Assembly: GCF_004339015.1 (NCBI RefSeq)
Contig: NZ_SMFQ01000002.1
Coordinates: forward strand, 435,351 to 499,350
DNA from: Cocleimonas flava
Lineage (GTDB): Bacteria > Pseudomonadota > Gammaproteobacteria > Thiotrichales > Thiotrichaceae
Length of the DNA stretch: 64,000 bases
Direction of reading: 5' to 3'
The translations under genes and the position numbers were made by a program. The notes beneath the pieces were generated by a model. The model was given only the letters and a program-made list of their open reading frames with translations, ran no database searches and was not told the origin of the DNA. Below are positions 1-64,000 of this stretch, piece after piece. Within the stretch, counting starts at the first letter, position 1, and every line of letters starts with the position of its first letter.

Positions 1-1048
1 CCTGATAGCTATCCGTATGGCTAGTCTCATCGTGTAATGCTAGATATACTTTATTTCTTCCGCGTTTTTTCGACAGATACAGCGCTTCGTCTGCCCTGTC
101 TAACCAGCTCGTTGCGTTTTCATCTTTTGCGGGAATTTCAGTCACACCGATGGATACCGTCAAATCGTATTTTGCCAGAGATGGAAAAGCAGCTACCTTC
201 TCTCGAATAGACTCAGCCAGTTTTGCAGCACTGTCTAAATTTGAGTTGTACGCAAGAACGACAAACTCTTCGCCACCATAACGGTACACAGAATCAGAGC
301 TTCGAATACTCGCTTTAATCAGCTTGGCAAAGACGGCTAATACTTCGTCACCTTCTGCATGGCCAAAGGTATCGTTGATTTTTTTGAAGTGATCAATATC
401 CAGAATCATAATAGAAACCGTTTGATTACTTCTGCTGAGACTGGCACTTAAATCATCTAATTTTTCATTAAATGCCAAGCGGTTTTTAACCCGCGTTAAG
501 CTATCAATAGTTGCCAATTCAAACAATAGACTCTGCTGGTTTTCTGATTTAGACGCACCAAGATATAGCAAGATATTCAACAAGATAAGCGCCGGGTAAT
601 AACTAACAAGAAACTCGGTCGTTATCTGGTCTATGACAATCAGCGTAGAAGCTAAAGACAATAAGATACTAGAGGCTAATGCGACGGTTTTATTTATGGT
701 GTAGTAACCTATTCCCACAAACGCAAAAATCCACATAAAACTATTGATGCCTTTTACCGAAACGATAATCAACATAAAAATGGAGCTAATACCAAACACG
801 ACATAGTTTACATACTGAACTTTTTTACGGCGCCAAATGCTAATACTTAAAGAAAGCAGTAATAAAGATATAGCGAGGTCAAACATACCTATGACGAAAT
901 CATTCGTATAAAACCGATACATCGACATTGGGAATATAATGAAAAAAGCAACCGAAATACCATAGAAATAGTATCGCGAGTCTAGATTTTGTATCTGGTT
1001 TTGACCCAGAAACATCTCTAGATTTGTTTTTTTTGTTTCTAATGGCAT
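1..1048 (-). CDS. Diguanylate cyclase with N-terminal membrane segments (C-terminus cut by window edge)
   Basis: The reading frame starts at the ATG at 1048 and runs off the left edge after about 349 residues. The N-terminal half is hydrophobic, with several likely transmembrane segments and no recognised sensory domain. The C-terminal half is a GGDEF domain: the signature reads GGEEF at residues 258-262, an RSSD inhibitory-site motif lies five residues before it, and the ADEALYLSKKRGRN block near the edge marks the end of the domain. The family makes cyclic di-GMP from two GTP at the inner membrane. An intact signature and I-site suggest an active, product-inhibited enzyme. Only a few C-terminal residues are likely missing. 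Confidence 0.88.
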   Translation of the reverse strand, partial: MPLETKKTNLEMFLGQNQIQNLDSRYYFYGISVAFFIIFPMSMYRFYTNDFVIGMFDLAISLLLLSLSISIWRRKKVQYVNYVVFGISSIFMLIIVSVKGINSFMWIFAFVGIGYYTINKTVALASSILLSLASTLIVIDQITTEFLVSYYPALILLNILLYLGASKSENQQSLLFELATIDSLTRVKNRLAFNEKLDDLSASLSRSNQTVSIMILDIDHFKKINDTFGHAEGDEVLAVFAKLIKASIRSSDSVYRYGGEEFVVLAYNSNLDSAAKLAESIREKVAAFPSLAKYDLTVSIGVTEIPAKDENATSWLDRADEALYLSKKRGRNKVYLALHDETSHTDSYQ

Positions 1049-1217
1049 AGCATTCAATTATTTTTAAAATAGTTATCTATTAAATACAATGCAATTTTTG
1101 TGCCATGCAATATATTGGCGATAAAAGCACATCTAGCTATGCATTTGAGACACACGTGACAACTTTATGTGGACATTTTTTGACATTGTAGAAAATAAGC
1201 AATTTATGTACACATCG

Positions 1218-1235
1218 TTAGATTGGCCAATCTAA
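1218..1235. promoter_or_regulatory. 18-bp perfect palindrome, possible operator
   Basis: TTAGATTGGCCAATCTAA is a perfect inverted repeat with no spacer. It lies between the dinB stop and the start of the diguanylate cyclase, about 170 bp upstream of the latter. No T-run follows it in the dinB direction, so it does not look like an intrinsic terminator. A dimeric regulator site is possible; no regulator is identified. Confidence 0.3.
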
Positions 1236-1255
1236 TGATACAAATAACTCAAAAT

Positions 1256-2308
1256 CTAAATTAAACGCAATTGTTCTGGCATATCAGGGGGATTAAATTG
1301 CAAACCCAACCCGATCAAACGAACGGGTCGTTGACCTCTTCGCCACGCATCTGCACACAACCTCATATAGGCGTGTTTATCGGGCTTATTTCCAACCATC
1401 TGAATCGTAGTTGTTTCAAAATCATCAAATCGCAATTTAACAAAAAGTGCTTTGGGGATAAGTCGCTGTTTTTTTTGAGCCCTTTCTAGCCTAACCAACA
1501 ATTCAGCATAGATTTTAGCAAGCTCTAGCAAACAACTTTCCAGATCAGGTAAATCCTGGGCAAAGGTATCTTCAACACTTAAAGATTTACGCACCCAGTG
1601 GGTTTGCACAGGACGAGTATCGATACCCTGACTGTATTTATAAAGTTGTTCGCCAAAACTTCCAAAGTATTGATTAAGCTTATCCAGCCCCATCTTGTTT
1701 AAATCTTCGCAGGTTTCGATATTCAATTCCGACATCCGTTTTGCAGTGACTTTACCGACGCCGGAAATGGCTTTAACAGGTAACGCTTTAACAAACTCTT
1801 GAACATCATCCGGTGTTATCACTTTTTGACCGTTGGGCTTATTCCAGTCACTCGCTACTTTTGCCAAAAATTTATTTGGAGCAACTCCGGCTGATGCGGT
1901 TAAGCGTTGAGTATCGAAAATACGCTCGCGAATCTGTTGCGCAATCAAGGTAGCGCTGCCGCCACAATGGCTTGATTCACTGACATCAAGATAAGCTTCA
2001 TCTAACGATAATGGTTCGATTTGATCAGTGTAATCTTGAAATATCTGATGTATTTCGCCGGAGATCTGTTTATAAAGATCCATGTGCACAGGGGTGGTAA
2101 TCAAATTCGGGCATTGTTGAAATGCCCGCGACATCGGCATCGCTGAATGTACCCCGAACTTTCGTGCCTCGTAATTACAGGCTGCAACCACCCCCCTACT
2201 TTGAGGGCTTCCCCCAACAGCGACCGGTTTTCCCTGTAACTGAGGATTTTCACGGACCTCTACCGCTGCGTAAAAACAATCCATATCAACATGAATGATT
2301 TTACGCAT
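1256..2308 (-). CDS. dinB: DNA polymerase IV (DinB, Y-family translesion polymerase)
   Basis: The product is a 350-residue Y-family polymerase that copies past damaged template bases. The start at 2308 (MRKIIHVDMDCFYA) matches the usual N-terminus; the frame stays open upstream but only overlaps hslO. Metal-binding residues are visible as D8 and the D103-E104 pair in SLDEAYLDV, the same numbering as E. coli. A helix-hairpin-helix stretch (KAISGVGKVTAKRM) and the little-finger region follow. It lies 22 bp after hslO on the same strand. No LexA box was found. Codons for S37-R38-G39-V40 coincide exactly with one copy of the dispersed G-rich 13-mer at 2189-2201. Confidence 0.95.
   Translation of the reverse strand: MRKIIHVDMDCFYAAVEVRENPQLQGKPVAVGGSPQSRGVVAACNYEARKFGVHSAMPMSRAFQQCPNLITTPVHMDLYKQISGEIHQIFQDYTDQIEPLSLDEAYLDVSESSHCGGSATLIAQQIRERIFDTQRLTASAGVAPNKFLAKVASDWNKPNGQKVITPDDVQEFVKALPVKAISGVGKVTAKRMSELNIETCEDLNKMGLDKLNQYFGSFGEQLYKYSQGIDTRPVQTHWVRKSLSVEDTFAQDLPDLESCLLELAKIYAELLVRLERAQKKQRLIPKALFVKLRFDDFETTTIQMVGNKPDKHAYMRLCADAWRRGQRPVRLIGLGLQFNPPDMPEQLRLI
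2189..2201 (-). repeat. Dispersed 13-mer AAGTAGGGGGGTG, copy inside dinB
   Basis: This is an exact core copy read on the minus strand, in the dinB frame as Ser-Arg-Gly-Val within the conserved GGSxxxRGV region. The flanking A-tract of the other copies is replaced by coding sequence, although GCCCTCA before the core resembles the usual GCC spacer. Confidence 0.75.
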
Positions 2309-2330
2309 CATAGAACGATTTAAACCGTCT

Positions 2331-3230
2331 TCAGTGGACACTTCCTGTTCCAGAAATATCGGTGACGTCAGCATCCACAAATAAACGCTTAACATCGATG
2401 CTATCGAGTGTGTATTGCGTATTACAGAATTCGCAATCAATCGTTATTTGCCCTTGCTCCTCAATGATTGAGTTTGCTTCCTGCTCACCTATAGAGCGAA
2501 TTGTATTATCAATTTTTTCATTAGAGCAGGTGCATTCGAAGCGTAGAATCTTATCTTCGTAAATCCTAAGATCTTCCTCGTGATAAAGCCTATGCAGCAA
2601 GGTTTGTGAGCTTAAATTTAGCAACTCTTCCTTGGTAATCGTATCTGCTAAAATAGTGGCGTGATTCCAGCCTTCGTCTTGAATTTCTGATGACTCTGAA
2701 GGCAAACATTGCAACATCAAACCCGCTGCACGGGTGTCATCGACAGCTAGCCACAAACGGGTTTTAAGCTGTTCCGATTGAGCAAAATATTCACTAAAAG
2801 ACTCGGCAAGAGACTCACCTTCCAACGCGACAAGACTTTGATAGCGCTCGCCTTGTGACGCATTAGGCTCAACACTAATAACCATCGTCGCCAAGCCCTG
2901 ATCTTCTGCTACAAATAAATCCTGAAATTTAGCATCATCGGCAATCTCACCATGCCAGTTTGCCATGCCACGGATTGCACCATCGGATGTGGCTTGTACG
3001 ACAAGCGTGGAAACAGGCATCGCTCCCCGAATTTGTAATATCAGTGAACCATCAAATTTCAACGATTCTGCCAATAAGCTGATAGCAACAAGTGCCTCGC
3101 CTAATACCTGTTTTACAGGTTCGGGGTATTCAGCATTATTTAAGATTTCTCGCCAGGAAGAATCAAGTGATACCCACTCGCCGCGAACGTGTAAATTTTC
3201 TAATTGAAAACGATGAAGTGAATCCGACAT
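2331..3230 (-). CDS. hslO: Redox-regulated chaperone Hsp33
   Basis: Hsp33 is a cytoplasmic holdase activated by oxidative stress. The start at 3230 (MSDSLHRFQ) is preferred over an upstream ATG because it matches family length (299 residues). The N-terminal domain runs to about residue 220. The C-terminal redox switch has the four zinc-binding cysteines as CTC and CEFC, separated by about 30 residues as in the family. It is followed closely by dinB, so the two may be co-transcribed as a stress pair; no damage-type promoter was recognised. Confidence 0.95.
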   Translation of the reverse strand: MSDSLHRFQLENLHVRGEWVSLDSSWREILNNAEYPEPVKQVLGEALVAISLLAESLKFDGSLILQIRGAMPVSTLVVQATSDGAIRGMANWHGEIADDAKFQDLFVAEDQGLATMVISVEPNASQGERYQSLVALEGESLAESFSEYFAQSEQLKTRLWLAVDDTRAAGLMLQCLPSESSEIQDEGWNHATILADTITKEELLNLSSQTLLHRLYHEEDLRIYEDKILRFECTCSNEKIDNTIRSIGEQEANSIIEEQGQITIDCEFCNTQYTLDSIDVKRLFVDADVTDISGTGSVH

Positions 3231-3368
3231 GAATCCGTACCTTTTTTGCAAAGGACAATTCTAACGCAGATAGAAGAAATGGAGAACAATAATGATACAA
3301 AAAATAATAAAAACGAAATATAGGCTTCGAAACTCAACGCCCAAAAATCTTAGATAGATTTGATTAAA

Positions 3369-4550
3369 TTAAACTTTTTTACCTGGGAAAACCGCTACTT
3401 TATTATCTTTTTGTTGATAACTTGATCCGACAGAAATTGGAGGTCTGCCTTTCTTCGCGGCATACATTCTCTTATCAGCAATATCCAGTAGCACACTGAT
3501 TTGATTACCATGAATAGGATATGCCGATAGACCGATACTAGAACCCACTCGCACGCGGATGCCTTCAATATTCATCGGTTGAGCAATAATGGCTGCAAAT
3601 TTTTCAGTCATATTTTCCGCTTCACCAAGGTGATCTTTATCCATCATCAAACCGATAAGGTATTCATCACCACCTAAACGGGCAATGTGATCTCCTCTTC
3701 GGATAGCCAACTCTAAGCGCTTTGCTACAACCTTTAAAACCTTATCTCCAGCGGCATGACCATAAATATCATTCACTTGTTTAAAGCCATTAAGGTCCAG
3801 GAACATAATCACTAGAACTTTGTCTTTCTCTTCGGCCTCTTTCATTGATGCTTCAAGCAACTCAGTCATATAACGACGGTTGGGTAGGCCCGTCAAAGGG
3901 TCATGATTTGCTAGATATTCATTGTCTTTTGCTTCTTCGGTTTTCTTTTCTAAGGCATGAGTCAATGCTTCTTGTAAGAGATAATTTTCTCTTATAAATT
4001 TGTCTCTCATTAACCTCGCTACAATACCAATAACTACAGCTGAAGTTACAAAAAAGAGGTTAGTTATTAACTCGAATATTGTTAATGAAAACTCTGGTGC
4101 ACGAGTATAATTTTCAATATAGAAATAACCACCCATTACAATAAAAGTTACAACTAAAGAAGCACTAAATTTTATATAGGTCCAAGAATAAAGAGTCATG
4201 ATGATTAAAACTAAACCAACAAAATATACAGAATAAGCATGCTCATGGGGCAATGCTTTATAGACCATGTACTCAATCCCTAATGAAGTAGTCAGAAATA
4301 TAAAAGAAAGAACGTAATCTTTATACTTATAAAACGAAGGATGATATGTAGAAAAGTAAGTAAACACTAAAGCTACCAGAACTAATAATCTGGTACTCAC
4401 TACTTCATTGAAGGCAGAAGGTATCGCCCAAATATCGACAAAAACAAACACAATAAAAAGCAATGCGCTTAATATTGATAGAGTCTTTGTTGAATCAATT
4501 ACTTCATTTTCAGAGTAAAACTGAAACTGAGTTTTGGGTTTCTTAAACAT
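3369..4550 (-). CDS. Membrane diguanylate cyclase with GGDEY signature
   Basis: A 393-residue protein. Residues from about 25 to 190 contain about six hydrophobic segments without a named sensor domain, followed by a short coiled region and a GGDEF domain that opens with NHDPLTGLPNRRYM. The signature is GGDEY rather than GGDEF, and RRGD five residues upstream fits the product-binding I-site. Catalytic Gly, Gly, Asp and Glu are kept, so activity is likely. It would make cyclic di-GMP at the inner membrane. It is the second such enzyme in 5 kb and shares only the domain type with the first. Confidence 0.9.
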   Translation of the reverse strand: MFKKPKTQFQFYSENEVIDSTKTLSILSALLFIVFVFVDIWAIPSAFNEVVSTRLLVLVALVFTYFSTYHPSFYKYKDYVLSFIFLTTSLGIEYMVYKALPHEHAYSVYFVGLVLIIMTLYSWTYIKFSASLVVTFIVMGGYFYIENYTRAPEFSLTIFELITNLFFVTSAVVIGIVARLMRDKFIRENYLLQEALTHALEKKTEEAKDNEYLANHDPLTGLPNRRYMTELLEASMKEAEEKDKVLVIMFLDLNGFKQVNDIYGHAAGDKVLKVVAKRLELAIRRGDHIARLGGDEYLIGLMMDKDHLGEAENMTEKFAAIIAQPMNIEGIRVRVGSSIGLSAYPIHGNQISVLLDIADKRMYAAKKGRPPISVGSSYQQKDNKVAVFPGKKV

Positions 4551-4679
4551 TGAATGCTCGTATTTTTATTATTTTATAGCTTTATATTAAAAACTATTGT
4601 TTATATTTAGTCCCAAGAATAATTGAAAACCCATACAAATCATAACTTTTCTGACTAACGGCTTTTCAATAAAGCTATT

Positions 4680-5561
4680 TTATTTTCTTAAATGTAAAAA
4701 CAAATTAACTCCTGTTGCTTCACTGTTTACAGAAATCTTATCCCTATCTATCATCGCTTTTAGTGCAAGCTCAATTAACATCTCTTCATTTCTATGATTG
4801 AGATACCAATTTCCATAGACTTCCATTTCATTTTTTCCAGGATTGCTAGTAGAGAAATTTCCAATAACCATTTCACCACCTTCCTCTATAAATTCATACA
4901 TTCTGTGAATTAATCGTACAAACAATTTATCAGAAAAGTAATCAAAAAGGCCTGAAGACCAGATTAAACTATATTGCCTGTCTGGCTTTAATCTAAACGC
5001 ATTACGATTTATAAAGTTAATGTTTTGATAGAAATTGTCGCAAACAGCAGAAGCATAATCTATCGCTGCGGCATCCATATCAACACAATCTATATAAACA
5101 CCTGTTTTATCGTTATTCAGGAAAAACTCATTAACATCTCTACAAGGACCACTGCCAAGGTTTAAAATATGTGTGTTTTTACTAGGTTTATTTAGATTTC
5201 TTTTTTCGTTTATTAGGTCAATGAAGTAATCTTTTCTATTTCTAACAGCAGTAGACGAATCTGCTTCGTGATAATAGCAGTCCCATTTCTGAAGAAATGG
5301 GTCATCAGAAACATGCTTTAGGTGAATTTTATCTATTAGTTCATAGTCCCCAGCATACCCGTGGGGCTTCATAAAGGTGTGACCAATAATTGAATTTAAA
5401 TCTAATATTGGTTTAAAAATATTATAAAGCTTAGCTTCTTCAACTAATGTAATGTTTTTTAAATTAGAGGCGATCGTCTTTAATTTTTGATAATCGTTTT
5501 TTTCAGGACCACCTTTTTTAACAATACACTCTAACTCACTTATGTATTTCGCAACTTCCAT
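4680..5561 (-). CDS. SAM-dependent methyltransferase, PhcB/3-OH-PAME-synthesis-like
   Basis: A 293-residue protein with a class I methyltransferase core: the glycine-rich loop reads LNLGSGPCRD near residue 150, an acidic strand end follows (CVDMDAAAIDYA), and a later VIGNFS strand. Before the core is the block KPHGYAGDYELIDKI, which I associate with the family annotated as extracellular factor (3-hydroxypalmitate methyl ester) synthesis, typified by PhcB of Ralstonia. A role in making a diffusible methyl-ester signal is inference; no PhcS/PhcR/PhcA-like genes are nearby. Base use looks more AT-rich than the housekeeping genes that follow, hinting at acquisition. It stands alone, with about 130 and 260 bp of non-coding DNA either side. 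Confidence 0.7.
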   Translation of the reverse strand: MEVAKYISELECIVKKGGPEKNDYQKLKTIASNLKNITLVEEAKLYNIFKPILDLNSIIGHTFMKPHGYAGDYELIDKIHLKHVSDDPFLQKWDCYYHEADSSTAVRNRKDYFIDLINEKRNLNKPSKNTHILNLGSGPCRDVNEFFLNNDKTGVYIDCVDMDAAAIDYASAVCDNFYQNINFINRNAFRLKPDRQYSLIWSSGLFDYFSDKLFVRLIHRMYEFIEEGGEMVIGNFSTSNPGKNEMEVYGNWYLNHRNEEMLIELALKAMIDRDKISVNSEATGVNLFLHLRK

Positions 5562-5818
5562 GTTCCAACCTTAATTATAAATCTATTATGGTCTGAATGT
5601 ATCCAAGTCAGACGCTGATTAAATTTACACAACGATAAAGGGTATGCCTGAATCGATGATTAGCAATTAAGCTAGTTAGAAACACCTTGGTTATTGTTGT
5701 TGTAAAATCCTTTTACGAACAAGGCATTTGCTACCTATATAGTGGCAACAATGCACGAGTTTGTTCAAACCTTTAAAATCATTATTTTTATAGGTCTGAT
5801 CAAGGATTTTAACCGTTG

Positions 5819-7264
5819 CTAAGCACTCAACTTATCTTTCAACATTTGATTCACTTGTGCAGGGTTTGCTTTGCCTTGTGAAGCTTTCATTACCTGCCCT
5901 ACAAAGAAGCCAAAGACTTTATCTTTACCGCTCTGGAATTGCTCAACCTGAGCAGGATTATTGGCGATAATCTCATCAATGATAGATTCGATCGCTCCCG
6001 AGTCAGTGATCTGCTTAAGACCTTTTGCATCGATGACTTTATCAGCGGTAGATTCGTCTTTACCGCCTTCATCATTCCACATCGCTTCGAAAACTTGTTT
6101 GGCTATTTTGCCAGAGATTGTTTTGTCTTCGATGCGTTTGATTAATCCCGTTAGCATTGCTGCGTTCACTGGAGAATCATTAATACTAAGGTCTTCTTTA
6201 TTTAAATGGCTAGATAGTTCGCCAGTAATCCAGTTAGCCGCGAGTTTGGCATCCGCACTTTTTGCGACAGATTCAAAATAGTCTGCCGTTGCAATATTGG
6301 CTGTTAAAACACCCGCGTCGTATTCACTGAGATCGTATTCTTCTACGAAACGCTTGAATTTAACATCGGGTAATTCTGGTAGTGTTTTTCTCACTTCTTC
6401 TAAAAACTCATCCGTGATTTCTATTGGCAATAAATCAGGATCAGGGAAGTAGCGATAATCGTTCGCTTCTTCTTTAGAACGCATTGAGCGTGTTTCGTTT
6501 TTATCAGGATCGTATAAACGTGTTTCCTGTACGACTTCACCACCCTCTTCGATTAGATCGATTTGGCGCTCTACTTCGATATTAATCGCACGTTCAACAA
6601 ACTTGAACGAGTTGATGTTTTTAAGCTCGGCACGTGTTCCAAATTCTTCCTGACCTTTTGGGCGTACTGATACATTAGCATCGCAACGGAAAGAACCTTC
6701 CTGCAAGTTACCGTCGTTAATACCCAGATATTGCACAAGCTCATGAATCTTCTTCATGTAGGCAACGGCTTCTTTTGCAGAACGCATATCCGGCTCGGAT
6801 ACGATTTCCAGTAATGGCGTACCCGAACGGTTTAAATCGATACCTGTCATGCCTGCAAAATCTTCGTGCAACGATTTACCCGCGTCTTGCTCTAAATGTG
6901 CACGCGTAACGCCCACACGTTTAGTTTCACCGTCTTCTAAGGTGATATCGATATGACCGAGTTCTACGATTGGCTTGTCGAACTGGCTGATTTGATAGCC
7001 TTGTGGCAAATCCGGGTAGAAATAGTTTTTACGCGCAAAGACATTGCCTCTACCGATTGGCGCACCAATTGCCAGACCAAACATTGCAGCCATACGCACT
7101 GCTTCTGCATTCAAAACTGGCAACACACCCGGCATGGCGAGATCGACGACATTCGCTTGTGTGTTTGGCTCTTGTCCGTATTCTATGGATGAACCAGAGA
7201 ATAATTTGGATTTAGTCGAAAGTTGGGCGTGTATTTCCAGCCCGATTACTGTTTCCCATTCCAT
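5819..7264 (-). CDS. gatB: Aspartyl/glutamyl-tRNA amidotransferase subunit B
   Basis: GatB binds misacylated Glu-tRNA(Gln)/Asp-tRNA(Asn) and activates the side chain for amidation. The start is placed at the ATG at 7264 ([15 protein letters not shown]), one base past the gatA stop and behind a GGGGAG ribosome site; an upstream in-frame ATG at 7282 overlaps gatA. The 481-residue length is normal. The N-terminal kinase-like domain contains [15 protein letters not shown], and the C-terminal YqeY-like tRNA-binding domain ends in [14 protein letters not shown]. It is the last gene of gatCAB. Confidence 0.97.
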
Positions 7265-7265
7265 G

Positions 7266-8750
7266 TTATTTCTCCCCTTCACTAACAGCGTATTTTGAAG
7301 GCGTTTGCTTGTGCCAATCTGTTGCTTGTTGGTATTGATGTGCGACGTTTAACATTTTGCCTTCAGTGAAAGCATTACCGATAATTTGTAAACCTACCGG
7401 CATATTGTTAGCAAAACCAGCCGGTACTGACATACCCGGTAAGCCTGCTAGATTAAGCGCAATGGTGTAAATATCAGATAAGTACATGCTAATTGGATCA
7501 TCCGATTTTTCACCAATTTTGAATGCTGTTTCTGGTGCCACTGGCCCCATAATTACATCCACTTTTTCAAAGACTTTTTGGAAATCTTCGCTGATTAAAC
7601 GACGAATTTTCTGTGCTTTTAAGTAGTAAGCATCGTAATAACCGGCTGAAAGTGCATAGGTGCCCGTCATGATTCTACGTTTTACTTCGCGACCGAATGC
7701 ATCACCACGCGAACGCATATACATATCCGTAAGATCAACAGGATCTTCACAGCGATAGCCGTAACGCACGCCATCAAAACGTGAAAGGTTTGATGATGCT
7801 TCTGCTGGTGCAATCACGTAGTAAGCAGGAATAGCTAAATGCGTATTCGGCAAGCTAACTTCGACGATTTCAGCGCCAAGTTTCTTGTATTCTTCGATAG
7901 CCGCCTCGATCACTTTTGCGACTTCGCTGTTTAAGCCTTCTTCGAAGTATTCTTTAGGTAAACCAATCTTTAAGCCCTTTAACGAATCATTCAGCGTCGT
8001 TGAAAAATCTGGCACGGGAATATCAACCGAGGTTGAATCTTTCGCATCGAAACCTGACATGGCTTCTAATAACAATGCACTGTCTGCAGCCGATGATGCA
8101 AATACGCCACCTTGATCAAGACTTGATGCATAAGCGATCATGCCGAAACGAGATACACGACCGTAGGTCGGCTTAATGCCTGTAATGCCTGTGAGTGATG
8201 CGGGCTGGCGAATAGAACCGCCTGTATCTGTACCTGTCGCGATAGGTGCAAGTTTTGCGGCAACCGCAGCGGCACTTCCACCTGATGATCCACCAGGAAC
8301 ACGATCTAAATCCCACGGATTTTTGACTGCACCGTAGTAGGAGTTTTCATTAGATGAACCCATCGCGAATTCATCCATATTGGTTTTACCCAACATAGGC
8401 ATGCTGATTGATTTAAGCTTTTCTACCACTGTCGCGTTATAAGGTGCGATGAAGTTATCCAGCATTTTAGAACCTGCAGAGGTTTTGACACCATCGGTAC
8501 AGAAAATATCTTTATGCGCTAGCGGTATACCTGTTAAACCAGACGCAGAGCCGCTGGCAATTTTTTCATCTGCGGTTTTTGCTGTCGCTAGTGCTTGTTC
8601 TGCAGTCACTGTGATAAATGCATTAAGTTCGCTATCGTGGCTCGCAATACGATCAAGATAGAATTGCGTTAATTCAACACTTGAAAATTTGCCGCTTTGT
8701 AAACCGACACTGAGTTCAGCTAGAGATTTATTAATCATTTGATTATCCAT
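7266..8750 (-). CDS. gatA: Aspartyl/glutamyl-tRNA amidotransferase subunit A
   Basis: GatA is the amidase that frees ammonia from glutamine for GatB. The protein is 494 residues with the amidase signature: Lys in [11 protein letters not shown], the [12 protein letters not shown] serine-rich loop and the nucleophile serine in [11 protein letters not shown], giving the Ser-cisSer-Lys triad. It lies between gatC (14 bp upstream) and gatB. A second ATG four codons in (MINKSLAEL) is an alternative start. Confidence 0.97.
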
Positions 8751-8763
8751 ACTAATGTGTCCC

Positions 8764-9051
8764 TCAATCCAGTACTTTCGGTACTAAAAACAAACCGTTT
8801 TCAGTCGCTGGTGCATTTTCCATGAGCTTTTCACGTTGATTGATTTCAGTCACTTCATCTTTACGCAAACGCTGCATCGCATCCTGAGGATGAGCCATTG
8901 GCTCGATATCTTCGACATTGGCCGCGTCCATCTGATCCACTAGATGAAGGATTCCGGATAGATCTTCAGAGTATTGTTCGATGCTTTCTTCTTTGATGGC
9001 GAGTCGCGCCAGAAAGGCTATTTTTTTGACTTCTTCAGGTGTCAGAGACAT
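8764..9051 (-). CDS. gatC: Aspartyl/glutamyl-tRNA amidotransferase subunit C
   Basis: The 95-residue GatC stabilises the GatA-GatB complex. [19 protein letters not shown] and the [19 protein letters not shown] block are typical of the family. It is the first gene of the gatCAB operon; the 257 bp upstream would carry the promoter. A small inverted repeat (TTCTGC at 9079 with GCAGAA at 9091) lies in its leader. Confidence 0.95.
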
Positions 9052-9276
9052 GTTATTACCGTGTAAATGTTGTAAGGATTCTGCTGGATTGCAGAAGCAC
9101 TATTTAGTGTGGAGAAATTTAACATATAGATACGCGAATAGAAACGCGCTAAGAAAGGTTTTCTAGCTTGTTAACTGTTTAAATCAATTATGTTGATTTC
9201 CATACCACTGAAATACAAACCCTTTCCTAAGCTGAAGTTCATAGGCTGTTAATACCTATTAAAAAAAACGACCTGT

Positions 9277-9289
9277 AAGTAGGGGGGTG
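9277..9289 (+). repeat. Dispersed 13-mer AAGTAGGGGGGTG, copy downstream of sixA
   Basis: Exact core with eight A residues at 9261-9268 and a T-run just after. It lies 20 bp past the sixA-like stop and upstream of gatC. Confidence 0.9.
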
Positions 9290-9308
9290 CCTTTTTGAAT
9301 ATCTGCAA

Positions 9309-9830
9309 TTAGCTATCTAATTCTTTGGGTCTTAGCATCGCTGTCAGATCAGCATGGTGCATCATCAAATTCTTCCAGCTTACATCGGCATTTATTTTTA
9401 CCACATTTGCGGTAGTAAATAACTTACCGTTACTTTGTTTGTATTGATGCGTTTCTGCAAAGCCACAAAGGTGTACCAATAAATCTTCCATCGCGGGGTT
9501 ATGCCCCAGCAACATAACGCTGTCTATTGTCTCGTCTATATTCGTCAGAACATGCAATAGGGTTACGGTGTAGGCAGAGTAGATTTCAGAATTCCATTGT
9601 ATGGATTCAATCGGGTAATTCAGCTCACTACAGAGTATTTTACTGGTCTGCTTTGCTCTGATTGCTGGCGATGAAATGGCCTTTTGTGGCAACCAACCGC
9701 GGTTAAGCATTTCTTCGCCGACACGCTTCGCATCGGCTTCACCTCGTGAACTCAACGGACGATCGAAGTCCGTTTCGGCATTACTATTCCAGGATGATTT
9801 TGCGTGCCTTGCGAGGTAGATTGTTTTCAT
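9309..9830 (-). CDS. sixA: SixA-type phosphohistidine phosphatase
   Basis: A 173-residue histidine-phosphatase-superfamily protein. The catalytic RHG-type motif reads LARHAKSSWNS at the N-terminus, and the second histidine is in MLLGHNPAME near residue 105. Length and the RHAKSSW variant point to the SixA branch, which removes phosphate from phosphohistidine in phosphotransfer proteins. The actual partner is not visible here. The gene is single and has a copy of the dispersed 13-mer on each side. Confidence 0.85.
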   Translation of the reverse strand: MKTIYLARHAKSSWNSNAETDFDRPLSSRGEADAKRVGEEMLNRGWLPQKAISSPAIRAKQTSKILCSELNYPIESIQWNSEIYSAYTVTLLHVLTNIDETIDSVMLLGHNPAMEDLLVHLCGFAETHQYKQSNGKLFTTANVVKINADVSWKNLMMHHADLTAMLRPKELDS

Positions 9831-9876
9831 AGTTAAATTATAGGTGGTTTACTTCTAATCTAAAAAAAAGCCCTAT

Positions 9877-9889
9877 AAGTAGGGGGGTG
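9877..9889 (+). repeat. Dispersed 13-mer AAGTAGGGGGGTG, copy upstream of sixA
   Basis: Exact core with eight A residues at 9862-9869, the GCCC spacer and a trailing T-run. It lies between the sixA-like start and the terminator at 9906. Confidence 0.9.
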
Positions 9890-9905
9890 TGTTTTTGACA
9901 AAAAA

Positions 9906-9928
9906 AATCCAGACACAGAGTCTGGATT
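9906..9928 (-). terminator. Intrinsic terminator of the cobO-membrane protein unit
   Basis: Nine-bp stem AATCCAGAC / GTCTGGATT with a 5-nt loop. On the minus strand it is followed by a run of U residues (A-tract 9899-9907). It ends the transcript from 10584. Confidence 0.85.
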
Positions 9929-9993
9929 TTTCTTTATTTGATTCGGATACTCAAAAACTATCGCATAGTCGTTAAGAATATCTTTAGCCAATA

Positions 9994-10584
9994 TTATGAA
10001 TGCGCTTCTTCTTTATTCGCAGCAGGGCTGTGAGTAATAAGCAAGTGAACTAATGCGACAAAACCAAGGTAGATTGAAGTAGTTTTCAAATAACCCGGTA
10101 AGTATTGCGCCACACTTGAAGCATATTGTGCAACACTCATCTCTTCGAACTTACCTGCGAACAGGTAAAAACCAGCATTAGAGATTAAGAAACATACCGC
10201 AACGCCTGCTACAGCTGAGGCGACAAAAGTCGCTAGGCCACGTGCATTTTCCTGATATTTATTCGCAAACCAACGACCTGCGAACCACATTGCTGCGTAA
10301 GCAGGAATCAAGAATGGATATGCTGGAGTGAAGCAATAATGTACGCCACCTTGCGCATCAATCACGATTAAATCGATCACAAACGCTGCCAGGAAGAATA
10401 AAGGAAACGCTAATTTTTTGAGTGAATCACCACGTAGATAAAAACCTACCATGAAGAAGATCGCCCAGGATGCATCAGCCATGTGACTGAATAAATTTCC
10501 GCGAGTTGCAATCATCAGCGCGAGTAAAGCACCACCAATGATTAATTGTGTTTTGGTCGTAATGTTATTTTTTACTGTATTCAT
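9994..10584 (-). CDS. Small polytopic membrane protein of cobalamin context (paralogue 1)
   Basis: About 196 residues with five or six hydrophobic segments. It is clearly paralogous to the product at 18149-18730: both share an SWAIFF segment, AAF-IDLIVI, a PAYPFL/ISYPFL block followed by WFAGRWF/WLAGRWF, and similar lengths. Both sit directly behind cobalamin genes, this one 97 bp after cobO on the same strand. The architecture recalls small substrate-binding membrane components of ECF-type transporters, so uptake of cobalt or a corrinoid is an inference from context. The start at 10584 has a GAGA site; an in-frame ATG 24 bp upstream is possible. A terminator follows at 9906. Confidence 0.7.
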   Translation of the reverse strand: MNTVKNNITTKTQLIIGGALLALMIATRGNLFSHMADASWAIFFMVGFYLRGDSLKKLAFPLFFLAAFVIDLIVIDAQGGVHYCFTPAYPFLIPAYAAMWFAGRWFANKYQENARGLATFVASAVAGVAVCFLISNAGFYLFAGKFEEMSVAQYASSVAQYLPGYLKTTSIYLGFVALVHLLITHSPAANKEEAHS

Positions 10585-10680
10585 ATTTATTCTCAAATAA
10601 ACGGACATATTTTTTCGTATCTATCATTGTAGTATAACTGATTAGCCTCAAACAATGCTAGATACGACCAAAATAGTGTT

Positions 10681-11319
10681 TTAAAGATCAATCCCGGACT
10701 GTGCTTTAAAACCGGCACGATACGCATGTTTTACATCTGCGATTTCCGAAACAGTATCGGCCAAATCAACCAGATATTCGTCTGCGCCTCTACCAGTGAC
10801 CACAACATGCTGATCAAAGGGTCTATTCTGGATATCATCTAACACGCTATCCTGATCTAAATAGTTATAGTTTAAAAGATAAGTCAGCTCATCCAGCACT
10901 ACCAAATCATAGCTTGGATCTTGCAACATGCTTTGTGCGACCTTCCAGCCATTTTCCGAGGTTTCTATATCCTGTGTTCTGTCTTGCGTATTCCAGGTAA
11001 ACCCATCTCCCAACACATGCCAGTCCATTTTTTCATGCGATGAGAAGAACGCCTCTTCGCCGGTATCGGTTCGGCTCTTAATAAACTGACACACGCCTAC
11101 TTTCATACCATGTCCCAATGAACGCGCCACCATGCCAAATGCCGAGCTGGATTTTCCTTTGCCATTTCCTGTTAAAACAAGCATGAGGCCTTTTGATTTA
11201 TCAGACTTCTCAATTGCGCTATCGATGATTTTTTTCTTACGCTCCATACGAACTTTATGGCGTTTATTCCTCTCTGCTTCTTTTTGTACAGATTCTTTTG
11301 TTACCTTATCTTGTGCCAT
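10681..11319 (-). CDS. cobO: Cob(I)yrinic acid a,c-diamide adenosyltransferase
   Basis: CobO/BtuR-type enzyme that transfers the adenosyl group of ATP to cobalt in reduced corrinoids. The P-loop reads GNGKGKSSSAFG after LMLVLTGN, and the VVLDELTYLLNY block matches the family's Walker-B region. Length of 212 residues fits, with a basic N-terminal helix (residues 1-45) typical of CobO. AAGGAA lies six bases before the ATG. It is divergent from cobU and followed by membrane paralogue 1. Confidence 0.95.
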   Translation of the reverse strand: MAQDKVTKESVQKEAERNKRHKVRMERKKKIIDSAIEKSDKSKGLMLVLTGNGKGKSSSAFGMVARSLGHGMKVGVCQFIKSRTDTGEEAFFSSHEKMDWHVLGDGFTWNTQDRTQDIETSENGWKVAQSMLQDPSYDLVVLDELTYLLNYNYLDQDSVLDDIQNRPFDQHVVVTGRGADEYLVDLADTVSEIADVKHAYRAGFKAQSGIDL

Positions 11320-11369
11320 GTTTGTTCCTTAGAATTTAAATTTTGGGGCAGATTACGGGAGTATAATTC

Positions 11370-11390
11370 ATCTTTGTGTATAACAAAGAT
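11370..11390. promoter_or_regulatory. Inverted repeat in the cobO/cobU divergent promoter region
   Basis: ATCTTTGT and ACAAAGAT are separated by five bases, about 50 bp from the cobO start. TATAAT at 11362 is a possible -10 element for the plus strand. No B12 box or other riboswitch motif is seen between 11320 and 11492. An operator or leader hairpin is possible. Confidence 0.3.
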
Positions 11391-11492
11391 AGAAACGAGA
11401 CATATTCTTTAGCCTACCTGCCTACAGATCACTTTTACAAATGACTTTTACCGCTATACTACTGACGACTTACTTTTTCTTGCGATAATGTT

Positions 11493-12071
11493 GTGACTCA
11501 AAAAATACCCTCCACCCCATCTAGCAGCTTAATACTTGGCGGCGCACGCTCTGGCAAAAGCAGTTTCGCGGAGAATCTTGCCAAAGAATCTGGGCTGGAC
11601 GTTATTTATCTGGCGACAGCAAATGCGTGGGATGAAGAGACCAAACAACGTGTTGAAAAACACAAATCTGATCGACCAAGTTCATGGAAAACCATTGAAG
11701 AGCCGATTCATTTAGCATCGTGTTTATTGCGGCATTCCAGACCTGAGAAAATCATCATCGTTGACTGCCTGACGATGTGGCTTAACAATTTATTGATGTT
11801 AGAGAATCCTGCGCAATTAAGACAAGAGCTTGATGATTTCCTCGACTGTGTTTCTAAACTTCAAGGCAGGGTCATCTTTGTTAGCAACGAAGTTGGCATG
11901 GGCATAATCCCCTTAGGCGAACTGACCAGAAATTTTGTTGATGAATCTGGTCGCCTACATCAAAAATTAGGCCATTTGGTGGAGAATGTCACCCTGATTG
12001 TGGCGGGCATCCCTTTAGTTGTTAAACCTCAACGTCATCAAACCACAACAATAATTAACGATAATTACTAA
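11493..12071 (+). CDS. cobU: Adenosylcobinamide kinase / adenosylcobinamide-phosphate guanylyltransferase
   Basis: CobU (CobP) phosphorylates adenosylcobinamide and then adds GMP, the first step of nucleotide-loop assembly. A GTG start at 11493 is used. The P-loop is GGARSGKSSFAE near residue 20, and VDCLTMWLNNL and FVSNEVGMGIIP are characteristic. Length is 192 residues. It opens a plus-strand run cobU-cobT-cobC-cobS-cbiB-cobD with overlaps or gaps of at most about 20 bp. Confidence 0.95.
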   Translation: MTQKIPSTPSSSLILGGARSGKSSFAENLAKESGLDVIYLATANAWDEETKQRVEKHKSDRPSSWKTIEEPIHLASCLLRHSRPEKIIIVDCLTMWLNNLLMLENPAQLRQELDDFLDCVSKLQGRVIFVSNEVGMGIIPLGELTRNFVDESGRLHQKLGHLVENVTLIVAGIPLVVKPQRHQTTTIINDNY

Positions 12072-12092
12072 GATATTCAAATAGAGACACTT

Positions 12093-13139
12093 ATGAACTG
12101 GATAACCACTCCCTGCCTTAATCGTGATTCACAATACAAAGAATATGCGATCGAAAGACAGTCGCAGCTCACCAAGCCACCAGGATCATTAGGGGAGTTA
12201 GAAAATATTGCAATTCGCTTAGCTGATTTACAGCAAACCAAAATCCCTTCAGCCAGCGATATTAGTATTGCAGTATTTGCCGCGGACCATGGTATTGCCA
12301 AGGAAGGAGTTTCTGCTTTCCCACAGGAAGTGACTGCACAAATGGTGATGAACTTCCTCAGTGGCGGTGCTGCAATCAGTGTATTGGCCAAACAATTAAA
12401 TGCTAATCTGGAAATTGTTGATGTGGGTATTTTGACACCACTCCCAGAACAATCAGGTCTGATTATTGAACGCGCTGGCGCTGGTACAGAAAACGCTATC
12501 AATGGACCCGCGATGACAGAAGATCAGCTGGAAATAGCACTAACAGCGGGACATCATGTTATCGAAAGAGCCACCGAACGCGATGCGAAAATATTTATTG
12601 GTGGCGAAATGGGTATCGCCAATACCACCAGTGCTTCTGCATTGTATTGTGCGTTATTAGGGTTAACGCCCGAGGAAACAACAGGTGCAGGCACAGGGCT
12701 GGATGACGCGGGCATCCAACACAAAACCAAAGTCGTGGAGCAAATAATAAAAACCCATCATAAGTGGGGGGGTGACACTAAAGCCTTATTGCAACACATG
12801 GGTGGATTTGAGATAGCTGCTCTCACGGGCGCTTATATTCATGCCGCTCAAAATGGTTTAGCAATTATCGTAGATGGATTTATCAGTTCAGTTGCTGCTT
12901 TATGCTCAGTCAAAATCAATCCTTCTGTGAATGATTACTTATTCTTCTCGCACCTCTCGGCAGAGCACGGTCATCAAATAGTTTTAGAATCATTAAAGCA
13001 GAAACCTTTACTGGATTTGGGCATGCGTCTTGGTGAAGGAAGTGGCGCTGCGGTTGCTGCTAATTTGCTGATATCAGCCTGCACATTGCACAATCAAATG
13101 GCGACGTTTGCTGAAGCTGCGGTTGCAACTCAAATATAA
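12093..13139 (+). CDS. cobT: Nicotinate-nucleotide-dimethylbenzimidazole phosphoribosyltransferase
   Basis: CobT makes alpha-ribazole phosphate from nicotinate mononucleotide and the lower ligand base. Its 348 residues show TKPPGSLGELE at the N-terminus, FAADHGIAKEGVSAFP, GGEMGIANTTSASA and the glutamate-containing GEGSGAAVA near the C-terminus, which is the catalytic-base region. The stop overlaps the cobC start by one base. Codons 224-228 (KWGGD) carry a one-mismatch copy of the dispersed 13-mer, with an A-rich stretch just before it. Confidence 0.97.
   Translation: MNWITTPCLNRDSQYKEYAIERQSQLTKPPGSLGELENIAIRLADLQQTKIPSASDISIAVFAADHGIAKEGVSAFPQEVTAQMVMNFLSGGAAISVLAKQLNANLEIVDVGILTPLPEQSGLIIERAGAGTENAINGPAMTEDQLEIALTAGHHVIERATERDAKIFIGGEMGIANTTSASALYCALLGLTPEETTGAGTGLDDAGIQHKTKVVEQIIKTHHKWGGDTKALLQHMGGFEIAALTGAYIHAAQNGLAIIVDGFISSVAALCSVKINPSVNDYLFFSHLSAEHGHQIVLESLKQKPLLDLGMRLGEGSGAAVAANLLISACTLHNQMATFAEAAVATQI
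12762..12774 (+). repeat. One-mismatch copy of the dispersed 13-mer inside cobT
   Basis: AAGTGGGGGGGTG differs from the core at position 5 (A to G). An A-rich segment at 12747-12753 and ACCCATCAT before the core resemble the extended consensus. It encodes Lys-Trp-Gly-Gly in frame. Confidence 0.55.
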
Positions 13140-13765
13140 TGGCTCATTCATCAACGACTAAATCAACCGTGACATCGAACATCACAACACTGGATTTGTT
13201 ACGCCATGGCAAGTTAGACACGCCTGGCATATTTTGCGCAGAGGCTTCTACGCCGGTAAGCGCTGAAGGCATGCAGGATTTAATCAATACGACCAAGGAT
13301 GGCAGTTGGGATATCATTATTAGCTCACCCCAGCAACGCTGTGTCGTGTTTGCACAGAAACTTTCAAAAGACAAAAACTGTCCATTAGTGATTGATGATC
13401 GCTTCAAAGAGATGAACTTCGGTGACTGGGTGGGTAAAAAGTCGGATGAGTTATGGCAGCAATATCCTGAACAATACCAGCAACTATGGCAAACTCCAGA
13501 CGACTTTGTCGCGATCAACGGCGAATCAATGCAGCAGTTTGCTGAGCGTATTCACTCGGGTTTACAAGACATTTTAAGCAGCTATCAAAATCAATCGATT
13601 CTGGTGATCACTCATGGTGGCGTTATTCGTCAGGTGCTATCTAAAGCCTTAGACCTTGATACCCTAGCGATGTTGAAGTTTTCAATTCATTACGCGCAAC
13701 TCAATCGCCTTTTTTGTTATGAAGATGGCAATTTCTCTTTAGAGTTTTTAGGCAGAAAAAACTAA
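13139..13765 (+). CDS. cobC: Alpha-ribazole phosphatase
   Basis: A histidine-phosphatase family member of 208 residues. The catalytic motif is LLRHGKLDTPG, with LVITHGGVIRQ carrying the second histidine and IISSPQQRC in between. Within this operon it is best read as CobC, which dephosphorylates alpha-ribazole 5-phosphate or adenosylcobalamin 5-phosphate. It overlaps both neighbours by single bases, which suggests translational coupling. A generic phosphoglycerate-mutase-like phosphatase is the alternative, but context favours CobC. Confidence 0.9.
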   Translation: MAHSSTTKSTVTSNITTLDLLRHGKLDTPGIFCAEASTPVSAEGMQDLINTTKDGSWDIIISSPQQRCVVFAQKLSKDKNCPLVIDDRFKEMNFGDWVGKKSDELWQQYPEQYQQLWQTPDDFVAINGESMQQFAERIHSGLQDILSSYQNQSILVITHGGVIRQVLSKALDLDTLAMLKFSIHYAQLNRLFCYEDGNFSLEFLGRKN

Positions 13766-14505
13766 TGAAACTTCAGGATTACAAAACACCCTTCCTGCTG
13801 GCTTTATCGTTGTTAACACGAATCCCGGCAGGTTCATTTACTGAAATCACGGATAAAGACTCTGGAAAATCAGCCCTGTTATACCCCTTGGTTGGTTTGA
13901 TTATAGGGGCAATCATCTATTTACCTGTTTTGTTATTCCCCAATGCTCCTTCCTTGGTGCTCGCTGCAATCATTGTCACTATATGGGCGATAATCACAGG
14001 CGGTCTTCACTTGGATGGTTTGACAGACAGCGCCGATGGTTGGCTAGGCGGTTTGGGTGATCAGGAAAGAACCTTAAAAATAATGAAAGATCCTGTGGTA
14101 GGTGCGGCAGGTGCTATCGCCCTAGTCTGTTTTCTCCTACTAAAATTTGTATCCGTTACAGCGCTGATTGAAAGTGATTTAGCCTGGTTGATCATGGTTG
14201 CCCCTTTACTAGGCAGAACAATGATCTTGCTGACGTTTAAAACGACGCCTTACGCAAACAAGCAAGGCATGGCAAATACTGTTGTGGAAAACCTGCCTGA
14301 AAACACAAGCTGGGCGGTTCTGATCGCAGGTGCTGTGATCGGGTTTTTCGTTTCATTCTGGGGTGTTTTACTGGTTCTTATTGGCTTCTATTTTCTACGT
14401 CGATTAATGCTCAAACGCTTGGGCGGTTGCACAGGTGATACGGTAGGAGCAACCGTTGAAATCAGTGAAATGCTATTCATGCTGGGCGCTGTTTTAGTCG
14501 TATGA
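13765..14505 (+). CDS. cobS: Adenosylcobinamide-GDP ribazoletransferase (cobalamin synthase)
   Basis: CobS joins adenosylcobinamide-GDP to alpha-ribazole in the inner membrane. The 246-residue protein shows the TRIPAGSF start, the metal-binding GGLHLDGLTDSADGWLGG block, and several transmembrane helices. GGCTGDTVGATVEISE near the C-terminus is a conserved loop. It overlaps cbiB through ATGA. Confidence 0.96.
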   Translation: MKLQDYKTPFLLALSLLTRIPAGSFTEITDKDSGKSALLYPLVGLIIGAIIYLPVLLFPNAPSLVLAAIIVTIWAIITGGLHLDGLTDSADGWLGGLGDQERTLKIMKDPVVGAAGAIALVCFLLLKFVSVTALIESDLAWLIMVAPLLGRTMILLTFKTTPYANKQGMANTVVENLPENTSWAVLIAGAVIGFFVSFWGVLLVLIGFYFLRRLMLKRLGGCTGDTVGATVEISEMLFMLGAVLVV

Positions 14506-15428
14506 TGTATTGCCTTTTTGTTGCTCCTTTAGCGTTATTATTAGATTTTCTATTAGGCGAGCCCTCAAGGTTTCATCCACTAATAGGATTTGGTCACCTT
14601 GCCAATTGGCTCGAGCAAAAGCTGAATCGAAAAAACGCGGGGTCTCAATTGCTCTGGGGAATACTTGCCTGGGGCCTAGCTGTGATACCGCTCGTGCTAA
14701 TTACAGCGTTTATAAGCAATTCATTAGACTTGATTTTTCAAATACTGTTTGCAGCAATTTACGGCTGGCTAGCAATAGGCTGGAAAAGTTTGCTTCAACA
14801 TGGTCAGGCCGTTTTTGATGCCTTATCGCAAAATGATTTAGCGCAGGCACGTATCAAAACCTCTTATATAGTAAGCCGGGATACCAGTGAATCTGACGAA
14901 ACAGCCTTGAGCAAAGCAAGCATCGAATCACTTCTGGAAAATGGCTCTGATGCGATTTTTGCGCCACTCTTTTGGCTGGTCATTTTAGGCGCACCGGGCG
15001 TTATTCTTTATCGGTTAAGCAATACGCTAGATGCCATGTGGGGTTACCACAATGAGCGATTTGAATATTTTGGCAAATTCACAGCACGCATTGATGATGT
15101 AATGAATTATATTCCTGCACGTCTCTGCGCCCTACTCTATAGCATTTGTGGAGATACGAAACAGGCTCTTCATGCATGGAAAACACAAGCCAGTTCCTGG
15201 TATAGCCCAAATGCTGGAGTAGTGATGGCAACAGGTGCGGGAGCATTGAATATCAGCTTGGGAGGTTCGGCAATTTATCACGGACATTACAAAGAACGCC
15301 CTACTCTAGGCACGGCTACAGAACCATCATTTACAGATATTCAACGTGCAATGTCACTGATTGATAACGGCGTTTATTTGATCGCTACTGTTTTGGTTTT
15401 TATGGGAGTTCTTTACTATGCCTTCTAA
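14502..15428 (+). CDS. cbiB: Adenosylcobinamide-phosphate synthase
   Basis: CbiB (CobD in alphaproteobacterial naming) attaches aminopropanol phosphate to adenosylcobyric acid at the inner membrane. Family marks are LLGEPSRFHPLIGFGHLANWLE near the N-terminus, YIVSRDTSESDETALSKASIES in the middle, and the NTLDAMWGYHNERFEYFGK block. The 308-residue length is normal. It overlaps cobS by 4 bp and cobD by 11 bp. Confidence 0.95.
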   Translation: MMYCLFVAPLALLLDFLLGEPSRFHPLIGFGHLANWLEQKLNRKNAGSQLLWGILAWGLAVIPLVLITAFISNSLDLIFQILFAAIYGWLAIGWKSLLQHGQAVFDALSQNDLAQARIKTSYIVSRDTSESDETALSKASIESLLENGSDAIFAPLFWLVILGAPGVILYRLSNTLDAMWGYHNERFEYFGKFTARIDDVMNYIPARLCALLYSICGDTKQALHAWKTQASSWYSPNAGVVMATGAGALNISLGGSAIYHGHYKERPTLGTATEPSFTDIQRAMSLIDNGVYLIATVLVFMGVLYYAF

Positions 15429-16566
15429 AAAAGAACCTTCTAAAAAAATGCCTTCTGACAACTTTTCTAAAAACTCTACTAGTAACACACCTGTTAACAC
15501 TCCCATTTACCAAGCAGCAAAAAACAACCACGGCGGCCAGTTAAAGCAAGCCAGTGAACAATACAAGATCCCCGAAGATCAATGGCTAGACCTATCTACT
15601 GGTATTAGCCCCTTTGTATACCCTCTGCCCGAGGTGCCGAATGAATGCTGGCAACGCTTACCAGAAACCAACGATGGTTTAGAAGAAGCTGCAAGCAATT
15701 ATTATGGCAGCCCTTTTTTACTGCCAGTTGCAGGTTCGCAAGAAGCGATCCAAGGCTTACCCAAACTATTTAAGCAAAAATTGAGCGTAGGCATTATCAA
15801 ACCTGCTTACCACAGTCACCAAAAAGCATGGGAAGATGCCGGGCATGAGATTGTGCTAATTGATCACGAGATGATTACATCAAGTCCAGATTCGGCTTCA
15901 AACAAAGACGTAATAGCATCAATCGATATATTGATTATCGTTAATCCAACGAATCCAGCAACACACCTCTACACCAAAGAAACACTTTCGAGCTTGCATC
16001 AACAGTTAAGCAAAAAAGGGGGCTGCCTAATCATTGACGAAGCCTTCATCGATGCCACACCCGAGTACAGTTTAATAGAACAAACCCCGTTACAAGGACT
16101 GATTGTGTTGCGCTCAATCGGAAAATTCTTTGGCCTTGCAGGAATTAGGTTGGGATTTGTCTGGGCTGAGGAGAATATTTTACAAGCGCTTGCTAAACAG
16201 CAAGACGATTGGTCTGTTAGCCACCCTGCGCGCTGGGCAGGCAAAGTGGCGCTTGCAGATAAAACTTGGCAACAACTACAAAGAGAGCGATTAATACCTG
16301 CCGCATTACGTTTAAAGGAATTGCTGTCTAAATCATTTAGCAAAAAAGTCCCTGTAAGTAGGGGGGTGGCTTTAAATACAGCGTTATTTGCTTATTTAGA
16401 AATAGAAACCGCCGCAGAGATTTATCAACTCCTTGCAGCACAAGGCGTGCTGGTGAGGTTGTTTAACGAATCAAATTATCAAAACAATGCGCTTCGTTTT
16501 GGGTTACCGGCCACTGAATTCGAGTGGACTCATTTGGAACAAGCCCTTGCAACGTTAAACAGCTAA
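15418..16566 (+). CDS. cobD: Threonine-phosphate decarboxylase (PLP enzyme)
   Basis: A 382-residue aminotransferase-fold enzyme (CobD in Salmonella naming, CobC in Pseudomonas denitrificans naming) making aminopropanol phosphate for CbiB. LDLSTGISPFVYPLP opens the conserved part, IIDEAFID and the PLP-lysine motif LRSIGKFFGLAGIRLGF follow. The first 35 or so residues are a low-complexity Ser/Lys/Pro/Thr extension from a short DNA repeat; an internal ATG at 15448 may be the real start. An exact copy of the dispersed 13-mer, with its A-tract, lies in frame at residues 314-317 (Ser-Arg-Gly-Val). It is the last gene of the cob run and is convergent with cobQ. Confidence 0.92.
   Translation: MPSKKEPSKKMPSDNFSKNSTSNTPVNTPIYQAAKNNHGGQLKQASEQYKIPEDQWLDLSTGISPFVYPLPEVPNECWQRLPETNDGLEEAASNYYGSPFLLPVAGSQEAIQGLPKLFKQKLSVGIIKPAYHSHQKAWEDAGHEIVLIDHEMITSSPDSASNKDVIASIDILIIVNPTNPATHLYTKETLSSLHQQLSKKGGCLIIDEAFIDATPEYSLIEQTPLQGLIVLRSIGKFFGLAGIRLGFVWAEENILQALAKQQDDWSVSHPARWAGKVALADKTWQQLQRERLIPAALRLKELLSKSFSKKVPVSRGVALNTALFAYLEIETAAEIYQLLAAQGVLVRLFNESNYQNNALRFGLPATEFEWTHLEQALATLNS
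16356..16368 (+). repeat. Dispersed 13-mer AAGTAGGGGGGTG, copy inside cobD
   Basis: Exact core with full extended context: six A residues at 16342-16347, the GTCCCTGT spacer, and a trailing CTTT, all read as codons of the threonine-phosphate decarboxylase. Confidence 0.85.
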
Positions 16567-16604
16567 TAACGAATAAATTTAAGCACTGAATAAACCAGCG
16601 AATA

Positions 16605-18089
16605 TCACTGTTTTTGCGTGATGCTGATGATATCGTCCATTGCTAAGCTGTCTTCAATCGCATCTGCCAAACGCTCTAATTGAGATTCTCGCTGAGTATT
16701 GATGTCGAACTGTTCGATGGTTGTAGCCCCCGCCCAATCCAGTATTGCTTGCAGACTATCCGGCGTATCGAAAAATCCATGCAAATAGGTACAAAGGATT
16801 TGATCATCTGTAGATATCGCGCCGTCAGGCTTAGCATCCTCATGATTGCTATCCAGTAAAACTGCTGGATTTTCCAATGCCTTGCCGTGCGTAATACCTG
16901 CGTGGATTTCATAGCCTGTAATTGGCGCGTCAGTAAAAGCGAGTTTTCCACCGACGTTTGTCAGTTGTTTTTCTGCCTGAAGCGTTGTGTGGAAATCCAT
17001 CAAGGCCAGACCTATGTGGTCAGTGATTTCACCCTCTATACCCAGTGGGTCAGATATTGTTTTGCCTAGCATCTGGAGTCCACCACAAATACCGATAAGC
17101 TTACCGCCATATCGTAGGTGTTTATTAATCGCTTCTTCCCAGCCTTGAGATTTTAGCCATTGCAGATCAAAACCGACATTTTTACTGCCGGGTAAAATAA
17201 TTAAGTCGGCGGGCGGTATCGTTTCTAGATGAGAAATATATTCAACGTCTAATTCGGGATGCAATCGTAACGGCTCAAAATCGGTGTGATTGCTGATATG
17301 CGGCAATCGCGGAATGATGATTTTAAATTGCTGATTATCGTCAGCTTTTACATTCTCGGGGACGGCATCTTCCGCATCCAAATGTAAACCATGCAAATAA
17401 GGCAATACGCCTAAAACAGGTTTACCGGTCTTTTCTTCTAGCCAATCCAGACCGCCTTGTAATAAAGCAATATCGCCACGAAAACGATTGATGACAAAGC
17501 CTTTGACCAAGGCTTGCTCTTCTTCACTCAGTAATTCTAATGTGCCTACCAAATGTGCAAACACACCACCTTTATCAATATCCGCAATTATAATGACAGG
17601 ACAATTAGCTTTCAGAGCAAACCCCATATTAGCAATATCACCTTTACGCAGATTAATTTCTGCTGGGCTTCCTGCGCCTTCTACAAGGATATGTTGGTAT
17701 TGCTCACTGAGCATATTGAACGAGTCAAACACAGCTTCCGCTGCTTTAGGCTTATATTCGTGGTAATCCAGCGCTTCCAGATTACCAATCGAGTGGCCTT
17801 GCAGGATAACCTGCGCTCCCGTATCGGTATTCGGCTTTAACAACACAGGATTCATATGCACGCTAAGTGGCACATTAGCGGCTTGCGCCTGTAGTGCTTG
17901 GGCACGCCCTATTTCGCCACCATCGGGAGTAACCGCGCTATTTAGCGCCATGTTTTGGGGTTTAAACGGCGCGACAGACATGCCACGCCGATAAAAGACT
18001 CGACACAAGCCAGCAACCAGAATGCTCTTTCCAGCATCGGAGGTTGTGCCTTGCACCATTAGTGCACCAGTGAGTTCTTGTTTAGCCAT
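16605..18089 (-). CDS. cobQ: Cobyric acid synthase
   Basis: CobQ (CbiP) amidates four carboxylates of adenosylcobyrinic a,c-diamide using glutamine and ATP. The N-terminal P-loop-like domain opens with [12 protein letters not shown] and continues to [12 protein letters not shown]. The C-terminal glutamine amidotransferase domain carries the nucleophile cysteine in [11 protein letters not shown] and [10 protein letters not shown]. Length of 494 residues is normal. It follows membrane paralogue 2 and btuB on the same strand, so it probably belongs to the riboswitch-controlled transcript. Confidence 0.96.
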
Positions 18090-18148
18090 TTTCGGGATAG
18101 CTTCTAAAACTCTAATATCGGAATAAGAATATTAAGTACAAAAATGAC

Positions 18149-18730
18149 TTATGAAGTACGAGCTTCTTGACTAAATTTGCTAGCTTGAATAAATGCCCAA
18201 TGAACGACTGCAGCCATTGCCAGGTACATCACGGTTGTCTTCATAAACATCGGTAAGAATCTGGCAATACGACCGGCAAACTCAGCCATGCTTGTTTCTG
18301 CAAAGCGACCCGAGAAGAAGTAGAAGCCGCCGCTCGAAATAATATTACAGACCGTTATTCCAACAACTGCAGCACCGATAAAGTAAAGCAATCCACGTAG
18401 ATTTTCGCTGTAATGATTAGAGAACCATCGCCCAGCCAACCATAAAGAGCCATAAGCTGGCGCTAAGAATGGATATGATATGGTAAAGCAGAAACTTTCT
18501 CCGCCCTTTGATTCAATCACAATCAGATCGACAATAAACGCAGCGAGTAAAAAAATCGGTAAACCTATCGCAGAGCGCAGATAAAAACCAAGGATAAAGA
18601 AAATTGCCCAGGAAGCATCTTGAATATGGTGAAAAAAATGACTGCGGGTAGTGATCAAAATCAGCATTAACAAACCACCAATCAAAAACGTTTGGTTTTT
18701 AGTTAAGGAACTCGCTTTAAATTCAGACAT
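18149..18730 (-). CDS. Small polytopic membrane protein of cobalamin context (paralogue 2)
   Basis: About 193 residues with five or six hydrophobic segments, homologous along its length to the protein at 9994-10584. GTGGAG lies six bases before the ATG at 18730. It sits between btuB and cobQ in the same direction, so riboswitch control is expected. A role in moving cobalt or corrinoids across the inner membrane is an inference from this position; no ECF ATPase or BtuCD genes are in the window. I do not recognise a firmly named family. Confidence 0.7.
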   Translation of the reverse strand: MSEFKASSLTKNQTFLIGGLLMLILITTRSHFFHHIQDASWAIFFILGFYLRSAIGLPIFLLAAFIVDLIVIESKGGESFCFTISYPFLAPAYGSLWLAGRWFSNHYSENLRGLLYFIGAAVVGITVCNIISSGGFYFFSGRFAETSMAEFAGRIARFLPMFMKTTVMYLAMAAVVHWAFIQASKFSQEARTS

Positions 18731-18766
18731 GTTGGACTCCACTTTAATAGGGTTGTACATACAACA

Positions 18767-18820
18767 CCTCTCTGCTTTCTTTGGTACTTATAAAAGCCCT
18801 GATTAAATCAGGCAGAGAGG
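18767..18820 (-). other. Nested hairpin between btuB and membrane paralogue 2
   Basis: CCTCTCTGC (18767-18775) pairs with GCAGAGAGG (18812-18820), and inside this is a small CCTGATT/AATCAGG hairpin followed on the minus strand by GGCTTTTAT. It may partly terminate the btuB transcript or process the message, lowering expression of the downstream genes. Confidence 0.45.
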
Positions 18821-18845
18821 TTATCAACTAACAAATTTGAGACGC

Positions 18846-20699
18846 TTATTTAGGTGCGTATTTAACAGTGACCAATCCGTTTATGCCGTCCTGGTTATAA
18901 CCAGAAGCCAGAGAGTAGTCTTTGTCTAGGGCATTAGCAATCTTTGCACCTACGCTCCAGTCTTTAGAAACTGCGTAGTTAGTACGAAGATCTAACGTTG
19001 TAAAGCCGCCTAATTTTACTGAATTATCCACATTTGCGTATCGTTCAGACTCGGCATGCACAGTTGCACCAATAGTGAATTTACCAAACTTACGATCCAC
19101 ATCGATATTTAAGATTTGCTCAGAACGATTTCTTAGTATTTTGCCTTTATTGTCCCCAGTGCGATTTTCTGGCTTTTGCAAAGTCACATTAGCAGCCACA
19201 TCAAAACCCGCAAGTTTTGTTGCAAAAACGGCTTCTATTCCACGAATACGCGCTTCATCAATATTACTAACAGGGAAACCAGCGATTAAATTATCGATAT
19301 CATTCTGGAACACGTTAACTTCCCAGGAACCGTTGCTGAACTTACCATCAAGACCCAATTCATAGTTTTCACTTTTTTCAGGCAACAAATCAGTGCTACC
19401 AAAACCAGGATAATAAAGCTGATTAAATGTAGGTGCTTTAAAAGCAGTCCCATATGAAGCCTTCAAGCGCATTGAATCGGTTAATTCCTGACCAAATGCG
19501 ATGCCACCTGTGGTTTCTGAACCAAACTGCTCGTTATCGTCGTAACGTAAAGACGTATCGATATGTGTCTTATTCAGTTGTGTTGCATAACTAGCGAATA
19601 CGCCGGTGTTATCGCGTGAAGTAACATCATATTCTGTATTGCTATCTACCTTTGCATCAACCCAGTCAGTACCCAACAATAGGTTGTTATTATTGTTGAT
19701 AGCATAATTTGCGATTAAAGAGGCTGTATTTTGCTTGGTAGCGAAGTCACCGGTGAATGTGCCATCTTTAAAGTTATCGTTTTCATCTTTTGATTGACCA
19801 ACGGTAAAACGTAAGTTCAGCTTATCTGTTACGTCAGCACTGAGGTTTGCACTAATAACTTCTTGTACAAAGTCAGACTCATTCTGAAAACCACCATCAA
19901 AATCAGTACTACCTTCCGCTCTTAAAATACTTACTCCACCTTTTACAGCGTCTGAGAATTTATGCCCCACATTCAGAGAAACACTCTCTCTTTCGTAGCC
20001 ATCTCTATCCGGCTCATCGGCGAAACAGCCTGATGATGTTGAGTTACATGCATCAATACCATCTGTTTCTTCTTTAGAAACATTCAATTGGTATGTGGTT
20101 TTGTTGTTACCACCGGAAAGATTTACATTGCCTTTGTAGGTACTGTTGCTGCCTGCTGATAATGAAATCGATGGGCTAAAACCCTTCTGACCTTTTTTAG
20201 TGAATATCTGAATAACACCACCAATCGCTTCTGATCCGTAAAGACTAGAACGTGGGCCTCTAACAACTTCTATGCGATCGATTTGATCTACTGGAATATG
20301 TTGAAATGATGTTGAACCCAATGTTGCAGAACCTAGTCGAACGCCATCAACCAAAACCAATACATGACCTGAGTTTGTGCCACGTAAGAAAACAGAGGTG
20401 TTCTTACCTAAGCCACCCGTGTTTGAAATATTCAAACCTGGTACACGTGTAAGCGCCTGCTCAACGCTTAGATCCTGATGGAGACTGATATCTTCTTGAG
20501 TGATAACAGTAACTGGAGCCAAGGTTTTATTTGCAGTTACAGGACGACGATTTGCCGTAACGGTTAATTCGAGACTGCCATCATCACTAAGTGAAATGTT
20601 GTCAGACTCATCTGCAAAAACTGGAGATTGAAACGACGCAAGCATAATCGCAAGCACAGAAAAAGGAGCTACTTTTGTAGCTACAGGGGAGTATTTCAT
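18846..20699 (-). CDS. btuB: TonB-dependent vitamin B12 receptor
   Basis: A 617-residue outer-membrane receptor. It has a signal peptide ending around residue 29 and a TonB box-like segment (ELTVTANRRPV) about residues 45-55. The plug domain follows (ITQEDISLHQDLSVEQALTRVPG, then RIEVVRGPRSSLYGSEAIGGVIQIFTK). The 22-strand barrel ends in TVKYAPK. Assignment as BtuB rather than a general siderophore receptor rests on size and on the cobalamin riboswitch in its leader. Downstream on the same strand are membrane paralogue 2 and cobQ. Confidence 0.93.
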   Translation of the reverse strand: MKYSPVATKVAPFSVLAIMLASFQSPVFADESDNISLSDDGSLELTVTANRRPVTANKTLAPVTVITQEDISLHQDLSVEQALTRVPGLNISNTGGLGKNTSVFLRGTNSGHVLVLVDGVRLGSATLGSTSFQHIPVDQIDRIEVVRGPRSSLYGSEAIGGVIQIFTKKGQKGFSPSISLSAGSNSTYKGNVNLSGGNNKTTYQLNVSKEETDGIDACNSTSSGCFADEPDRDGYERESVSLNVGHKFSDAVKGGVSILRAEGSTDFDGGFQNESDFVQEVISANLSADVTDKLNLRFTVGQSKDENDNFKDGTFTGDFATKQNTASLIANYAINNNNNLLLGTDWVDAKVDSNTEYDVTSRDNTGVFASYATQLNKTHIDTSLRYDDNEQFGSETTGGIAFGQELTDSMRLKASYGTAFKAPTFNQLYYPGFGSTDLLPEKSENYELGLDGKFSNGSWEVNVFQNDIDNLIAGFPVSNIDEARIRGIEAVFATKLAGFDVAANVTLQKPENRTGDNKGKILRNRSEQILNIDVDRKFGKFTIGATVHAESERYANVDNSVKLGGFTTLDLRTNYAVSKDWSVGAKIANALDKDYSLASGYNQDGINGLVTVKYAPK

Positions 20700-20716
20700 T
20701 GTATGACCTATTGTTT

Positions 20717-20733
20717 CAGCACCCGCCGTGCTG
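20717..20733 (-). promoter_or_regulatory. Hairpin before the btuB ribosome site
   Basis: CAGCAC and GTGCTG pair around a five-base loop, ending 17 bp before the btuB ATG. It lies between the riboswitch aptamer and the start codon, so it could be part of the expression platform acting on translation initiation. Confidence 0.45.
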
Positions 20734-20779
20734 TTTAAAAAGTGAGCAACGAATCAGCATAACGCTTTCCCGTTGTCGT

Positions 20780-21045
20780 TTTCGCTAAGGCCGGTCTCCG
20801 GGCTTATGAATAGTGGCGAATGCCGATTAATACGTTTCTCCTTCCCACGCTATAAAAATTGCACAGTGGATATGAAACGACTAATTAGAATCAAAAAACA
20901 ATCCCTACAAAAAGCCTCGTAAGTAGGGGGGTGCCTTTAAGATTCTGTATTCAATTACCGTTGCGGGGGCAGCTCTGGAATTATGTTTAAGTAGCAAAAT
21001 CACTAACTAAATCATTCACCAGCTTCCCGTTTAATCCATTTGCTA
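20780..21045 (-). promoter_or_regulatory. Cobalamin riboswitch upstream of btuB
   Basis: On the minus strand the order of conserved elements matches cobalamin aptamers. It begins with ACGGGAAGCTGGTG, then CCAGAGCTGCCCCCGCAACG ending in GTAA, then CCACTGTGC, then GTGGGAAGG, and GCCACTA. The B12 box AAGCCCGGAGACCGGCC is at 20789-20805. A 6-bp stem (AGAATC at 20887-20892 with GATTCT at 20941-20946) closes a peripheral arm between the GGTAA and CCACTG elements; its loop contains a full copy of the dispersed 13-mer. Adenosylcobalamin binding would lower expression of btuB and probably the two genes after it. End points are approximate. Confidence 0.92.
20921..20933 (+). repeat. Dispersed 13-mer AAGTAGGGGGGTG, copy inside the riboswitch
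   Basis: Exact core with an A-run at 20909-20913, GCCTCG spacer and trailing CCTTT. It lies in the loop of a peripheral arm of the cobalamin aptamer, so it is transcribed in reverse as part of the btuB leader. Confidence 0.9.
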
Positions 21046-21139
21046 ATGCATCTGGACACCTAAAGCAGAGCGAAAGAATAGTGTGTTTAATGCAGGGTGT
21101 CTAGTGAAAGACCTTGAAACAGAAAGATTTAGCTTAAAA
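21046..21139. other. btuB promoter region beyond the riboswitch
   Basis: About 94 bp between the riboswitch and the ClC channel stop. It contains a GACACC/GGTGTC inverted repeat (21055 and 21096). The promoter of the btuB leader should be here, but I cannot assign a convincing -35/-10 pair. Together with the riboswitch it accounts for the 440-bp gene-free stretch from 20700. Confidence 0.4.
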
Positions 21140-22954
21140 TTAGAGCTTATATGAATCTTCTACCATCGATTTTGTGATTATTCCGTAGACTCGAGAGTTT
21201 TTATCCGCCTCTTCCTCATTAAACACGACATACAGCGCTTCAGCGCCCTGCACAAACTTCTCATGCGCCTGCTGCAAGTTAGCCTGTAAGGATATTGGGC
21301 TGAGTTGAAGACGGTTTGCGGGGATTTCAAACAGATTGATTTCTAATTCTTCAAGGTTTTCGATATCCGTCGTTTCGAGCGCTTCGTCCCCTACTTTTTC
21401 CGATTGCTGGGTTTGAATGTATTTGGCTAATTCAGTGATCGGCAACAAGGTTTTCAATTCGCCATCGCCATTATTAAGGAGTATCCAGTTCACATTGGCA
21501 TCGGTGGTGATGAGTTTTTTAGCGGTTGCTGCATCGGTCAACGCAGACCTTCTGGAAAATTTATTATCCAGCACACTGGCAACACCGATTCCCCTTAACA
21601 CTTGCAAAACGGGGTTGATATCGTAATCCAGACCATTGTTTCTCATCATGCTGATAAACAGTGATTGTTTATTAAACACTTCGCTCGCAGTGAGCTGGGC
21701 AATAACGATGGTAAGCATGCCCGGCATAATAATTCCGGGGTTATAAGTAAGCTCCATAATCGCGGTGAGTGCCGCCAAAGGCGCTTGCAAGCTAGCGCCA
21801 ACCATTGCTCCCATTCCTAGAATGGCATAAAAGCCGATATCAGATGCATCATAGCCAAAGAAGTAAGAGGCTAAATATCCCACCATCCCACCGAGTGCTG
21901 CCCCAATAAAAAAGGCAGGGCCAATCATGCCGCCAGGCACACCTAAACCGACACAAAGGCTGGTCGCCAATAACTTGGCAAAGAACAAACCAAATAATAC
22001 AGTGACAGTGTAACCACCTAATAATGCGGTATTGACCGTGTCATAACCAATACCAAACACTTCCGGATATACTAAACCAATGAGCGCAACAAATACTCCA
22101 GCAGCAATCACCTTCCACCAGATTTCGATGTGCTTGGTTTTGACGGAGATAACCTCAATCAAATGATTATAAAACGTCGCCCCAGCGCCAACCAGCAGTC
22201 CCAATAAAATAATTAATGGTAATTCAGCGAAAGACGAGAAATTAAAATCAGGGATACTAAATGCGGGTTCGCTACCCAGAATAAAGTTTGAAAGCCCGGT
22301 AGCAGTGACCGCCGCAAGCATAATCGGAATAAAACTCACCAAGGTGTATTCCATCATGATCACTTCAAGGGCAAAAATCACCCCTGCCAATGGCGTATTA
22401 AACGAAGCCGCTATTGCCGCCGCCGAACCGCTGGCTACCAATGTTCGAATACTATTATTCGGTAGATTTAAACTTTGCCCAAATAAACTACCCGACGCTG
22501 CACCAAGATAAATATGCGGACCTTCGCGGCCTACCGAATGACCACCGATGATAGCTATAGCTGCACCCACAAATTGCAGGATAAAACCCCTAACGGTCAA
22601 ATACCCTTGATGATATGCCATGCGTTCCATGACGCGCGCCACACCTAATACCCGAAGGCCATTTGAAGCCTTGTAAAACAACAACGCTAATAACAAACCA
22701 CTCACTATGGGAAATAACAAGCGCAAGCCAACGCTTAATGCTTCGTAATTTTCTGGTCCATCACCCGGCAATAAATAATCCTGAGTCTCTTCTACCAGCA
22801 AGCGAAAAACCACGATCACGGCACCGGTAATTAATCCGGAAATGAGACCAAGTAATGCAAGTTGCAGCAAAGCATCGGGACGCGCCAGCCTAAAATGAAA
22901 GGACTCCATCCACTGAGATTTTTTCTTTTTTATAATTTGTAGAAGTGGCGGCAT
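21140..22954 (-). CDS. ClC-family chloride channel/antiporter
   Basis: A 604-residue ClC protein. Selectivity-filter segments are visible as GGHSVGREGPHIYLG, with the gating glutamate in GREGP, and GVPGGMIGPAFF. ALEVIMMEY after the sixth helix holds the glutamate that fits a proton-coupled exchanger. About 10 helices are followed from residue 440 by a cytoplasmic region resembling a degenerate CBS pair (ASVLDNKFSRRSALTDAATAKKLI). An in-frame ATG at 22909 (MESFHFRLARPDALL) is an equally plausible start. It moves chloride across the inner membrane. It is monocistronic. Confidence 0.92.
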   Translation of the reverse strand: MPPLLQIIKKKKSQWMESFHFRLARPDALLQLALLGLISGLITGAVIVVFRLLVEETQDYLLPGDGPENYEALSVGLRLLFPIVSGLLLALLFYKASNGLRVLGVARVMERMAYHQGYLTVRGFILQFVGAAIAIIGGHSVGREGPHIYLGAASGSLFGQSLNLPNNSIRTLVASGSAAAIAASFNTPLAGVIFALEVIMMEYTLVSFIPIMLAAVTATGLSNFILGSEPAFSIPDFNFSSFAELPLIILLGLLVGAGATFYNHLIEVISVKTKHIEIWWKVIAAGVFVALIGLVYPEVFGIGYDTVNTALLGGYTVTVLFGLFFAKLLATSLCVGLGVPGGMIGPAFFIGAALGGMVGYLASYFFGYDASDIGFYAILGMGAMVGASLQAPLAALTAIMELTYNPGIIMPGMLTIVIAQLTASEVFNKQSLFISMMRNNGLDYDINPVLQVLRGIGVASVLDNKFSRRSALTDAATAKKLITTDANVNWILLNNGDGELKTLLPITELAKYIQTQQSEKVGDEALETTDIENLEELEINLFEIPANRLQLSPISLQANLQQAHEKFVQGAEALYVVFNEEEADKNSRVYGIITKSMVEDSYKL

Positions 22955-23026
22955 ATAAAAACTAGAATAATTATAAAGGCTTAATCTCTAAAGATTTTAA
23001 CATTAATATCTGTCAAGATATCGCTC

Positions 23027-23662
23027 ATGGAACAGTCAAATCAAACATCGGTAAATATCTCCCAGATTGCCTGTCACGACTGTGATTTATTGCAGAAAGT
23101 ACCACAATTACGCGTTGGGCAAACGGCTAATTGTCTTCGATGCAATGCATTCTTATTCAAAAACCAGAAAAACTCAGTCGATAGAAGTCTGGCTTTTGCG
23201 ATCACTGGATTAATTCTCTACATAATATCGAATATGTTTCCGTTATTGTCATTGCGAGCACTCGGCACTACGCAGGATGAAACCTTAATATCGACTTCAA
23301 TATCGCTGTTTAAAGCTGATATGCCCTTACTCAGTATTGTCGTTCTGTTTACTACCGTCATTTTTCCCGCAACCACCTTACTCGGCACCATTTTTATACT
23401 TATACAGGTAAAAAGGGATACGTTTAACGATTATACCGCACCGTTATTTCGTTTTTTAAGAAGTACCGACACCTGGGGCATGCTGGAAATTTTCATGCTG
23501 GCATTGCTGGTTGCCATGGTAAAACTCGGTGACGTTGCTGAAGTGATATTTGGCACTTCCCTATATGCGTTTTGTTTGTTGATATTATCATTAACCATGT
23601 TGAGTCATTCGCTTAACCCGCATGATGTCTGGAGTAAATTAAGAAGGGACATAACGCAATGA
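23027..23662 (+). CDS. pqiA: PqiA-family membrane protein, N-terminal-half homologue
   Basis: A 211-residue protein equal to the first half of E. coli PqiA. It has a zinc-ribbon-like pair of cysteine motifs (CHDCDLLQKV and CLRCN) and then four transmembrane helices with the NMFPLLSLRALG motif. It overlaps the next gene by 4 bp (ATGA). PqiA-PqiB-PqiC form an envelope-spanning lipid-transport system of the MCE type. Confidence 0.88.
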   Translation: MEQSNQTSVNISQIACHDCDLLQKVPQLRVGQTANCLRCNAFLFKNQKNSVDRSLAFAITGLILYIISNMFPLLSLRALGTTQDETLISTSISLFKADMPLLSIVVLFTTVIFPATTLLGTIFILIQVKRDTFNDYTAPLFRFLRSTDTWGMLEIFMLALLVAMVKLGDVAEVIFGTSLYAFCLLILSLTMLSHSLNPHDVWSKLRRDITQ

Positions 23663-24381
23663 CACCCGCCATCACCGCGAAAGCCATCACCGCACGCGAT
23701 GCCGGGTTTATATCCTGTCACTTTTGCAGTACATTGAGCAAAGTGCCTAAAGGCACAAACCTGAAAAAATCAGAACTGATTTGCCCCTGTTGTAAATCAA
23801 CCATTCACTCGCGCAAACCCAATAGCATTAATCGAACATGGGCATTATTGATCGCTGCGATCATTTTATACATCCCTGCCAATACACTTCCCATAATGAC
23901 CTTTACGCTGTGGGGTGACGGCCAACCAGACACCATTATCAGTGGCGTTATTCATTTAATGGATGGAGGCATGTGGCCCTTGGCATTATTGATATTTGTT
24001 GCAAGTATCTTTATACCCGTTCTAAAGTTAATTATACTCATGTTGCTAATGATCAGCGTCCAGACCAAAGCCCGCTGGAAGCCACAGGACAGAACTGCTT
24101 TGTACCGCGTTACCGAGTTTGTCGGCAGGTGGTCGATGGTTGATGTCTTTGTGATTGGGATTTTGGTCTCACTGGTTCAATTTGGAAACAGTGCGAATGT
24201 AACGCCGGGCCTGGGCTCGCTCTCATTTGCAGCAGTGGTCATTTTAACCATGTTTGCAGCACGCGCATTTGACCCTCGTTTGATATGGGATGTTTTAGAA
24301 ACCGAAACAAACGTGGATAATACAGCGAATACTAAAACAGCATTAAGCAATGAAGATGATAAGCAGATGGTAAAACCATAA
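23659..24381 (+). CDS. PqiA-family membrane protein, C-terminal-half homologue
   Basis: A 240-residue protein matching the second half of PqiA: a CHFCSTLSKV/CPCC zinc ribbon, then NTLPIMTFTLWGDG and four helices, with FVGRWSMVDVFVIG. E. coli has both halves in one chain; here they are separate, overlapping and translationally coupled genes, so a two-chain PqiA is expected. The C-terminus is a charged tail. pqiB begins 3 bp after the stop. Confidence 0.88.
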   Translation: MTPAITAKAITARDAGFISCHFCSTLSKVPKGTNLKKSELICPCCKSTIHSRKPNSINRTWALLIAAIILYIPANTLPIMTFTLWGDGQPDTIISGVIHLMDGGMWPLALLIFVASIFIPVLKLIILMLLMISVQTKARWKPQDRTALYRVTEFVGRWSMVDVFVIGILVSLVQFGNSANVTPGLGSLSFAAVVILTMFAARAFDPRLIWDVLETETNVDNTANTKTALSNEDDKQMVKP

Positions 24382-24383
24382 CA

Positions 24384-26219
24384 ATGGCTCACACCGAACC
24401 GAACCTTGACAACGGAATCAATCCAGACGAACTTCCTTTCGCTCAAGTAAATCCCAAAGCACGTTTTTCTTTAATATGGATCATTCCATTAACTGCAGCC
24501 TTAATTGGAGGCTGGTTAATTTACAAATATTACAGCGAACGTGGCACCATAATTAACATCACCTTCGATGAAGCTGCTGGCATTGAAGAAAAGAAGACAC
24601 CGATACGCTATAAAGATGTAGTTGTTGGCAAAGTGAGAAGACTCCGCTTAACAGAAGACCTTAACAAGGTAAGAGTCACAGCCGAAATTTACCCTGAAAT
24701 GGCTGAAAATCTTGGCACCAACACACGATTCTGGGTTAAAAAACCCCGCATTACACTTCAGGGTGTAAGCGGCCTCGATACTCTATTATCAGGTGTTTAT
24801 ATCGGGCTTGATCCCGGCGCCAAAAGTGAGCCATTAGATAATTACCTAGGACTTTCAACCGCTCCCTTTATCACAAATGATGCAAGCGGCACACGCATTG
24901 CAATGCGTACTGAAAATCTTGGCTCGTTAGATATTGGCTCTCCTGTTTATTACAACAAAATTAATGTCGGTGAAGTCACAAGTTACCGATTAAATTCAGA
25001 CACCGAAAGTATTGATGTATTCATCTACGTGCATGAGCCGTATGACAAACTAATCAAGAGCAATACACGCTTCTGGAATGCCAGCGGTATAGAAGTGGAT
25101 ATTACAGCGACTGGCATATCTACCAGAATGGAATCGATGACTTCCCTTCTTATTGGGGGCATCGCTTTCGAAACACCTAAAGACGGTGTCAGCAAAGAGA
25201 TTAGTGGCGAGAACGCTTTCACGCTGTATGATTCCTATAAAGTCGCTCAGGAAAATACCGAGCTTTATAATAAGCTGTTTTACACGATGTATTTTGATGA
25301 TTCGCTACATGGCCTCACAGAAGATTCAAGCATTGAATACAGCGGCGTCAAAGTCGGCAGAGTCGAAAAAATATCACTTCAGCACGATGCCGCAAATGAC
25401 AACATCAAGGCGGCAGTAAAAGTCTCTTTACGTATTGATAAATTTTCGAACAAAGCAGACGCAAAAGAAGCTGAAGAAAAACTCCAAAGCCTCGTCGAAG
25501 AAGGCCTTCAAGCACAATTAGTAGTCGACAGCTTACTAACAGGCTCACAATATATTTCACTTCATGTTCCACCCAGCAGATTGATAACCGGTGAAAAAGG
25601 GAGAAATGAATTTGCCCTGATGCCTACCAGCATTAAAAAAGCATCAAGATTCCCCACTACCGCAGCACAGTCAACGTTGATGAATTTCGATGCTACGGAA
25701 ATATCAGAGGCTTTAACCGATACACTATCTAGCGTGAAAGCCTTGATCAATTCGGATGACATCAAAAAGACGCTCAATGGACTTGCCAATACCACTGCGA
25801 ACCTAGACCGAATTACGAGTCAGTTAGACAAAGAAGGCTTCTCTAAAGAACTGGTGAATACTTTGGCGAGTGCTAAAAAGACCACTGAATCTATCAACCG
25901 ATTAATGCTCGATGCACAGAAGGCTGTCGTTACGATTACATCGGCAACCGATAAGCTGCAAAAAGACGCAGGGCATACCTTACAAACCTTCAGCAATGTC
26001 GGAAATAAGCTTGAGCAAAACGCTGCTAAAACCATGCAAAGCATCAATAGAACCAGTAACACGCTGGATGCAGGCTTAAAATCAACCTTGAGTGAAGATT
26101 CAGCATTGCAACATCGCTTACAGGTTTTGATTAATGAATTAACTGAAGCATCCAGGTCTTTTTCTGTTCTGGCTGATACGCTTCAACGCAAACCTGATTC
26201 GCTTATTTTTGGTAAATAA
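24384..26219 (+). CDS. pqiB: PqiB MCE-domain protein
   Basis: A 611-residue protein with one N-terminal transmembrane helix (residues about 29-47) and three MCE/MlaD domains; starts are seen at TIINITFDEAAGIEEKKTPIRYKDV, at GTRIAMRTENLGSLDIGSPVYYN, and at LFYTMYFDDSLHGLTEDSSIEYSGV. A long helical C-terminal region follows. PqiB forms a hexameric periplasmic needle that carries lipids between the membranes. It lies between pqiA and pqiC. Confidence 0.93.
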   Translation: MAHTEPNLDNGINPDELPFAQVNPKARFSLIWIIPLTAALIGGWLIYKYYSERGTIINITFDEAAGIEEKKTPIRYKDVVVGKVRRLRLTEDLNKVRVTAEIYPEMAENLGTNTRFWVKKPRITLQGVSGLDTLLSGVYIGLDPGAKSEPLDNYLGLSTAPFITNDASGTRIAMRTENLGSLDIGSPVYYNKINVGEVTSYRLNSDTESIDVFIYVHEPYDKLIKSNTRFWNASGIEVDITATGISTRMESMTSLLIGGIAFETPKDGVSKEISGENAFTLYDSYKVAQENTELYNKLFYTMYFDDSLHGLTEDSSIEYSGVKVGRVEKISLQHDAANDNIKAAVKVSLRIDKFSNKADAKEAEEKLQSLVEEGLQAQLVVDSLLTGSQYISLHVPPSRLITGEKGRNEFALMPTSIKKASRFPTTAAQSTLMNFDATEISEALTDTLSSVKALINSDDIKKTLNGLANTTANLDRITSQLDKEGFSKELVNTLASAKKTTESINRLMLDAQKAVVTITSATDKLQKDAGHTLQTFSNVGNKLEQNAAKTMQSINRTSNTLDAGLKSTLSEDSALQHRLQVLINELTEASRSFSVLADTLQRKPDSLIFGK

Positions 26220-26287
26220 ACCGAAAATAGCGAGTCGCTTATACTAGTAAAAAAGCAGTAAATATCTTACAAAAAAAGTAAAACAAC

Positions 26288-26896
26288 ATGATTAAAATTA
26301 AAGCCTTACCTGTTTTTATTCTTATTTTGAGCGCTGTTGCTGGTTGTAGCAGTACCCCTTCATCATCAAATCTGGGCGGCACTCACTTTTATTCGCTGTC
26401 ATCCATGAAACCCAGTTCAGCAGTAACGGCTAACAAAATCAGCATTGGCATTGGTCCAGTTGAGATACCGCGATTACTTAATCGACCACAAATAGTAAGC
26501 CGCAAGAACAAGTCTGAAATCATCATGTCGGAAAAGCATCAATGGGGTGGTTCTTACAAAGAAGAACTTAACAAAGCCATCACCGATAACCTTTCGATAT
26601 TACTCAAAACCGAGCGCATAGAACAATATCCGTGGAAATCTACCTTTAAACCAGATTATCAGGTGCGTATCAATATCGAGAGCTTTGACGGTGATATAAA
26701 TAGCCCAACGCAAAGAGACGTTACGCTTAATGCCCGTTGGCGATTAATCAAAAATGATAAAGAATTACTGGTAAAACGTGCGTTAATAACAGTCCCACTT
26801 AAGAATTCAGGGTATGCTGCTTATGTAAACGCCCAGAGCGAAGCCATCAATCGTTTTAGTCACGACATTGTGGCGCAGATTCGCAAACAACCCTAG
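26288..26896 (+). CDS. pqiC: PqiC lipoprotein
   Basis: A 202-residue outer-membrane lipoprotein with a signal peptide and lipobox (VAGC, cysteine at about residue 20). The body matches the DUF330/ABC-transport auxiliary family: HFYSLS near the start, IGIGPVEIPRLLNRPQIV, and WGGSYKEELNKAITDNLS. It anchors the PqiB tunnel at the outer membrane. It is 68 bp after pqiB. Confidence 0.9.
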   Translation: MIKIKALPVFILILSAVAGCSSTPSSSNLGGTHFYSLSSMKPSSAVTANKISIGIGPVEIPRLLNRPQIVSRKNKSEIIMSEKHQWGGSYKEELNKAITDNLSILLKTERIEQYPWKSTFKPDYQVRINIESFDGDINSPTQRDVTLNARWRLIKNDKELLVKRALITVPLKNSGYAAYVNAQSEAINRFSHDIVAQIRKQP

Positions 26897-26969
26897 TTCA
26901 TTGATTATTAATAAATTGGTTTTAAAAAAATGACACAAGGGAGAAGAGCCACCTAAAAGGAATGTATAC

Positions 26970-27461
26970 ATCATACAGGGAAAGATTTTAATCAGTGCAT
27001 GCCTCATCGGCAATCCGGTTCGCTACAATGGCTCAGATTTGCTGTTGGACCACCCTCTATTGACTAAATGGAGGGATGAGGAACGTTTAGTCCCAATTTG
27101 TCCAGAAGTTGCTGGCGGATTACCTGTTCCGCGCCTGCCCGCTGAGATTCAATTTGGCGATGCTGAAAAAGTCCTTGATGGGAAAGCACAAGTACTACAA
27201 ATAGATCAGTCAGATGTTACAAAAGCGTTTATAGATGGCGCCAACAAAGCATTAGAACTTGCTTTAGCGACTCACTGCAAAGTTGCAATACTCACAGAAA
27301 GAAGCCCCTCATGTGGTAGCAGTATGATTTTTGATGGCACCTTCACCAATGAGAAAATTCTCGGTATCGGCGTGACTACCGCCTTATTAGAAAGAAACAA
27401 TATCCGGGTCTTTAATCAAAACCAGTTAGATGAACTCGACTACTATTTACAAAATAATTAG
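26970..27461 (+). CDS. DUF523 family protein with no canonical start codon
   Basis: The conserved DUF523 N-terminus (GKILISACLIGNPVRYNG) is encoded at 26979-27032, upstream of the first in-frame ATG, GTG or TTG (TTG at 27039). The frame is open upstream but contains only ATC at 26970 and ATA at 26973 at sensible positions. AAAAGG at 26955-26960 lies nine to twelve bases before them. The rest is typical: PICPEVAGGLPVPRLPAEI, then ILTERSPSCGSSMIFDGTF. Function is unknown; conserved cysteines suggest metal or cluster binding. Possibilities are a rare ATC/ATA start, a point mutation that has killed the start, or a sequencing error. Confidence 0.75.
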   Translation: MIQGKILISACLIGNPVRYNGSDLLLDHPLLTKWRDEERLVPICPEVAGGLPVPRLPAEIQFGDAEKVLDGKAQVLQIDQSDVTKAFIDGANKALELALATHCKVAILTERSPSCGSSMIFDGTFTNEKILGIGVTTALLERNNIRVFNQNQLDELDYYLQNN

Positions 27462-27495
27462 AATAGTCGAATGGTTTCAAGTTATTACATATAGT

Positions 27496-27508
27496 CACCC
27501 CCCTACTT
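27496..27508 (-). repeat. Dispersed 13-mer AAGTAGGGGGGTG, copy after the DUF523 gene
   Basis: Exact core on the minus strand with TGCCTGT spacer and a run of six A at the far side (27517-27522 read in reverse). It begins 35 bp past the stop. Confidence 0.9.
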
Positions 27509-27575
27509 ACAGGCAGTTTTTTAGAAAATAATTCACGATTAAATCAATAAAGATAATTACCATCAGGACCAGAAT

Positions 27576-28703
27576 ATGTACGGAGAAATAAACACCAGCA
27601 AAAGCCTTCTGGCTTCATTTAAAATGTCAGAAGTCGCTATGCGATATAACCAGTTTGTTTCCCGGGCTTATAACTTATCCAAATCTCTAGGTTTTACACC
27701 TGGCAAAATCATGCCGTCACGCGCTTTTTGTTCGGATGAAAGTCAGGGGTATCCAATTATTCTGATAGCGAAAAATTTTGGTGTTTTTCCGTTTGATCAT
27801 GGTCAGGTTGGCGCTGTTATTTCTACTGACCGACATGGTCCACACGCCCACCATGGTAAAGATTTAGTCATTATCCATGCCAGCCATGTTGGCTATGATC
27901 CAGAATCAGGGACCTTTGGGGTCTATCGTCGCCTTCAAACCGACAACCATGAAGAATCTACGAGCTGCGGAAAAGTATGCGCATCATTAGACTGGTATTC
28001 TAAAGAGTTTGAATTTGCCAGCACCAACATCTTATTGTCAAAAGAAGGGGATGAAAACCTCATCACTATCGACAACCGACTTTTGAACAGTGAACGCGAA
28101 CAAGGCTTGATGTTAAAACTGGATACACTTATCGAAAAATCTGAATCTGGGCAAATTAATGCCATAAAAAGCCTCAGCACGTCCAAAGTCTTTCCTGCAT
28201 CCGCACAGCTAATAGAATCTATTGGCAATGACTTTTGCCCAAATAATAAACCGATGGAAATTGGTAAGTATTTAAGCCCTGACTCATTTAGTTTCAGAAG
28301 ACAATCGAATGACCATTTGGAAAATAACCTGATTAATGCGATGCCTTATATCGTTACGTCTAAGTGGCCTGCACTGAAAGCCGCCCAGGTAAATACCCAA
28401 GTCGAATTCGATAATGCCTTTCGTAGCGTAGTGCAGGAGCCAGAGTATCAGGGTAAACGCTTATTATTTATTTCTGGTTTGAATGTGGATATTTCTCCAC
28501 AAAAGGGACAGCTGTTTCCGTTAACTAAATTCATACCTTGGGCTGCCTACCATCAAACTACTGATGGCAAACATGAAACATGGGAACAGGCTGAACTATA
28601 TGATCGTTTGAAGTCACAATCGACCGAAAACCCCGATGAGGTTGACCTTGAAGAGGCAATCAAGATCATGGGATCTGTTGAAGAAATAAAACTGCCATTT
28701 TAA
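27576..28703 (+). CDS. LCIB/theta-carbonic-anhydrase-like protein
   Basis: A 375-residue soluble protein. I recognise the limiting-CO2-inducible protein B fold by segment order: YPIILIAKNFGVFPFDHGQVGA, then LVIIHASHVGYD, then ESTSCGKVCASL. The expected zinc ligands are Cys52 (AFCSDES), His104 and Cys131. Known LCIB carbonic anhydrases have Cys-x-Asp-x-Arg at the first site; here it is Cys52-Ser-Asp54-Glu-Ser56, so the catalytic arginine seems replaced. It may be inactive as a carbonic anhydrase or bind another ligand. The last 150 residues are not recognised. It is monocistronic, with dispersed 13-mers on both sides. Confidence 0.65.
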   Translation: MYGEINTSKSLLASFKMSEVAMRYNQFVSRAYNLSKSLGFTPGKIMPSRAFCSDESQGYPIILIAKNFGVFPFDHGQVGAVISTDRHGPHAHHGKDLVIIHASHVGYDPESGTFGVYRRLQTDNHEESTSCGKVCASLDWYSKEFEFASTNILLSKEGDENLITIDNRLLNSEREQGLMLKLDTLIEKSESGQINAIKSLSTSKVFPASAQLIESIGNDFCPNNKPMEIGKYLSPDSFSFRRQSNDHLENNLINAMPYIVTSKWPALKAAQVNTQVEFDNAFRSVVQEPEYQGKRLLFISGLNVDISPQKGQLFPLTKFIPWAAYHQTTDGKHETWEQAELYDRLKSQSTENPDEVDLEEAIKIMGSVEEIKLPF

Positions 28704-28715
28704 AAATGGTTTTTA

Positions 28716-28728
28716 CACCCCCCTACTT
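28716..28728 (-). repeat. Dispersed 13-mer AAGTAGGGGGGTG, copy after the LCIB-like gene
   Basis: Exact core on the minus strand, 12 bp past the stop, with GCCCC spacer and six A residues on the far side (28737-28742 read in reverse). Confidence 0.9.
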
Positions 28729-28827
28729 TGGGGCAGTTTTTTAACATAGCGCTTTATTAATTATTCTTTTATTAGTGCTCTTCACTTATAGCTCATTAGT
28801 TACTGTTCAATATTTACTGTTCATTAT

Positions 28828-30369
28828 TTACTGATCGTCTACAGTAAATAACCCTTGGATATTATTACTGGGATCAGCATCTTCTGATAAGCCAAAAGCA
28901 CCGAGAATAGCTTCGGCATTGTCACCAATAAAGTCACCAGCAATAAAGCCACTCGCATCTCGCGGAGGGCTCGCTGTGTTAGGGTCCGAATCTATGACAC
29001 TGGCGCCATTCATTTGAAGGTCAAGATCACCCGAAGTAATCTGCCCTTCGAATACAGCGACCCACGTCTCATTCGGTGTATTGGCAGATAATGCGCCATT
29101 GCTTACCGCGCCTGACTCGAAATTCACATCCATTTGCACTTGCAGATTACTAGCGGCTCCCGCTGTGGCACTTAATAGACTATTCGAGACATTATCATAG
29201 CGATTAAAAGCTCCTGTTCTGGCGCTGACAACATCGGGATCAGTCGCTTCATAGGTCGCCCAAAGGAGGCCTCTATTACTTGAATCATCGACATTTCTAC
29301 TTGCCAACGTAGAATTAAACTCGCCCCAATATCCCCAGCTCACCGCATAACCACCGACGGATTGTTCGTAATTTTGTACGGCACTTCCTGCTGCATTATC
29401 GAGCACATTCAAACCCACATTAAAAGTTGGTGTTGCCGTGTTTAATTCTGATGCCGAAACATCCAGCTCTGTTGAAGGTCGCGTTTGGTCAATCGCAAAA
29501 GCACTTACCTCGTAAGTCACTTCAGGGGGAGGAACAACTGGTGGCGTGGTTGGCGGCGTTACTGGAGGCTCAACGGGTGGTGTTACAGGCGGAGTAGCCG
29601 GAGGTGTAACTGGCGGTTGACTATTGCTTATCACTTCAATGCTAGGATCCAATAGAACAGGTCTAGCCAACAGCTCCTTACCCGTCACGTAATTCGCATC
29701 TAATACATTATTAGCCGCAGGTATTTTAATGTTTGAGCTGTGTCCATCTCTAAATACATCGGGAACTTCATCTAAGCCGGTACATTTTCCCAAGCGATCA
29801 ATAAAGATAAACATGAAAGGCTTGGAACGCCCTAATAATATATTGCAACCACTACGTAAACGCGCACGCAAATGGATGACGCCTTCCCAGACCGCAACAT
29901 ACATACCATTAGAGACAATTTCTACCTCGTAATCCGTGCCGCGAATACCAATGGTCGCCAGAGGTGTTCTGAGTTCATAGGCTTTTTTATTACCTTTACC
30001 AATGGCTCCGGTGATTGTTCTTAAACCACCCGACAACAGTTCCAGTAACGCAGAGTTGCTAGTCTCACCTTCAACAAACTGGTATTTTTTAATTTGTAAT
30101 ACTGAGTTTTCCTGGAGAGAAATTAACGCCTGATCAATCATTCTAAACTGCGCGCGACCGTCTTTACCCACTCGAATTTCATCTTTCTCATAAATATTCG
30201 AACGACGTTTTAACGTAATGTTTTTCCCATCGCGTTGCCCGATGACTTCTCCACGGGTCAAGAGCGTTTTACCCGCTTCTTTTTCTGCCGCCAAGACCTT
30301 GGTATTTGCGAATGCCGATAAAACAATCAGACAAACAGAAAATACAATTGTTTTATTAATCCCAGTCAT
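28828..30369 (-). CDS. FecR-domain periplasmic protein
   Basis: A 513-residue secreted protein. A signal peptide (residues 1-27, ending VLA) is followed by a FecR domain at about 40-170 (FRMIDQALISLQENSVLQI, then ELRTPLATIGIRGTDYEV). A region of uncertain fold comes next, then a Pro-rich linker of repeated PPVTPP units around residues 250-285, and a C-terminal domain ending in VDDQ. FecR domains sit in the periplasm and often work with surface structures. It is the last gene of the operon with the TPR-barrel protein (14-bp overlap) and the large lipoprotein. Confidence 0.82.
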   Translation of the reverse strand: MTGINKTIVFSVCLIVLSAFANTKVLAAEKEAGKTLLTRGEVIGQRDGKNITLKRRSNIYEKDEIRVGKDGRAQFRMIDQALISLQENSVLQIKKYQFVEGETSNSALLELLSGGLRTITGAIGKGNKKAYELRTPLATIGIRGTDYEVEIVSNGMYVAVWEGVIHLRARLRSGCNILLGRSKPFMFIFIDRLGKCTGLDEVPDVFRDGHSSNIKIPAANNVLDANYVTGKELLARPVLLDPSIEVISNSQPPVTPPATPPVTPPVEPPVTPPTTPPVVPPPEVTYEVSAFAIDQTRPSTELDVSASELNTATPTFNVGLNVLDNAAGSAVQNYEQSVGGYAVSWGYWGEFNSTLASRNVDDSSNRGLLWATYEATDPDVVSARTGAFNRYDNVSNSLLSATAGAASNLQVQMDVNFESGAVSNGALSANTPNETWVAVFEGQITSGDLDLQMNGASVIDSDPNTASPPRDASGFIAGDFIGDNAEAILGAFGLSEDADPSNNIQGLFTVDDQ

Positions 30370-31681
30370 AGCGAATACCTACTTTTACTTCGTTTCTTTT
30401 TGCATCGTATAGATCCAGATTACTTTGATTATTGATGTGTCTTGCCTGCGCAACAAACGCGAGCTCATCATTAAAGCGATGCTCATGACCCACTTTAAAG
30501 ATGAATCGATCATCGCTGCGTTTATTATCGTAAATCGCATAAGCTTGCTGATGTTTGTAATGGCGATAATCGAGCCCCAGGTAGGTTCTATCTTTCTTAT
30601 TCCACTCTTTGACTGCCCAATACCCTATTCCACTAATATTTCGGCTGTATTGTTTACCTTCGGACTTGTCTGGCCACTCCTTACCCAAATAAAGATTCAA
30701 CTGATGTTGCGTGTCACCAACTTGTTTATCAATCCGGCCTGAAACTATTGCTCTACTTCTATCGCTGAGCGTAACCTTTTTGTTGTCATACTTTTCGATA
30801 CTCAGTTTAAGGCTCCCTACCTGAGAGGAGCCTATGGATTTTCGAGCAATAGCATCAACACCAATAGTATTTGAATACAACTCCCCACCTAGCATCACAG
30901 GGCGCGTTCTGCCCACTAATTGATATTGTTTTTTCGCATGGTTAAAGGTGATACCCGTGCGCAAATCCAAATCAGTTACATTGAAATCAGAATTTTTAAA
31001 ATACTCTCGGTGAGTTGCATTCGCCGTAAAAAACGTACTTTTCACTTTATTCTTCAAGGTGCGATGTTTGAATTGGAACTTTCCCTCCGCAAAACCACTG
31101 CCCTGCTTCACCGAAGAATCATTCAACGTCACCACCCCAAAATCAGGAAGATCAATCTCAGCATTATCGTAGCCAAAATTGATATTATCATCGTAACCAA
31201 ATGACAATGACGCGAGGCTCTTAGTGACAGAACGCTGTGTGATTCTATCTCCTTTTTTCTCTAATTCTGCCAGATAAGCCTGTACTTTTTTTCTCACAAC
31301 AGGCGGGGGATTTAAATTCAAAACATCATTGAATTCTTTTTTTGCGGCGAATGAGTTATTAAGGCTTAAGTATGCGCGAGCAAGCTCTAAGCGAGGACGA
31401 ATAACATTTGGACTATTGACTGTTACACGATCCAAAGCAAAAACAGCTTCGTTATAATTCCCTGATTGCAAGGCGGAGAACCCGTAAAGATAATCAAAAC
31501 GTGGGTCGCCTTCGTTTTGTGAACGGATTTTTGAAGCATACTGAAACGCAAGTGAATACTTTTTCTCCTTAACGAGTTTTTCTAGTTTTGGATAATCATT
31601 AGCACTTGCAAATGTAATTGATGCCATCAGCAAACTTACATAAAGAAGAAGAGTCCATTGTGAAACTAATTTGATCATCAA
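30356..31681 (-). CDS. TPR plus outer-membrane beta-barrel protein
   Basis: A 441-residue exported protein with a signal peptide (residues 1-27). TPR-like helices cover about 30-145 (FDYLYGFSALQSGNYNEAVFALDRV, then RLELARAYLSLNNSFAAKKEF). The remainder is made of alternating-residue beta strands typical of a barrel, ending KVGIRYDWD. This order resembles the DUF560/Slam family that displays lipoproteins on the cell surface. A large lipoprotein is encoded 10 bp upstream, so it is a natural candidate client; that is inference. It overlaps the fecR-domain gene. Confidence 0.72.
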   Translation of the reverse strand: MMIKLVSQWTLLLYVSLLMASITFASANDYPKLEKLVKEKKYSLAFQYASKIRSQNEGDPRFDYLYGFSALQSGNYNEAVFALDRVTVNSPNVIRPRLELARAYLSLNNSFAAKKEFNDVLNLNPPPVVRKKVQAYLAELEKKGDRITQRSVTKSLASLSFGYDDNINFGYDNAEIDLPDFGVVTLNDSSVKQGSGFAEGKFQFKHRTLKNKVKSTFFTANATHREYFKNSDFNVTDLDLRTGITFNHAKKQYQLVGRTRPVMLGGELYSNTIGVDAIARKSIGSSQVGSLKLSIEKYDNKKVTLSDRSRAIVSGRIDKQVGDTQHQLNLYLGKEWPDKSEGKQYSRNISGIGYWAVKEWNKKDRTYLGLDYRHYKHQQAYAIYDNKRSDDRFIFKVGHEHRFNDELAFVAQARHINNQSNLDLYDAKRNEVKVGIRYDWD

Positions 31682-31691
31682 TACTTCCTAA

Positions 31692-34600
31692 TTAATTATC
31701 AGTAACGGTAAAGGTCGCAATCTCAGATTCATTCCCATGTTCATCTACAACTATATATCTTAAGGTTCCCGAAGATGTTGCAGATCCACTGGGATTGCTA
31801 ATATAAATTGACCAACCGGACGAAGTACTTCTTGCAAAACTAAATGTTAATCCACTCAAGGTTTCATCGACTTTCCGTAGCTCATAATAATCATCTTCTG
31901 GGTCTGTAATAGTAAAACCATTATCTTCTAAATTGAACGCTTCAAAGGTCCTCAGAGAATTCCAGGAAATTTCGCTATTTTTAATACTAAAAGTCAAAGG
32001 ATCAATTGAGGGCTTTTCATTTCCGCTTGGTATTGGGGCAGGTTTAAGTACGACTTCAACTGGATCAGATTCTGCACCGTAGTGATCAATAGCGATAAAT
32101 TTAAATGAATACGTTTCATTTGAAACAGGATATTTAGGGGTATACACCACGTATCCTGATCCTGGCATATAGCTTTCAACATCACTTAAAACCCCTACAT
32201 CCACATCAACTGGTTTCTCAACAATCCTGTATGTTAACGCTTTAATATCTCCATCAGGATCTTCAGCATAAAAATCTATGGTTTCACTGTATCCTAAACG
32301 ACTGACTTCAATTTCAAGGTTATTCGTTTTTGCGATTGGTTTTTGATTAGGGATTGTTGTTCCGATGGGCACTATATCAATCTTAACTATGTCAGATTCA
32401 TTTGCAGTATTGTCATAACCAGAGTCCGTCACCTGAAGTTTAAAGTATAAAGACAACACCCCACTACTAACCTGTGGCGCCACAAAAGAAGGTTGATCAG
32501 TGGTTGGGTTGATTAGATTTACTTTATCAGGATTACTTGTACTTACTGGATTCCCTGAAGAGTCCACTTGCTCCCAACTGTATTCTGTATATGGGAAGAA
32601 CTCTTGGCAATTACCGCCTGGGTCTTCAGAACCATATAATTTTACAGAATCCGTACCTGAGAGTTCTTGCCTATCAACACCAGCATTTGCAATCAAATAA
32701 CAAGCATGAACAACTGTAAATACCACAGTATCTTCGAGCGAATCATAACCATCGTTGTCTTGAACGATCAATCCAAATTTGAGCTCTTTCTTTTCATCTT
32801 TGGCAACTGTTGGAGCATCAAAATTTATACTTCTACCATTAGTGGAAGTAACATTAATTAGTACCGGCTCTCCCTCTAACTGTCTCCAAACATACTTTAC
32901 AACATCTCCATCAATATCATACCCACTGCCAGATGTGTAGTGGGTTTCCCCACCATTTATCATCGTATCACCTCGAGCATCTGCAACAGGAACCTTTGGA
33001 TCTGGAAGATTTAATGTCACCGTTGCAATTTCAGAAACAGCCCCATGAATATCTGTAACTCGATATTCAAATTGGTCGATAGCACCTATATCACTCGGTA
33101 TTGACCAACCATTGGCATAATAATCAGCAAATTTCTCATCAGATTGTGCCCCATACAAGTCTAATTCACCCTTACTTGGCGCTGATACAATCTCATAAAT
33201 GAGCGAGTCAGTCTCTCCGGTATCTGCATCAAAACCTCTAAGCTCTATATCATTATAATTACCAGGTATTATAATTATTTCGAAAGACTCCGCTGTCGGT
33301 TTGGTATTAATAGAGGCTGGCTCAACAGTTACAACCACTGAAGAAACTTTAGAAGCAAATGATTTTTTATCTCTAACGATTAAGTTAAAAGTGAATGTTT
33401 CGGTTGTAGAAATTCCTGTTGGAGCGTCAAAAGTGGGATCTTCTGAGCTAGCATCATCCAATACAATGCCCACAGGACTAGTCCAGCTATAAGTCACATC
33501 AGCGCCATCTTCAGTATCAGACCCGGTTCCGTTTAATCGTACCTGTGAGCCGGCATTGACTGTTTGAGCGCTTCCTGCATCAGCTACAGGACGATCATTC
33601 ACGTTAATTGTTACTGTCGCTGGTAGTGAGTTATCTTTGCCATCAAATACTTTATACGTAAAAGTATCCACGCCAAAAAAGTCATCGTCAGATGTATATT
33701 CATAAGTAGCGGTACTTCCTACACCTGTAACATCAATAACTCCACCAGCTGGGTTTGTTCGTTCAACAATTGTCAAAGTATCACCCACATCATCATCCGT
33801 ACCGCCCATTCCATCAAGAAGTATTGTTTCTCCCTGATTGACATCAACGCCAAATGAATTGGCAACGGGTATTTTATTGAGCGCACCAACGTTAATTGAG
33901 ACAAGTGCTGGATCTGAATATAATAAACCATCATTGACTGTAAAGTTAAATTCATCATATCCTGTAAATGATGAATTTGGTGTATAAATTATATCGGGAG
34001 GCGTACCTGATAAAGAGCCATTTTCAGGATCTATTGAGTCATAACTATAGTTTAAAGAAGTATCATCATTATCAACATCACTGCCGGTTAACGTAATATT
34101 GATCGGCTCTCCTTCCTGAGTCGAGATTGATTGTGGATCAGCAATCGGAGCATCATTGATTGCTGTTACTTCGATATCTATTGTTGCAACATTAGAGCTT
34201 TCAAACCCATCATTAACCAAAAATGTAAAACTATCAGAACCAAAATAATCTGTGGTTGGTGTATACACCACATTAGGCAAGGCAGAACCTAAATCTGGGT
34301 CTAGTTCTATTATTCCATTGGTAGTAGAAAGTGGTGTATTTAAATTAAATACGATTGGATCACCATCCTCATCACTTCCCGTTAATGTGATTTTTAACGG
34401 CACATCTTCATCTGTTGTTAATTGCTGAGGCTCTACAAGTGGGGGAGTGTTATCTATCGGCGGTTTTTTAACAATAACTTTCACGACGCCTGTATGCGTC
34501 AGTTTTGCCTCATCGGTCACGACTAAAGCATAAAGCAATGCGATCTCTTGATTCGGCGCGGCTAAAACTTCTGCCTCGCTTGGGACTGTAATGGTGGGAC

Positions 34601-35651
34601 TTGAGTCAAATCTATCACTGACAGGAACAGGGTATTGCGTTTGCTGATCGACTCGAAACCAGGTGAAATTGATTATGTTACCGCTATCGTGACTACCGCT
34701 ACCATCAAGAACAATTGTCTCGCCGGGTGATGCAAATAATTCGGCAGGCACATTCGCTACAGGACGCGAAGCCAATGGAAAGTCGCGAGGCAAGCTACTA
34801 ACAGATACAACATCGATAGCCTGCTTTTCCTGTAAACGCTTTGCGTATTTTTTCGCATGCGCGATGGGGTTATCTCTAATTACCGCTTGCATGCGCAAGA
34901 ACCACTGATCACCGTCAGCAGACAAGTTTCCGTCATTGGAAAAATCATCGCCTATCTCATCAATCATCGATTGTGGGTCAACGTCATGTGTACGGGCAAC
35001 TTCCATTAGTGCACCTGACAATAAAAGCAACATGGCACTATTGCTTTCGTCATCAGAACTAGAAAAATCCAAAGAATGAATTTGCTCTATTCCGAATACC
35101 TTCACAAGCTCGTCATTCGCCTGCTTGTGTGATTGGTTAAAACTTTTACCTTCTGCCATTAACTTCTGAGTTCTCTGGGCTTGCCAGTGTGTAAGCATAT
35201 TGACTGAATTTAAGTTTGATTCATTATCGGTACTTTGAGTGATTGCTGTTAATGAAATCGGAGTTTCTGACTCTGTCCCTGAAGATTCATCAAAGACTTT
35301 TCCTTTGGCCTGCAAATAAAGGTTTACAGGCGAAGTAGTATCCCACTCAGCCGGAAGTTCGAAGGTGAACTCACCATTATTAGCGCTTACCTTTGCAGAG
35401 ATCGTATCACCTGTCGGCTGACCGACAGAATCCAGTCTGGATATTTCAACTGGCGTATTGATCGAGAATGGACCTTTTTGGGCGACCCCCGTTGCTATCT
35501 TTGTCGCCTGTTGAATAGTGTTTGAAGAGGAAGAGGAAGAGGAAGAGGAAGACGTTGAAGAGCCGCCACCGCAAGATGACAATAGCGATAGAACAAACGA
35601 TAGCATTAGCAGCTTAATCATTTTTGAGCAGCTAATACAGATTCCTTTCAC
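31692..35651 (-). CDS. Large surface lipoprotein with PKD and cadherin-like repeats
   Basis: A product of up to 1319 residues. The likely start is the ATG at 35621, giving a lipoprotein signal with lipobox LSSC followed by GGG and a serine run coded by a GAAGAG hexamer repeat. A carbohydrate-binding-like domain and a helical region follow (about 55-290). Tandem Ig-like/cadherin-like units of about 95 residues come next, recognisable by VYTPTTDYFGSDSFTFLVNDG and IIYTPNSSFTGYDEFNFTVNDG, interspersed with PKD/REJ units (IVLDGSGSHDSG, VRLNGTGSDTEDG). It is probably a surface adhesin or matrix protein. It is first in the operon with the TPR-barrel and FecR genes. Confidence 0.82.
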   Translation of the reverse strand: MKGICISCSKMIKLLMLSFVLSLLSSCGGGSSTSSSSSSSSSSNTIQQATKIATGVAQKGPFSINTPVEISRLDSVGQPTGDTISAKVSANNGEFTFELPAEWDTTSPVNLYLQAKGKVFDESSGTESETPISLTAITQSTDNESNLNSVNMLTHWQAQRTQKLMAEGKSFNQSHKQANDELVKVFGIEQIHSLDFSSSDDESNSAMLLLLSGALMEVARTHDVDPQSMIDEIGDDFSNDGNLSADGDQWFLRMQAVIRDNPIAHAKKYAKRLQEKQAIDVVSVSSLPRDFPLASRPVANVPAELFASPGETIVLDGSGSHDSGNIINFTWFRVDQQTQYPVPVSDRFDSSPTITVPSEAEVLAAPNQEIALLYALVVTDEAKLTHTGVVKVIVKKPPIDNTPPLVEPQQLTTDEDVPLKITLTGSDEDGDPIVFNLNTPLSTTNGIIELDPDLGSALPNVVYTPTTDYFGSDSFTFLVNDGFESSNVATIDIEVTAINDAPIADPQSISTQEGEPINITLTGSDVDNDDTSLNYSYDSIDPENGSLSGTPPDIIYTPNSSFTGYDEFNFTVNDGLLYSDPALVSINVGALNKIPVANSFGVDVNQGETILLDGMGGTDDDVGDTLTIVERTNPAGGVIDVTGVGSTATYEYTSDDDFFGVDTFTYKVFDGKDNSLPATVTINVNDRPVADAGSAQTVNAGSQVRLNGTGSDTEDGADVTYSWTSPVGIVLDDASSEDPTFDAPTGISTTETFTFNLIVRDKKSFASKVSSVVVTVEPASINTKPTAESFEIIIIPGNYNDIELRGFDADTGETDSLIYEIVSAPSKGELDLYGAQSDEKFADYYANGWSIPSDIGAIDQFEYRVTDIHGAVSEIATVTLNLPDPKVPVADARGDTMINGGETHYTSGSGYDIDGDVVKYVWRQLEGEPVLINVTSTNGRSINFDAPTVAKDEKKELKFGLIVQDNDGYDSLEDTVVFTVVHACYLIANAGVDRQELSGTDSVKLYGSEDPGGNCQEFFPYTEYSWEQVDSSGNPVSTSNPDKVNLINPTTDQPSFVAPQVSSGVLSLYFKLQVTDSGYDNTANESDIVKIDIVPIGTTIPNQKPIAKTNNLEIEVSRLGYSETIDFYAEDPDGDIKALTYRIVEKPVDVDVGVLSDVESYMPGSGYVVYTPKYPVSNETYSFKFIAIDHYGAESDPVEVVLKPAPIPSGNEKPSIDPLTFSIKNSEISWNSLRTFEAFNLEDNGFTITDPEDDYYELRKVDETLSGLTFSFARSTSSGWSIYISNPSGSATSSGTLRYIVVDEHGNESEIATFTVTDN
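35524..35553. repeat. GAAGAG hexamer tandem repeat coding a serine run
   Basis: Four GAAGAG units and one GAAGAC form a 30-bp microsatellite in the lipoprotein gene just after the lipobox. Gain or loss of units would stay in frame and change only the linker length. Confidence 0.85.
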
Positions 35652-35892
35652 AACTCCCTCTCAATACGTTTGTTATATTCCATCACAATAAACTATAGTC
35701 CAAATTATAATTGTTGGTAATTTCAGTGTTTTCCATCACACTGGCAGCATAAAAACGCAACTGCTTTCCACACTGACTTACTGATGCTAACCTGTTGATA
35801 ATAGAAAAAAGGGTAATTTTTCACATTTTAGGGTTAATTCACTATTATTTAGTTAACTACTTCTTTGTCATATAATTTTCGAGGGTAATAAG

Positions 35893-38100
35893 CTGTTTAG
35901 TAAACATAAACAATCTCTACTACCCATCATTACAGGTATCGTTTTAACCATACTTGCTGCTCTTTTTTATTTGAGCGACGATCCAACAAGTATAGATATA
36001 CAACAAAGACTCGAAGCGATTCCCTACGACATCCGCCTAAAGCTCAGCACTCCTATTGAAATAACAGAACTTCCGCCGATAATCATTATCGACATTGACG
36101 AAGCGAGCATAAAAAAAGACGGGCGTTGGCCCTGGGAAAGAAAAAAAATAGGCACACTGGTCAATAAACTGCATGAGAACAATGTTGCAGTTATCGCAAT
36201 GGATGTCGTGCAATCAGAGAAAGAACAAAACCCTCTAGAGAAAGTAAAGATTGCATTAAATCAAACAGGTGAAGAACTACCTGACTGGTATTTAAAGATA
36301 GAAAACAACCTCAACGGGGATAGCTTTTTTGCCGACAGCATTAAAGATAAAGAAGTCGTTTTAGGCTATCCATTTCACAGAAAACTGGTGACTCAATCGG
36401 GAAAACTGGCTAGTTCTGCCATAGTAAGCGACATTGAAAATACGGAAAAACTCACGGCGATTCACATGCTCGGGTATACCGCAAACCTGAATGAGTTTAC
36501 TAACAATTCTGCCGGAAGTGGTTTTTTCAGCATTGCCCCTGATAGAGATGGAACCATTCGAAGAGCCCCGGTAGTGGCTGTCTACAACAACCAGATTTAC
36601 CCTTCTTTAGCGCTGGAAACGGCGCGCATTTATTTACTGGAAGATGAAATAAAACTGCATACTGATTTTGTAGGAAGCGCGCAAACGATCACCCATTTAA
36701 GCATGGGAAAAATGGTTATCAAAACGGATGCTCAAGGACAGATACTCATCCCTTACCTAGGCAAACAAAAACATTTCCCCTATATCCCTGCAAGCGAGAT
36801 CTTGCATAGCAAAAAAACATTTCCCGAGTTAGAAAATGCAATCGCTTTAGTAGGTACATCTGCTGTTGGTTTGTCAGATCTGCGCCCTACTCCAGTTCAA
36901 GCTAGCTTCCCAGGTGTGGAAATTCAGGCAAATATTCTTCATGGTTTATTACATCCGGAAAACATTGCTTATGTGCCAGATTGGGCTGCTGGGGCAACGG
37001 TTATGACGCTTGCTGTCTTGAGTTTATTCATGGCGCTGTTTTATCCATTGCTACAACCCATGGGCTTAGTTATTTCAGGCACAACACTCGTCTTCGTCAT
37101 GTTTGGGTTTAATTACTGGATGTGGTCTTCTCATCACATCAATTTACCGTTGATTATTCCCCTACTCACCGTAATGGCGGTTTCATCGATTCATGTTATC
37201 TACGATTTGATCAAAGAAAACAAAGGTCGGCGACGTATTCACGATATGTTTGGTCAATATGTACCGCTTGAACACATCAACAAGTTGATCGAGTTCCCGC
37301 ACGCGGTAAATACCGATGGCGAAAAAAGAGAAATGACCGTGCTTTTTTCTGATATCAGAGACTTCACAGCACTGTCAGAACCGTTAACAACACGACAATT
37401 GAAAACTTTTCTCAATCAATACCTGACACCTATTACTGAAATCATCTTTAATAACCAGGGCACGATTGATAAATACGTGGGTGACATGGTGATGGCATTT
37501 TGGGGGGCCCCTATTTACCACCCTCAGCATGCTACCAAAGCGGTTATTGCGGCTATGGAAATGCAACAGAAAATCAAGAAAATGCAGAAAACATTTAAGG
37601 ACATGGGAATCAATAATATTGCTGCAGGCATTGGTATTCACACGGGCGAGATGAATGTGGGAGACATGGGGTCCGACTATCGAAGGGCTTATACCGTGTT
37701 AGGAGATGCGGTTAATTTAGGATCACGCCTTGAAGGATTAACCAAATACTATGGCGTTGGGATTTTAGTCAGCGAAGAGACTAAACTACAATGCCCTGAT
37801 ATTGTTTTCCGCTATATCGATAACGTTAGGGTAAAAGGCAAACAGGATTCTATTAAAATCTACGAACCTCTGAAAACGCTAAACCAGTTAACTGAGTTAC
37901 AGAAAACCCAACTAGAAAATCATGAGCAAACCTTTGCTGAGTATTTATCAGGAAAGTGGGAAATAGCCCATGCTGGCTTTCGCCAATTATATGAAACCTC
38001 AAACGATCCGCTTTATCGGGTTTATCTAGAAAGAACCGAAACCATCCTGAAAGAACAACCTACTGACTGGGACCCTATTCATAATCACACTGAAAAGTAA
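35893..38100 (+). CDS. CHASE2-domain class III adenylate cyclase, probable CTG start
   Basis: The first ordinary start (TTG at 35971) would delete the N-terminal transmembrane helix that CHASE2 proteins need. The frame is open upstream to 35857. A CTG at 35893 sits seven bases after GAGGG and restores FSKHKQSLLPIITGIVLTIL as a membrane anchor. The periplasmic CHASE2 domain follows (IIIDIDEASIKKDGRWPWERKKIG), then three helices at about residues 355-435. The cyclase domain has metal aspartates in LFSDIRDF and YVGDMVMAFWGAP, and GDAVNLGSRLEG. These favour cAMP production. It is divergent from the lipoprotein operon, so it may be its sensor. Confidence 0.85.
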   Translation: MFSKHKQSLLPIITGIVLTILAALFYLSDDPTSIDIQQRLEAIPYDIRLKLSTPIEITELPPIIIIDIDEASIKKDGRWPWERKKIGTLVNKLHENNVAVIAMDVVQSEKEQNPLEKVKIALNQTGEELPDWYLKIENNLNGDSFFADSIKDKEVVLGYPFHRKLVTQSGKLASSAIVSDIENTEKLTAIHMLGYTANLNEFTNNSAGSGFFSIAPDRDGTIRRAPVVAVYNNQIYPSLALETARIYLLEDEIKLHTDFVGSAQTITHLSMGKMVIKTDAQGQILIPYLGKQKHFPYIPASEILHSKKTFPELENAIALVGTSAVGLSDLRPTPVQASFPGVEIQANILHGLLHPENIAYVPDWAAGATVMTLAVLSLFMALFYPLLQPMGLVISGTTLVFVMFGFNYWMWSSHHINLPLIIPLLTVMAVSSIHVIYDLIKENKGRRRIHDMFGQYVPLEHINKLIEFPHAVNTDGEKREMTVLFSDIRDFTALSEPLTTRQLKTFLNQYLTPITEIIFNNQGTIDKYVGDMVMAFWGAPIYHPQHATKAVIAAMEMQQKIKKMQKTFKDMGINNIAAGIGIHTGEMNVGDMGSDYRRAYTVLGDAVNLGSRLEGLTKYYGVGILVSEETKLQCPDIVFRYIDNVRVKGKQDSIKIYEPLKTLNQLTELQKTQLENHEQTFAEYLSGKWEIAHAGFRQLYETSNDPLYRVYLERTETILKEQPTDWDPIHNHTEK

Positions 38101-38117
38101 TATAAGAAAGTGCCTAT

Positions 38118-38130
38118 AAGTAGGGGGGTG
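38118..38130 (+). repeat. Dispersed 13-mer AAGTAGGGGGGTG, copy after the adenylate cyclase
   Basis: Exact core 17 bp past the cyclase stop, with AAGAAAGTGCCTAT before it and CCTTA after. Confidence 0.9.
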
Positions 38131-38205
38131 CCTTAGTTGATTCAGTTAGATCAGGAAGCTTAAGCATTTCAATCAAGCACCCCGTATAAACTACAAATCA
38201 TAAAC

Positions 38206-39294
38206 TCATTGAGCGTATGAAACACGATATATAGCGCCAGCCCTATCATCAGATATCAGTATTGAACCATCTTTGAGAACAAGCACATAAGCTGGTCTGC
38301 CCCAGGCTTTTTGACCCTGTAACCAACCCGTTACAAATGGCTCATATTTGGTCACTTTCTCATCTTCGTCACTACCTGTAATCGTTGCCATCATGACTTT
38401 ATAGCCAGATTTTTTACTGCGATTCCATGAACCATGCTCTGCGACAAACAACCTGTTTTTATAAGCTTTTGGAAATTGTTTGCCTGTATAAAAAGCAATA
38501 CCCAATGGCGCTACATGTGCACCCAATGCCTGAATAGGTGGCGTAAACGCTCGACACGATAAATCATTGAATTCAGGATCTGCGATGGTTCCACCGTGAC
38601 AATAAGGGAAACCAAAATGCTCCTGAAATTCATCAACACGATTGATCTCATCAGGGGGAATATCATCGCCCATCATGTCTCTGCCGTTATCACTCAACCA
38701 TAATTTTTTTGATACGGGGTGCCAGGTAAAACCTACGGTATTACGAATACCTCTCGCCTCTACGCGTTCATCCGTACCATCGGCTTTCATACTGCGAATC
38801 ACGGCGTAATCTTTCTTCAAGCACACATTACACGGCGCACCGATGGCCATATATAAGCGGCCATCCGGACCGAAATCCATATATCGCCAACCGTGGTGTG
38901 TTTCAGAAGGTAAATCATCTCGAATTAAAGTAGGAATCGGCGGGTTATCTAATCGAGCCTCAATATCATCCATTCGAAATAGTTTATCTACAGCGCCTAT
39001 GTAGAGTGCTTTGTCTCGAAACGCTAAACCGTTCGGCATGTTTAGATCTTCAGCAATAATATAGCGTTTATTATGCTTAATCGCGTAAACGACACCTTCG
39101 CTTCTTGTGCCCACAAACAAGGTGCCATTAGTACCCAAAACCATGGTTCTCGCATTAGGCACATCACTTTCAAATAACTCTATCTTGAAACCAGCAGGGA
39201 CTTTTAACAAATCAAGATTGGATTTTGCCGCAGCAAATTGATGGATCAAAAGAGCCATTGCAAACAACACAGATTTAACGATTAAACTATTCAT
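38206..39294 (-). CDS. Sorbosone/PQQ-glucose dehydrogenase-like beta-propeller protein
   Basis: A 362-residue exported protein with a signal peptide (about residues 1-23). Its sequence matches the GSDH/sorbosone-dehydrogenase beta-propeller family: LDLLKVPAGFKIELF, WRYMDFGPDGRLYMAIGAPCN, and IRNTVGFTWHPVSKKLWLSDNGRD. The CNVC pair is a possible disulphide. Members oxidise sugars in the periplasm with PQQ, but many have no proved activity. No cytochrome or PQQ gene is adjacent. It is monocistronic. Confidence 0.83.
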   Translation of the reverse strand: MNSLIVKSVLFAMALLIHQFAAAKSNLDLLKVPAGFKIELFESDVPNARTMVLGTNGTLFVGTRSEGVVYAIKHNKRYIIAEDLNMPNGLAFRDKALYIGAVDKLFRMDDIEARLDNPPIPTLIRDDLPSETHHGWRYMDFGPDGRLYMAIGAPCNVCLKKDYAVIRSMKADGTDERVEARGIRNTVGFTWHPVSKKLWLSDNGRDMMGDDIPPDEINRVDEFQEHFGFPYCHGGTIADPEFNDLSCRAFTPPIQALGAHVAPLGIAFYTGKQFPKAYKNRLFVAEHGSWNRSKKSGYKVMMATITGSDEDEKVTKYEPFVTGWLQGQKAWGRPAYVLVLKDGSILISDDRAGAIYRVSYAQ

Positions 39295-39301
39295 AGTTTT
39301 A

Positions 39302-39314
39302 CACCCCCCTACTT
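39302..39314 (-). repeat. Dispersed 13-mer AAGTAGGGGGGTG, copy upstream of the propeller gene
   Basis: Exact core on the minus strand, eight bases upstream of the propeller gene's ATG. GCCCTAT spacer and seven A residues lie at the far side. Confidence 0.9.
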
Positions 39315-39545
39315 ATAGGGCTTTTTTTAATTGTTTGATTCGAAAACATCGTTATTAATATTCAAACTGCATAGGAAAAAGCAAAAACAATACAAACACT
39401 TAAACACGCCATGGATAATTGCATTATTAAAAAATATCCCCAGTATCTATTTAGCGCCAATATTAACGTGAAAGTTCAGTTTTATGTGAACAAACCGCAT
39501 TAAACGAGCAAGTAGAACATTGACTGTTTAAACTATTTTATAGGG

Positions 39546-39558
39546 CACCCCCCTACTT
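39546..39558 (-). repeat. Dispersed 13-mer AAGTAGGGGGGTG, copy upstream of hisB
   Basis: Exact core on the minus strand with GGCCCCA spacer and a short A-run. It lies 78 bp before the hisB start. Confidence 0.88.
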
Positions 39559-39636
39559 TGGGGCCTATTTCTTTTCTATTTCTACAGGTTACATCGCGTC
39601 ACAATATGGTATTATCCGCCACCTAAACAACCGAAA

Positions 39637-40239
39637 ATGATAAACATGACCGAACGTACAGCCACTATCACACGTGATACTTTTGAAACACAGATTACCG
39701 TCAATATAAATTTAGACGGCACGGGAAAAGCGCGCTTCAAAACCGAAGTACCTTTCCTTGAACACATGATGCACCAGATAGCGTTGCACGGCATGATCGA
39801 TATTGAAATCGAAGCCAACGGTGATCTGCACATAGATGCGCATCACACGGTTGAAGATATCGGTATCTCACTGGGTCAGGCATTTGCAAAAGCGATTGGC
39901 GATAAAAAAGGCATCCGTCGTTACGGTCACGCTTATGTACCACTTGATGAGTCACTATCTCGCGTAGTGATTGATTTTTCTGGTCGTCCACATTTGGAAG
40001 ATACCGTCGATTACAAACGCCCAATGCTAGGAAATTTCGATACCGATCTATTCCACGAGTTTTTCCAAGGCTTTGTAAACCACGCTTTAGTCAGCTTACA
40101 CCTGGATAATATCCGCGGTCGTAACGCACACCATATTGCTGAGACTATATTCAAAGCATTTGGACGCGCATTGCGCATGGCTGTTGAAAGAGATGAGCGT
40201 TCTGCGAACGCAATACCATCAACGAAAGGTTCTCTATAA
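39637..40239 (+). CDS. hisB: Imidazoleglycerol-phosphate dehydratase
   Basis: HisB performs the sixth step of histidine synthesis. The protein is the dehydratase alone (200 residues), without the phosphatase domain fused in E. coli. Metal-ligand histidines are visible in [28 protein letters not shown] and [19 protein letters not shown] second ATG at 39646 ([11 protein letters not shown]) is the likelier start by family comparison. It is first in hisB-H-A-F-E. Confidence 0.96.
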
Positions 40240-40281
40240 ACTTTTTCAAATGTTGTCTTATTTAAAACTAAATTGCCCAAA

Positions 40282-40379
40282 TTGCTCTTTATATTCACTC
40301 AAGAGCAAGGCGAAGACGCGGAGTTTGCAAGCGCAAACGAGCATCGACAACGCAGTTATTGGGTGGATAGAAAGAGCAA
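40282..40379. other. Structured element between hisB and hisH
   Basis: The 157-bp gap interrupts the otherwise tight his operon. TTGCTCTT (40282-40289) can pair with AAGAGCAA at 40301 and also with the copy in AAAGAGCAA at 40371-40379, and GTTTGC/GCAAAC form another small hairpin at 40323-40338. The segment is more GC-rich than its surroundings. It looks like a small non-autonomous repeat or a folded intercistronic RNA; no transposase is present and no second copy was seen here. Confidence 0.5.
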
Positions 40380-40396
40380 GGTGGGTGATTTAAAAG

Positions 40397-41038
40397 ATGA
40401 TTGCGGTTATAGATTACAGCATGGGCAACTTACACTCCGTGCACAAAGCCCTTCAACACGTTACCAATGAAACGGTTGAGATAACATCTTCTCCTGATGT
40501 CATCAACAAAGCGGATCACATCGTATTCCCTGGTCAGGGTGCTGCTCGTGATTGCATGAGTGAATTACACAAGCGTGAACTCGTCGATGTGGTTAAACAA
40601 GTCGCTATTAGCAAACCTTTTCTAGGCGTTTGCATGGGCATGCAAGTGCTGATGGAGCATAGTTCAGAAGGCGGTGGGGTCGACTGTATCGGTCTTTATG
40701 AAGGCAAAGTTTTGTACTTTCAAGACCACATTGGCGCGACAGACGAGAATGGTGAGCGACTAAAAATCCCACAAATGGGCTGGAATAAAGTCTCGCATAC
40801 TCAACAACATCCACTGTGGAATGGCATCAAAGAAAACTCTCGTTTTTACTTTGTGCATAGCTACTTTATTGCACCAGAAGATAAATCAATTATCGCTGGT
40901 GAGACTGATTACGGTATTACCTATCCATCTGCTATTGCAAAAGATAATGTCTTTGCGATTCAGGCACACCCTGAAAAAAGTGCGGATGATGGCTTACAAC
41001 TTTTGAAAAACTTTACCCAATGGGATGGAAACGTTTAG
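40397..41038 (+). CDS. hisH: Imidazole glycerol phosphate synthase, glutaminase subunit
   Basis: HisH supplies ammonia from glutamine to HisF. The 213-residue protein opens MIAVIDYSMGNLHSV and has the nucleophile cysteine in PFLGVCMGMQVLMEHS and the His-Glu pair in AIQAHPEKSADDG. It ends directly at the hisA start. Confidence 0.97.
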   Translation: MIAVIDYSMGNLHSVHKALQHVTNETVEITSSPDVINKADHIVFPGQGAARDCMSELHKRELVDVVKQVAISKPFLGVCMGMQVLMEHSSEGGGVDCIGLYEGKVLYFQDHIGATDENGERLKIPQMGWNKVSHTQQHPLWNGIKENSRFYFVHSYFIAPEDKSIIAGETDYGITYPSAIAKDNVFAIQAHPEKSADDGLQLLKNFTQWDGNV

Positions 41039-41785
41039 ATGTTATTACTACCTGCGATTGATCTTAAAGACGGGCAATGCGTACGCCTAAAACAAGGCCG
41101 CATGGAAGATACCACCGTATTCTCTGATAGCCCTGTTGATACAGCTACACGTTGGGTTGAAGCTGGCGCAAAACGTTTACACTTGGTTGATCTGAATGGT
41201 GCATTTGATGGCGTACCGGTAAACAATTCTGCTGTCGAAGCAATTGCGAAGAAATTCCCTGATTTGCCGATTCAAATCGGTGGTGGCATACGTGACGCTA
41301 AAACGGTTCAGGCTTATCTTGATGCCGGAGTAACTTACTGCATTATTGGTACTAAAGCGGTTGAAGACCCTGAGTTTGTAAAAGACCTTTGCAAGCAATT
41401 CCCTGGGCATATTATTGTCGGTATCGATGCTAAAAATGGCATGGTAGCAACAGATGGTTGGGATAAAGTTTCTACCGTTTCAGCGATTGATCTTGCAAAA
41501 CAGTTCGAAGAAGCTGGTGTAGTCGCGATTGTTTATACCGACATTTCACGCGATGGCATGATGACTGGCGTCAACGTCGAAGCCACGAAAGAACTCGCTG
41601 AAAGCATCAATATTCCTGTTATCGCTTCTGGTGGCGTTACCAATATGGACGATATTATCGCACTGTGTAATGTCGAAGCTTCAGGAATCACCGGTACAAT
41701 TCTTGGTCGTTCGATTTACGAAGGTACGATCGACCTTGCCAAAGCGCATGAGTTCGTAGACACATTTGCTGAGAGAATGGCATAA
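41039..41785 (+). CDS. hisA: ProFAR isomerase
   Basis: HisA is a TIM-barrel isomerase of histidine synthesis, 248 residues. [17 protein letters not shown] carries the first catalytic aspartate, [12 protein letters not shown] the second, and IPVIASGGV the phosphate loop. It starts immediately after hisH and is followed one base later by hisF. Confidence 0.97.
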
Positions 41786-41786
41786 C

Positions 41787-42560
41787 ATGGGATTAGCAAA
41801 ACGCATTATCCCTTGTCTCGACGTTGATAATGGACGCGTCGTGAAAGGTGTTAACTTCGTCGATATCCGCGATGCAGGCGATCCAGTTGAAGTTGCCGCA
41901 CGCTATAATCGTGAAGGCGCAGATGAAATTACTTTTCTGGACATAACTGCAAGCTCTGATGACCGTGAAACAACTGTCCACATGGTTGAAGCGATTGCAT
42001 CCGAAGTGTTTATACCTCTGACTGTTGGCGGCGGTATTCGCAAGGTAGAAGATGTTCGCACGATGCTAAACGCAGGCGCGGATAAAGTAGCAATTAACAC
42101 CGCTGCTATTCACAACCCAGAATTAGTTAGACAAGCCGCAGAATATTACGGCTCTCAATGCATTGTTGTTGCTATTGATGCAAAAAAAGTCAGCAAAGAA
42201 GGCGAACCTGATAAGTGGGATATATTCACTCACGGTGGCCGCAACGACACAGGTATCGATGCCGTTGAATGGGCAAAAAAAATGGCAGACTATGGTGCTG
42301 GCGAACTGCTTGTCACCAGCATGGATAAAGATGGCACAAAATCAGGTTTTAACCTACCTTTAACAAAAGCGATTGTAGATGCTGTTAATATCCCTGTTAT
42401 CGCTTCTGGCGGTGTAGGTAATCTTCAGCATTTAGCCGATGGCGTGACCATCGCTGGCGCTGATGCAGTTTTAGCGGCAAGTATTTTTCACTTTAATGAA
42501 TACACCGTTGGTGAAGCCAAACAATTTATGCAGGATCAAGGCATTGAAATGCGCATTTAA
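41787..42560 (+). CDS. hisF: Imidazole glycerol phosphate synthase, cyclase subunit
   Basis: HisF closes the imidazole ring using ammonia from HisH. The start at 41787 ([21 protein letters not shown]) fits the family; an upstream in-frame codon would overlap hisA. Catalytic aspartates are in PCLDVD and [12 protein letters not shown], and phosphate loops are GGGIR and ASGGVGN. Length is 257 residues. Confidence 0.97.
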
Positions 42561-42569
42561 GGACATATT

Positions 42570-42911
42570 ATGAATAAGAGTATGAGTAATAATACGCTTA
42601 GAGACGTTGCAGATGTTCTTGAGGCTCGCAAATCGGCTGAACCTGACAGTTCATACGTAGCAAAATTGTATGACAAAGGACTGGATGCGATTCTTAAAAA
42701 GGTAGGCGAAGAAGCGACTGAAGTCGTGATGGCTGCTAAAGATACTGAAAACGGAAAAAGCCCAGATAAAATAGTCTACGAAGTTGCTGACTTATGGTTT
42801 CATACCCTAGTATTATTAGCACAACAAAATCTACATCCAGATGATGTTTTAAAAGAATTAGAACGTCGATTTGGAACATCTGGTCTAGTCGAAAAAGCAA
42901 GTCGACAGTAA
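42570..42911 (+). CDS. hisE: Phosphoribosyl-ATP pyrophosphatase
   Basis: HisE hydrolyses phosphoribosyl-ATP early in histidine synthesis. This 113-residue protein is the stand-alone form, with the helical nucleotide-pyrophosphatase motif [15 protein letters not shown] and [15 protein letters not shown]. The cyclohydrolase hisI, which often precedes hisE in this gene order, is not between hisF and hisE. MSNNTL five codons in is an alternative start. Confidence 0.95.
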
Positions 42912-42997
42912 ACGCACCAGATAAAAGCATTAAATTAAAAGTCTCTAACTTAGAGATGTTAGCGGTACATTAAAGAATCACAGAAGAGAGGAATAGT

Positions 42998-43249
42998 ATG
43001 TTATACGGATTTGGATTAGGCGGAATAAGCCCATGGTCACTATTAATTATCTTAGTAATCGTAGTGGTTATATTCGGCACAAAGCGCCTACGCAATGCGG
43101 GTGGTGATTTAGGCGGAGCGGTTAAAAACTTTAAAGACTCTATGAAAAGTGGCGCAGATAGCGTGAATGCCAAGAAAGAATCGATTGAAGATGCTGCTGA
43201 CGATGTTATCGACGCGACTTCAAAAGTTAAAGACACCACTAAGTCATAA
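42998..43249 (+). CDS. tatA: Twin-arginine translocase subunit TatA
   Basis: An 83-residue protein: one N-terminal membrane helix ([19 protein letters not shown]), the hinge [14 protein letters not shown] and a charged amphipathic tail. TatA oligomerises to form the transport pore for folded proteins. It is first of tatABC, 86 bp after hisE. Confidence 0.95.
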
Positions 43250-43291
43250 GTTTTTCACAATTTTAGACTAACCCCTTTCGAGTAGTTTTTA

Positions 43292-43627
43292 ATGTTTGAT
43301 TCTGGCTTTCTGGAAATGCTTGTCATTGGCGTGATTGCACTGCTAGTGGTAGGCCCTGAACGATTACCTGGCCTTGCTTCAAAGGTAGGTAAATTTGTTG
43401 GTAAAATGAAGGCATTTATTGCGAATACACGCGAAGATATCGAAAAAGAAATTCGCGCAGATGAAATGCAATCCATGCTTGCCCAACAGAAAGAAGAAAT
43501 CAGTGAATTACGTGACATGATGAAAAACACCGGCAACGAAGTTTCTAGTGAAGTTAATGAGGCTGCGGAAATGCTCGGTGATAGCATCAATGAAGCCGAA
43601 AAAGCTTCCTCAGCAAGTAGTAAATAG
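43292..43627 (+). CDS. tatB: Twin-arginine translocase subunit TatB
   Basis: A 111-residue protein opening MFDSGFLEMLVIGVIALLVVGPERLPG, the classical TatB helix and hinge. A long charged helical tail follows. TatB receives signal peptides together with TatC. It is 42 bp after tatA and 5 bp before tatC. Confidence 0.95.
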   Translation: MFDSGFLEMLVIGVIALLVVGPERLPGLASKVGKFVGKMKAFIANTREDIEKEIRADEMQSMLAQQKEEISELRDMMKNTGNEVSSEVNEAAEMLGDSINEAEKASSASSK

Positions 43628-43632
43628 ACAGT

Positions 43633-44946
43633 ATGAGCGATAGTAAAACTTCGGCCAGTGAACTGCCAACAACCGCTACGGGTGGTTTTCTTTCTCATCT
43701 TATCGAAATGCGAGACCGCCTACTAAGAGCGGTTATCGTTATCTTTGTTGCCTTTGTTTGTCTATTTCCCTTCGCTAAAAATATCTATAACTGGCTAGCA
43801 GCTCCACTGGTTGATCAAGGCCAGGAAATGTTAATCATTGGCCCTGTCGCGCCATTTCTTATTCCCATGAAGCTAACCTTGATGGTGGCTTTTTTAATTG
43901 CCCTGCCTTACCTGTTTTACCAGCTATGGTCGTTTGTTGCGCCAGGCTTGTATAAGCACGAGAAACGCTTAATTTATCCACTAATTGCTTCGAGTATTTT
44001 CCTCTTCTATCTCGGCATAGCTTTTGTATATTACATTCTGCTACCGATGATGTTTAAGATCATTCCGCAATTTGCACCTGAAGTGGCCGTCTTTAGCCCG
44101 GATATCGCGCAGTATCTCGATTTTACCATCATGATGTTTATGGCATTTGGCTTTGGTTTTGAAATGCCAATCGCCACGATATTACTGATCAGCACAGGTA
44201 TGACAACCGCTGAAGATTTAAAGAAAAAGCGCCCGTATGTCATCGTTGGTGCTTTTGTTGTAGGCATGTTGTTAACGCCTCCTGATGTAATCTCGCAAAT
44301 TATGTTAGCCATTCCAATGTGGTTATTGTTTGAATTGGGCATCATTTTTAGCGGCTTCTTTAAAACACGAATCGAAGAAGCGAGCGAAGCCAAAGATAAC
44401 ATCAATGCTGAAAAAGAGGCTGCCGAGAAAACTGCCGCTTCTGCAGCAGCAGGCACCGCCGCGATTAGTGCGGATAAACTCTGGGAAGATGATGATAATT
44501 ATTATTATGAAGAGTTTGATGAAGACGATTCTGACAACACTATTCATAATGATGAAAATAATGAGACAGGGCTTAACGAATATACTGATGATGATGCTTT
44601 CGATATGTCCAGCCCATCTGATGCTGTAGACGAGTCTAAAGATACTGATAATAAAGATAACGAAGATTCTCTGCCTGAAGGTAGTGGCGAAATAAGTGAG
44701 TCAGAAGAAGCTGAAAAATTCTATGGCACTGACGTGGTAGAAGATTTTGAAGAGCTTACCGACGACGAAATGGAAGCTGAACTGGATCGTATTGAAGCAG
44801 ACGAAGAAGACATTACTGATCAAAGCAGTGATGAGACTAATGATGATAAGACTGAAGATAATTCAGATACTGACATCGACGATACTGCTAAAGATGATAC
44901 AAAAGAAAACGCTCCTACTAAAAAGAATGAAGACTCAAAAGATTAA
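43633..44946 (+). CDS. tatC: Twin-arginine translocase subunit TatC with long acidic tail
   Basis: Residues 1-245 are an ordinary TatC with six helices: GGFLSHLIEMRDRLLRA at the N-terminus, GLYKHEKRLIYPL, and TPPDVISQIMLAIPMWLLFE. Family members normally end about here. This one continues for about 190 residues: first an Ala/Glu/Lys-rich stretch, then a strongly acidic Asp/Glu/Asn/Ser region that would lie in the cytoplasm. The tail may be a disordered docking segment or a relic; its frame is open and uninterrupted. A 13-bp hairpin covers the stop codon. Confidence 0.93.
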   Translation: MSDSKTSASELPTTATGGFLSHLIEMRDRLLRAVIVIFVAFVCLFPFAKNIYNWLAAPLVDQGQEMLIIGPVAPFLIPMKLTLMVAFLIALPYLFYQLWSFVAPGLYKHEKRLIYPLIASSIFLFYLGIAFVYYILLPMMFKIIPQFAPEVAVFSPDIAQYLDFTIMMFMAFGFGFEMPIATILLISTGMTTAEDLKKKRPYVIVGAFVVGMLLTPPDVISQIMLAIPMWLLFELGIIFSGFFKTRIEEASEAKDNINAEKEAAEKTAASAAAGTAAISADKLWEDDDNYYYEEFDEDDSDNTIHNDENNETGLNEYTDDDAFDMSSPSDAVDESKDTDNKDNEDSLPEGSGEISESEEAEKFYGTDVVEDFEELTDDEMEAELDRIEADEEDITDQSSDETNDDKTEDNSDTDIDDTAKDDTKENAPTKKNEDSKD

Positions 44947-44962
44947 GAATAATCTTTTGAGT
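44933..44962 (+). other. 13-bp hairpin spanning the tatC stop codon
   Basis: ACTCAAAAGATTA and TAATCTTTTGAGT pair perfectly around an AGAA loop. The tatC TAA is at 44944-44946. No U-run follows, so this is more likely an mRNA 3'-end stabiliser or rho-linked end than an intrinsic terminator. Confidence 0.6.
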
Positions 44963-45181
44963 GCTAAATAAATCTAATAAAAACAAAGCTTTGATAAATA
45001 TCAAACCTCATCTTTAGACTGAATTACAATGAACTATTCAGTTTTTTCATGCTACTATTATTATACCTATGAATATTTAATGATAGTTTCATGAGTCGTG
45101 GAATAGCGGCCACAGCTCTCATCTATCCCTCTAAATATTTATAGTTTATTGTTTTTAAAGAATCACGAAGGGGAGCATCCT

Positions 45182-45331
45182 ATGGCGTGTTTAATTAAAA
45201 ACTTATTAGGGCTAACATCATTAAAAAACGATGATAATTGCGAAGTTCTACCGCCAATTGTTAGATCATTAGTTGGCAGTACGCTTTTTATCATTTTAAT
45301 GGCAATAGCAAGTCACCTAATAAGAGTGTAA
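45182..45331 (+). CDS. Small membrane protein, 49 residues
   Basis: The ATG at 45182 follows GGGGAG by seven bases. The product has a soluble N-terminus with two cysteines (MACLIKNLLGL, DDNCEVLPP) and one C-terminal membrane helix (LVGSTLFIILMAIASHLI). A good intrinsic terminator follows 17 bp after the stop, which supports a real transcription unit. I do not recognise the family. Confidence 0.6.
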   Translation: MACLIKNLLGLTSLKNDDNCEVLPPIVRSLVGSTLFIILMAIASHLIRV

Positions 45332-45348
45332 TTGATAGACCACTAAAA

Positions 45349-45385
45349 AAGCCTGCAAATACTATGTTGTTTGTGGGCTTTTTTT
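45349..45385 (+). terminator. Intrinsic terminator after the small membrane gene
   Basis: Eleven-bp stem AAGCCTGCAAA / TTTGTGGGCTT with two G-U pairs, 10-nt loop, followed by seven T residues. Confidence 0.85.
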
Positions 45386-45439
45386 CTTCCTGAGATAAAA
45401 CTTTTCCAGGCCCCTCATCACTCTCATTTTTAGATAAGT

Positions 45440-45452
45440 CACCCCCCTACTT
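45440..45452 (-). repeat. Dispersed 13-mer AAGTAGGGGGGTG, copy between terminator and lysE-type gene
   Basis: Exact core on the minus strand with ATGGCTCA spacer and an A-run on the far side. Confidence 0.9.
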
Positions 45453-45608
45453 TGAGCCATATTTTTGAGGGCACGTTTTTCTAAAGAGCATCCTTTAAAA
45501 TAACATTGTTATCTCACCACGCCCGTAAGTTAAACTACGAGGCTGTTTTACATACCTTGCTTAGCTCATCGAAAGATCTGCTCCCAGCCCACAAACACGA
45601 TTTCAAAT

Positions 45609-46229
45609 ATGAGTATATTTTTTACAGGCTTGATCTTAGGTGCCAGCCTGATCATAGCTATAGGCGCCCAAAATGCTTACGTCCTTAAACAAGGGCTGAT
45701 TAAGCGACACATATTTATCATCTGCCTAATTTGCGCCTTATCGGATGCTATATTAATAGTGATCGGTACAAGTGGATTAGGAAAGTTTGTGCATAACCAC
45801 CCAGACTGGCTAAAGATCATTACCTGGTTGGGTGCGACCTATCTTATTATTTTTGGATTAATGAGCCTTCGCTCTGCATTTAAAAGTGAAACACTTGAAA
45901 TCGCGGCAGCAGATGGTAACTCACAAAACTTACGAAAAGTTGTAACTACCGTTTTAGCACTGACCTTTTTAAACCCGCACGTCTATCTTGATACTGTGTT
46001 GCTCATTGGCAGCATTGCCTCACCTTATTCAAGCGAACAACGACTGTATTTTACGGTTGGCGCAGTGTGCGCATCATTCATTTGGTTCTTTTCATTAGGG
46101 TATGGAGCACGCTTACTAGCGCCAGTATTTGCTAAACCGAATGCATGGAAGTTTCTTAATATTCTTATCGGGCTAGTGATGTTCAGTATTGCCTACCAGT
46201 TAATCACCACCGACTTCGCCGTTATTTAA
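45609..46229 (+). CDS. LysE/ArgO-family amino acid exporter
   Basis: A 206-residue inner-membrane protein with about six helices. The IAIGAQNAYVLKQGL motif near residue 20 is the LysE/ArgO signature and TFLNPHVYLDTVLLIGS is the mid-protein block. These favour export of basic amino acids (lysine or arginine). No LysG/ArgP-type regulator is adjacent. Confidence 0.9.
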   Translation: MSIFFTGLILGASLIIAIGAQNAYVLKQGLIKRHIFIICLICALSDAILIVIGTSGLGKFVHNHPDWLKIITWLGATYLIIFGLMSLRSAFKSETLEIAAADGNSQNLRKVVTTVLALTFLNPHVYLDTVLLIGSIASPYSSEQRLYFTVGAVCASFIWFFSLGYGARLLAPVFAKPNAWKFLNILIGLVMFSIAYQLITTDFAVI

Positions 46230-46242
46230 AAAAACGGCCCCT

Positions 46243-46255
46243 AAGTAGGGGGGTG
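46243..46255 (+). repeat. Dispersed 13-mer AAGTAGGGGGGTG, copy after the lysE-type gene
   Basis: Exact core 13 bp past the stop; seven A residues and CGGCCCCT precede it and GGGTTTT follows. Confidence 0.9.
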
Positions 46256-46287
46256 GGTTTTGATATTTACTGTTTTACAAACAAAAA

Positions 46288-46310
46288 AAGAGCCCGCTAA
46301 GCGGGCTCTT
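46288..46310 (-). terminator. Intrinsic terminator of pstS copy 1
   Basis: Ten-bp stem AAGAGCCCGC / GCGGGCTCTT with a TAA loop. On the minus strand it is followed by a U-run (A-tract 46283-46289). The strong symmetric stem might also serve the plus-strand lysE-type gene. Confidence 0.9.
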
Positions 46311-46347
46311 TGATGTAACAAATACTACATTTTTGCATTTTAAAAGC

Positions 46348-47394
46348 TTACATTGATAATGCTTTTAAAGAAGTTGCAGCTGAAGAAAAAGATTTGCGCT
46401 CATCATCAGGCATTGGAATCATACCCTTTTCAGCCAAGTAGCCATCTTCACCCCAAGTGTTATCTGAAACGAATTCAGCAACAAACTCTTTGATACCCGG
46501 TACTTTACCCACATGGTCATTTTTGATGTACATGTAAAGTGGACGAGATACTGGGTATTCACCCGAAGCAATCGTGTCAAAGTTTAGTTCTTTACCGTCG
46601 ATGCTTGAGCCTTGTACCTTGTCAGAGTTTTGATCAAGGAAGCTAAATCCAAATACACCCAACATATCAGGGCTAGCAACAAGCTTTTGTACGATTAAGT
46701 TATCGTTTTCACCAGCTTCAACATACACACCATCTTCACGCACTGTGTGACAAATGTTCTTGTATTGTTTTTTGTCTGTCTTCTTAAGCGCTTTGATCCA
46801 TGGAACAGTCTTACAACCACCTTCCATTGCAAGCTCAGCAAATGCATCGCGAGTTCCTGATGTTGGTGGTGGACCCATTACTTTAATATCAGTTGCTGGT
46901 AATGATGGGAAAATCTGATTCCATTTAGTGTAAGTATTAGGGATCAATTTACCTGTGTAACCACCTTTTCCGTCAGTTTCAGGTACCTGCTTTGCTACTG
47001 CGAAGAAGATAGCCTGACGCGTTAACGCATACTTTGGAGAAGCTTTCGAATTAGCGATAGCAATACCATCGTACCCTACTTTAACTTCTGTTAGTTTAAT
47101 GCCGTTATCTGCACATTTTTTGAATTCTGATTCTTTAATTCTTCTTGAAGCATTAGTGATATCTGGTGTATCGATACCGTTACCCTCACAGAAAAGCTTC
47201 ATTCCGCCACCAGATCCTGTAGATTCGATTTTAGGTGTCTTGAATTTAGTCTTCTTACCAAACGTCTCTGCAACTACTGTAGAGAAAGGATAAACCGTAG
47301 AAGAACCTACGATTTCGATATGGTCACGTGCCATTGCATTTGAGAATGAAAGGGTTGCTATTGCCGTTGCAACAACCAAGCTTACTTTTTTCAT
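46348..47394 (-). CDS. pstS: Phosphate-binding protein PstS, copy 1
   Basis: A 348-residue periplasmic protein with a signal peptide (ending AMA near residue 22) and the phosphate-binding IEIVGSSTVYPFSTVVAE, STGSGGGMKLFCEG and PPTSGTRDAFAELAMEGG segments. It is a close paralogue of the protein at 57525. This copy stands apart from pstCAB, with its own Pho-box-like repeats and terminator. High-affinity phosphate capture for PstCAB is the expected role, and two copies may differ in affinity or induction. Confidence 0.93.
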   Translation of the reverse strand: MKKVSLVVATAIATLSFSNAMARDHIEIVGSSTVYPFSTVVAETFGKKTKFKTPKIESTGSGGGMKLFCEGNGIDTPDITNASRRIKESEFKKCADNGIKLTEVKVGYDGIAIANSKASPKYALTRQAIFFAVAKQVPETDGKGGYTGKLIPNTYTKWNQIFPSLPATDIKVMGPPPTSGTRDAFAELAMEGGCKTVPWIKALKKTDKKQYKNICHTVREDGVYVEAGENDNLIVQKLVASPDMLGVFGFSFLDQNSDKVQGSSIDGKELNFDTIASGEYPVSRPLYMYIKNDHVGKVPGIKEFVAEFVSDNTWGEDGYLAEKGMIPMPDDERKSFSSAATSLKALSM

Positions 47395-47501
47395 TTATTT
47401 TTGCTCCAAAGTTTTTATATAAAATCATTAATACAAGATTGGTAACAACGTAATTCATTGCTCACCAAAGCTGCGCAAATAATAGTTTTGGAATGTGACC
47501 G

Positions 47502-47534
47502 CTTTATTACAGAATTGTTAAGGTTTTATGACAA
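47502..47534 (-). promoter_or_regulatory. Pho-box-like array upstream of pstS copy 1
   Basis: On the minus strand TTGTCATAAAA, CCTTAACAATT and CTGTAATAAAG follow each other with 11-bp spacing, as expected for PhoB dimers on CTGTCAT-type repeats. It lies about 110 bp before the ATG. Confidence 0.75.
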
Positions 47535-47598
47535 TGCATCCAGCGCTTGTTAATTCTGGCTTAGCTCTGGCTCATCTCATCTCTGGCTAAGTTCTGAT

Positions 47599-48291
47599 TC
47601 AGCGCTTATCACAGTGAAAACGATACCCAATGCCACGAACGGTTTGTATGGCGTTGTCATAACCTTCTATCGCCAGGGCTCGGCGTAATCTTAAAATATG
47701 GACATCCACAGTGCGCTCTTCAACATAAGGACTGCGACTCCAAACCTGATTCAATAGATTTTCCCGACTAAAAACACGATCTGGGTGTTCGATTAAAAAT
47801 AACAACAGCCTGTATTCAGTTGGGCCTAAATCTAATGCCTCTCCCACTAACGAGACACGGTGTGACAATCTATCAATTTCCAGCTGGCCGACACGAATAA
47901 CATCCTGCTCTTCAGCCTCTTGATTACTGCGTCTTAAAACGGCTTGAATTCTTGCTATCAGCTCTTTGGGAGAAAAAGGCTTGGTCACATAGTCATCAGC
48001 GCCCGCATTCAAGCCCGAAACTTTGTTCGCTTCCTCTGATTTTGCGGTAAGCATGATAATAGGAATTTGACAGGTTGAAACCTGACCTTTTAACGATCTG
48101 ACTATATCGACACCCGATGCATCAGGCAGCATCCAGTCCATCAAGATCAGATCTGGATCATTGTTCTTTAACAGTAACCGTGTCTGAGAAGCGTCTTCTG
48201 CTTCTAATGTTTGAAAGCCTGCTTTTTTTAAAGCGAAGTCAAGCATCGATCGGATTGGCTTCTCATCTTCGACTAATAATATTGTATTCAT
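47599..48291 (-). CDS. phoB: PhoB-type response regulator, copy 1
   Basis: A 230-residue OmpR/PhoB-family regulator. The receiver has acidic residues in LLVEDE, phosphoacceptor Asp in LILMDWMLP and Lys in YVTKPFSPKELIARI. The winged-helix domain has LGPTEYRLLLFLIEHPDRVFSRENLL and the recognition region YVEERTVDVHILRLRRAL, very PhoB-like. The ATG at 48291 fits the family; one seven codons upstream is also in frame. No kinase is adjacent. It may be a second regulator served by the PhoR encoded at 50780. Confidence 0.88.
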   Translation of the reverse strand: MNTILLVEDEKPIRSMLDFALKKAGFQTLEAEDASQTRLLLKNNDPDLILMDWMLPDASGVDIVRSLKGQVSTCQIPIIMLTAKSEEANKVSGLNAGADDYVTKPFSPKELIARIQAVLRRSNQEAEEQDVIRVGQLEIDRLSHRVSLVGEALDLGPTEYRLLLFLIEHPDRVFSRENLLNQVWSRSPYVEERTVDVHILRLRRALAIEGYDNAIQTVRGIGYRFHCDKR

Positions 48292-48400
48292 AGCCCTGCT
48301 GTTTTTATTCATTGACCTTGCTATTCAAGCACATCAATATTTCAGAACGATGACAAACAACATTTTGTGTAGAAATATCTGCAAAAAAATGGATAAAAAA

Positions 48401-48432
48401 AAGCCCCATTAATACGATCATTAATGAGGCTT
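48401..48432 (-). terminator. Intrinsic terminator of phoX
   Basis: AAGCCCCATTAAT and ATTAATGAGGCTT form a 13-bp stem with one mismatch. On the minus strand it is followed by eight U residues. Confidence 0.9.
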
Positions 48433-48478
48433 AAATTCGCTGTTATTACAGCTTTAACATTTAGTGCTTGCCACTAAT

Positions 48479-50494
48479 CTATACACCAATCTCGCCATTA
48501 TCATCTTTCATAATAACGACTGTTGAGGCACGAGGACGAACGCTAGTTCCCGCAGGTGTTTCCTCTGCCGCGTTTGTGCTATACGGCCAATTACCCGGAT
48601 GCTGAATATTCACAAAGAAATTCTTTTGATCAGGCGTCAAAGAAAGCCCTGTGACTTCACAATTATTCGGCCCAACAAAGAAACGTCTCAACTCTGCTTG
48701 ATTGCTCGCAGATAATACTTCCTGATTACCGTCCGCATCGACCAGTTTAGAGGGAACAACTGCTAGCATTTGATCGTTGGTATAACTTGTCACTTCGTCA
48801 GCACCGTTATCGGTTTGTACCCACATGATTCCGCGAGCATCAAAAGCCATACCATCTGGACTCGCAAACTGATTGAACTCATCCAGCCCCGAAAGATTTG
48901 TTTCAGCATCTGCGTCTTCAGGTGACCCAAAGACAAAGATATCCCAATCAAACTCATTGCTGCCTTCGACTTCATCCCAACGAATAATATGTCCGAACGC
49001 ATTATTCAAACGCGGGTTTGCCGGGTTAGTCGTATCAGTTCGCTGCGTATTGTTGGTGAGTGTCAGATAAACCGTGCCCGTTACTGGGTCCACTGCTGTC
49101 CACTCAGGACGATCCATTGGGGTTGCCCCAACTATATCTGCCGCACCAGCGGTATTAAGAATAATATCAGCCTGGCTGCTAAAGCTATTTGCCAATGTTT
49201 CGCTACCGTCGGCAGATGGAGTAGTTAATACCAAAGGTAACCACATTCCTTTTCCATCATCATCAAAACGCGCTACGTATAAAGTGCCAGAATCCATGTA
49301 CTTAGCACCAACGTCCAAACGATCTGTTCTGTCAGCATCTGCAGGATCCCACATTGCAGTTGATTCAAATTTATACAGATACTCAAAACGTGAATCATGC
49401 CCGGAATAAAACACAATCGGCTTGCCAGCTTCTAACTTACCGTAGGCACAGCCTTCATGACGAAAACGTCCTAATGCTGTTCTTTTAACCGCTGTAGAAT
49501 CTGGGTTATAAGGATCAATTTCTACGATATACCCGTAGCCATTTGCCTCATTTCTATAGTCTTCCAAGGCATTTGCGCCAGTTGGTGTTAGGTTAAATCG
49601 ACTAAATTCACCTTGAACTTCATCTGCACTACCCGCTTGATCATGCCAGTTGTATCTGCCACTGGTTAAACTTGAAATACCAATTCGCTTCTGGTCTTCA
49701 GTCATGGTTGCTTCATCGGCAACAAAATAACCTGGCCAGTTTTCTTCACACGTTAAGTAAGTTCCCCAAGGTGTAGAACCGTTTCCACAGTTATTCAAAG
49801 TACCGCGAGTTTTGTTACCCGCCGTTGAAAAAGGTGTGATTAATGCTGCTGTCATCGCTAATGGACCAGAGATATCCATTTCAGTTGCTGCAGTAAAACG
49901 ACGATTATGAGCGTCATCTTTAACCACTTGCCAGCCGTTATCCGTTAATTGAACACGCACTACCGTAACGCCATGAGCATTTATTTCTTTACGTACAAAT
50001 TCCGAATCTCTAATTGCTCCGTCATAGTGCAGCGCATTGCTATCAATATATTCATGGTTGATACATAAAAGACCGTCTGTTGAACTGCCATCCAGAGGAA
50101 AGAATTGCATACCATCATGATGCATACCGAGTGAATTTGCCTGATCTAAGGCGGTGTTAGTACCGTCACTCTTCCACTCAGAAGCGATGCTGTTTAGCGG
50201 CGTTCCCCATGGTGCTAACACCTGAGCGCTATAACCTACTGGCACCACAACAGCGTCTGTTTTAGATCCTGCGATAGATTTAAAACCTAATGAAAGAGAT
50301 TCTGATGCTTCATCATCACTACTGCTGCTGCTGTTACAACCCGCTAATCCAAAACTACTGAACAGACCTAAAGCAGCAAATGCAGCACCACCTTTAAGTA
50401 CGTCACGTCTTGATAGCTTTTTTTCTAGCACGGATGAAAATGGCTCATTAGCGCTATGGTTATAACGCGTTGGGTCAAATGTTTCTTTACTCAC
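48479..50494 (-). CDS. phoX: PhoX-family alkaline phosphatase (Tat-exported lipoprotein)
   Basis: A 671-residue protein of the PhoX/DUF839 family, calcium- and iron-dependent phosphatases. Its N-terminus has a twin-arginine signal (LSRRDVLKGGAAFAALG, near residue 28) and a lipobox (LAGC), so it is exported folded by Tat and lipid-anchored. LCINHEYIDSNALHYDG, NNCGNGSTPWGTYLTCEENW and HEGCAYGKLEAGKPIVFYSGHD are family blocks. Pho-box-like repeats and an AG microsatellite lie upstream, a terminator downstream. Confidence 0.92.
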   Translation of the reverse strand: MSKETFDPTRYNHSANEPFSSVLEKKLSRRDVLKGGAAFAALGLFSSFGLAGCNSSSSSDDEASESLSLGFKSIAGSKTDAVVVPVGYSAQVLAPWGTPLNSIASEWKSDGTNTALDQANSLGMHHDGMQFFPLDGSSTDGLLCINHEYIDSNALHYDGAIRDSEFVRKEINAHGVTVVRVQLTDNGWQVVKDDAHNRRFTAATEMDISGPLAMTAALITPFSTAGNKTRGTLNNCGNGSTPWGTYLTCEENWPGYFVADEATMTEDQKRIGISSLTSGRYNWHDQAGSADEVQGEFSRFNLTPTGANALEDYRNEANGYGYIVEIDPYNPDSTAVKRTALGRFRHEGCAYGKLEAGKPIVFYSGHDSRFEYLYKFESTAMWDPADADRTDRLDVGAKYMDSGTLYVARFDDDGKGMWLPLVLTTPSADGSETLANSFSSQADIILNTAGAADIVGATPMDRPEWTAVDPVTGTVYLTLTNNTQRTDTTNPANPRLNNAFGHIIRWDEVEGSNEFDWDIFVFGSPEDADAETNLSGLDEFNQFASPDGMAFDARGIMWVQTDNGADEVTSYTNDQMLAVVPSKLVDADGNQEVLSASNQAELRRFFVGPNNCEVTGLSLTPDQKNFFVNIQHPGNWPYSTNAAEETPAGTSVRPRASTVVIMKDDNGEIGV

Positions 50495-50553
50495 AATTAT
50501 TCCTTTTTGGTTTGATTTATAAAATGCCGTAGCAAGCCAGGGAATAGTAAGAA

Positions 50554-50598
50554 GGTAATATGAAGGTTAAATTACAAAATGGTTAAGGTTTTATGAAA
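50554..50598 (-). promoter_or_regulatory. Pho-box-like array upstream of phoX
   Basis: On the minus strand four 11-bp units can be read: TTTCATAAAAC, CTTAACCATTT, TGTAATTTAAC, CTTCATATTAC. The period and A/T spacers match PhoB binding arrays although individual units are degenerate. Confidence 0.65.
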
Positions 50599-50628
50599 TG
50601 CAGGTTTTAATCGGATCTATATAAAACT

Positions 50629-50659
<31 letters not shown>

Positions 50660-50706
50660 AACAAGAAAGTCTGATGTATTAAACGAAAGGCAACGTTTAT
50701 ACATTT

Positions 50707-50755
50707 GCACCTCCCTAAATAGGCATTAAAAAAAACGCCTATAAGTAGGGGGGTG
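50707..50755. repeat. Inverted pair built on the dispersed 13-mer
   Basis: An exact core at 50743-50755 with GCCTAT before it faces a shortened partner GCACCTCCCTAAATAGGC at 50707-50724. The two arms form an imperfect hairpin with an A-rich loop, just downstream of phoR, and could end that transcript. Confidence 0.8.
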
Positions 50756-50779
50756 CCTAATCAAAAAATTAACAAGGAA

Positions 50780-52090
50780 TTAGTCGTCTACAACTCGACT
50801 GGCAGGGAAACACACAGAAAACGTTGAGCCTCTGCCCACTTCACTTTTGATGTCCAGCTTGGCGCCATGTCGTTGGGCAATATGCTGAACAATTGCCAGA
50901 CCCAAACCCGTGCCGCCTTTATCGCGGGAACGCCCTTTATCAACACGATAAAAACGCTCCGTTAAATGCATTAAATGCTCAGCCGGAATGCCTTGACCAT
51001 CATCGACAACAGAGAGGCAGCCTTCGCCTTTTGCAGATTTCTTCCAAATCACTTTTACTTTGGTGCCATCCTGAGTATGACGGACTGAATTGTGGACGAG
51101 ATTACTGCACACACTGATAATTTCCGCATCAGAGCCTTTTATCTTCAAGCTCTCATCAATGTCTTTTTCTATAATATGCGTATCACCGGTAATCAAGGTC
51201 GCTTCATCATGGCAGATTCTATTCAGGACTGAAGGTACGTCGATGATGCTGCTAGAGTTATCGCTCAGCTCGGAATTTTCCAGACGCGACAAGGTGAGTA
51301 GATCTTCGATAATGCGCTGCATTCTAATAGATTGATCAGAGGCTGCTAACACCGCAGGTTGCAAGCTATCAGGTAGATTATCATCTTCCTGCATAATCTC
51401 GAGATAACCTGCTATTACCGTCAACGGCGTACGTAGTTCGTGTGATGCATTGGCGATGAAGTTTTTACGCATTCTATAGATGGTAGCGCGTTCACTCACA
51501 TCTCTTGCGACTAGAAGCTTCAAATCTCCCTGAACCGGAATAATCTGAATCGCGACTTGTCTTTCAAGGCCGTAATCGCCTGTAGGCAAGCTTACTTCTA
51601 TTTCTTTGGTGGATTTTGTTTCCAGCAGTTTATTCACTTGCGGTAAGCGAATAATGTTATCGATACGTTGGCCTCTGTCTTTTTTGATATCGACATTTAA
51701 GTAGACCTGAGAAATGCCGTTTGCCCAATCGATTTCATTATTGCCGTTAAGCACGACTGTTGCATAAGGTAGCGCGGTGATAATACCTTGCAAGCGCTTG
51801 AGTAAATTCACCATGCGGTCTTTGCGTCGGTCACTCTTTTTATGCGTATTCTGGATTTGCTGGGTAATCCGTTCCCAAATGCCGTTACTGTCGGGTAATA
51901 ACGAGGGGCTTGCCCCTTTAATTAACCAGATATGTAGTTGTTTGAGTTTGTACAGCAACCAAGCGATATAAGTGACGAGCGAAAGAATCAGGGACAAGGA
52001 CCAATAGCCCGTGAGCATGCCTCCCACAAAGGCGACAAACAGGACTAACGCGATGCGCCAGCGTTCGGTACTCCAGTCATTACTATCCAT
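50780..52090 (-). CDS. phoR: Phosphate sensor kinase PhoR
   Basis: A 436-residue membrane histidine kinase. Two helices (residues 11-50) are followed by a PAS-like region (PYATVVLNGNNEIDWANGISQVYL). The H-box is NFIANASHELRTPLTVIAGYLE, then the N-box SNLVHNSVRHTQDG, and G-boxes VDDGQGIP and GTGLGLAIVQHIAQRHG. This is the classical PhoR layout, sensing through Pst and PhoU. Its start overlaps the phoB stop by 8 bp. Confidence 0.95.
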   Translation of the reverse strand: MDSNDWSTERWRIALVLFVAFVGGMLTGYWSLSLILSLVTYIAWLLYKLKQLHIWLIKGASPSLLPDSNGIWERITQQIQNTHKKSDRRKDRMVNLLKRLQGIITALPYATVVLNGNNEIDWANGISQVYLNVDIKKDRGQRIDNIIRLPQVNKLLETKSTKEIEVSLPTGDYGLERQVAIQIIPVQGDLKLLVARDVSERATIYRMRKNFIANASHELRTPLTVIAGYLEIMQEDDNLPDSLQPAVLAASDQSIRMQRIIEDLLTLSRLENSELSDNSSSIIDVPSVLNRICHDEATLITGDTHIIEKDIDESLKIKGSDAEIISVCSNLVHNSVRHTQDGTKVKVIWKKSAKGEGCLSVVDDGQGIPAEHLMHLTERFYRVDKGRSRDKGGTGLGLAIVQHIAQRHGAKLDIKSEVGRGSTFSVCFPASRVVDD

Positions 52091-52787
52091 CTAATTTTTC
52101 AGTAAAGCGATAACCTGCGCCCCTCACCGTCTTTAACATGTCATCAAGCTCATAAGGTTTGAGCACTTTACGCAAACGCAGAATATGGACATCGACGGTA
52201 CGCTCATCAATAAACGTGCTTTGTCCCCAGACTTGATCTAACAGTTGCGCTCTGCTGTGTATTCTTTCTGGCTTTCGCATAAAGTAATGCAATAAACGAA
52301 ACTCTGTTTGACCAATATCCACAGTGGCATCATTGATCAAAAGCGAATTATTTTCCAGGTTAATCACCAACGAACCTTTATCTGACTTACGCGTGATTGT
52401 TTTATCCACACTTAAACCTTGCGATCGTCTGATTAATGCTTTGATTCTTGCATCTAGCTCTTTTAATGACACGGGTTTCGTCATGTAGTCATCCGCACCA
52501 ACTTCAAGACCTTTTACCTTGTCCATTTCTTCGGCGCGCGCTGTAAGCATCAAGATAGGAATATCTCGTTGAATTTTATTTTTTCGTATTTGCTTGATAA
52601 TCTCGGGACCACTGATATCCGGCAACATCCAATCCAGCAAAATAAGGTCTGGGTTCTTCTCGGCAAGCATATCAAATGCCCCCCCCCCACTTTCAGCGGC
52701 TTTTACCTTATAGCTCTTGCCCAGCAGAAACCCTTGTAACATTTCTCTTATGGCATGATCGTCTTCAACTAATAAAATTTCAAACAT
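52083..52787 (-). CDS. phoB: Phosphate regulon regulator PhoB, copy 2
   Basis: A 234-residue PhoB with receiver (LLVEDDHAIREML, Asp in LILLDWMLPDISG, Lys in YMTKPVSLKELDARI) and winged helix (GQTEFRLLHYFMRKPERIHSRAQLLDQVWG, TVDVHILRLRKVLKPY). Its overlap with phoR makes it the cognate regulator. Residues in KAAESGGGAFDML are coded by an uninterrupted run of ten G (52679-52688), a slippage-prone tract early in the receiver. It differs clearly from the PhoB-type protein at 47599. Confidence 0.95.
   Translation of the reverse strand: MFEILLVEDDHAIREMLQGFLLGKSYKVKAAESGGGAFDMLAEKNPDLILLDWMLPDISGPEIIKQIRKNKIQRDIPILMLTARAEEMDKVKGLEVGADDYMTKPVSLKELDARIKALIRRSQGLSVDKTITRKSDKGSLVINLENNSLLINDATVDIGQTEFRLLHYFMRKPERIHSRAQLLDQVWGQSTFIDERTVDVHILRLRKVLKPYELDDMLKTVRGAGYRFTEKLDG
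52679..52693 (-). repeat. G10 tract inside phoB, degenerate 13-mer copy
   Basis: Ten G residues on the coding strand preceded by AAAGT. Compared with the dispersed core AAGTAGGGGGGTG it differs by two substitutions (A to G, T to G), and AAAAGCC lies upstream as in the extended consensus. It may be a decayed copy, and is a potential frameshift hotspot. Confidence 0.5.
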
Positions 52788-52802
52788 CTAATTTCATCGA
52801 CC

Positions 52803-53531
52803 TTATTCTTCGCCGTCTTCAATGTCATACGGAAAGTATTTCGAACGGATATGCTCCAAAGACGTATGTCGTACATCTTTACCCTTCACCAGGTAAATAA
52901 CATATTCACAGATATTCTGCGCATGATCAGCGATTCGTTCTAATGAACGCGCACACCAGCTTACTCTCAAAGCGCTCTTTATATGACGCGGATCTTCCAT
53001 CATGAAGGTAATCAATAATCTCGACAAATTATCCAGCTCAACATTCACTTGTTGGTCTTTACCGAGAATTCTTACTGCGCCATCAGCATCAAGTCGTGCA
53101 AATGCATCTAATGAGTCATGCAGCATGGTCAAGACTAATTGACTCATGTGTGAAAGCTCGGAGTGCATTCTTGTGATATTTTGTTTTTTCGCAAGCTTTT
53201 TAGAATAACGAGCAATTTTTTCTGCTTCATCGCCTATTCTTTCGAGGTCTGTAATGACTTTTACAACGGCTACAACCAAACGTAAATCAGAAGCGGTAGG
53301 TTGCCTTCTCGCGATCACGCGAGTGCATTCCTCATCGATATCCACTTCCATCTGGTTAACTGCTTCATCGCCATTCGCAACGGCTTTCGCCAGCTCAAAA
53401 TCAGACTCTAATAATGCCTTTACCGCTTGCTCTGCCTGGGATTCTACTAAACCACCCATTTTCAGCACTTGGTTTCGAATATCTTCCAGCTCTTCATTAT
53501 AGCGCTGTGAAATATGCTGCCCTATTTCCAT
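52803..53531 (-). CDS. phoU: Phosphate regulatory protein PhoU
   Basis: PhoU links Pst activity to PhoR and keeps the regulon off in high phosphate. The 242-residue protein is two three-helix bundles with the metal-binding repeats (VNQMEVDIDEECTRVIARRQPTASDLR, DLERIGDEAEKIA, and the second set SLERIADHAQNICEYVIYLVKG). It lies between pstB and phoB in the same direction. Confidence 0.96.
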   Translation of the reverse strand: MEIGQHISQRYNEELEDIRNQVLKMGGLVESQAEQAVKALLESDFELAKAVANGDEAVNQMEVDIDEECTRVIARRQPTASDLRLVVAVVKVITDLERIGDEAEKIARYSKKLAKKQNITRMHSELSHMSQLVLTMLHDSLDAFARLDADGAVRILGKDQQVNVELDNLSRLLITFMMEDPRHIKSALRVSWCARSLERIADHAQNICEYVIYLVKGKDVRHTSLEHIRSKYFPYDIEDGEE

Positions 53532-53607
53532 TTTTTTACCTTTTAACGTTACTTTAAGCGTGTACTTTTAACGATGCACATTTCGCTTAGGTTTATTCAC
53601 CAATGTA

Positions 53608-54519
53608 TTAACCAAAGCGCCCAGTAATATAGTTTTCTGTTAATTGATGCTCAGGGTTAGTAAATACCTTATCGGTATCATTCACTTCAACCAGCTTACC
53701 CATGTGGAAGTAAGCAGTGCGTTGCGAAACGCGCGCAGCTTGCTGCATTGAGTGAGTCACAATAGCAATGGTATAGTTTGATTTCAGTTCATCCATTAAC
53801 TCTTCAATGGTTGCTGTAGCGATAGGATCAAGTGCCGAGGTTGGCTCATCCATTAAAATCACTTCAGGATCTACCGCAATCGCACGCGCAATACATAAAC
53901 GCTGTTGCTGTCCGCCTGATAAACCTGTACCTGGTTTCTGCAAATCGTCTTTAACTTCTTTGAACAAGCCGGCTTTAATCAAACTCGCTTCTACCAAGTC
54001 ATCAAGCTCAGAACGATTAGATGCCAAACCATGCAAACGCGCACCATAAGCCACATTATCGTAAATCGACTTAGGGAAAGGGTTTGGCTTCTGAAACACC
54101 ATGCCGACTCTGGCACGCAGTAAAACTGGGTCTGTTTTCTTGCCGTAAATATCTTCACCATCCAGAGTGTGCTCACCGGTAACACGACAAATTGAAATAG
54201 TGTCATTCATGCGGTTTAACACGCGCAAAAAGGTCGATTTACCACAACCAGAAGGACCGATCATGGCAATAATTTCATTGTTGCCGATATCTAAATCGAC
54301 ACCAAATATTGCCTGCTTATCGCCATAAAACACATCACAGTTTCGTGAACTCATTTTAGCGTTGTCGACTAATGGCTTACCCACCGTGCCATTGATTTCT
54401 ACATCAAATTCACTACGGTGCTTTTCACCGGTAATTGCATCAACAGCAGGTTTTGGCGTTTCTGATTCTAACGGAGCCGCTCTTGGCATTCCTGGCATTG
54501 TATTGATAACGTCAGTCAT
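53608..54519 (-). CDS. pstB: Phosphate ABC transporter ATPase PstB
   Basis: A 303-residue ABC ATPase with Walker [20 protein letters not shown], signature [33 protein letters not shown] and switch histidine in [11 protein letters not shown]. It is about 45 residues longer at the N-terminus than E. coli PstB (low-complexity, Pro-rich). It powers phosphate import through PstCA. Confidence 0.96.
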
Positions 54520-54599
54520 AGTTTTTACTCAATTAATAAATTTGGTCTATCTCGTTGCTAGTACTTTATACCTGATGATCATATCTCAGGGAATAAAGC

Positions 54600-55886
54600 T
54601 TACCAGCGTCTCTCGAATTTCTTTCTAAGCATTATGGCGATTAAGTTCATCGCTACCAAGAACCCTAATAACACCATAATAGCGGCAGAGGTTCTTTCAG
54701 TAAACGCTCTCTCTGGGCTGTCAGACCACAGGTAAATCTGCACTGGCATAACCGTTGAGGGATCTAATACTCCGGTTGGCACTTCCGCCACGAACGCTAT
54801 CATTCCAATCATTAACAGCGGTGCTGTTTCGCCCAGTGCTTGCGCCATACCGATAATCGTACCAGTTAAAATACCCGGCATTGCTAAAGGCAATGTGTGC
54901 TGAAATAAGGTTTGGACGCGTGATGCACCCAAGCCAATTGCCGCCTCTTTAATGGAAGGTGGCACTGATTTAATTGCCGCACGACTCGCAATAATTATGG
55001 TAGGCAATGTCATCAAGGTTAAAACCAAACCACCTATCAACGGTGTAGAGCGCGGAACACCAAAATAATTGATATAGACCGCCAGACCCAATAGACCAAA
55101 TACGATCGAAGGCACAGCCGCCAGGTTGTTGATATTAATTTCGATGATATCAACCCACTTATTATTCTGTGGTGCAAACTCTTCGAGGTAAGCTGCTGCC
55201 GCTACTGCAATCGGGAAAGATAACATCAAGGTTACCAGCATGGTGAATAAAGAACCCATAATGGCTCCTTTCATACCCGCCTGCTCTGGCTCTCGCGAAT
55301 CACCGTTTGAAAACAGCACTGTGTTAAAACGTTTTTCCAGCCTGTCTTCTTCTATCAGCTTATCGATCCACTCAAATTGATAATCTTTAAGACGGCGCTC
55401 ATCTTCAGGAAGGTTTCGATCTATCTTACCCTTCATAAAAACATCAATATCATCTTTCGCTAAAAACCAGTAAGTCTGCTTGGTACCGAGTAATTTCGGT
55501 TCAGCCAACACATCATCACGAATGGTATATGCTGCCGAGTTACTTACTATATTTCTCAAGTCGCGTTTTTTCTTGCGCCCCGAAACACCCGGAAACATTT
55601 TATTCAGACTCGCTCTAACTACTTTTTGGTAGTTTGCCGAATACAAGGCATCTTCATCGGAGTTACTGTTTACTTTTAACACAGACTCATCCAACTCGAT
55701 ATCAAGTTTCACGTAGGTTTGCTGAAAAGCAGGCCAGCCCTTACTTACGATGGTGAAAAGCAATACCAATAAAAAGGCAAAACTAATCATCAATGAAGCA
55801 ATACCAAACAGACGGAAGCGCTTTTCTCTAGCGTAACGCTTCTTTAAACCCGCTCTTATAATTTCAGTGGAATTTGAATTACTCAT
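54600..55886 (-). CDS. pstA: Phosphate ABC transporter permease PstA
   Basis: The start is placed at 55886 (MSNSNSTEIIRAGLKKRYAREK), overlapping pstC by 8 bp. The 428-residue permease is longer than E. coli PstA because of a charged insertion of about 150 residues between the first and second helices, probably periplasmic. The transport domain has SIKEAAIGLGASRVQTLFQHTLPLAMPG, the ATPase-coupling loop. It forms the channel with PstC. Confidence 0.94.
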   Translation of the reverse strand: MSNSNSTEIIRAGLKKRYAREKRFRLFGIASLMISFAFLLVLLFTIVSKGWPAFQQTYVKLDIELDESVLKVNSNSDEDALYSANYQKVVRASLNKMFPGVSGRKKKRDLRNIVSNSAAYTIRDDVLAEPKLLGTKQTYWFLAKDDIDVFMKGKIDRNLPEDERRLKDYQFEWIDKLIEEDRLEKRFNTVLFSNGDSREPEQAGMKGAIMGSLFTMLVTLMLSFPIAVAAAAYLEEFAPQNNKWVDIIEININNLAAVPSIVFGLLGLAVYINYFGVPRSTPLIGGLVLTLMTLPTIIIASRAAIKSVPPSIKEAAIGLGASRVQTLFQHTLPLAMPGILTGTIIGMAQALGETAPLLMIGMIAFVAEVPTGVLDPSTVMPVQIYLWSDSPERAFTERTSAAIMVLLGFLVAMNLIAIMLRKKFERRW

Positions 55887-57267
55887 ACTGCTCTCTATAC
55901 TTTCGAATAATTTGCAACGCAACAAAGTTGAGCAACAAGGTGATAACGAATAAACCAAGACCTAGCGCAAATGCAGCTAAAGTTTTAGGACTATCAAACT
56001 CTTGATCGCCTGTTAACAAGGTGACTATTTGTACCGTAACGGTGGTCACTGCTTCTAATGGATTGACGGTTAAATTCGCGGATAAACCAGCCGCCATCAC
56101 CACAATCATGGTTTCACCAATTGCACGAGATGCCGCAAGTAACACACCACCAACTATACCCGGGAGTGCCGCAGGAATAACAACCTGACGAATAGTTTCT
56201 GACTTGGTTGCGCCCATACCGTACGAACCATCTCGCATCGCTTGAGGCACAGCGGAAATAACGTCATCAGACAATGAAGACACGAATGGGATAATCATAA
56301 TTCCCATTACCACACCTGCGGCCAACGCACTTTCTGATGCCACAGATAAACCAATGCTTTCACCTAAGTCTCTAAGAAAAGGAGCCACCGTAAGTGCCGC
56401 GAAAAAACCATACACAACCGTTGGAATACCCGCCAGAATTTCTAGCGTTGGCTTGGCAAATGAACGCACTCTTCTGCTTGAATATTCAGAAAGATAAATC
56501 GCTGACATCAACCCTAACGGTACAGCAATTACCAATGCGATCACTGAGATCAATAAAGTACCAACAAATAAGGGAATAGCACCGAACGAACCTGAGCTCC
56601 CCACCTGGTCAGTTCTAATCGAGGTTTGCGGACTCCACTTTGTACCAAAGAGGAAATCACTCGCTGGCACAGATTCAAAGAATCGTATCGACTCGAAAAG
56701 CACCGAAAACACGATACCTACCGTTGTTAAAATCGCGATAGAGGCGCAGATGATCATTCCCCAGCGCACTACAGTTTCTACTTTGTTTCTTGCTCTGAGT
56801 TCTGGGTTAATTAATCGCCAGGCAAACAACATACCGAGTAAAGCCGCGACAAAAACCACAACCGTTTTCGCCAAAGTACTGATGCTTTGGAGACGTTGGT
56901 AATTATAAGCAGCATCGCGTTTTACAGCATCTGTTTCCTCGGCAATCTGACCAGAAACAGCGAGATTTTTTACTTCGTTAATGATTAGACCAAGCGTGTC
57001 TTTGGATTCAGCTTGAAGCGTATCTGGCAAACCAGAAACCGTTAATGAAGTAATAATGCTTGAGTTGAAAGCAGACCAAAGCATCAATATCAGTAGCGCG
57101 GGGATACCTGCCCAGATTGCTACCATGTAACCGTAATAGTGCGGTCTTGAATGTAAATTACGTCTACCCTTATCTAAACTAGATACTGCGATAGATCTTT
57201 TATGCCCAATAAAATAGCTAAAAATAAGCAATGCTATCAGGGTAATAAGAATGGTCTGTGTAGGCAT
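55879..57267 (-). CDS. pstC: Phosphate ABC transporter permease PstC
   Basis: A 462-residue permease, again longer than the E. coli protein because of extra N-terminal helices and a periplasmic segment (residues about 65-130). The coupling loop reads AMRDGSYGMGATKSETIRQVVIPAALPG. It opens the pstC-pstA-pstB-phoU-phoB-phoR run; the 257-bp upstream region holds the pstS copy 2 terminator. Confidence 0.94.
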   Translation of the reverse strand: MPTQTILITLIALLIFSYFIGHKRSIAVSSLDKGRRNLHSRPHYYGYMVAIWAGIPALLILMLWSAFNSSIITSLTVSGLPDTLQAESKDTLGLIINEVKNLAVSGQIAEETDAVKRDAAYNYQRLQSISTLAKTVVVFVAALLGMLFAWRLINPELRARNKVETVVRWGMIICASIAILTTVGIVFSVLFESIRFFESVPASDFLFGTKWSPQTSIRTDQVGSSGSFGAIPLFVGTLLISVIALVIAVPLGLMSAIYLSEYSSRRVRSFAKPTLEILAGIPTVVYGFFAALTVAPFLRDLGESIGLSVASESALAAGVVMGIMIIPFVSSLSDDVISAVPQAMRDGSYGMGATKSETIRQVVIPAALPGIVGGVLLAASRAIGETMIVVMAAGLSANLTVNPLEAVTTVTVQIVTLLTGDQEFDSPKTLAAFALGLGLFVITLLLNFVALQIIRKYREQYE

Positions 57268-57453
57268 GTTTATCTCAAAAAAATTTAATTACAATCTTAA
57301 AAGTACAATAAAAAAGAACTTATTCTTTCTGGTCTGAATCGTCGAAGTTAATACGGGTTCGCAGTGTAAGATAAAATCTTTTGCGCTGTATTAACTATGC
57401 AGTCATCTATGCATCTAGCATGTATCAACGACTCAGGCCGGAAAAAACAAAAT

Positions 57454-57496
57454 GTTGCCAAACCCCATAACTAGGAGAAGAAGAGGGTTCGGCAAC
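57454..57496 (-). terminator. Terminator between pstS copy 2 and pstC
   Basis: GTTGCCAAACCC (57454) and GGGTTCGGCAAC (57485) form a 12-bp stem with one G-U pair. On the minus strand ATTTTGTTTTTT follows. It would let pstS be made in excess over the membrane parts, with readthrough feeding pstC. Confidence 0.8.
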
Positions 57497-57524
57497 TACT
57501 TAATTATTTTTATATTACCTATAT

Positions 57525-58571
57525 TTAACTCGCATCCAGACTGAGTACTTTTAACTCTCTTGCAGCACTACCCACTTCTTCACGCTTTTCTTCGCTGAGT
57601 GGAATTAAACCTTTTTCAGTTAAATACCCATCATCACCCCAAGCATCTTCAGATGTAAATTCAGTAAGGAACTCAGCAATACCTGGCACTTTACCGACGT
57701 GATCACCTTTCACATAAAAATATAATGGACGAGAAACTGCATATTTACCGTCAGCAATATTTTCGAAAGAAATCTCTACACCATCGACAATCGCGCCTTT
57801 AACCTTGTCTGAGTTTTGATCCAGAAAGCTGTAACCAAATACACCCAAAGCATCTTTATTACTCACTAATTTTTGAACGATTAGGTTATCGTTCTCGCCA
57901 GCTTCGATGAAAGCACCGTCTTCTCGAACGGTATGGCAAACTTCTTTGTACTTATTCTTGTCGGTCTTTTTCATTGCCTTGATCCAATCGATCTTCTTAC
58001 AACCGCCTTCAAGTGCTAGCTCTGCAAACGCGTCACGAGTACCCGACGTTGGTGGAGGACCTAATACTTCAATCTTTGTATCTGGCAAACTTGAGTTAAC
58101 ATCTTTCCATGTTTTGTATGGGTTTGCGATGAACTCACCTTCTTTCTCGCCTGGTACTTCTTTCGCTAACGCCAAAAACACATCTTTTAGACTAAGATCA
58201 AACGTTGGACCTTTCTTTGAATTCGCGATCGCGATGCCATCAAAACCAACCTGAACTTCAGTTATATTGCTTACGCCATTTTTCTCACAAAGATCAACCT
58301 CGCTCTGTTTGATACGTCGCGATGAATTTGTAATATCTGGAGTATCAATGCCATTACCCGAACAAAATAGCTTTAAGCCACCACCTGAACCAGTAGATTC
58401 AATTTTTGGCGTTTTGAATTTTGTTTTCTTACCGAAGGTCTCAGCCACAACAGTAGCAAAAGGATATACCGTAGAAGAACCAACAATCTCTATGTAATCT
58501 CTACCCGCCGCAAAATTGCTCGTAGATAGAAGTGACAATGTTGCACCCAATAGGATAGGTAGTTTTTTCAT
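57525..58571 (-). CDS. pstS: Phosphate-binding protein PstS, copy 2
   Basis: A 348-residue paralogue of the protein at 46348, with signal peptide (ending NFAAG) and the same phosphate-site blocks (EIVGSSTVYPFATVVAE, STGSGGGLKLFC, PPTSGTRDAFAELALEGG). It is the first gene before pstCAB on this strand and has a Pho-box-like pair upstream, so it is probably the main binding protein of this transporter. Confidence 0.95.
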   Translation of the reverse strand: MKKLPILLGATLSLLSTSNFAAGRDYIEIVGSSTVYPFATVVAETFGKKTKFKTPKIESTGSGGGLKLFCSGNGIDTPDITNSSRRIKQSEVDLCEKNGVSNITEVQVGFDGIAIANSKKGPTFDLSLKDVFLALAKEVPGEKEGEFIANPYKTWKDVNSSLPDTKIEVLGPPPTSGTRDAFAELALEGGCKKIDWIKAMKKTDKNKYKEVCHTVREDGAFIEAGENDNLIVQKLVSNKDALGVFGYSFLDQNSDKVKGAIVDGVEISFENIADGKYAVSRPLYFYVKGDHVGKVPGIAEFLTEFTSEDAWGDDGYLTEKGLIPLSEEKREEVGSAARELKVLSLDAS

Positions 58572-58626
58572 GAAGATGACTCCAAATAAATATTATTTAA
58601 TATGGTGCGCATCATAATTAGCCAAT

Positions 58627-58644
58627 ATGACAGGTTTATGACAA
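58627..58644 (-). promoter_or_regulatory. Pho-box-like pair upstream of pstS copy 2
   Basis: On the minus strand TTGTCAT and CTGTCAT are separated by four bases (AAAC), an almost ideal PHO-box pair, 56 bp before the ATG. A third TTGTCAT on the plus strand at 58667 faces gpmI; its relevance is unclear. Confidence 0.85.
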
Positions 58645-58682
58645 AGACAATTTAATTCCATTTAGTTTGTCATAATTAAAGT

Positions 58683-58696
58683 CACCCCCCCTACTT
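58683..58696 (-). repeat. Dispersed 13-mer variant with one extra G, between pstS and gpmI
   Basis: AAGTAGGGGGGGTG has seven instead of six G residues. TGTCCCA spacer and six A at the far side follow the extended consensus. Confidence 0.75.
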
Positions 58697-58816
58697 TGGG
58701 ACACTTTTTTAGCTTGAATTTGGTATAAACAGCGCTACAGACTTGTAATAGTGAATATTTAACACAATACAGTTATTATAGCCCGCTTATATAAAGCACA
58801 ACCTTAGGGAAATAAA

Positions 58817-60379
58817 GTGACTACAAAATCAGCCCCACGTCGTAAAACAATGCTTGTCATCATGGATGGCTTTGGCGTAAACCCAAGTAAGAAAAACAAT
58901 GCGGTTTATGAAGCGAATACCCCAAATTTAGACGAATATTTTGGTAAATACCCCCACACTACGTTAGAAGCATCCGGAAATGCAGTGGGTTTACCCGATG
59001 GACAAATGGGTAACTCTGAAGTGGGGCATTTAACGATTGGCTGTGGAATCATTATCAAACAGAATTTGGTTCGTGTGGATGATGCTATCGAAGATGGCAG
59101 CCTTGCGCAGAATCCAACATTACTCGAAACCATTGCTTCTGCCAAAGCCAGAAACAGACCTCTGCATCTTATCGGTTTAGTCTCTGATGGTGGTGTGCAC
59201 AGTCATGTGAGTCACCTTTGTGCCTTAATCAAAATCTGTAATGACAATCAGGTTAAACCTGTAATACACGCCATTACAGATGGACGCGATACATCTCCCA
59301 AATCGGCAAAGAAATACTTACAGCAAATGGTAGATACTCTGGAGGAATTCGGTGGAAGTGTTGCAACCGTTTCCGGACGTTATTACGCGATGGATAGAGA
59401 CAACCGCTGGGATCGCACGCAAATTGCCTGGGAAGCGATGGTTAATGGTAAAGGTGAAAGTGCCAGCGACGTATTACAAGCCATCGACGATGCATACGCT
59501 AACGGTGAAAATGACGAATTCGTTATTCCGCGCGTTATGCCGAATGCAGAAAAGATTGAAGCAGATGATGCCGTGTTGTTTTTCAACTTCCGTAATGATC
59601 GCCCGAGACAAATGACTGCAGCTTTAAGCATGACTGACTTTGATGGATTTGATCGTGGTGATTATTCACCTGTTGTCGTAACAACCATGACGGAGTATGA
59701 AAAGAAATTTAATGCGCCGGTTATTTTCCCACCAGAAAGACCTGCAACAAATTTAGCCGACACCATTAGTCAGGCTGGACTGAAACAACTGCATTGTTCA
59801 GAAACAGAGAAATACGCTCACGTCACCTTCTTTTTAAACGGCGGCAAAGAACAACCTTATGAAGGCGAAGATCGTATTTTAATAGAATCGCCAAAAGTGA
59901 ACACCTACGACGAATGCCCAGAGATGAGCGCTAAAGAAGTGGCTGATGAAATTATTAAAGCAGCCAATGCTGGTGAGCATGATTTCATCGTGGTTAACTT
60001 TGCCAATGGCGATATGGTCGGGCACACTGCAATTCCTGAGCCCATTATTCGAGCTGTAGAAGCCTTGGATCGTGAAGTCGGACGCGTGCTTGATGCTGCC
60101 GTTGCCAATGACTATTCAGTGATAGTGACTGCTGATCACGGCAACTGTGATGAGTATATCGACCCATACTCGGGAGAACCGAATACTCAACATACGGTTT
60201 ACCCAGTACCCTGCTTGGTGATCGACAAGTCTTTCTGGAAATTAAGCACAGGAGCTGGCTTAAGCAATATTGCACCTACGGTGATGCAGTTAATGGGAAT
60301 CGAACAACCAAAAGAGATTATGAGTAAATCTATTTTACTAGAAGAAATGACGGAAGACTCAAAACCAGCAGCGTACTGA
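58817..60379 (+). CDS. gpmI: Cofactor-independent phosphoglycerate mutase
   Basis: GpmI interconverts 3- and 2-phosphoglycerate using two manganese ions. A GTG start at 58817 follows AGGGAA by six bases. The 520-residue protein has the metal-binding VIMDGFGVNP start, the catalytic serine in MGNSEVGHLTIGCG, the ISDGGVHSH-like GLVSDGGVHSHVSHL, and TADHGNCDEYID near the C-terminus. It is divergent from pstS copy 2. Confidence 0.97.
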   Translation: MTTKSAPRRKTMLVIMDGFGVNPSKKNNAVYEANTPNLDEYFGKYPHTTLEASGNAVGLPDGQMGNSEVGHLTIGCGIIIKQNLVRVDDAIEDGSLAQNPTLLETIASAKARNRPLHLIGLVSDGGVHSHVSHLCALIKICNDNQVKPVIHAITDGRDTSPKSAKKYLQQMVDTLEEFGGSVATVSGRYYAMDRDNRWDRTQIAWEAMVNGKGESASDVLQAIDDAYANGENDEFVIPRVMPNAEKIEADDAVLFFNFRNDRPRQMTAALSMTDFDGFDRGDYSPVVVTTMTEYEKKFNAPVIFPPERPATNLADTISQAGLKQLHCSETEKYAHVTFFLNGGKEQPYEGEDRILIESPKVNTYDECPEMSAKEVADEIIKAANAGEHDFIVVNFANGDMVGHTAIPEPIIRAVEALDREVGRVLDAAVANDYSVIVTADHGNCDEYIDPYSGEPNTQHTVYPVPCLVIDKSFWKLSTGAGLSNIAPTVMQLMGIEQPKEIMSKSILLEEMTEDSKPAAY

Positions 60380-60489
60380 TTTAAGTCGTTTACTCCAGAA
60401 ATTCTTCCGTTTATTCCTAACACCGTTAATCTGTCGGAGGGTAAAAACCACCAATACCGACGAATGGTGACATCCTGAATAGATACAGT

Positions 60490-60526
60490 AGGCTTGGCAA
60501 TATCAAAAATTACCAAGCCTATTTTG
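60490..60526 (+). terminator. Hairpin after gpmI, directly before the CAP-domain gene
   Basis: AGGCTTGG (60490) and CCAAGCCT (60513) pair with a 15-nt loop and are followed by ATTTTGT. It is a weak intrinsic terminator for gpmI. It ends only a few bases before the next ATG, so it could also restrain translation of that gene. Confidence 0.55.
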
Positions 60527-60527
60527 T

Positions 60528-61076
60528 ATGAAAAGAACACTTCCTTTGTTTGTATTAGCAGCCCTACTGTTGCTGAATACTTCCAGTTTTGCATCGGAGC
60601 CAGCACAATTTTCAGGAATCCTCTCCTCGCACAACCAAGTGCGCGCGCAATATAACCAACAGCCACTCAGTTGGTCCAACGAGCTATCAAAATATGCCCA
60701 ACAATGGGTCGACCATTTAGCACAAACACAGAACTGCGAAATGATTCATCGCCCCAATCAAAATGGCGGACAATTCCAGCAAATACATGGAGAAAACCTG
60801 TTTTGGGCAAGCCCTGAAGAATTTAGTGGCGGCGTGAAAAAAATACAGAGATTTCACCCCACAGAGATTGTAAAAGCATGGGCTGAGGAAGCTAACTTTT
60901 ATGATTATCAAAACAATAGATGTCAACCAGGTCAAGACTGCGGTCACTTCACTCAAATGGTCTGGCACGAATCACAACAAGTAGGGTGTGCCAAAGCGAT
61001 TTGCCCTGACAAATCTCAAATTTGGGCCTGCAATTATCACCCGCGTGGCAACTACATTGGGGAATGGCCATACTAA
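60528..61076 (+). CDS. Secreted CAP/SCP-domain protein
   Basis: A 182-residue exported protein: signal peptide (1-22, ending FASE) and one CAP domain with LSSHNQVRAQYNQQPLSW, HGENLFWAS, CGHFTQMVWHESQQVGCA and the C-terminal WACNYHPRGNYIGEWPY. The two histidines and acidic residues of the CAP cavity are kept. Role in bacteria is mostly unknown. The start has no clear ribosome site, and a hairpin sits just before it. Confidence 0.88.
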   Translation: MKRTLPLFVLAALLLLNTSSFASEPAQFSGILSSHNQVRAQYNQQPLSWSNELSKYAQQWVDHLAQTQNCEMIHRPNQNGGQFQQIHGENLFWASPEEFSGGVKKIQRFHPTEIVKAWAEEANFYDYQNNRCQPGQDCGHFTQMVWHESQQVGCAKAICPDKSQIWACNYHPRGNYIGEWPY

Positions 61077-61221
61077 ATCCAGACAAAACCAGTCCCATAC
61101 TACTAAAAGTACCGCCAATTCATTCGCTATTAATACTGTTAATGGTAAAGTCCTAGCTGCTCATTAATCAAGCAATGAGTAAATCAAATAGGAAACCACT
61201 TACTTTTATTCGGGGAATGAT

Positions 61222-61740
61222 ATGAGCAGCAACGTAAATGATGCTTTTGCTACGCCTAAATCAGACGTAGCAGGCACAACAATAGGAAATAACAATAGCG
61301 GCAATGCCATTACAACGGGCATTGTTGACCAACTAAAGCGCACTAGACCTTGGGTATTATTAATATCCATCGTGGGTTTTATCTTTACCGCATTAATGGC
61401 TATTGGCACCGTTGGAATATTTTTCGGTGGCGGCGCTGCAATGATGGGCGGGCCTGGTATGCCACGTGGTATAGGCGGTGGAGGCCTTATTATAGGTATG
61501 GGCGTCATGTACTTGATCATGACCATTTTGTATTTTGTGATATCGCTGTTCTTACTAAAATACGCAGGAGCAATTAAACGCTTTGTGGCGTCTGGCACAG
61601 CGCAAGATATGGAAGCGGCTTTAAAGCATCAGGCAAGCTTCTGGAAGCTCATAGGTATCCTGACACTGCTTACCATCGTTATTATGATCGTTATGATGGT
61701 TGTTGGTATAGGTGGCGCACTGATGGGTGGAGCGTTCTAA
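61222..61740 (+). CDS. DUF5362-like membrane protein
   Basis: A 172-residue protein with three or four hydrophobic segments. A Gly/Met-rich loop (GGGAAMMGGPGMPRGIGGGG) lies between the first two. The AIKRFVASGTAQDMEAALKHQASFWKLIGIL block fits DUF5362, a family without assigned function. GGGG lies before the ATG. A terminator follows at 61808. It is monocistronic. Confidence 0.65.
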   Translation: MSSNVNDAFATPKSDVAGTTIGNNNSGNAITTGIVDQLKRTRPWVLLISIVGFIFTALMAIGTVGIFFGGGAAMMGGPGMPRGIGGGGLIIGMGVMYLIMTILYFVISLFLLKYAGAIKRFVASGTAQDMEAALKHQASFWKLIGILTLLTIVIMIVMMVVGIGGALMGGAF

Positions 61741-61807
61741 AGTCAGTTATCTTTACCAACTTTATATCTCTTAAATTTAAAGCTTGGTAACAATAAATAT
61801 ACCTAAG

Positions 61808-61839
61808 AGCTCGCTTGATATTATTCAGCGAGCTTTTTT
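61808..61839 (+). terminator. Intrinsic terminator after the DUF5362-like gene
   Basis: AGCTCGCT and AGCGAGCT form an 8-bp stem with an 11-nt loop, followed by six T residues. Confidence 0.88.
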
Positions 61840-61921
61840 ATTGCTATTTCTCACCTGTGCTATCAGGCAGTTTAGTCGGGTCTTACTAAGTTCTAAATAG
61901 GCTCCGAATAAGTTAAAGCGA

Positions 61922-63163
61922 TTACCTGCTTTTAACCAGTTTGCCTATTGTCATGCCCTGCACCAAAATTGAGAATACAACGATTACATAAGTAACCATC
62001 AGCAAAGCTTCTCTATATTCACCTGCTGGAAGTGTTAAAACTAATGCGATTGAAATACCACCACGCAAACCGCCCCACGTAAGTATTCTGATTATTTTGG
62101 GTGTAAACGTCTGACGTACCTTCATGATTGATACAGGTACTCCGACAGAGAAAAAGCGAATAGCCAACACTACAGGTATCATGATTAAACCAGCAATTAC
62201 AGCGGTAGTATCAAAAGTTAATACCAATACCTCTAAACCAATCAACACAAACAGAACGGCATTGAGTATTTCATCGATCAATTCCCAGAAATTATCCAGA
62301 TGCTCACGAGTCTTGTCAGACATCGCAAATTTTCGCCCACTATTACCGATCAACAATCCTGCAATAACGATCGCTATTGGGCCGGATAAATGCAATGCGC
62401 TCGCTAACGCGTGACCACCGAAAACTAAACCGAGTGTGATTAGAATTTCAACCTGATAATTATCGATTGAAGACAGCATTCGATAGGCAATATAACCAAT
62501 CACAAAACCAAAAATGGCACCACCAACTGCTTCCTGAGCAAACAAGGCAGCAATACTGGCAGCGTTTATTTCTTCATGATCTCCATGACCACCAACGCCG
62601 GCTATGCCTAACAATACCAGGAACACAACCACAGCTACGCCATCGTTAAACAATGATTCACCCGCAATTTTAGTCTCTAAAGACTTCGGCGCACCGACTG
62701 TTTTTAAGATTCCCAGTACTGCAATAGGGTCTGTGGGAGATATTAAAGAACCGAACAATAGACAGTAGATAAAGGGAATATCTAAACCCAGCCAGCCAAA
62801 GATATAGTAAGAGGCAAAACCAACCAGAAAGGTAGAAGTCATGACGCCGACACTAGCTAGAATAGCGACTATCCAGCGCTGTTTAATCAACTCTTCAAGA
62901 TGTACATGTAATGCCCCTGCAAATAACAAGGCACTAAGCATTCCCTGCATAAGTGTCTCATTAAAGTCGATGCCTTTTAGGAGTGCTATTGCCTGATCTT
63001 CAATCGGCAAACCCATTTTCCCGAGTAATACTATGCCTAATGACATGATCAACGCGATCGCTAATAAGCCGATGGTGGTTGGGATTTTAAGGTATTTATG
63101 ATTGAGGTAACTGAAGATAGCAGCGAGGCTAATGAGTATCGCTATGGTGTTTATTATGCTCAT
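61922..63163 (-). CDS. CPA1-type sodium/proton antiporter (NhaP-like)
   Basis: A 413-residue membrane protein with about 12 helices. The ion-binding region reads FGSLISPTDPIAVLGILK, followed by GESLFNDGVAVVVFLVLL with the ND motif, and LTWGGLRGGISIALVLTLP later; this is the CPA1/NhaP pattern of electroneutral Na+/H+ exchange. There is no long cytoplasmic tail. It is monocistronic, with the 60-bp palindrome in its upstream region. Confidence 0.92.
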   Translation of the reverse strand: MSIINTIAILISLAAIFSYLNHKYLKIPTTIGLLAIALIMSLGIVLLGKMGLPIEDQAIALLKGIDFNETLMQGMLSALLFAGALHVHLEELIKQRWIVAILASVGVMTSTFLVGFASYYIFGWLGLDIPFIYCLLFGSLISPTDPIAVLGILKTVGAPKSLETKIAGESLFNDGVAVVVFLVLLGIAGVGGHGDHEEINAASIAALFAQEAVGGAIFGFVIGYIAYRMLSSIDNYQVEILITLGLVFGGHALASALHLSGPIAIVIAGLLIGNSGRKFAMSDKTREHLDNFWELIDEILNAVLFVLIGLEVLVLTFDTTAVIAGLIMIPVVLAIRFFSVGVPVSIMKVRQTFTPKIIRILTWGGLRGGISIALVLTLPAGEYREALLMVTYVIVVFSILVQGMTIGKLVKSR

Positions 63164-63217
63164 TGAATACCTATTTATTGTTTAAATTATATATTTAACT
63201 TAATTACTTCAAATATC

Positions 63218-63277
63218 AGCCACCCCCCTACTTAGAGGCACTTTTTTAAAAAAGTGCCTCTAAGTAGGGGGGTGGCT
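63218..63277. repeat. Perfect 60-bp palindrome of two 13-mer copies
   Basis: Two complete extended copies face each other: cores at 63221-63233 (minus) and 63262-63274 (plus), joined through TTTTTTAAAAAA. All 30 bases per arm pair. Transcribed from either side it would act as a terminator with a U-run at its centre only, so its ability to terminate is uncertain. It lies between the antiporter start and the UbiH-type gene stop. Confidence 0.97.
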
Positions 63278-63331
63278 TTCTAAATTAATCTATTCTGTTT
63301 ATCACTACCAAAACGCAACTTTAACAGATAC

Positions 63332-64000
63332 TTACAAACCAAGCGCTTTTCTAATCACTTCATTCTTTACAAGTGGCAATTGGTTAAACATATTCATACC
63401 AAAGTTTCGAATCGACTTTACTGAATTTGCAGAGTGTCCAAAGAGCAAACGAAAACCTTCCATGGCTCGCATTGTTATGACGTTATCACCGCGTCTGGCG
63501 CGCTCGTAACGCCTTAATGCTTTTATTTTGCCAACATCGACAACACCATCGAGTTGTTTTGCTAACTCAACCACATCTTTGATACCGAGATTTACACCCT
63601 GCCCCGCTAATGGATGAATCGTGTGAGCCGCATCACCCACCAAGGCAATTCGCTCCATGACATAAGGCTTCGCTTGTGAACCCCGAAGTGGAAATGCTGC
63701 ACGTTTTCCAACCTTGGTGATATTCCCCAACTTATGATCAAACGCTTCTGCCAATGCTTTTTTAAAATCATTCTTGCTCAACGATAAAAAGTAATCTGCT
63801 CTATCGGACGGCAGTGTCCAGACTATCGAACAACTCCCATCGGATAATGGCAAAAAGGCTAATGGACCTGTCTTCTGAAAACGTTGCCATGCCGTATATT
63901 GGTGATGAAGTTCAGTATTCACCACAGTGACTAAACCGCTCTGCGCATAGTCATCAAACTCAATATCAATACCGGCAAGTTCACGGACACTAGAATTTGC
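63332..64000 (-). CDS. UbiH/UbiF/VisC-family FAD hydroxylase (N-terminus beyond window)
   Basis: The frame is open to the right edge, giving the last 222 residues. The GTG at 63925 is internal, since homologous sequence (SSVRELAGIDIEFDDYAQSGLVTVV) extends before it. The FAD-binding ALVGDAAHTIHPLAGQGVNLGIKDVVELA and the YERARRGDNVITMRAMEGF block mark the ubiquinone-biosynthesis hydroxylase family. Which ring position it hydroxylates cannot be told from this fragment. Confidence 0.92.
   Translation of the reverse strand, partial: ANSSVRELAGIDIEFDDYAQSGLVTVVNTELHHQYTAWQRFQKTGPLAFLPLSDGSCSIVWTLPSDRADYFLSLSKNDFKKALAEAFDHKLGNITKVGKRAAFPLRGSQAKPYVMERIALVGDAAHTIHPLAGQGVNLGIKDVVELAKQLDGVVDVGKIKALRRYERARRGDNVITMRAMEGFRLLFGHSANSVKSIRNFGMNMFNQLPLVKNEVIRKALGL

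Follow-up and report, generated by a model that had tools for sequence, protein, structure and literature searches.

An uptake-signal-like element family with species dialects and a one-base strand rule in Cocleimonas, and its copy in a btuB cobalamin riboswitch

We propose, with a probability of roughly 0.55, that the 13-mer in the cobalamin riboswitch preceding a btuB-like gene is a passenger copy of an uptake-signal-like sequence family, one type of which, with T directly after the core, is also constrained to point from the replication origin to dif. The riboswitch copy is most likely a passenger and not a working part of the switch. The main interest lies beyond this copy, in the element family with its dialects and in a strand rule that turns on one base. 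The window, to which plain coordinates refer, is the whole stretch of 64,000 nucleotides analysed from the Cocleimonas flava genome (G000); other G numbers denote congeners, C numbers contigs and L numbers single loci. The riboswitch and its surroundings consist of the following features, all on the minus strand:

18846-20699, minus: btuB-like outer-membrane receptor of 617 aa, downstream of the riboswitch (open reading frame; putative name)
20772-21078, minus: cobalamin riboswitch aptamer RF00174 (cmscan, 74.6 bits, E 1.6e-16, model positions 1-189 of 189)
20826-20838, minus: P7 3' strand GAAACGTATTAAT (predicted fold)
20874-20886, minus: P7 5' strand AATTAGTCGTTTC, adjoining the arm on its 3' side in the RNA (predicted fold)
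20887-20946, minus: additional arm at the P6-P7 joint, with AGAATC/GATTCT as closing stem (predicted hairpin, -18.6 kcal/mol)
20903-20908, minus: GTAGGG, predicted partner of core CCCTAC (20928-20923; predicted fold)
20909-20913, minus: the element's second T-tract (TTTTT; core positions +20 to +24), in the register common to the dialects
20921-20933, minus: 13-bp core CACCCCCCTACTT of an A-type element, the next base being A (sequence)
20961-20973, minus: conserved GCTGCCCCCGCAA, which we take to be the B12 box, 5' of the arm in the RNA (sequence)

The initial annotation had placed a copy of the 13-mer CCCCCCTACTTAC (20919-20931, minus strand) inside a btuB cobalamin riboswitch, and the covariance-model search that it proposed agrees with this. 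The RF00174 match at 20772-21078 on the minus strand spans the copy, which lies between P6 and P7, so that aptamer parts flank it on both sides and the aptamer is not confined to one side of 20900-20940. The match covers the full model, exceeds the gathering score of 31.5 bits, has the btuB-like frame downstream and is the sole one found in the genome; the best relatives of the btuB-like protein reach 47% identity. While the locus resembles RF00174 over its full length, it differs by the extra P6-P7 arm with the element. The stem described for this arm exists (20946-20941 with 20892-20887) and appears in the predicted fold; it is not conserved, the arm of the sister genome G007 being shorter and lacking AGAATC/GATTCT. 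The motif had further been assigned to the loop of the arm: it does lie within the arm, but its CCCTAC is predicted to be paired. Folded alone, the arm is more stable than most shuffles (z -2.6; 4/200 equally good), and its inner 44 nt are no better than shuffles (z 0.16, 108/200). The C6 run may, as suggested earlier, alter folding or ligand response; when the aptamer is folded in full (z -1.67; 7/100 shuffles equally good), the arm stays a separate hairpin beside P7. The P7 helix is our own assignment, since part of the arm is treated as the next helix by the covariance model.

Among the 12 genomes of the congener set, G000 included, nine contain a riboswitch match, eight of them above the cut-off. 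At the nine loci with a B12 box, the distance from the box to P8 is 48 nt in G004, 49 nt in G001 and 89-179 nt in the remaining seven. In those seven of the nine riboswitches, the P6-P7 joint holds an element of the same family: that of G007 is degenerate with two mismatches, those of G003 and G011 have the opposite orientation, and G002, G009 and G010 carry palindromic element pairs, each in its own dialect. G004 and G001, with just 4 and 8 family-pattern matches genome-wide, have neither an element nor an arm at the joint, which bears out the view that the copy occupies a variable position of the aptamer (armless in 2 of 9). Relatives with an equally long arm and no motif had been named as a counter-argument. 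None was found among the nine loci of the genus. Outside it, the B12 box matched the pattern at 30 of 51 btuB loci, and at the 27 measurable ones the distance from the box to GGGAAGG ranges from 58 to 165 nt (median 74), compared with 59 nt in G004, 63 nt in G001 and 105-181 nt in six measured element-bearing congeners. The longest, L064, exceeds the riboswitch studied here (165 against 127 nt) without the exact core, so that length at this joint is not unique to the motif, although L064 contains six consecutive C or G at that place, as does one other of the 30 loci (L033). The 11-base word CCCCCCTACTT was absent from all 51 outside loci. Taken together, the B12-box distances within and outside the genus indicate that the P6-P7 joint tolerates length.

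All seven congeners that combine a B12-box riboswitch with more than 100 elements have one of these elements at the joint, and this may also point to a use for it at that place. If the arm were a functional, selected part of the B12 riboswitch of the genus, the stability of the whole arm relative to shuffles would fit as well. We nevertheless regard this explanation as hardly probable, given that sequence, orientation and arm structure vary between species and that the aptamer scores are highest for the two armless riboswitches (113.5 and 108.5 bits, against 30.2 to 76 in the others). The btuB tree, in which two outgroup proteins fell inside the genus, was rejected as a genus phylogeny and hence as a basis for counting gains of the element. 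The literature searched on repeats in cobalamin riboswitches contained nothing relevant.

Some of these loci show peculiarities of their own. The riboswitch match L017 (G010:C19) has only 30.2 bits, extends little beyond the B12 box and is followed, past the first P8 strand, by sequence that is not aptamer-like. L018 (G009) and L019 (G002) are short cobalamin-riboswitch-like matches of 26.2 and 25.1 bits, below the cut-off and without a standard B12 box. In 40 kb of G007:C29, window positions 10593-20607 have no match while both flanks do, and about 1.9 kb stand there instead. G007 and the window agree in the btuB leader and signal peptide, and the remainder of btuB is unmatched; it looks as if btuB and a 10-kb region with a cobQ-like frame were exchanged.

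The core CACCCCCCTACTT occurs in 721 exact copies in the 4.49-Mb genome, about one per 6 kb, and the reversed pattern not once. Words of the core head the 12-mer list of a 400-kb sample. In the window, the 13-mer with up to two mismatches is found 19 times (shuffles: mean 0.54, largest 2). We distinguish copies with T after the core (AAAGTAGGG, T type) from those with A (TAAGTAGGG, A type). Besides the riboswitch copy, the window holds the following cores, identified by sequence and, for the first, also by homologue alignment:

2189-2201, plus: T type, in dinB (encodes SRGVV), without T-tract
9277-9289, minus: A type
9877-9889, minus: A type
16356-16368, minus: A type, within a called open reading frame
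27496-27508, plus: A type
28716-28728, plus: T type
38118-38130, minus: A type
39302-39314, plus: A type
39546-39558, plus: T type
45440-45452, plus: T type
46243-46255, minus: A type
50743-50755, minus: A type
63221-63274, no strand assigned: inverted pair of A-type elements, a palindrome

The A type makes up 93 of 209 sampled copies and is thus about as abundant as the T type. Perfect copies outnumber those with one mismatch by 79 to 18 in 464 kb, the excess expected of a USS-like sequence; the commonest one-mismatch form, a T-to-C change giving CCCCCCCACTT for CCCCCCTACTT, accounts for 11 of the 18. Window positions 12760-12772, 52682-52694 and 58685-58698 hold core variants, namely CCCCCCCACTT forms and one copy with seven C. 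With a pattern that covers the dialects, more than 100 matches were obtained in 9 of the 12 congeners, and one to three in 7 of 51 genomes from other genera of the family; the motif is plentiful solely in this genus among the genomes searched. The dialects of seven genomes (n = 6 to 209 copies each) have one register: a C-run, a T-tract at positions 11-16 and a second T-tract at 21-26. The first tract is independent of the anchor word solely in G002, G009 and G010; in G000, G007, G003 and G011 it is shorter and part of that word. The two T-tracts, 3' of the core and about one helical turn apart, correspond to the arrangement of Pasteurellaceae-type USS. In G010 (L118-L122) the elements are often long palindromes with arms of about 30 bp and differing loops. 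Separately, overlapping 12-mers (e.g. CACTCGTGGGGA, CGTGGGGATGAA) occur 40 times in a 40-kb sample of G009 (L124-L128), in a CRISPR-array-like manner. Judged by title and start of abstract, literature matches to the exact motif words were just human or vertebrate gene studies.

How the copies arose is best seen where they lie in genes, which we called with a simple longest-frame script and no gene finder. Of the 209 sampled copies, 14 are inside called frames, and the 805 frames of at least 200 aa contain nine cores, compared with a mean of 0.017 and a largest value of 1 in 60 synonymous resamplings. Solved homologues align gap-free at the core-encoded peptides of DNA polymerase IV (DinB, SRGVV), TsaB (LKVGGC) and UDP-2,3-diacylglucosamine hydrolase (LpxH, VSRGVS). 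Because there is no gap at the encoded peptide, these three copies arose by substitution, as uptake sequences do, also in coding regions, by mutation and not by insertion; the comparison covers three of the nine gene copies and does not settle the origin of the intergenic ones. At 15 comparable sites in G007, taken as those anchored on both sides, the exact core is kept at 11, the others having 1, 2, 3 and 3 mismatches, and no clean empty site appeared among the matches listed. As unanchored copies were dropped, empty sites in diverged spacers could be missed, and since G007 carries the motif at these sites too, gap-free alignments leave an older insertion possible. For this reason distant homologues were compared for the three gene copies.

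The earlier suggestion that the motif settles in sites of low constraint therefore holds for its distribution, with 195 of 209 copies outside called frames, and not for settling by insertion, of which neither the 15 sites nor the three gene copies give a sign. A short mobile repeat of the REP/REPIN or MITE kind, inserted into the riboswitch, would account for hundreds of mostly extragenic copies, for the 15 inverted pairs among the 209 and for the long palindromes in G010. The 179 of 209 copies that are not in an inverted pair speak against it, as do the missing empty sites and insertion-free genes, and the distribution of the transposase domain does not follow the motif: Y1_Tnp was unmatched in G000 and in the motif-rich G003, G006, G008 and G011 (completeness 80-99%), while the 7 of 12 congeners with a match include motif-rich and motif-poor ones. 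We consider such an origin highly improbable. A REP/RAYT origin in particular was rejected in the search of the 12 congeners, in which no RAYT (Y1_Tnp) was matched in G000 at E 0.001.

Spacers between convergent genes hold 63 of the 195 intergenic copies with 14.9% of the intergenic bases, and divergent spacers 23 with 24.0%. The former enrichment, together with the T-tract 3' of the core, would suit a family of intrinsic transcription terminators, in which case the riboswitch copy would attenuate btuB. Compared with shuffles, the hairpins have a small excess of stability (mean z -1.1 in the A type and -1.2 in the T type), five or more pairs form in 62 of the 195 copies, and A-type copies far from the origin run with co-directional genes by 22 to 8. 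However, the mean energies are just -3.0 (A) and -4.4 kcal/mol (T), A-type copies near the origin stand 9:12 with respect to gene direction, the terminator scan raised no flag at the riboswitch site, and far T-type copies follow replication and not genes, all 19 of those between co-directional leading-strand genes pointing against the genes. A terminator function is thus quite improbable. As a terminator or RNA-hairpin family in general, the element was rejected by folding and mutual information: the 195 copies have no long-range covariation, and the strong dependencies are between neighbouring columns. The gene copies, the conservation in G007 and these neighbour dependencies together favour a protein-recognised DNA motif that is maintained in place over a hairpin RNA or a transposon.

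The orientation of the elements was related to replication in a sample of 1.264 Mb of the 4.49 Mb. A dnaA match lies at C1:968702-970033 (325.7 bits, below the model cut-off, which no control genome reached) and a dif candidate at C2:116878, with two mismatches to what we take to be the E. coli dif 25-mer; the GC skew changes sign near both. Far from the origin (714 kb), the G-rich strand of the T type is leading in 60 and lagging in 2 copies, whereas the A type stands at 27 to 28 (Fisher 1.1e-9). Near the origin (550 kb), the counts are 33:21 for T and 18:20 for A type. This zone, 600-1150 kb, was set after seeing the data; the distance bins, which do not depend on it, give 10:7, 17:11, 14:3, 9:2 and 19:0 for the T type on C1 with increasing distance from the origin, and the 260 kb of C2 around dif give 24:0. 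Polarity switches between the nearest T-type copies, 568 bp before and 4.5 kb after the dif candidate, and both far exceptions lie in C1 1150-1340 kb. Far T-type orientation ignores gene direction: whereas the copies between leading-strand genes point against the genes, 12 of 13 between lagging-strand genes point with them. Inverted T-T pairs are all six near the origin, and five of six A-A pairs far from it. In the riboswitch copy it is the C strand that is leading. This is the non-permissive direction, in which 28 of 30 far copies are of A type; that it is A type itself is therefore as expected.

These data bring the T type close to the chromosome-orienting sequences. KOPS and AIMS have a strand bias that is directed to dif, reverses there and is lost near the origin, according to the excerpts of PMC5993296 and PMC2680272, and the T type behaves in the same way while the A type does not. 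The family could be primarily of this kind, read by FtsK or another translocase, with uptake playing no role and with the A-type copies as inactive relatives. Shorter words would agree, since outside elements GGGNAGGG stands at 16:0 far from the origin, and RAAGNAGGG (36:10) and YAAGNAGGG (12:12) mirror the T/A rule, at p 0.029 with a grouping chosen after seeing the counts. So would the polarity of unpaired elements judged by contig GC skew in small samples (11:1 in G002, 7:0 in G003, 3:1 in G010, 2:1 in G009 and 12:5 in G007); by the same measure, again in a small sample, T-type elements of G007 stand at 17:3 and A-type ones at 4:4. Yet the A type is about equally abundant, conserved and unpolarised, and the T type does not become more abundant towards the terminus (62 copies in 714 kb far from the origin, 54 in 550 kb near it), as it would for KOPS/AIMS. 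KOPS are described as 8-bp words, with no T-tracts mentioned in those excerpts; the element, which is longer and mostly intergenic, is AAGTAGGG and not GGGNAGGG. An orienting signal as the primary role of the whole family is thus unlikely.

The closest anatomical likeness that we see is to uptake signals, as far as tested. In the available portion of PMC1626085, the USS of Pasteurellaceae consist of a core with a pair of AT-rich segments spaced by about one helical turn, perfect copies far outnumber those with one mismatch, copies arise by mutation and not by insertion, and subclades have their own forms. About 10% of uptake sequences form inverted repeats and they have no orientation bias, as the available part of PMC1939737 states. 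The element shares the core with two downstream AT-rich segments, the perfect-copy excess, the dialects, the mutational origin, seen in genes, and some inverted pairs (30 of 209 copies); its A type also has no orientation bias, which the T type (60:2) has. It differs in core and lineage and in having one strand-polarised subtype. Its density is lower than the value close to one per kb given for USS and DUS in the same portion of PMC1626085, and far fewer copies are genic than the 65% and 35% in reading frames of two known species (PMC1939737, in part), so that in density and coding share it does not behave like an uptake signal. The DUS of Neisseriaceae likewise come in species dialects with a common invariant part (PMC3630211, accessible text). 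Their sequence is another, and they have no flanking motifs in the PMC1626085 excerpt. ComEC does not discriminate, being found in 11 of the 12 congeners whether these are rich or poor in the motif.

We thus propose a dispersed DNA motif that would be kept by sequence-specific recognition and not by transposition. The C-run core and the two T-tracts would be recognised by a receptor belonging to the machinery of DNA uptake, and transformation would keep spreading and repairing copies, chiefly in unconstrained DNA. T-type copies are under the further constraint of facing dif from the origin, like KOPS/AIMS, possibly through reading by FtsK. The riboswitch copy would ride along, probably neutral for the switch, in a P6-P7 joint tolerant of extra sequence, where the predicted fold makes it a side hairpin of its own. 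More tentatively, and with the odds somewhat against it, we speculate that this is a further independent lineage of uptake signals in which one base after the core adds an FtsK-orienting role, joining transformation to chromosome segregation. In the literature searched, judged by title and start of abstract, no uptake sequences were reported outside Pasteurellaceae and Neisseriaceae.

From the riboswitch copy one learns at which place an aptamer can accommodate such a sequence. The difference of one base between polarised and unpolarised elements amounts to a natural experiment on the sequence features that a DNA translocase recognises, and a further uptake-signal lineage with dialects, if true, would make the origin and change of such signals testable by comparison.
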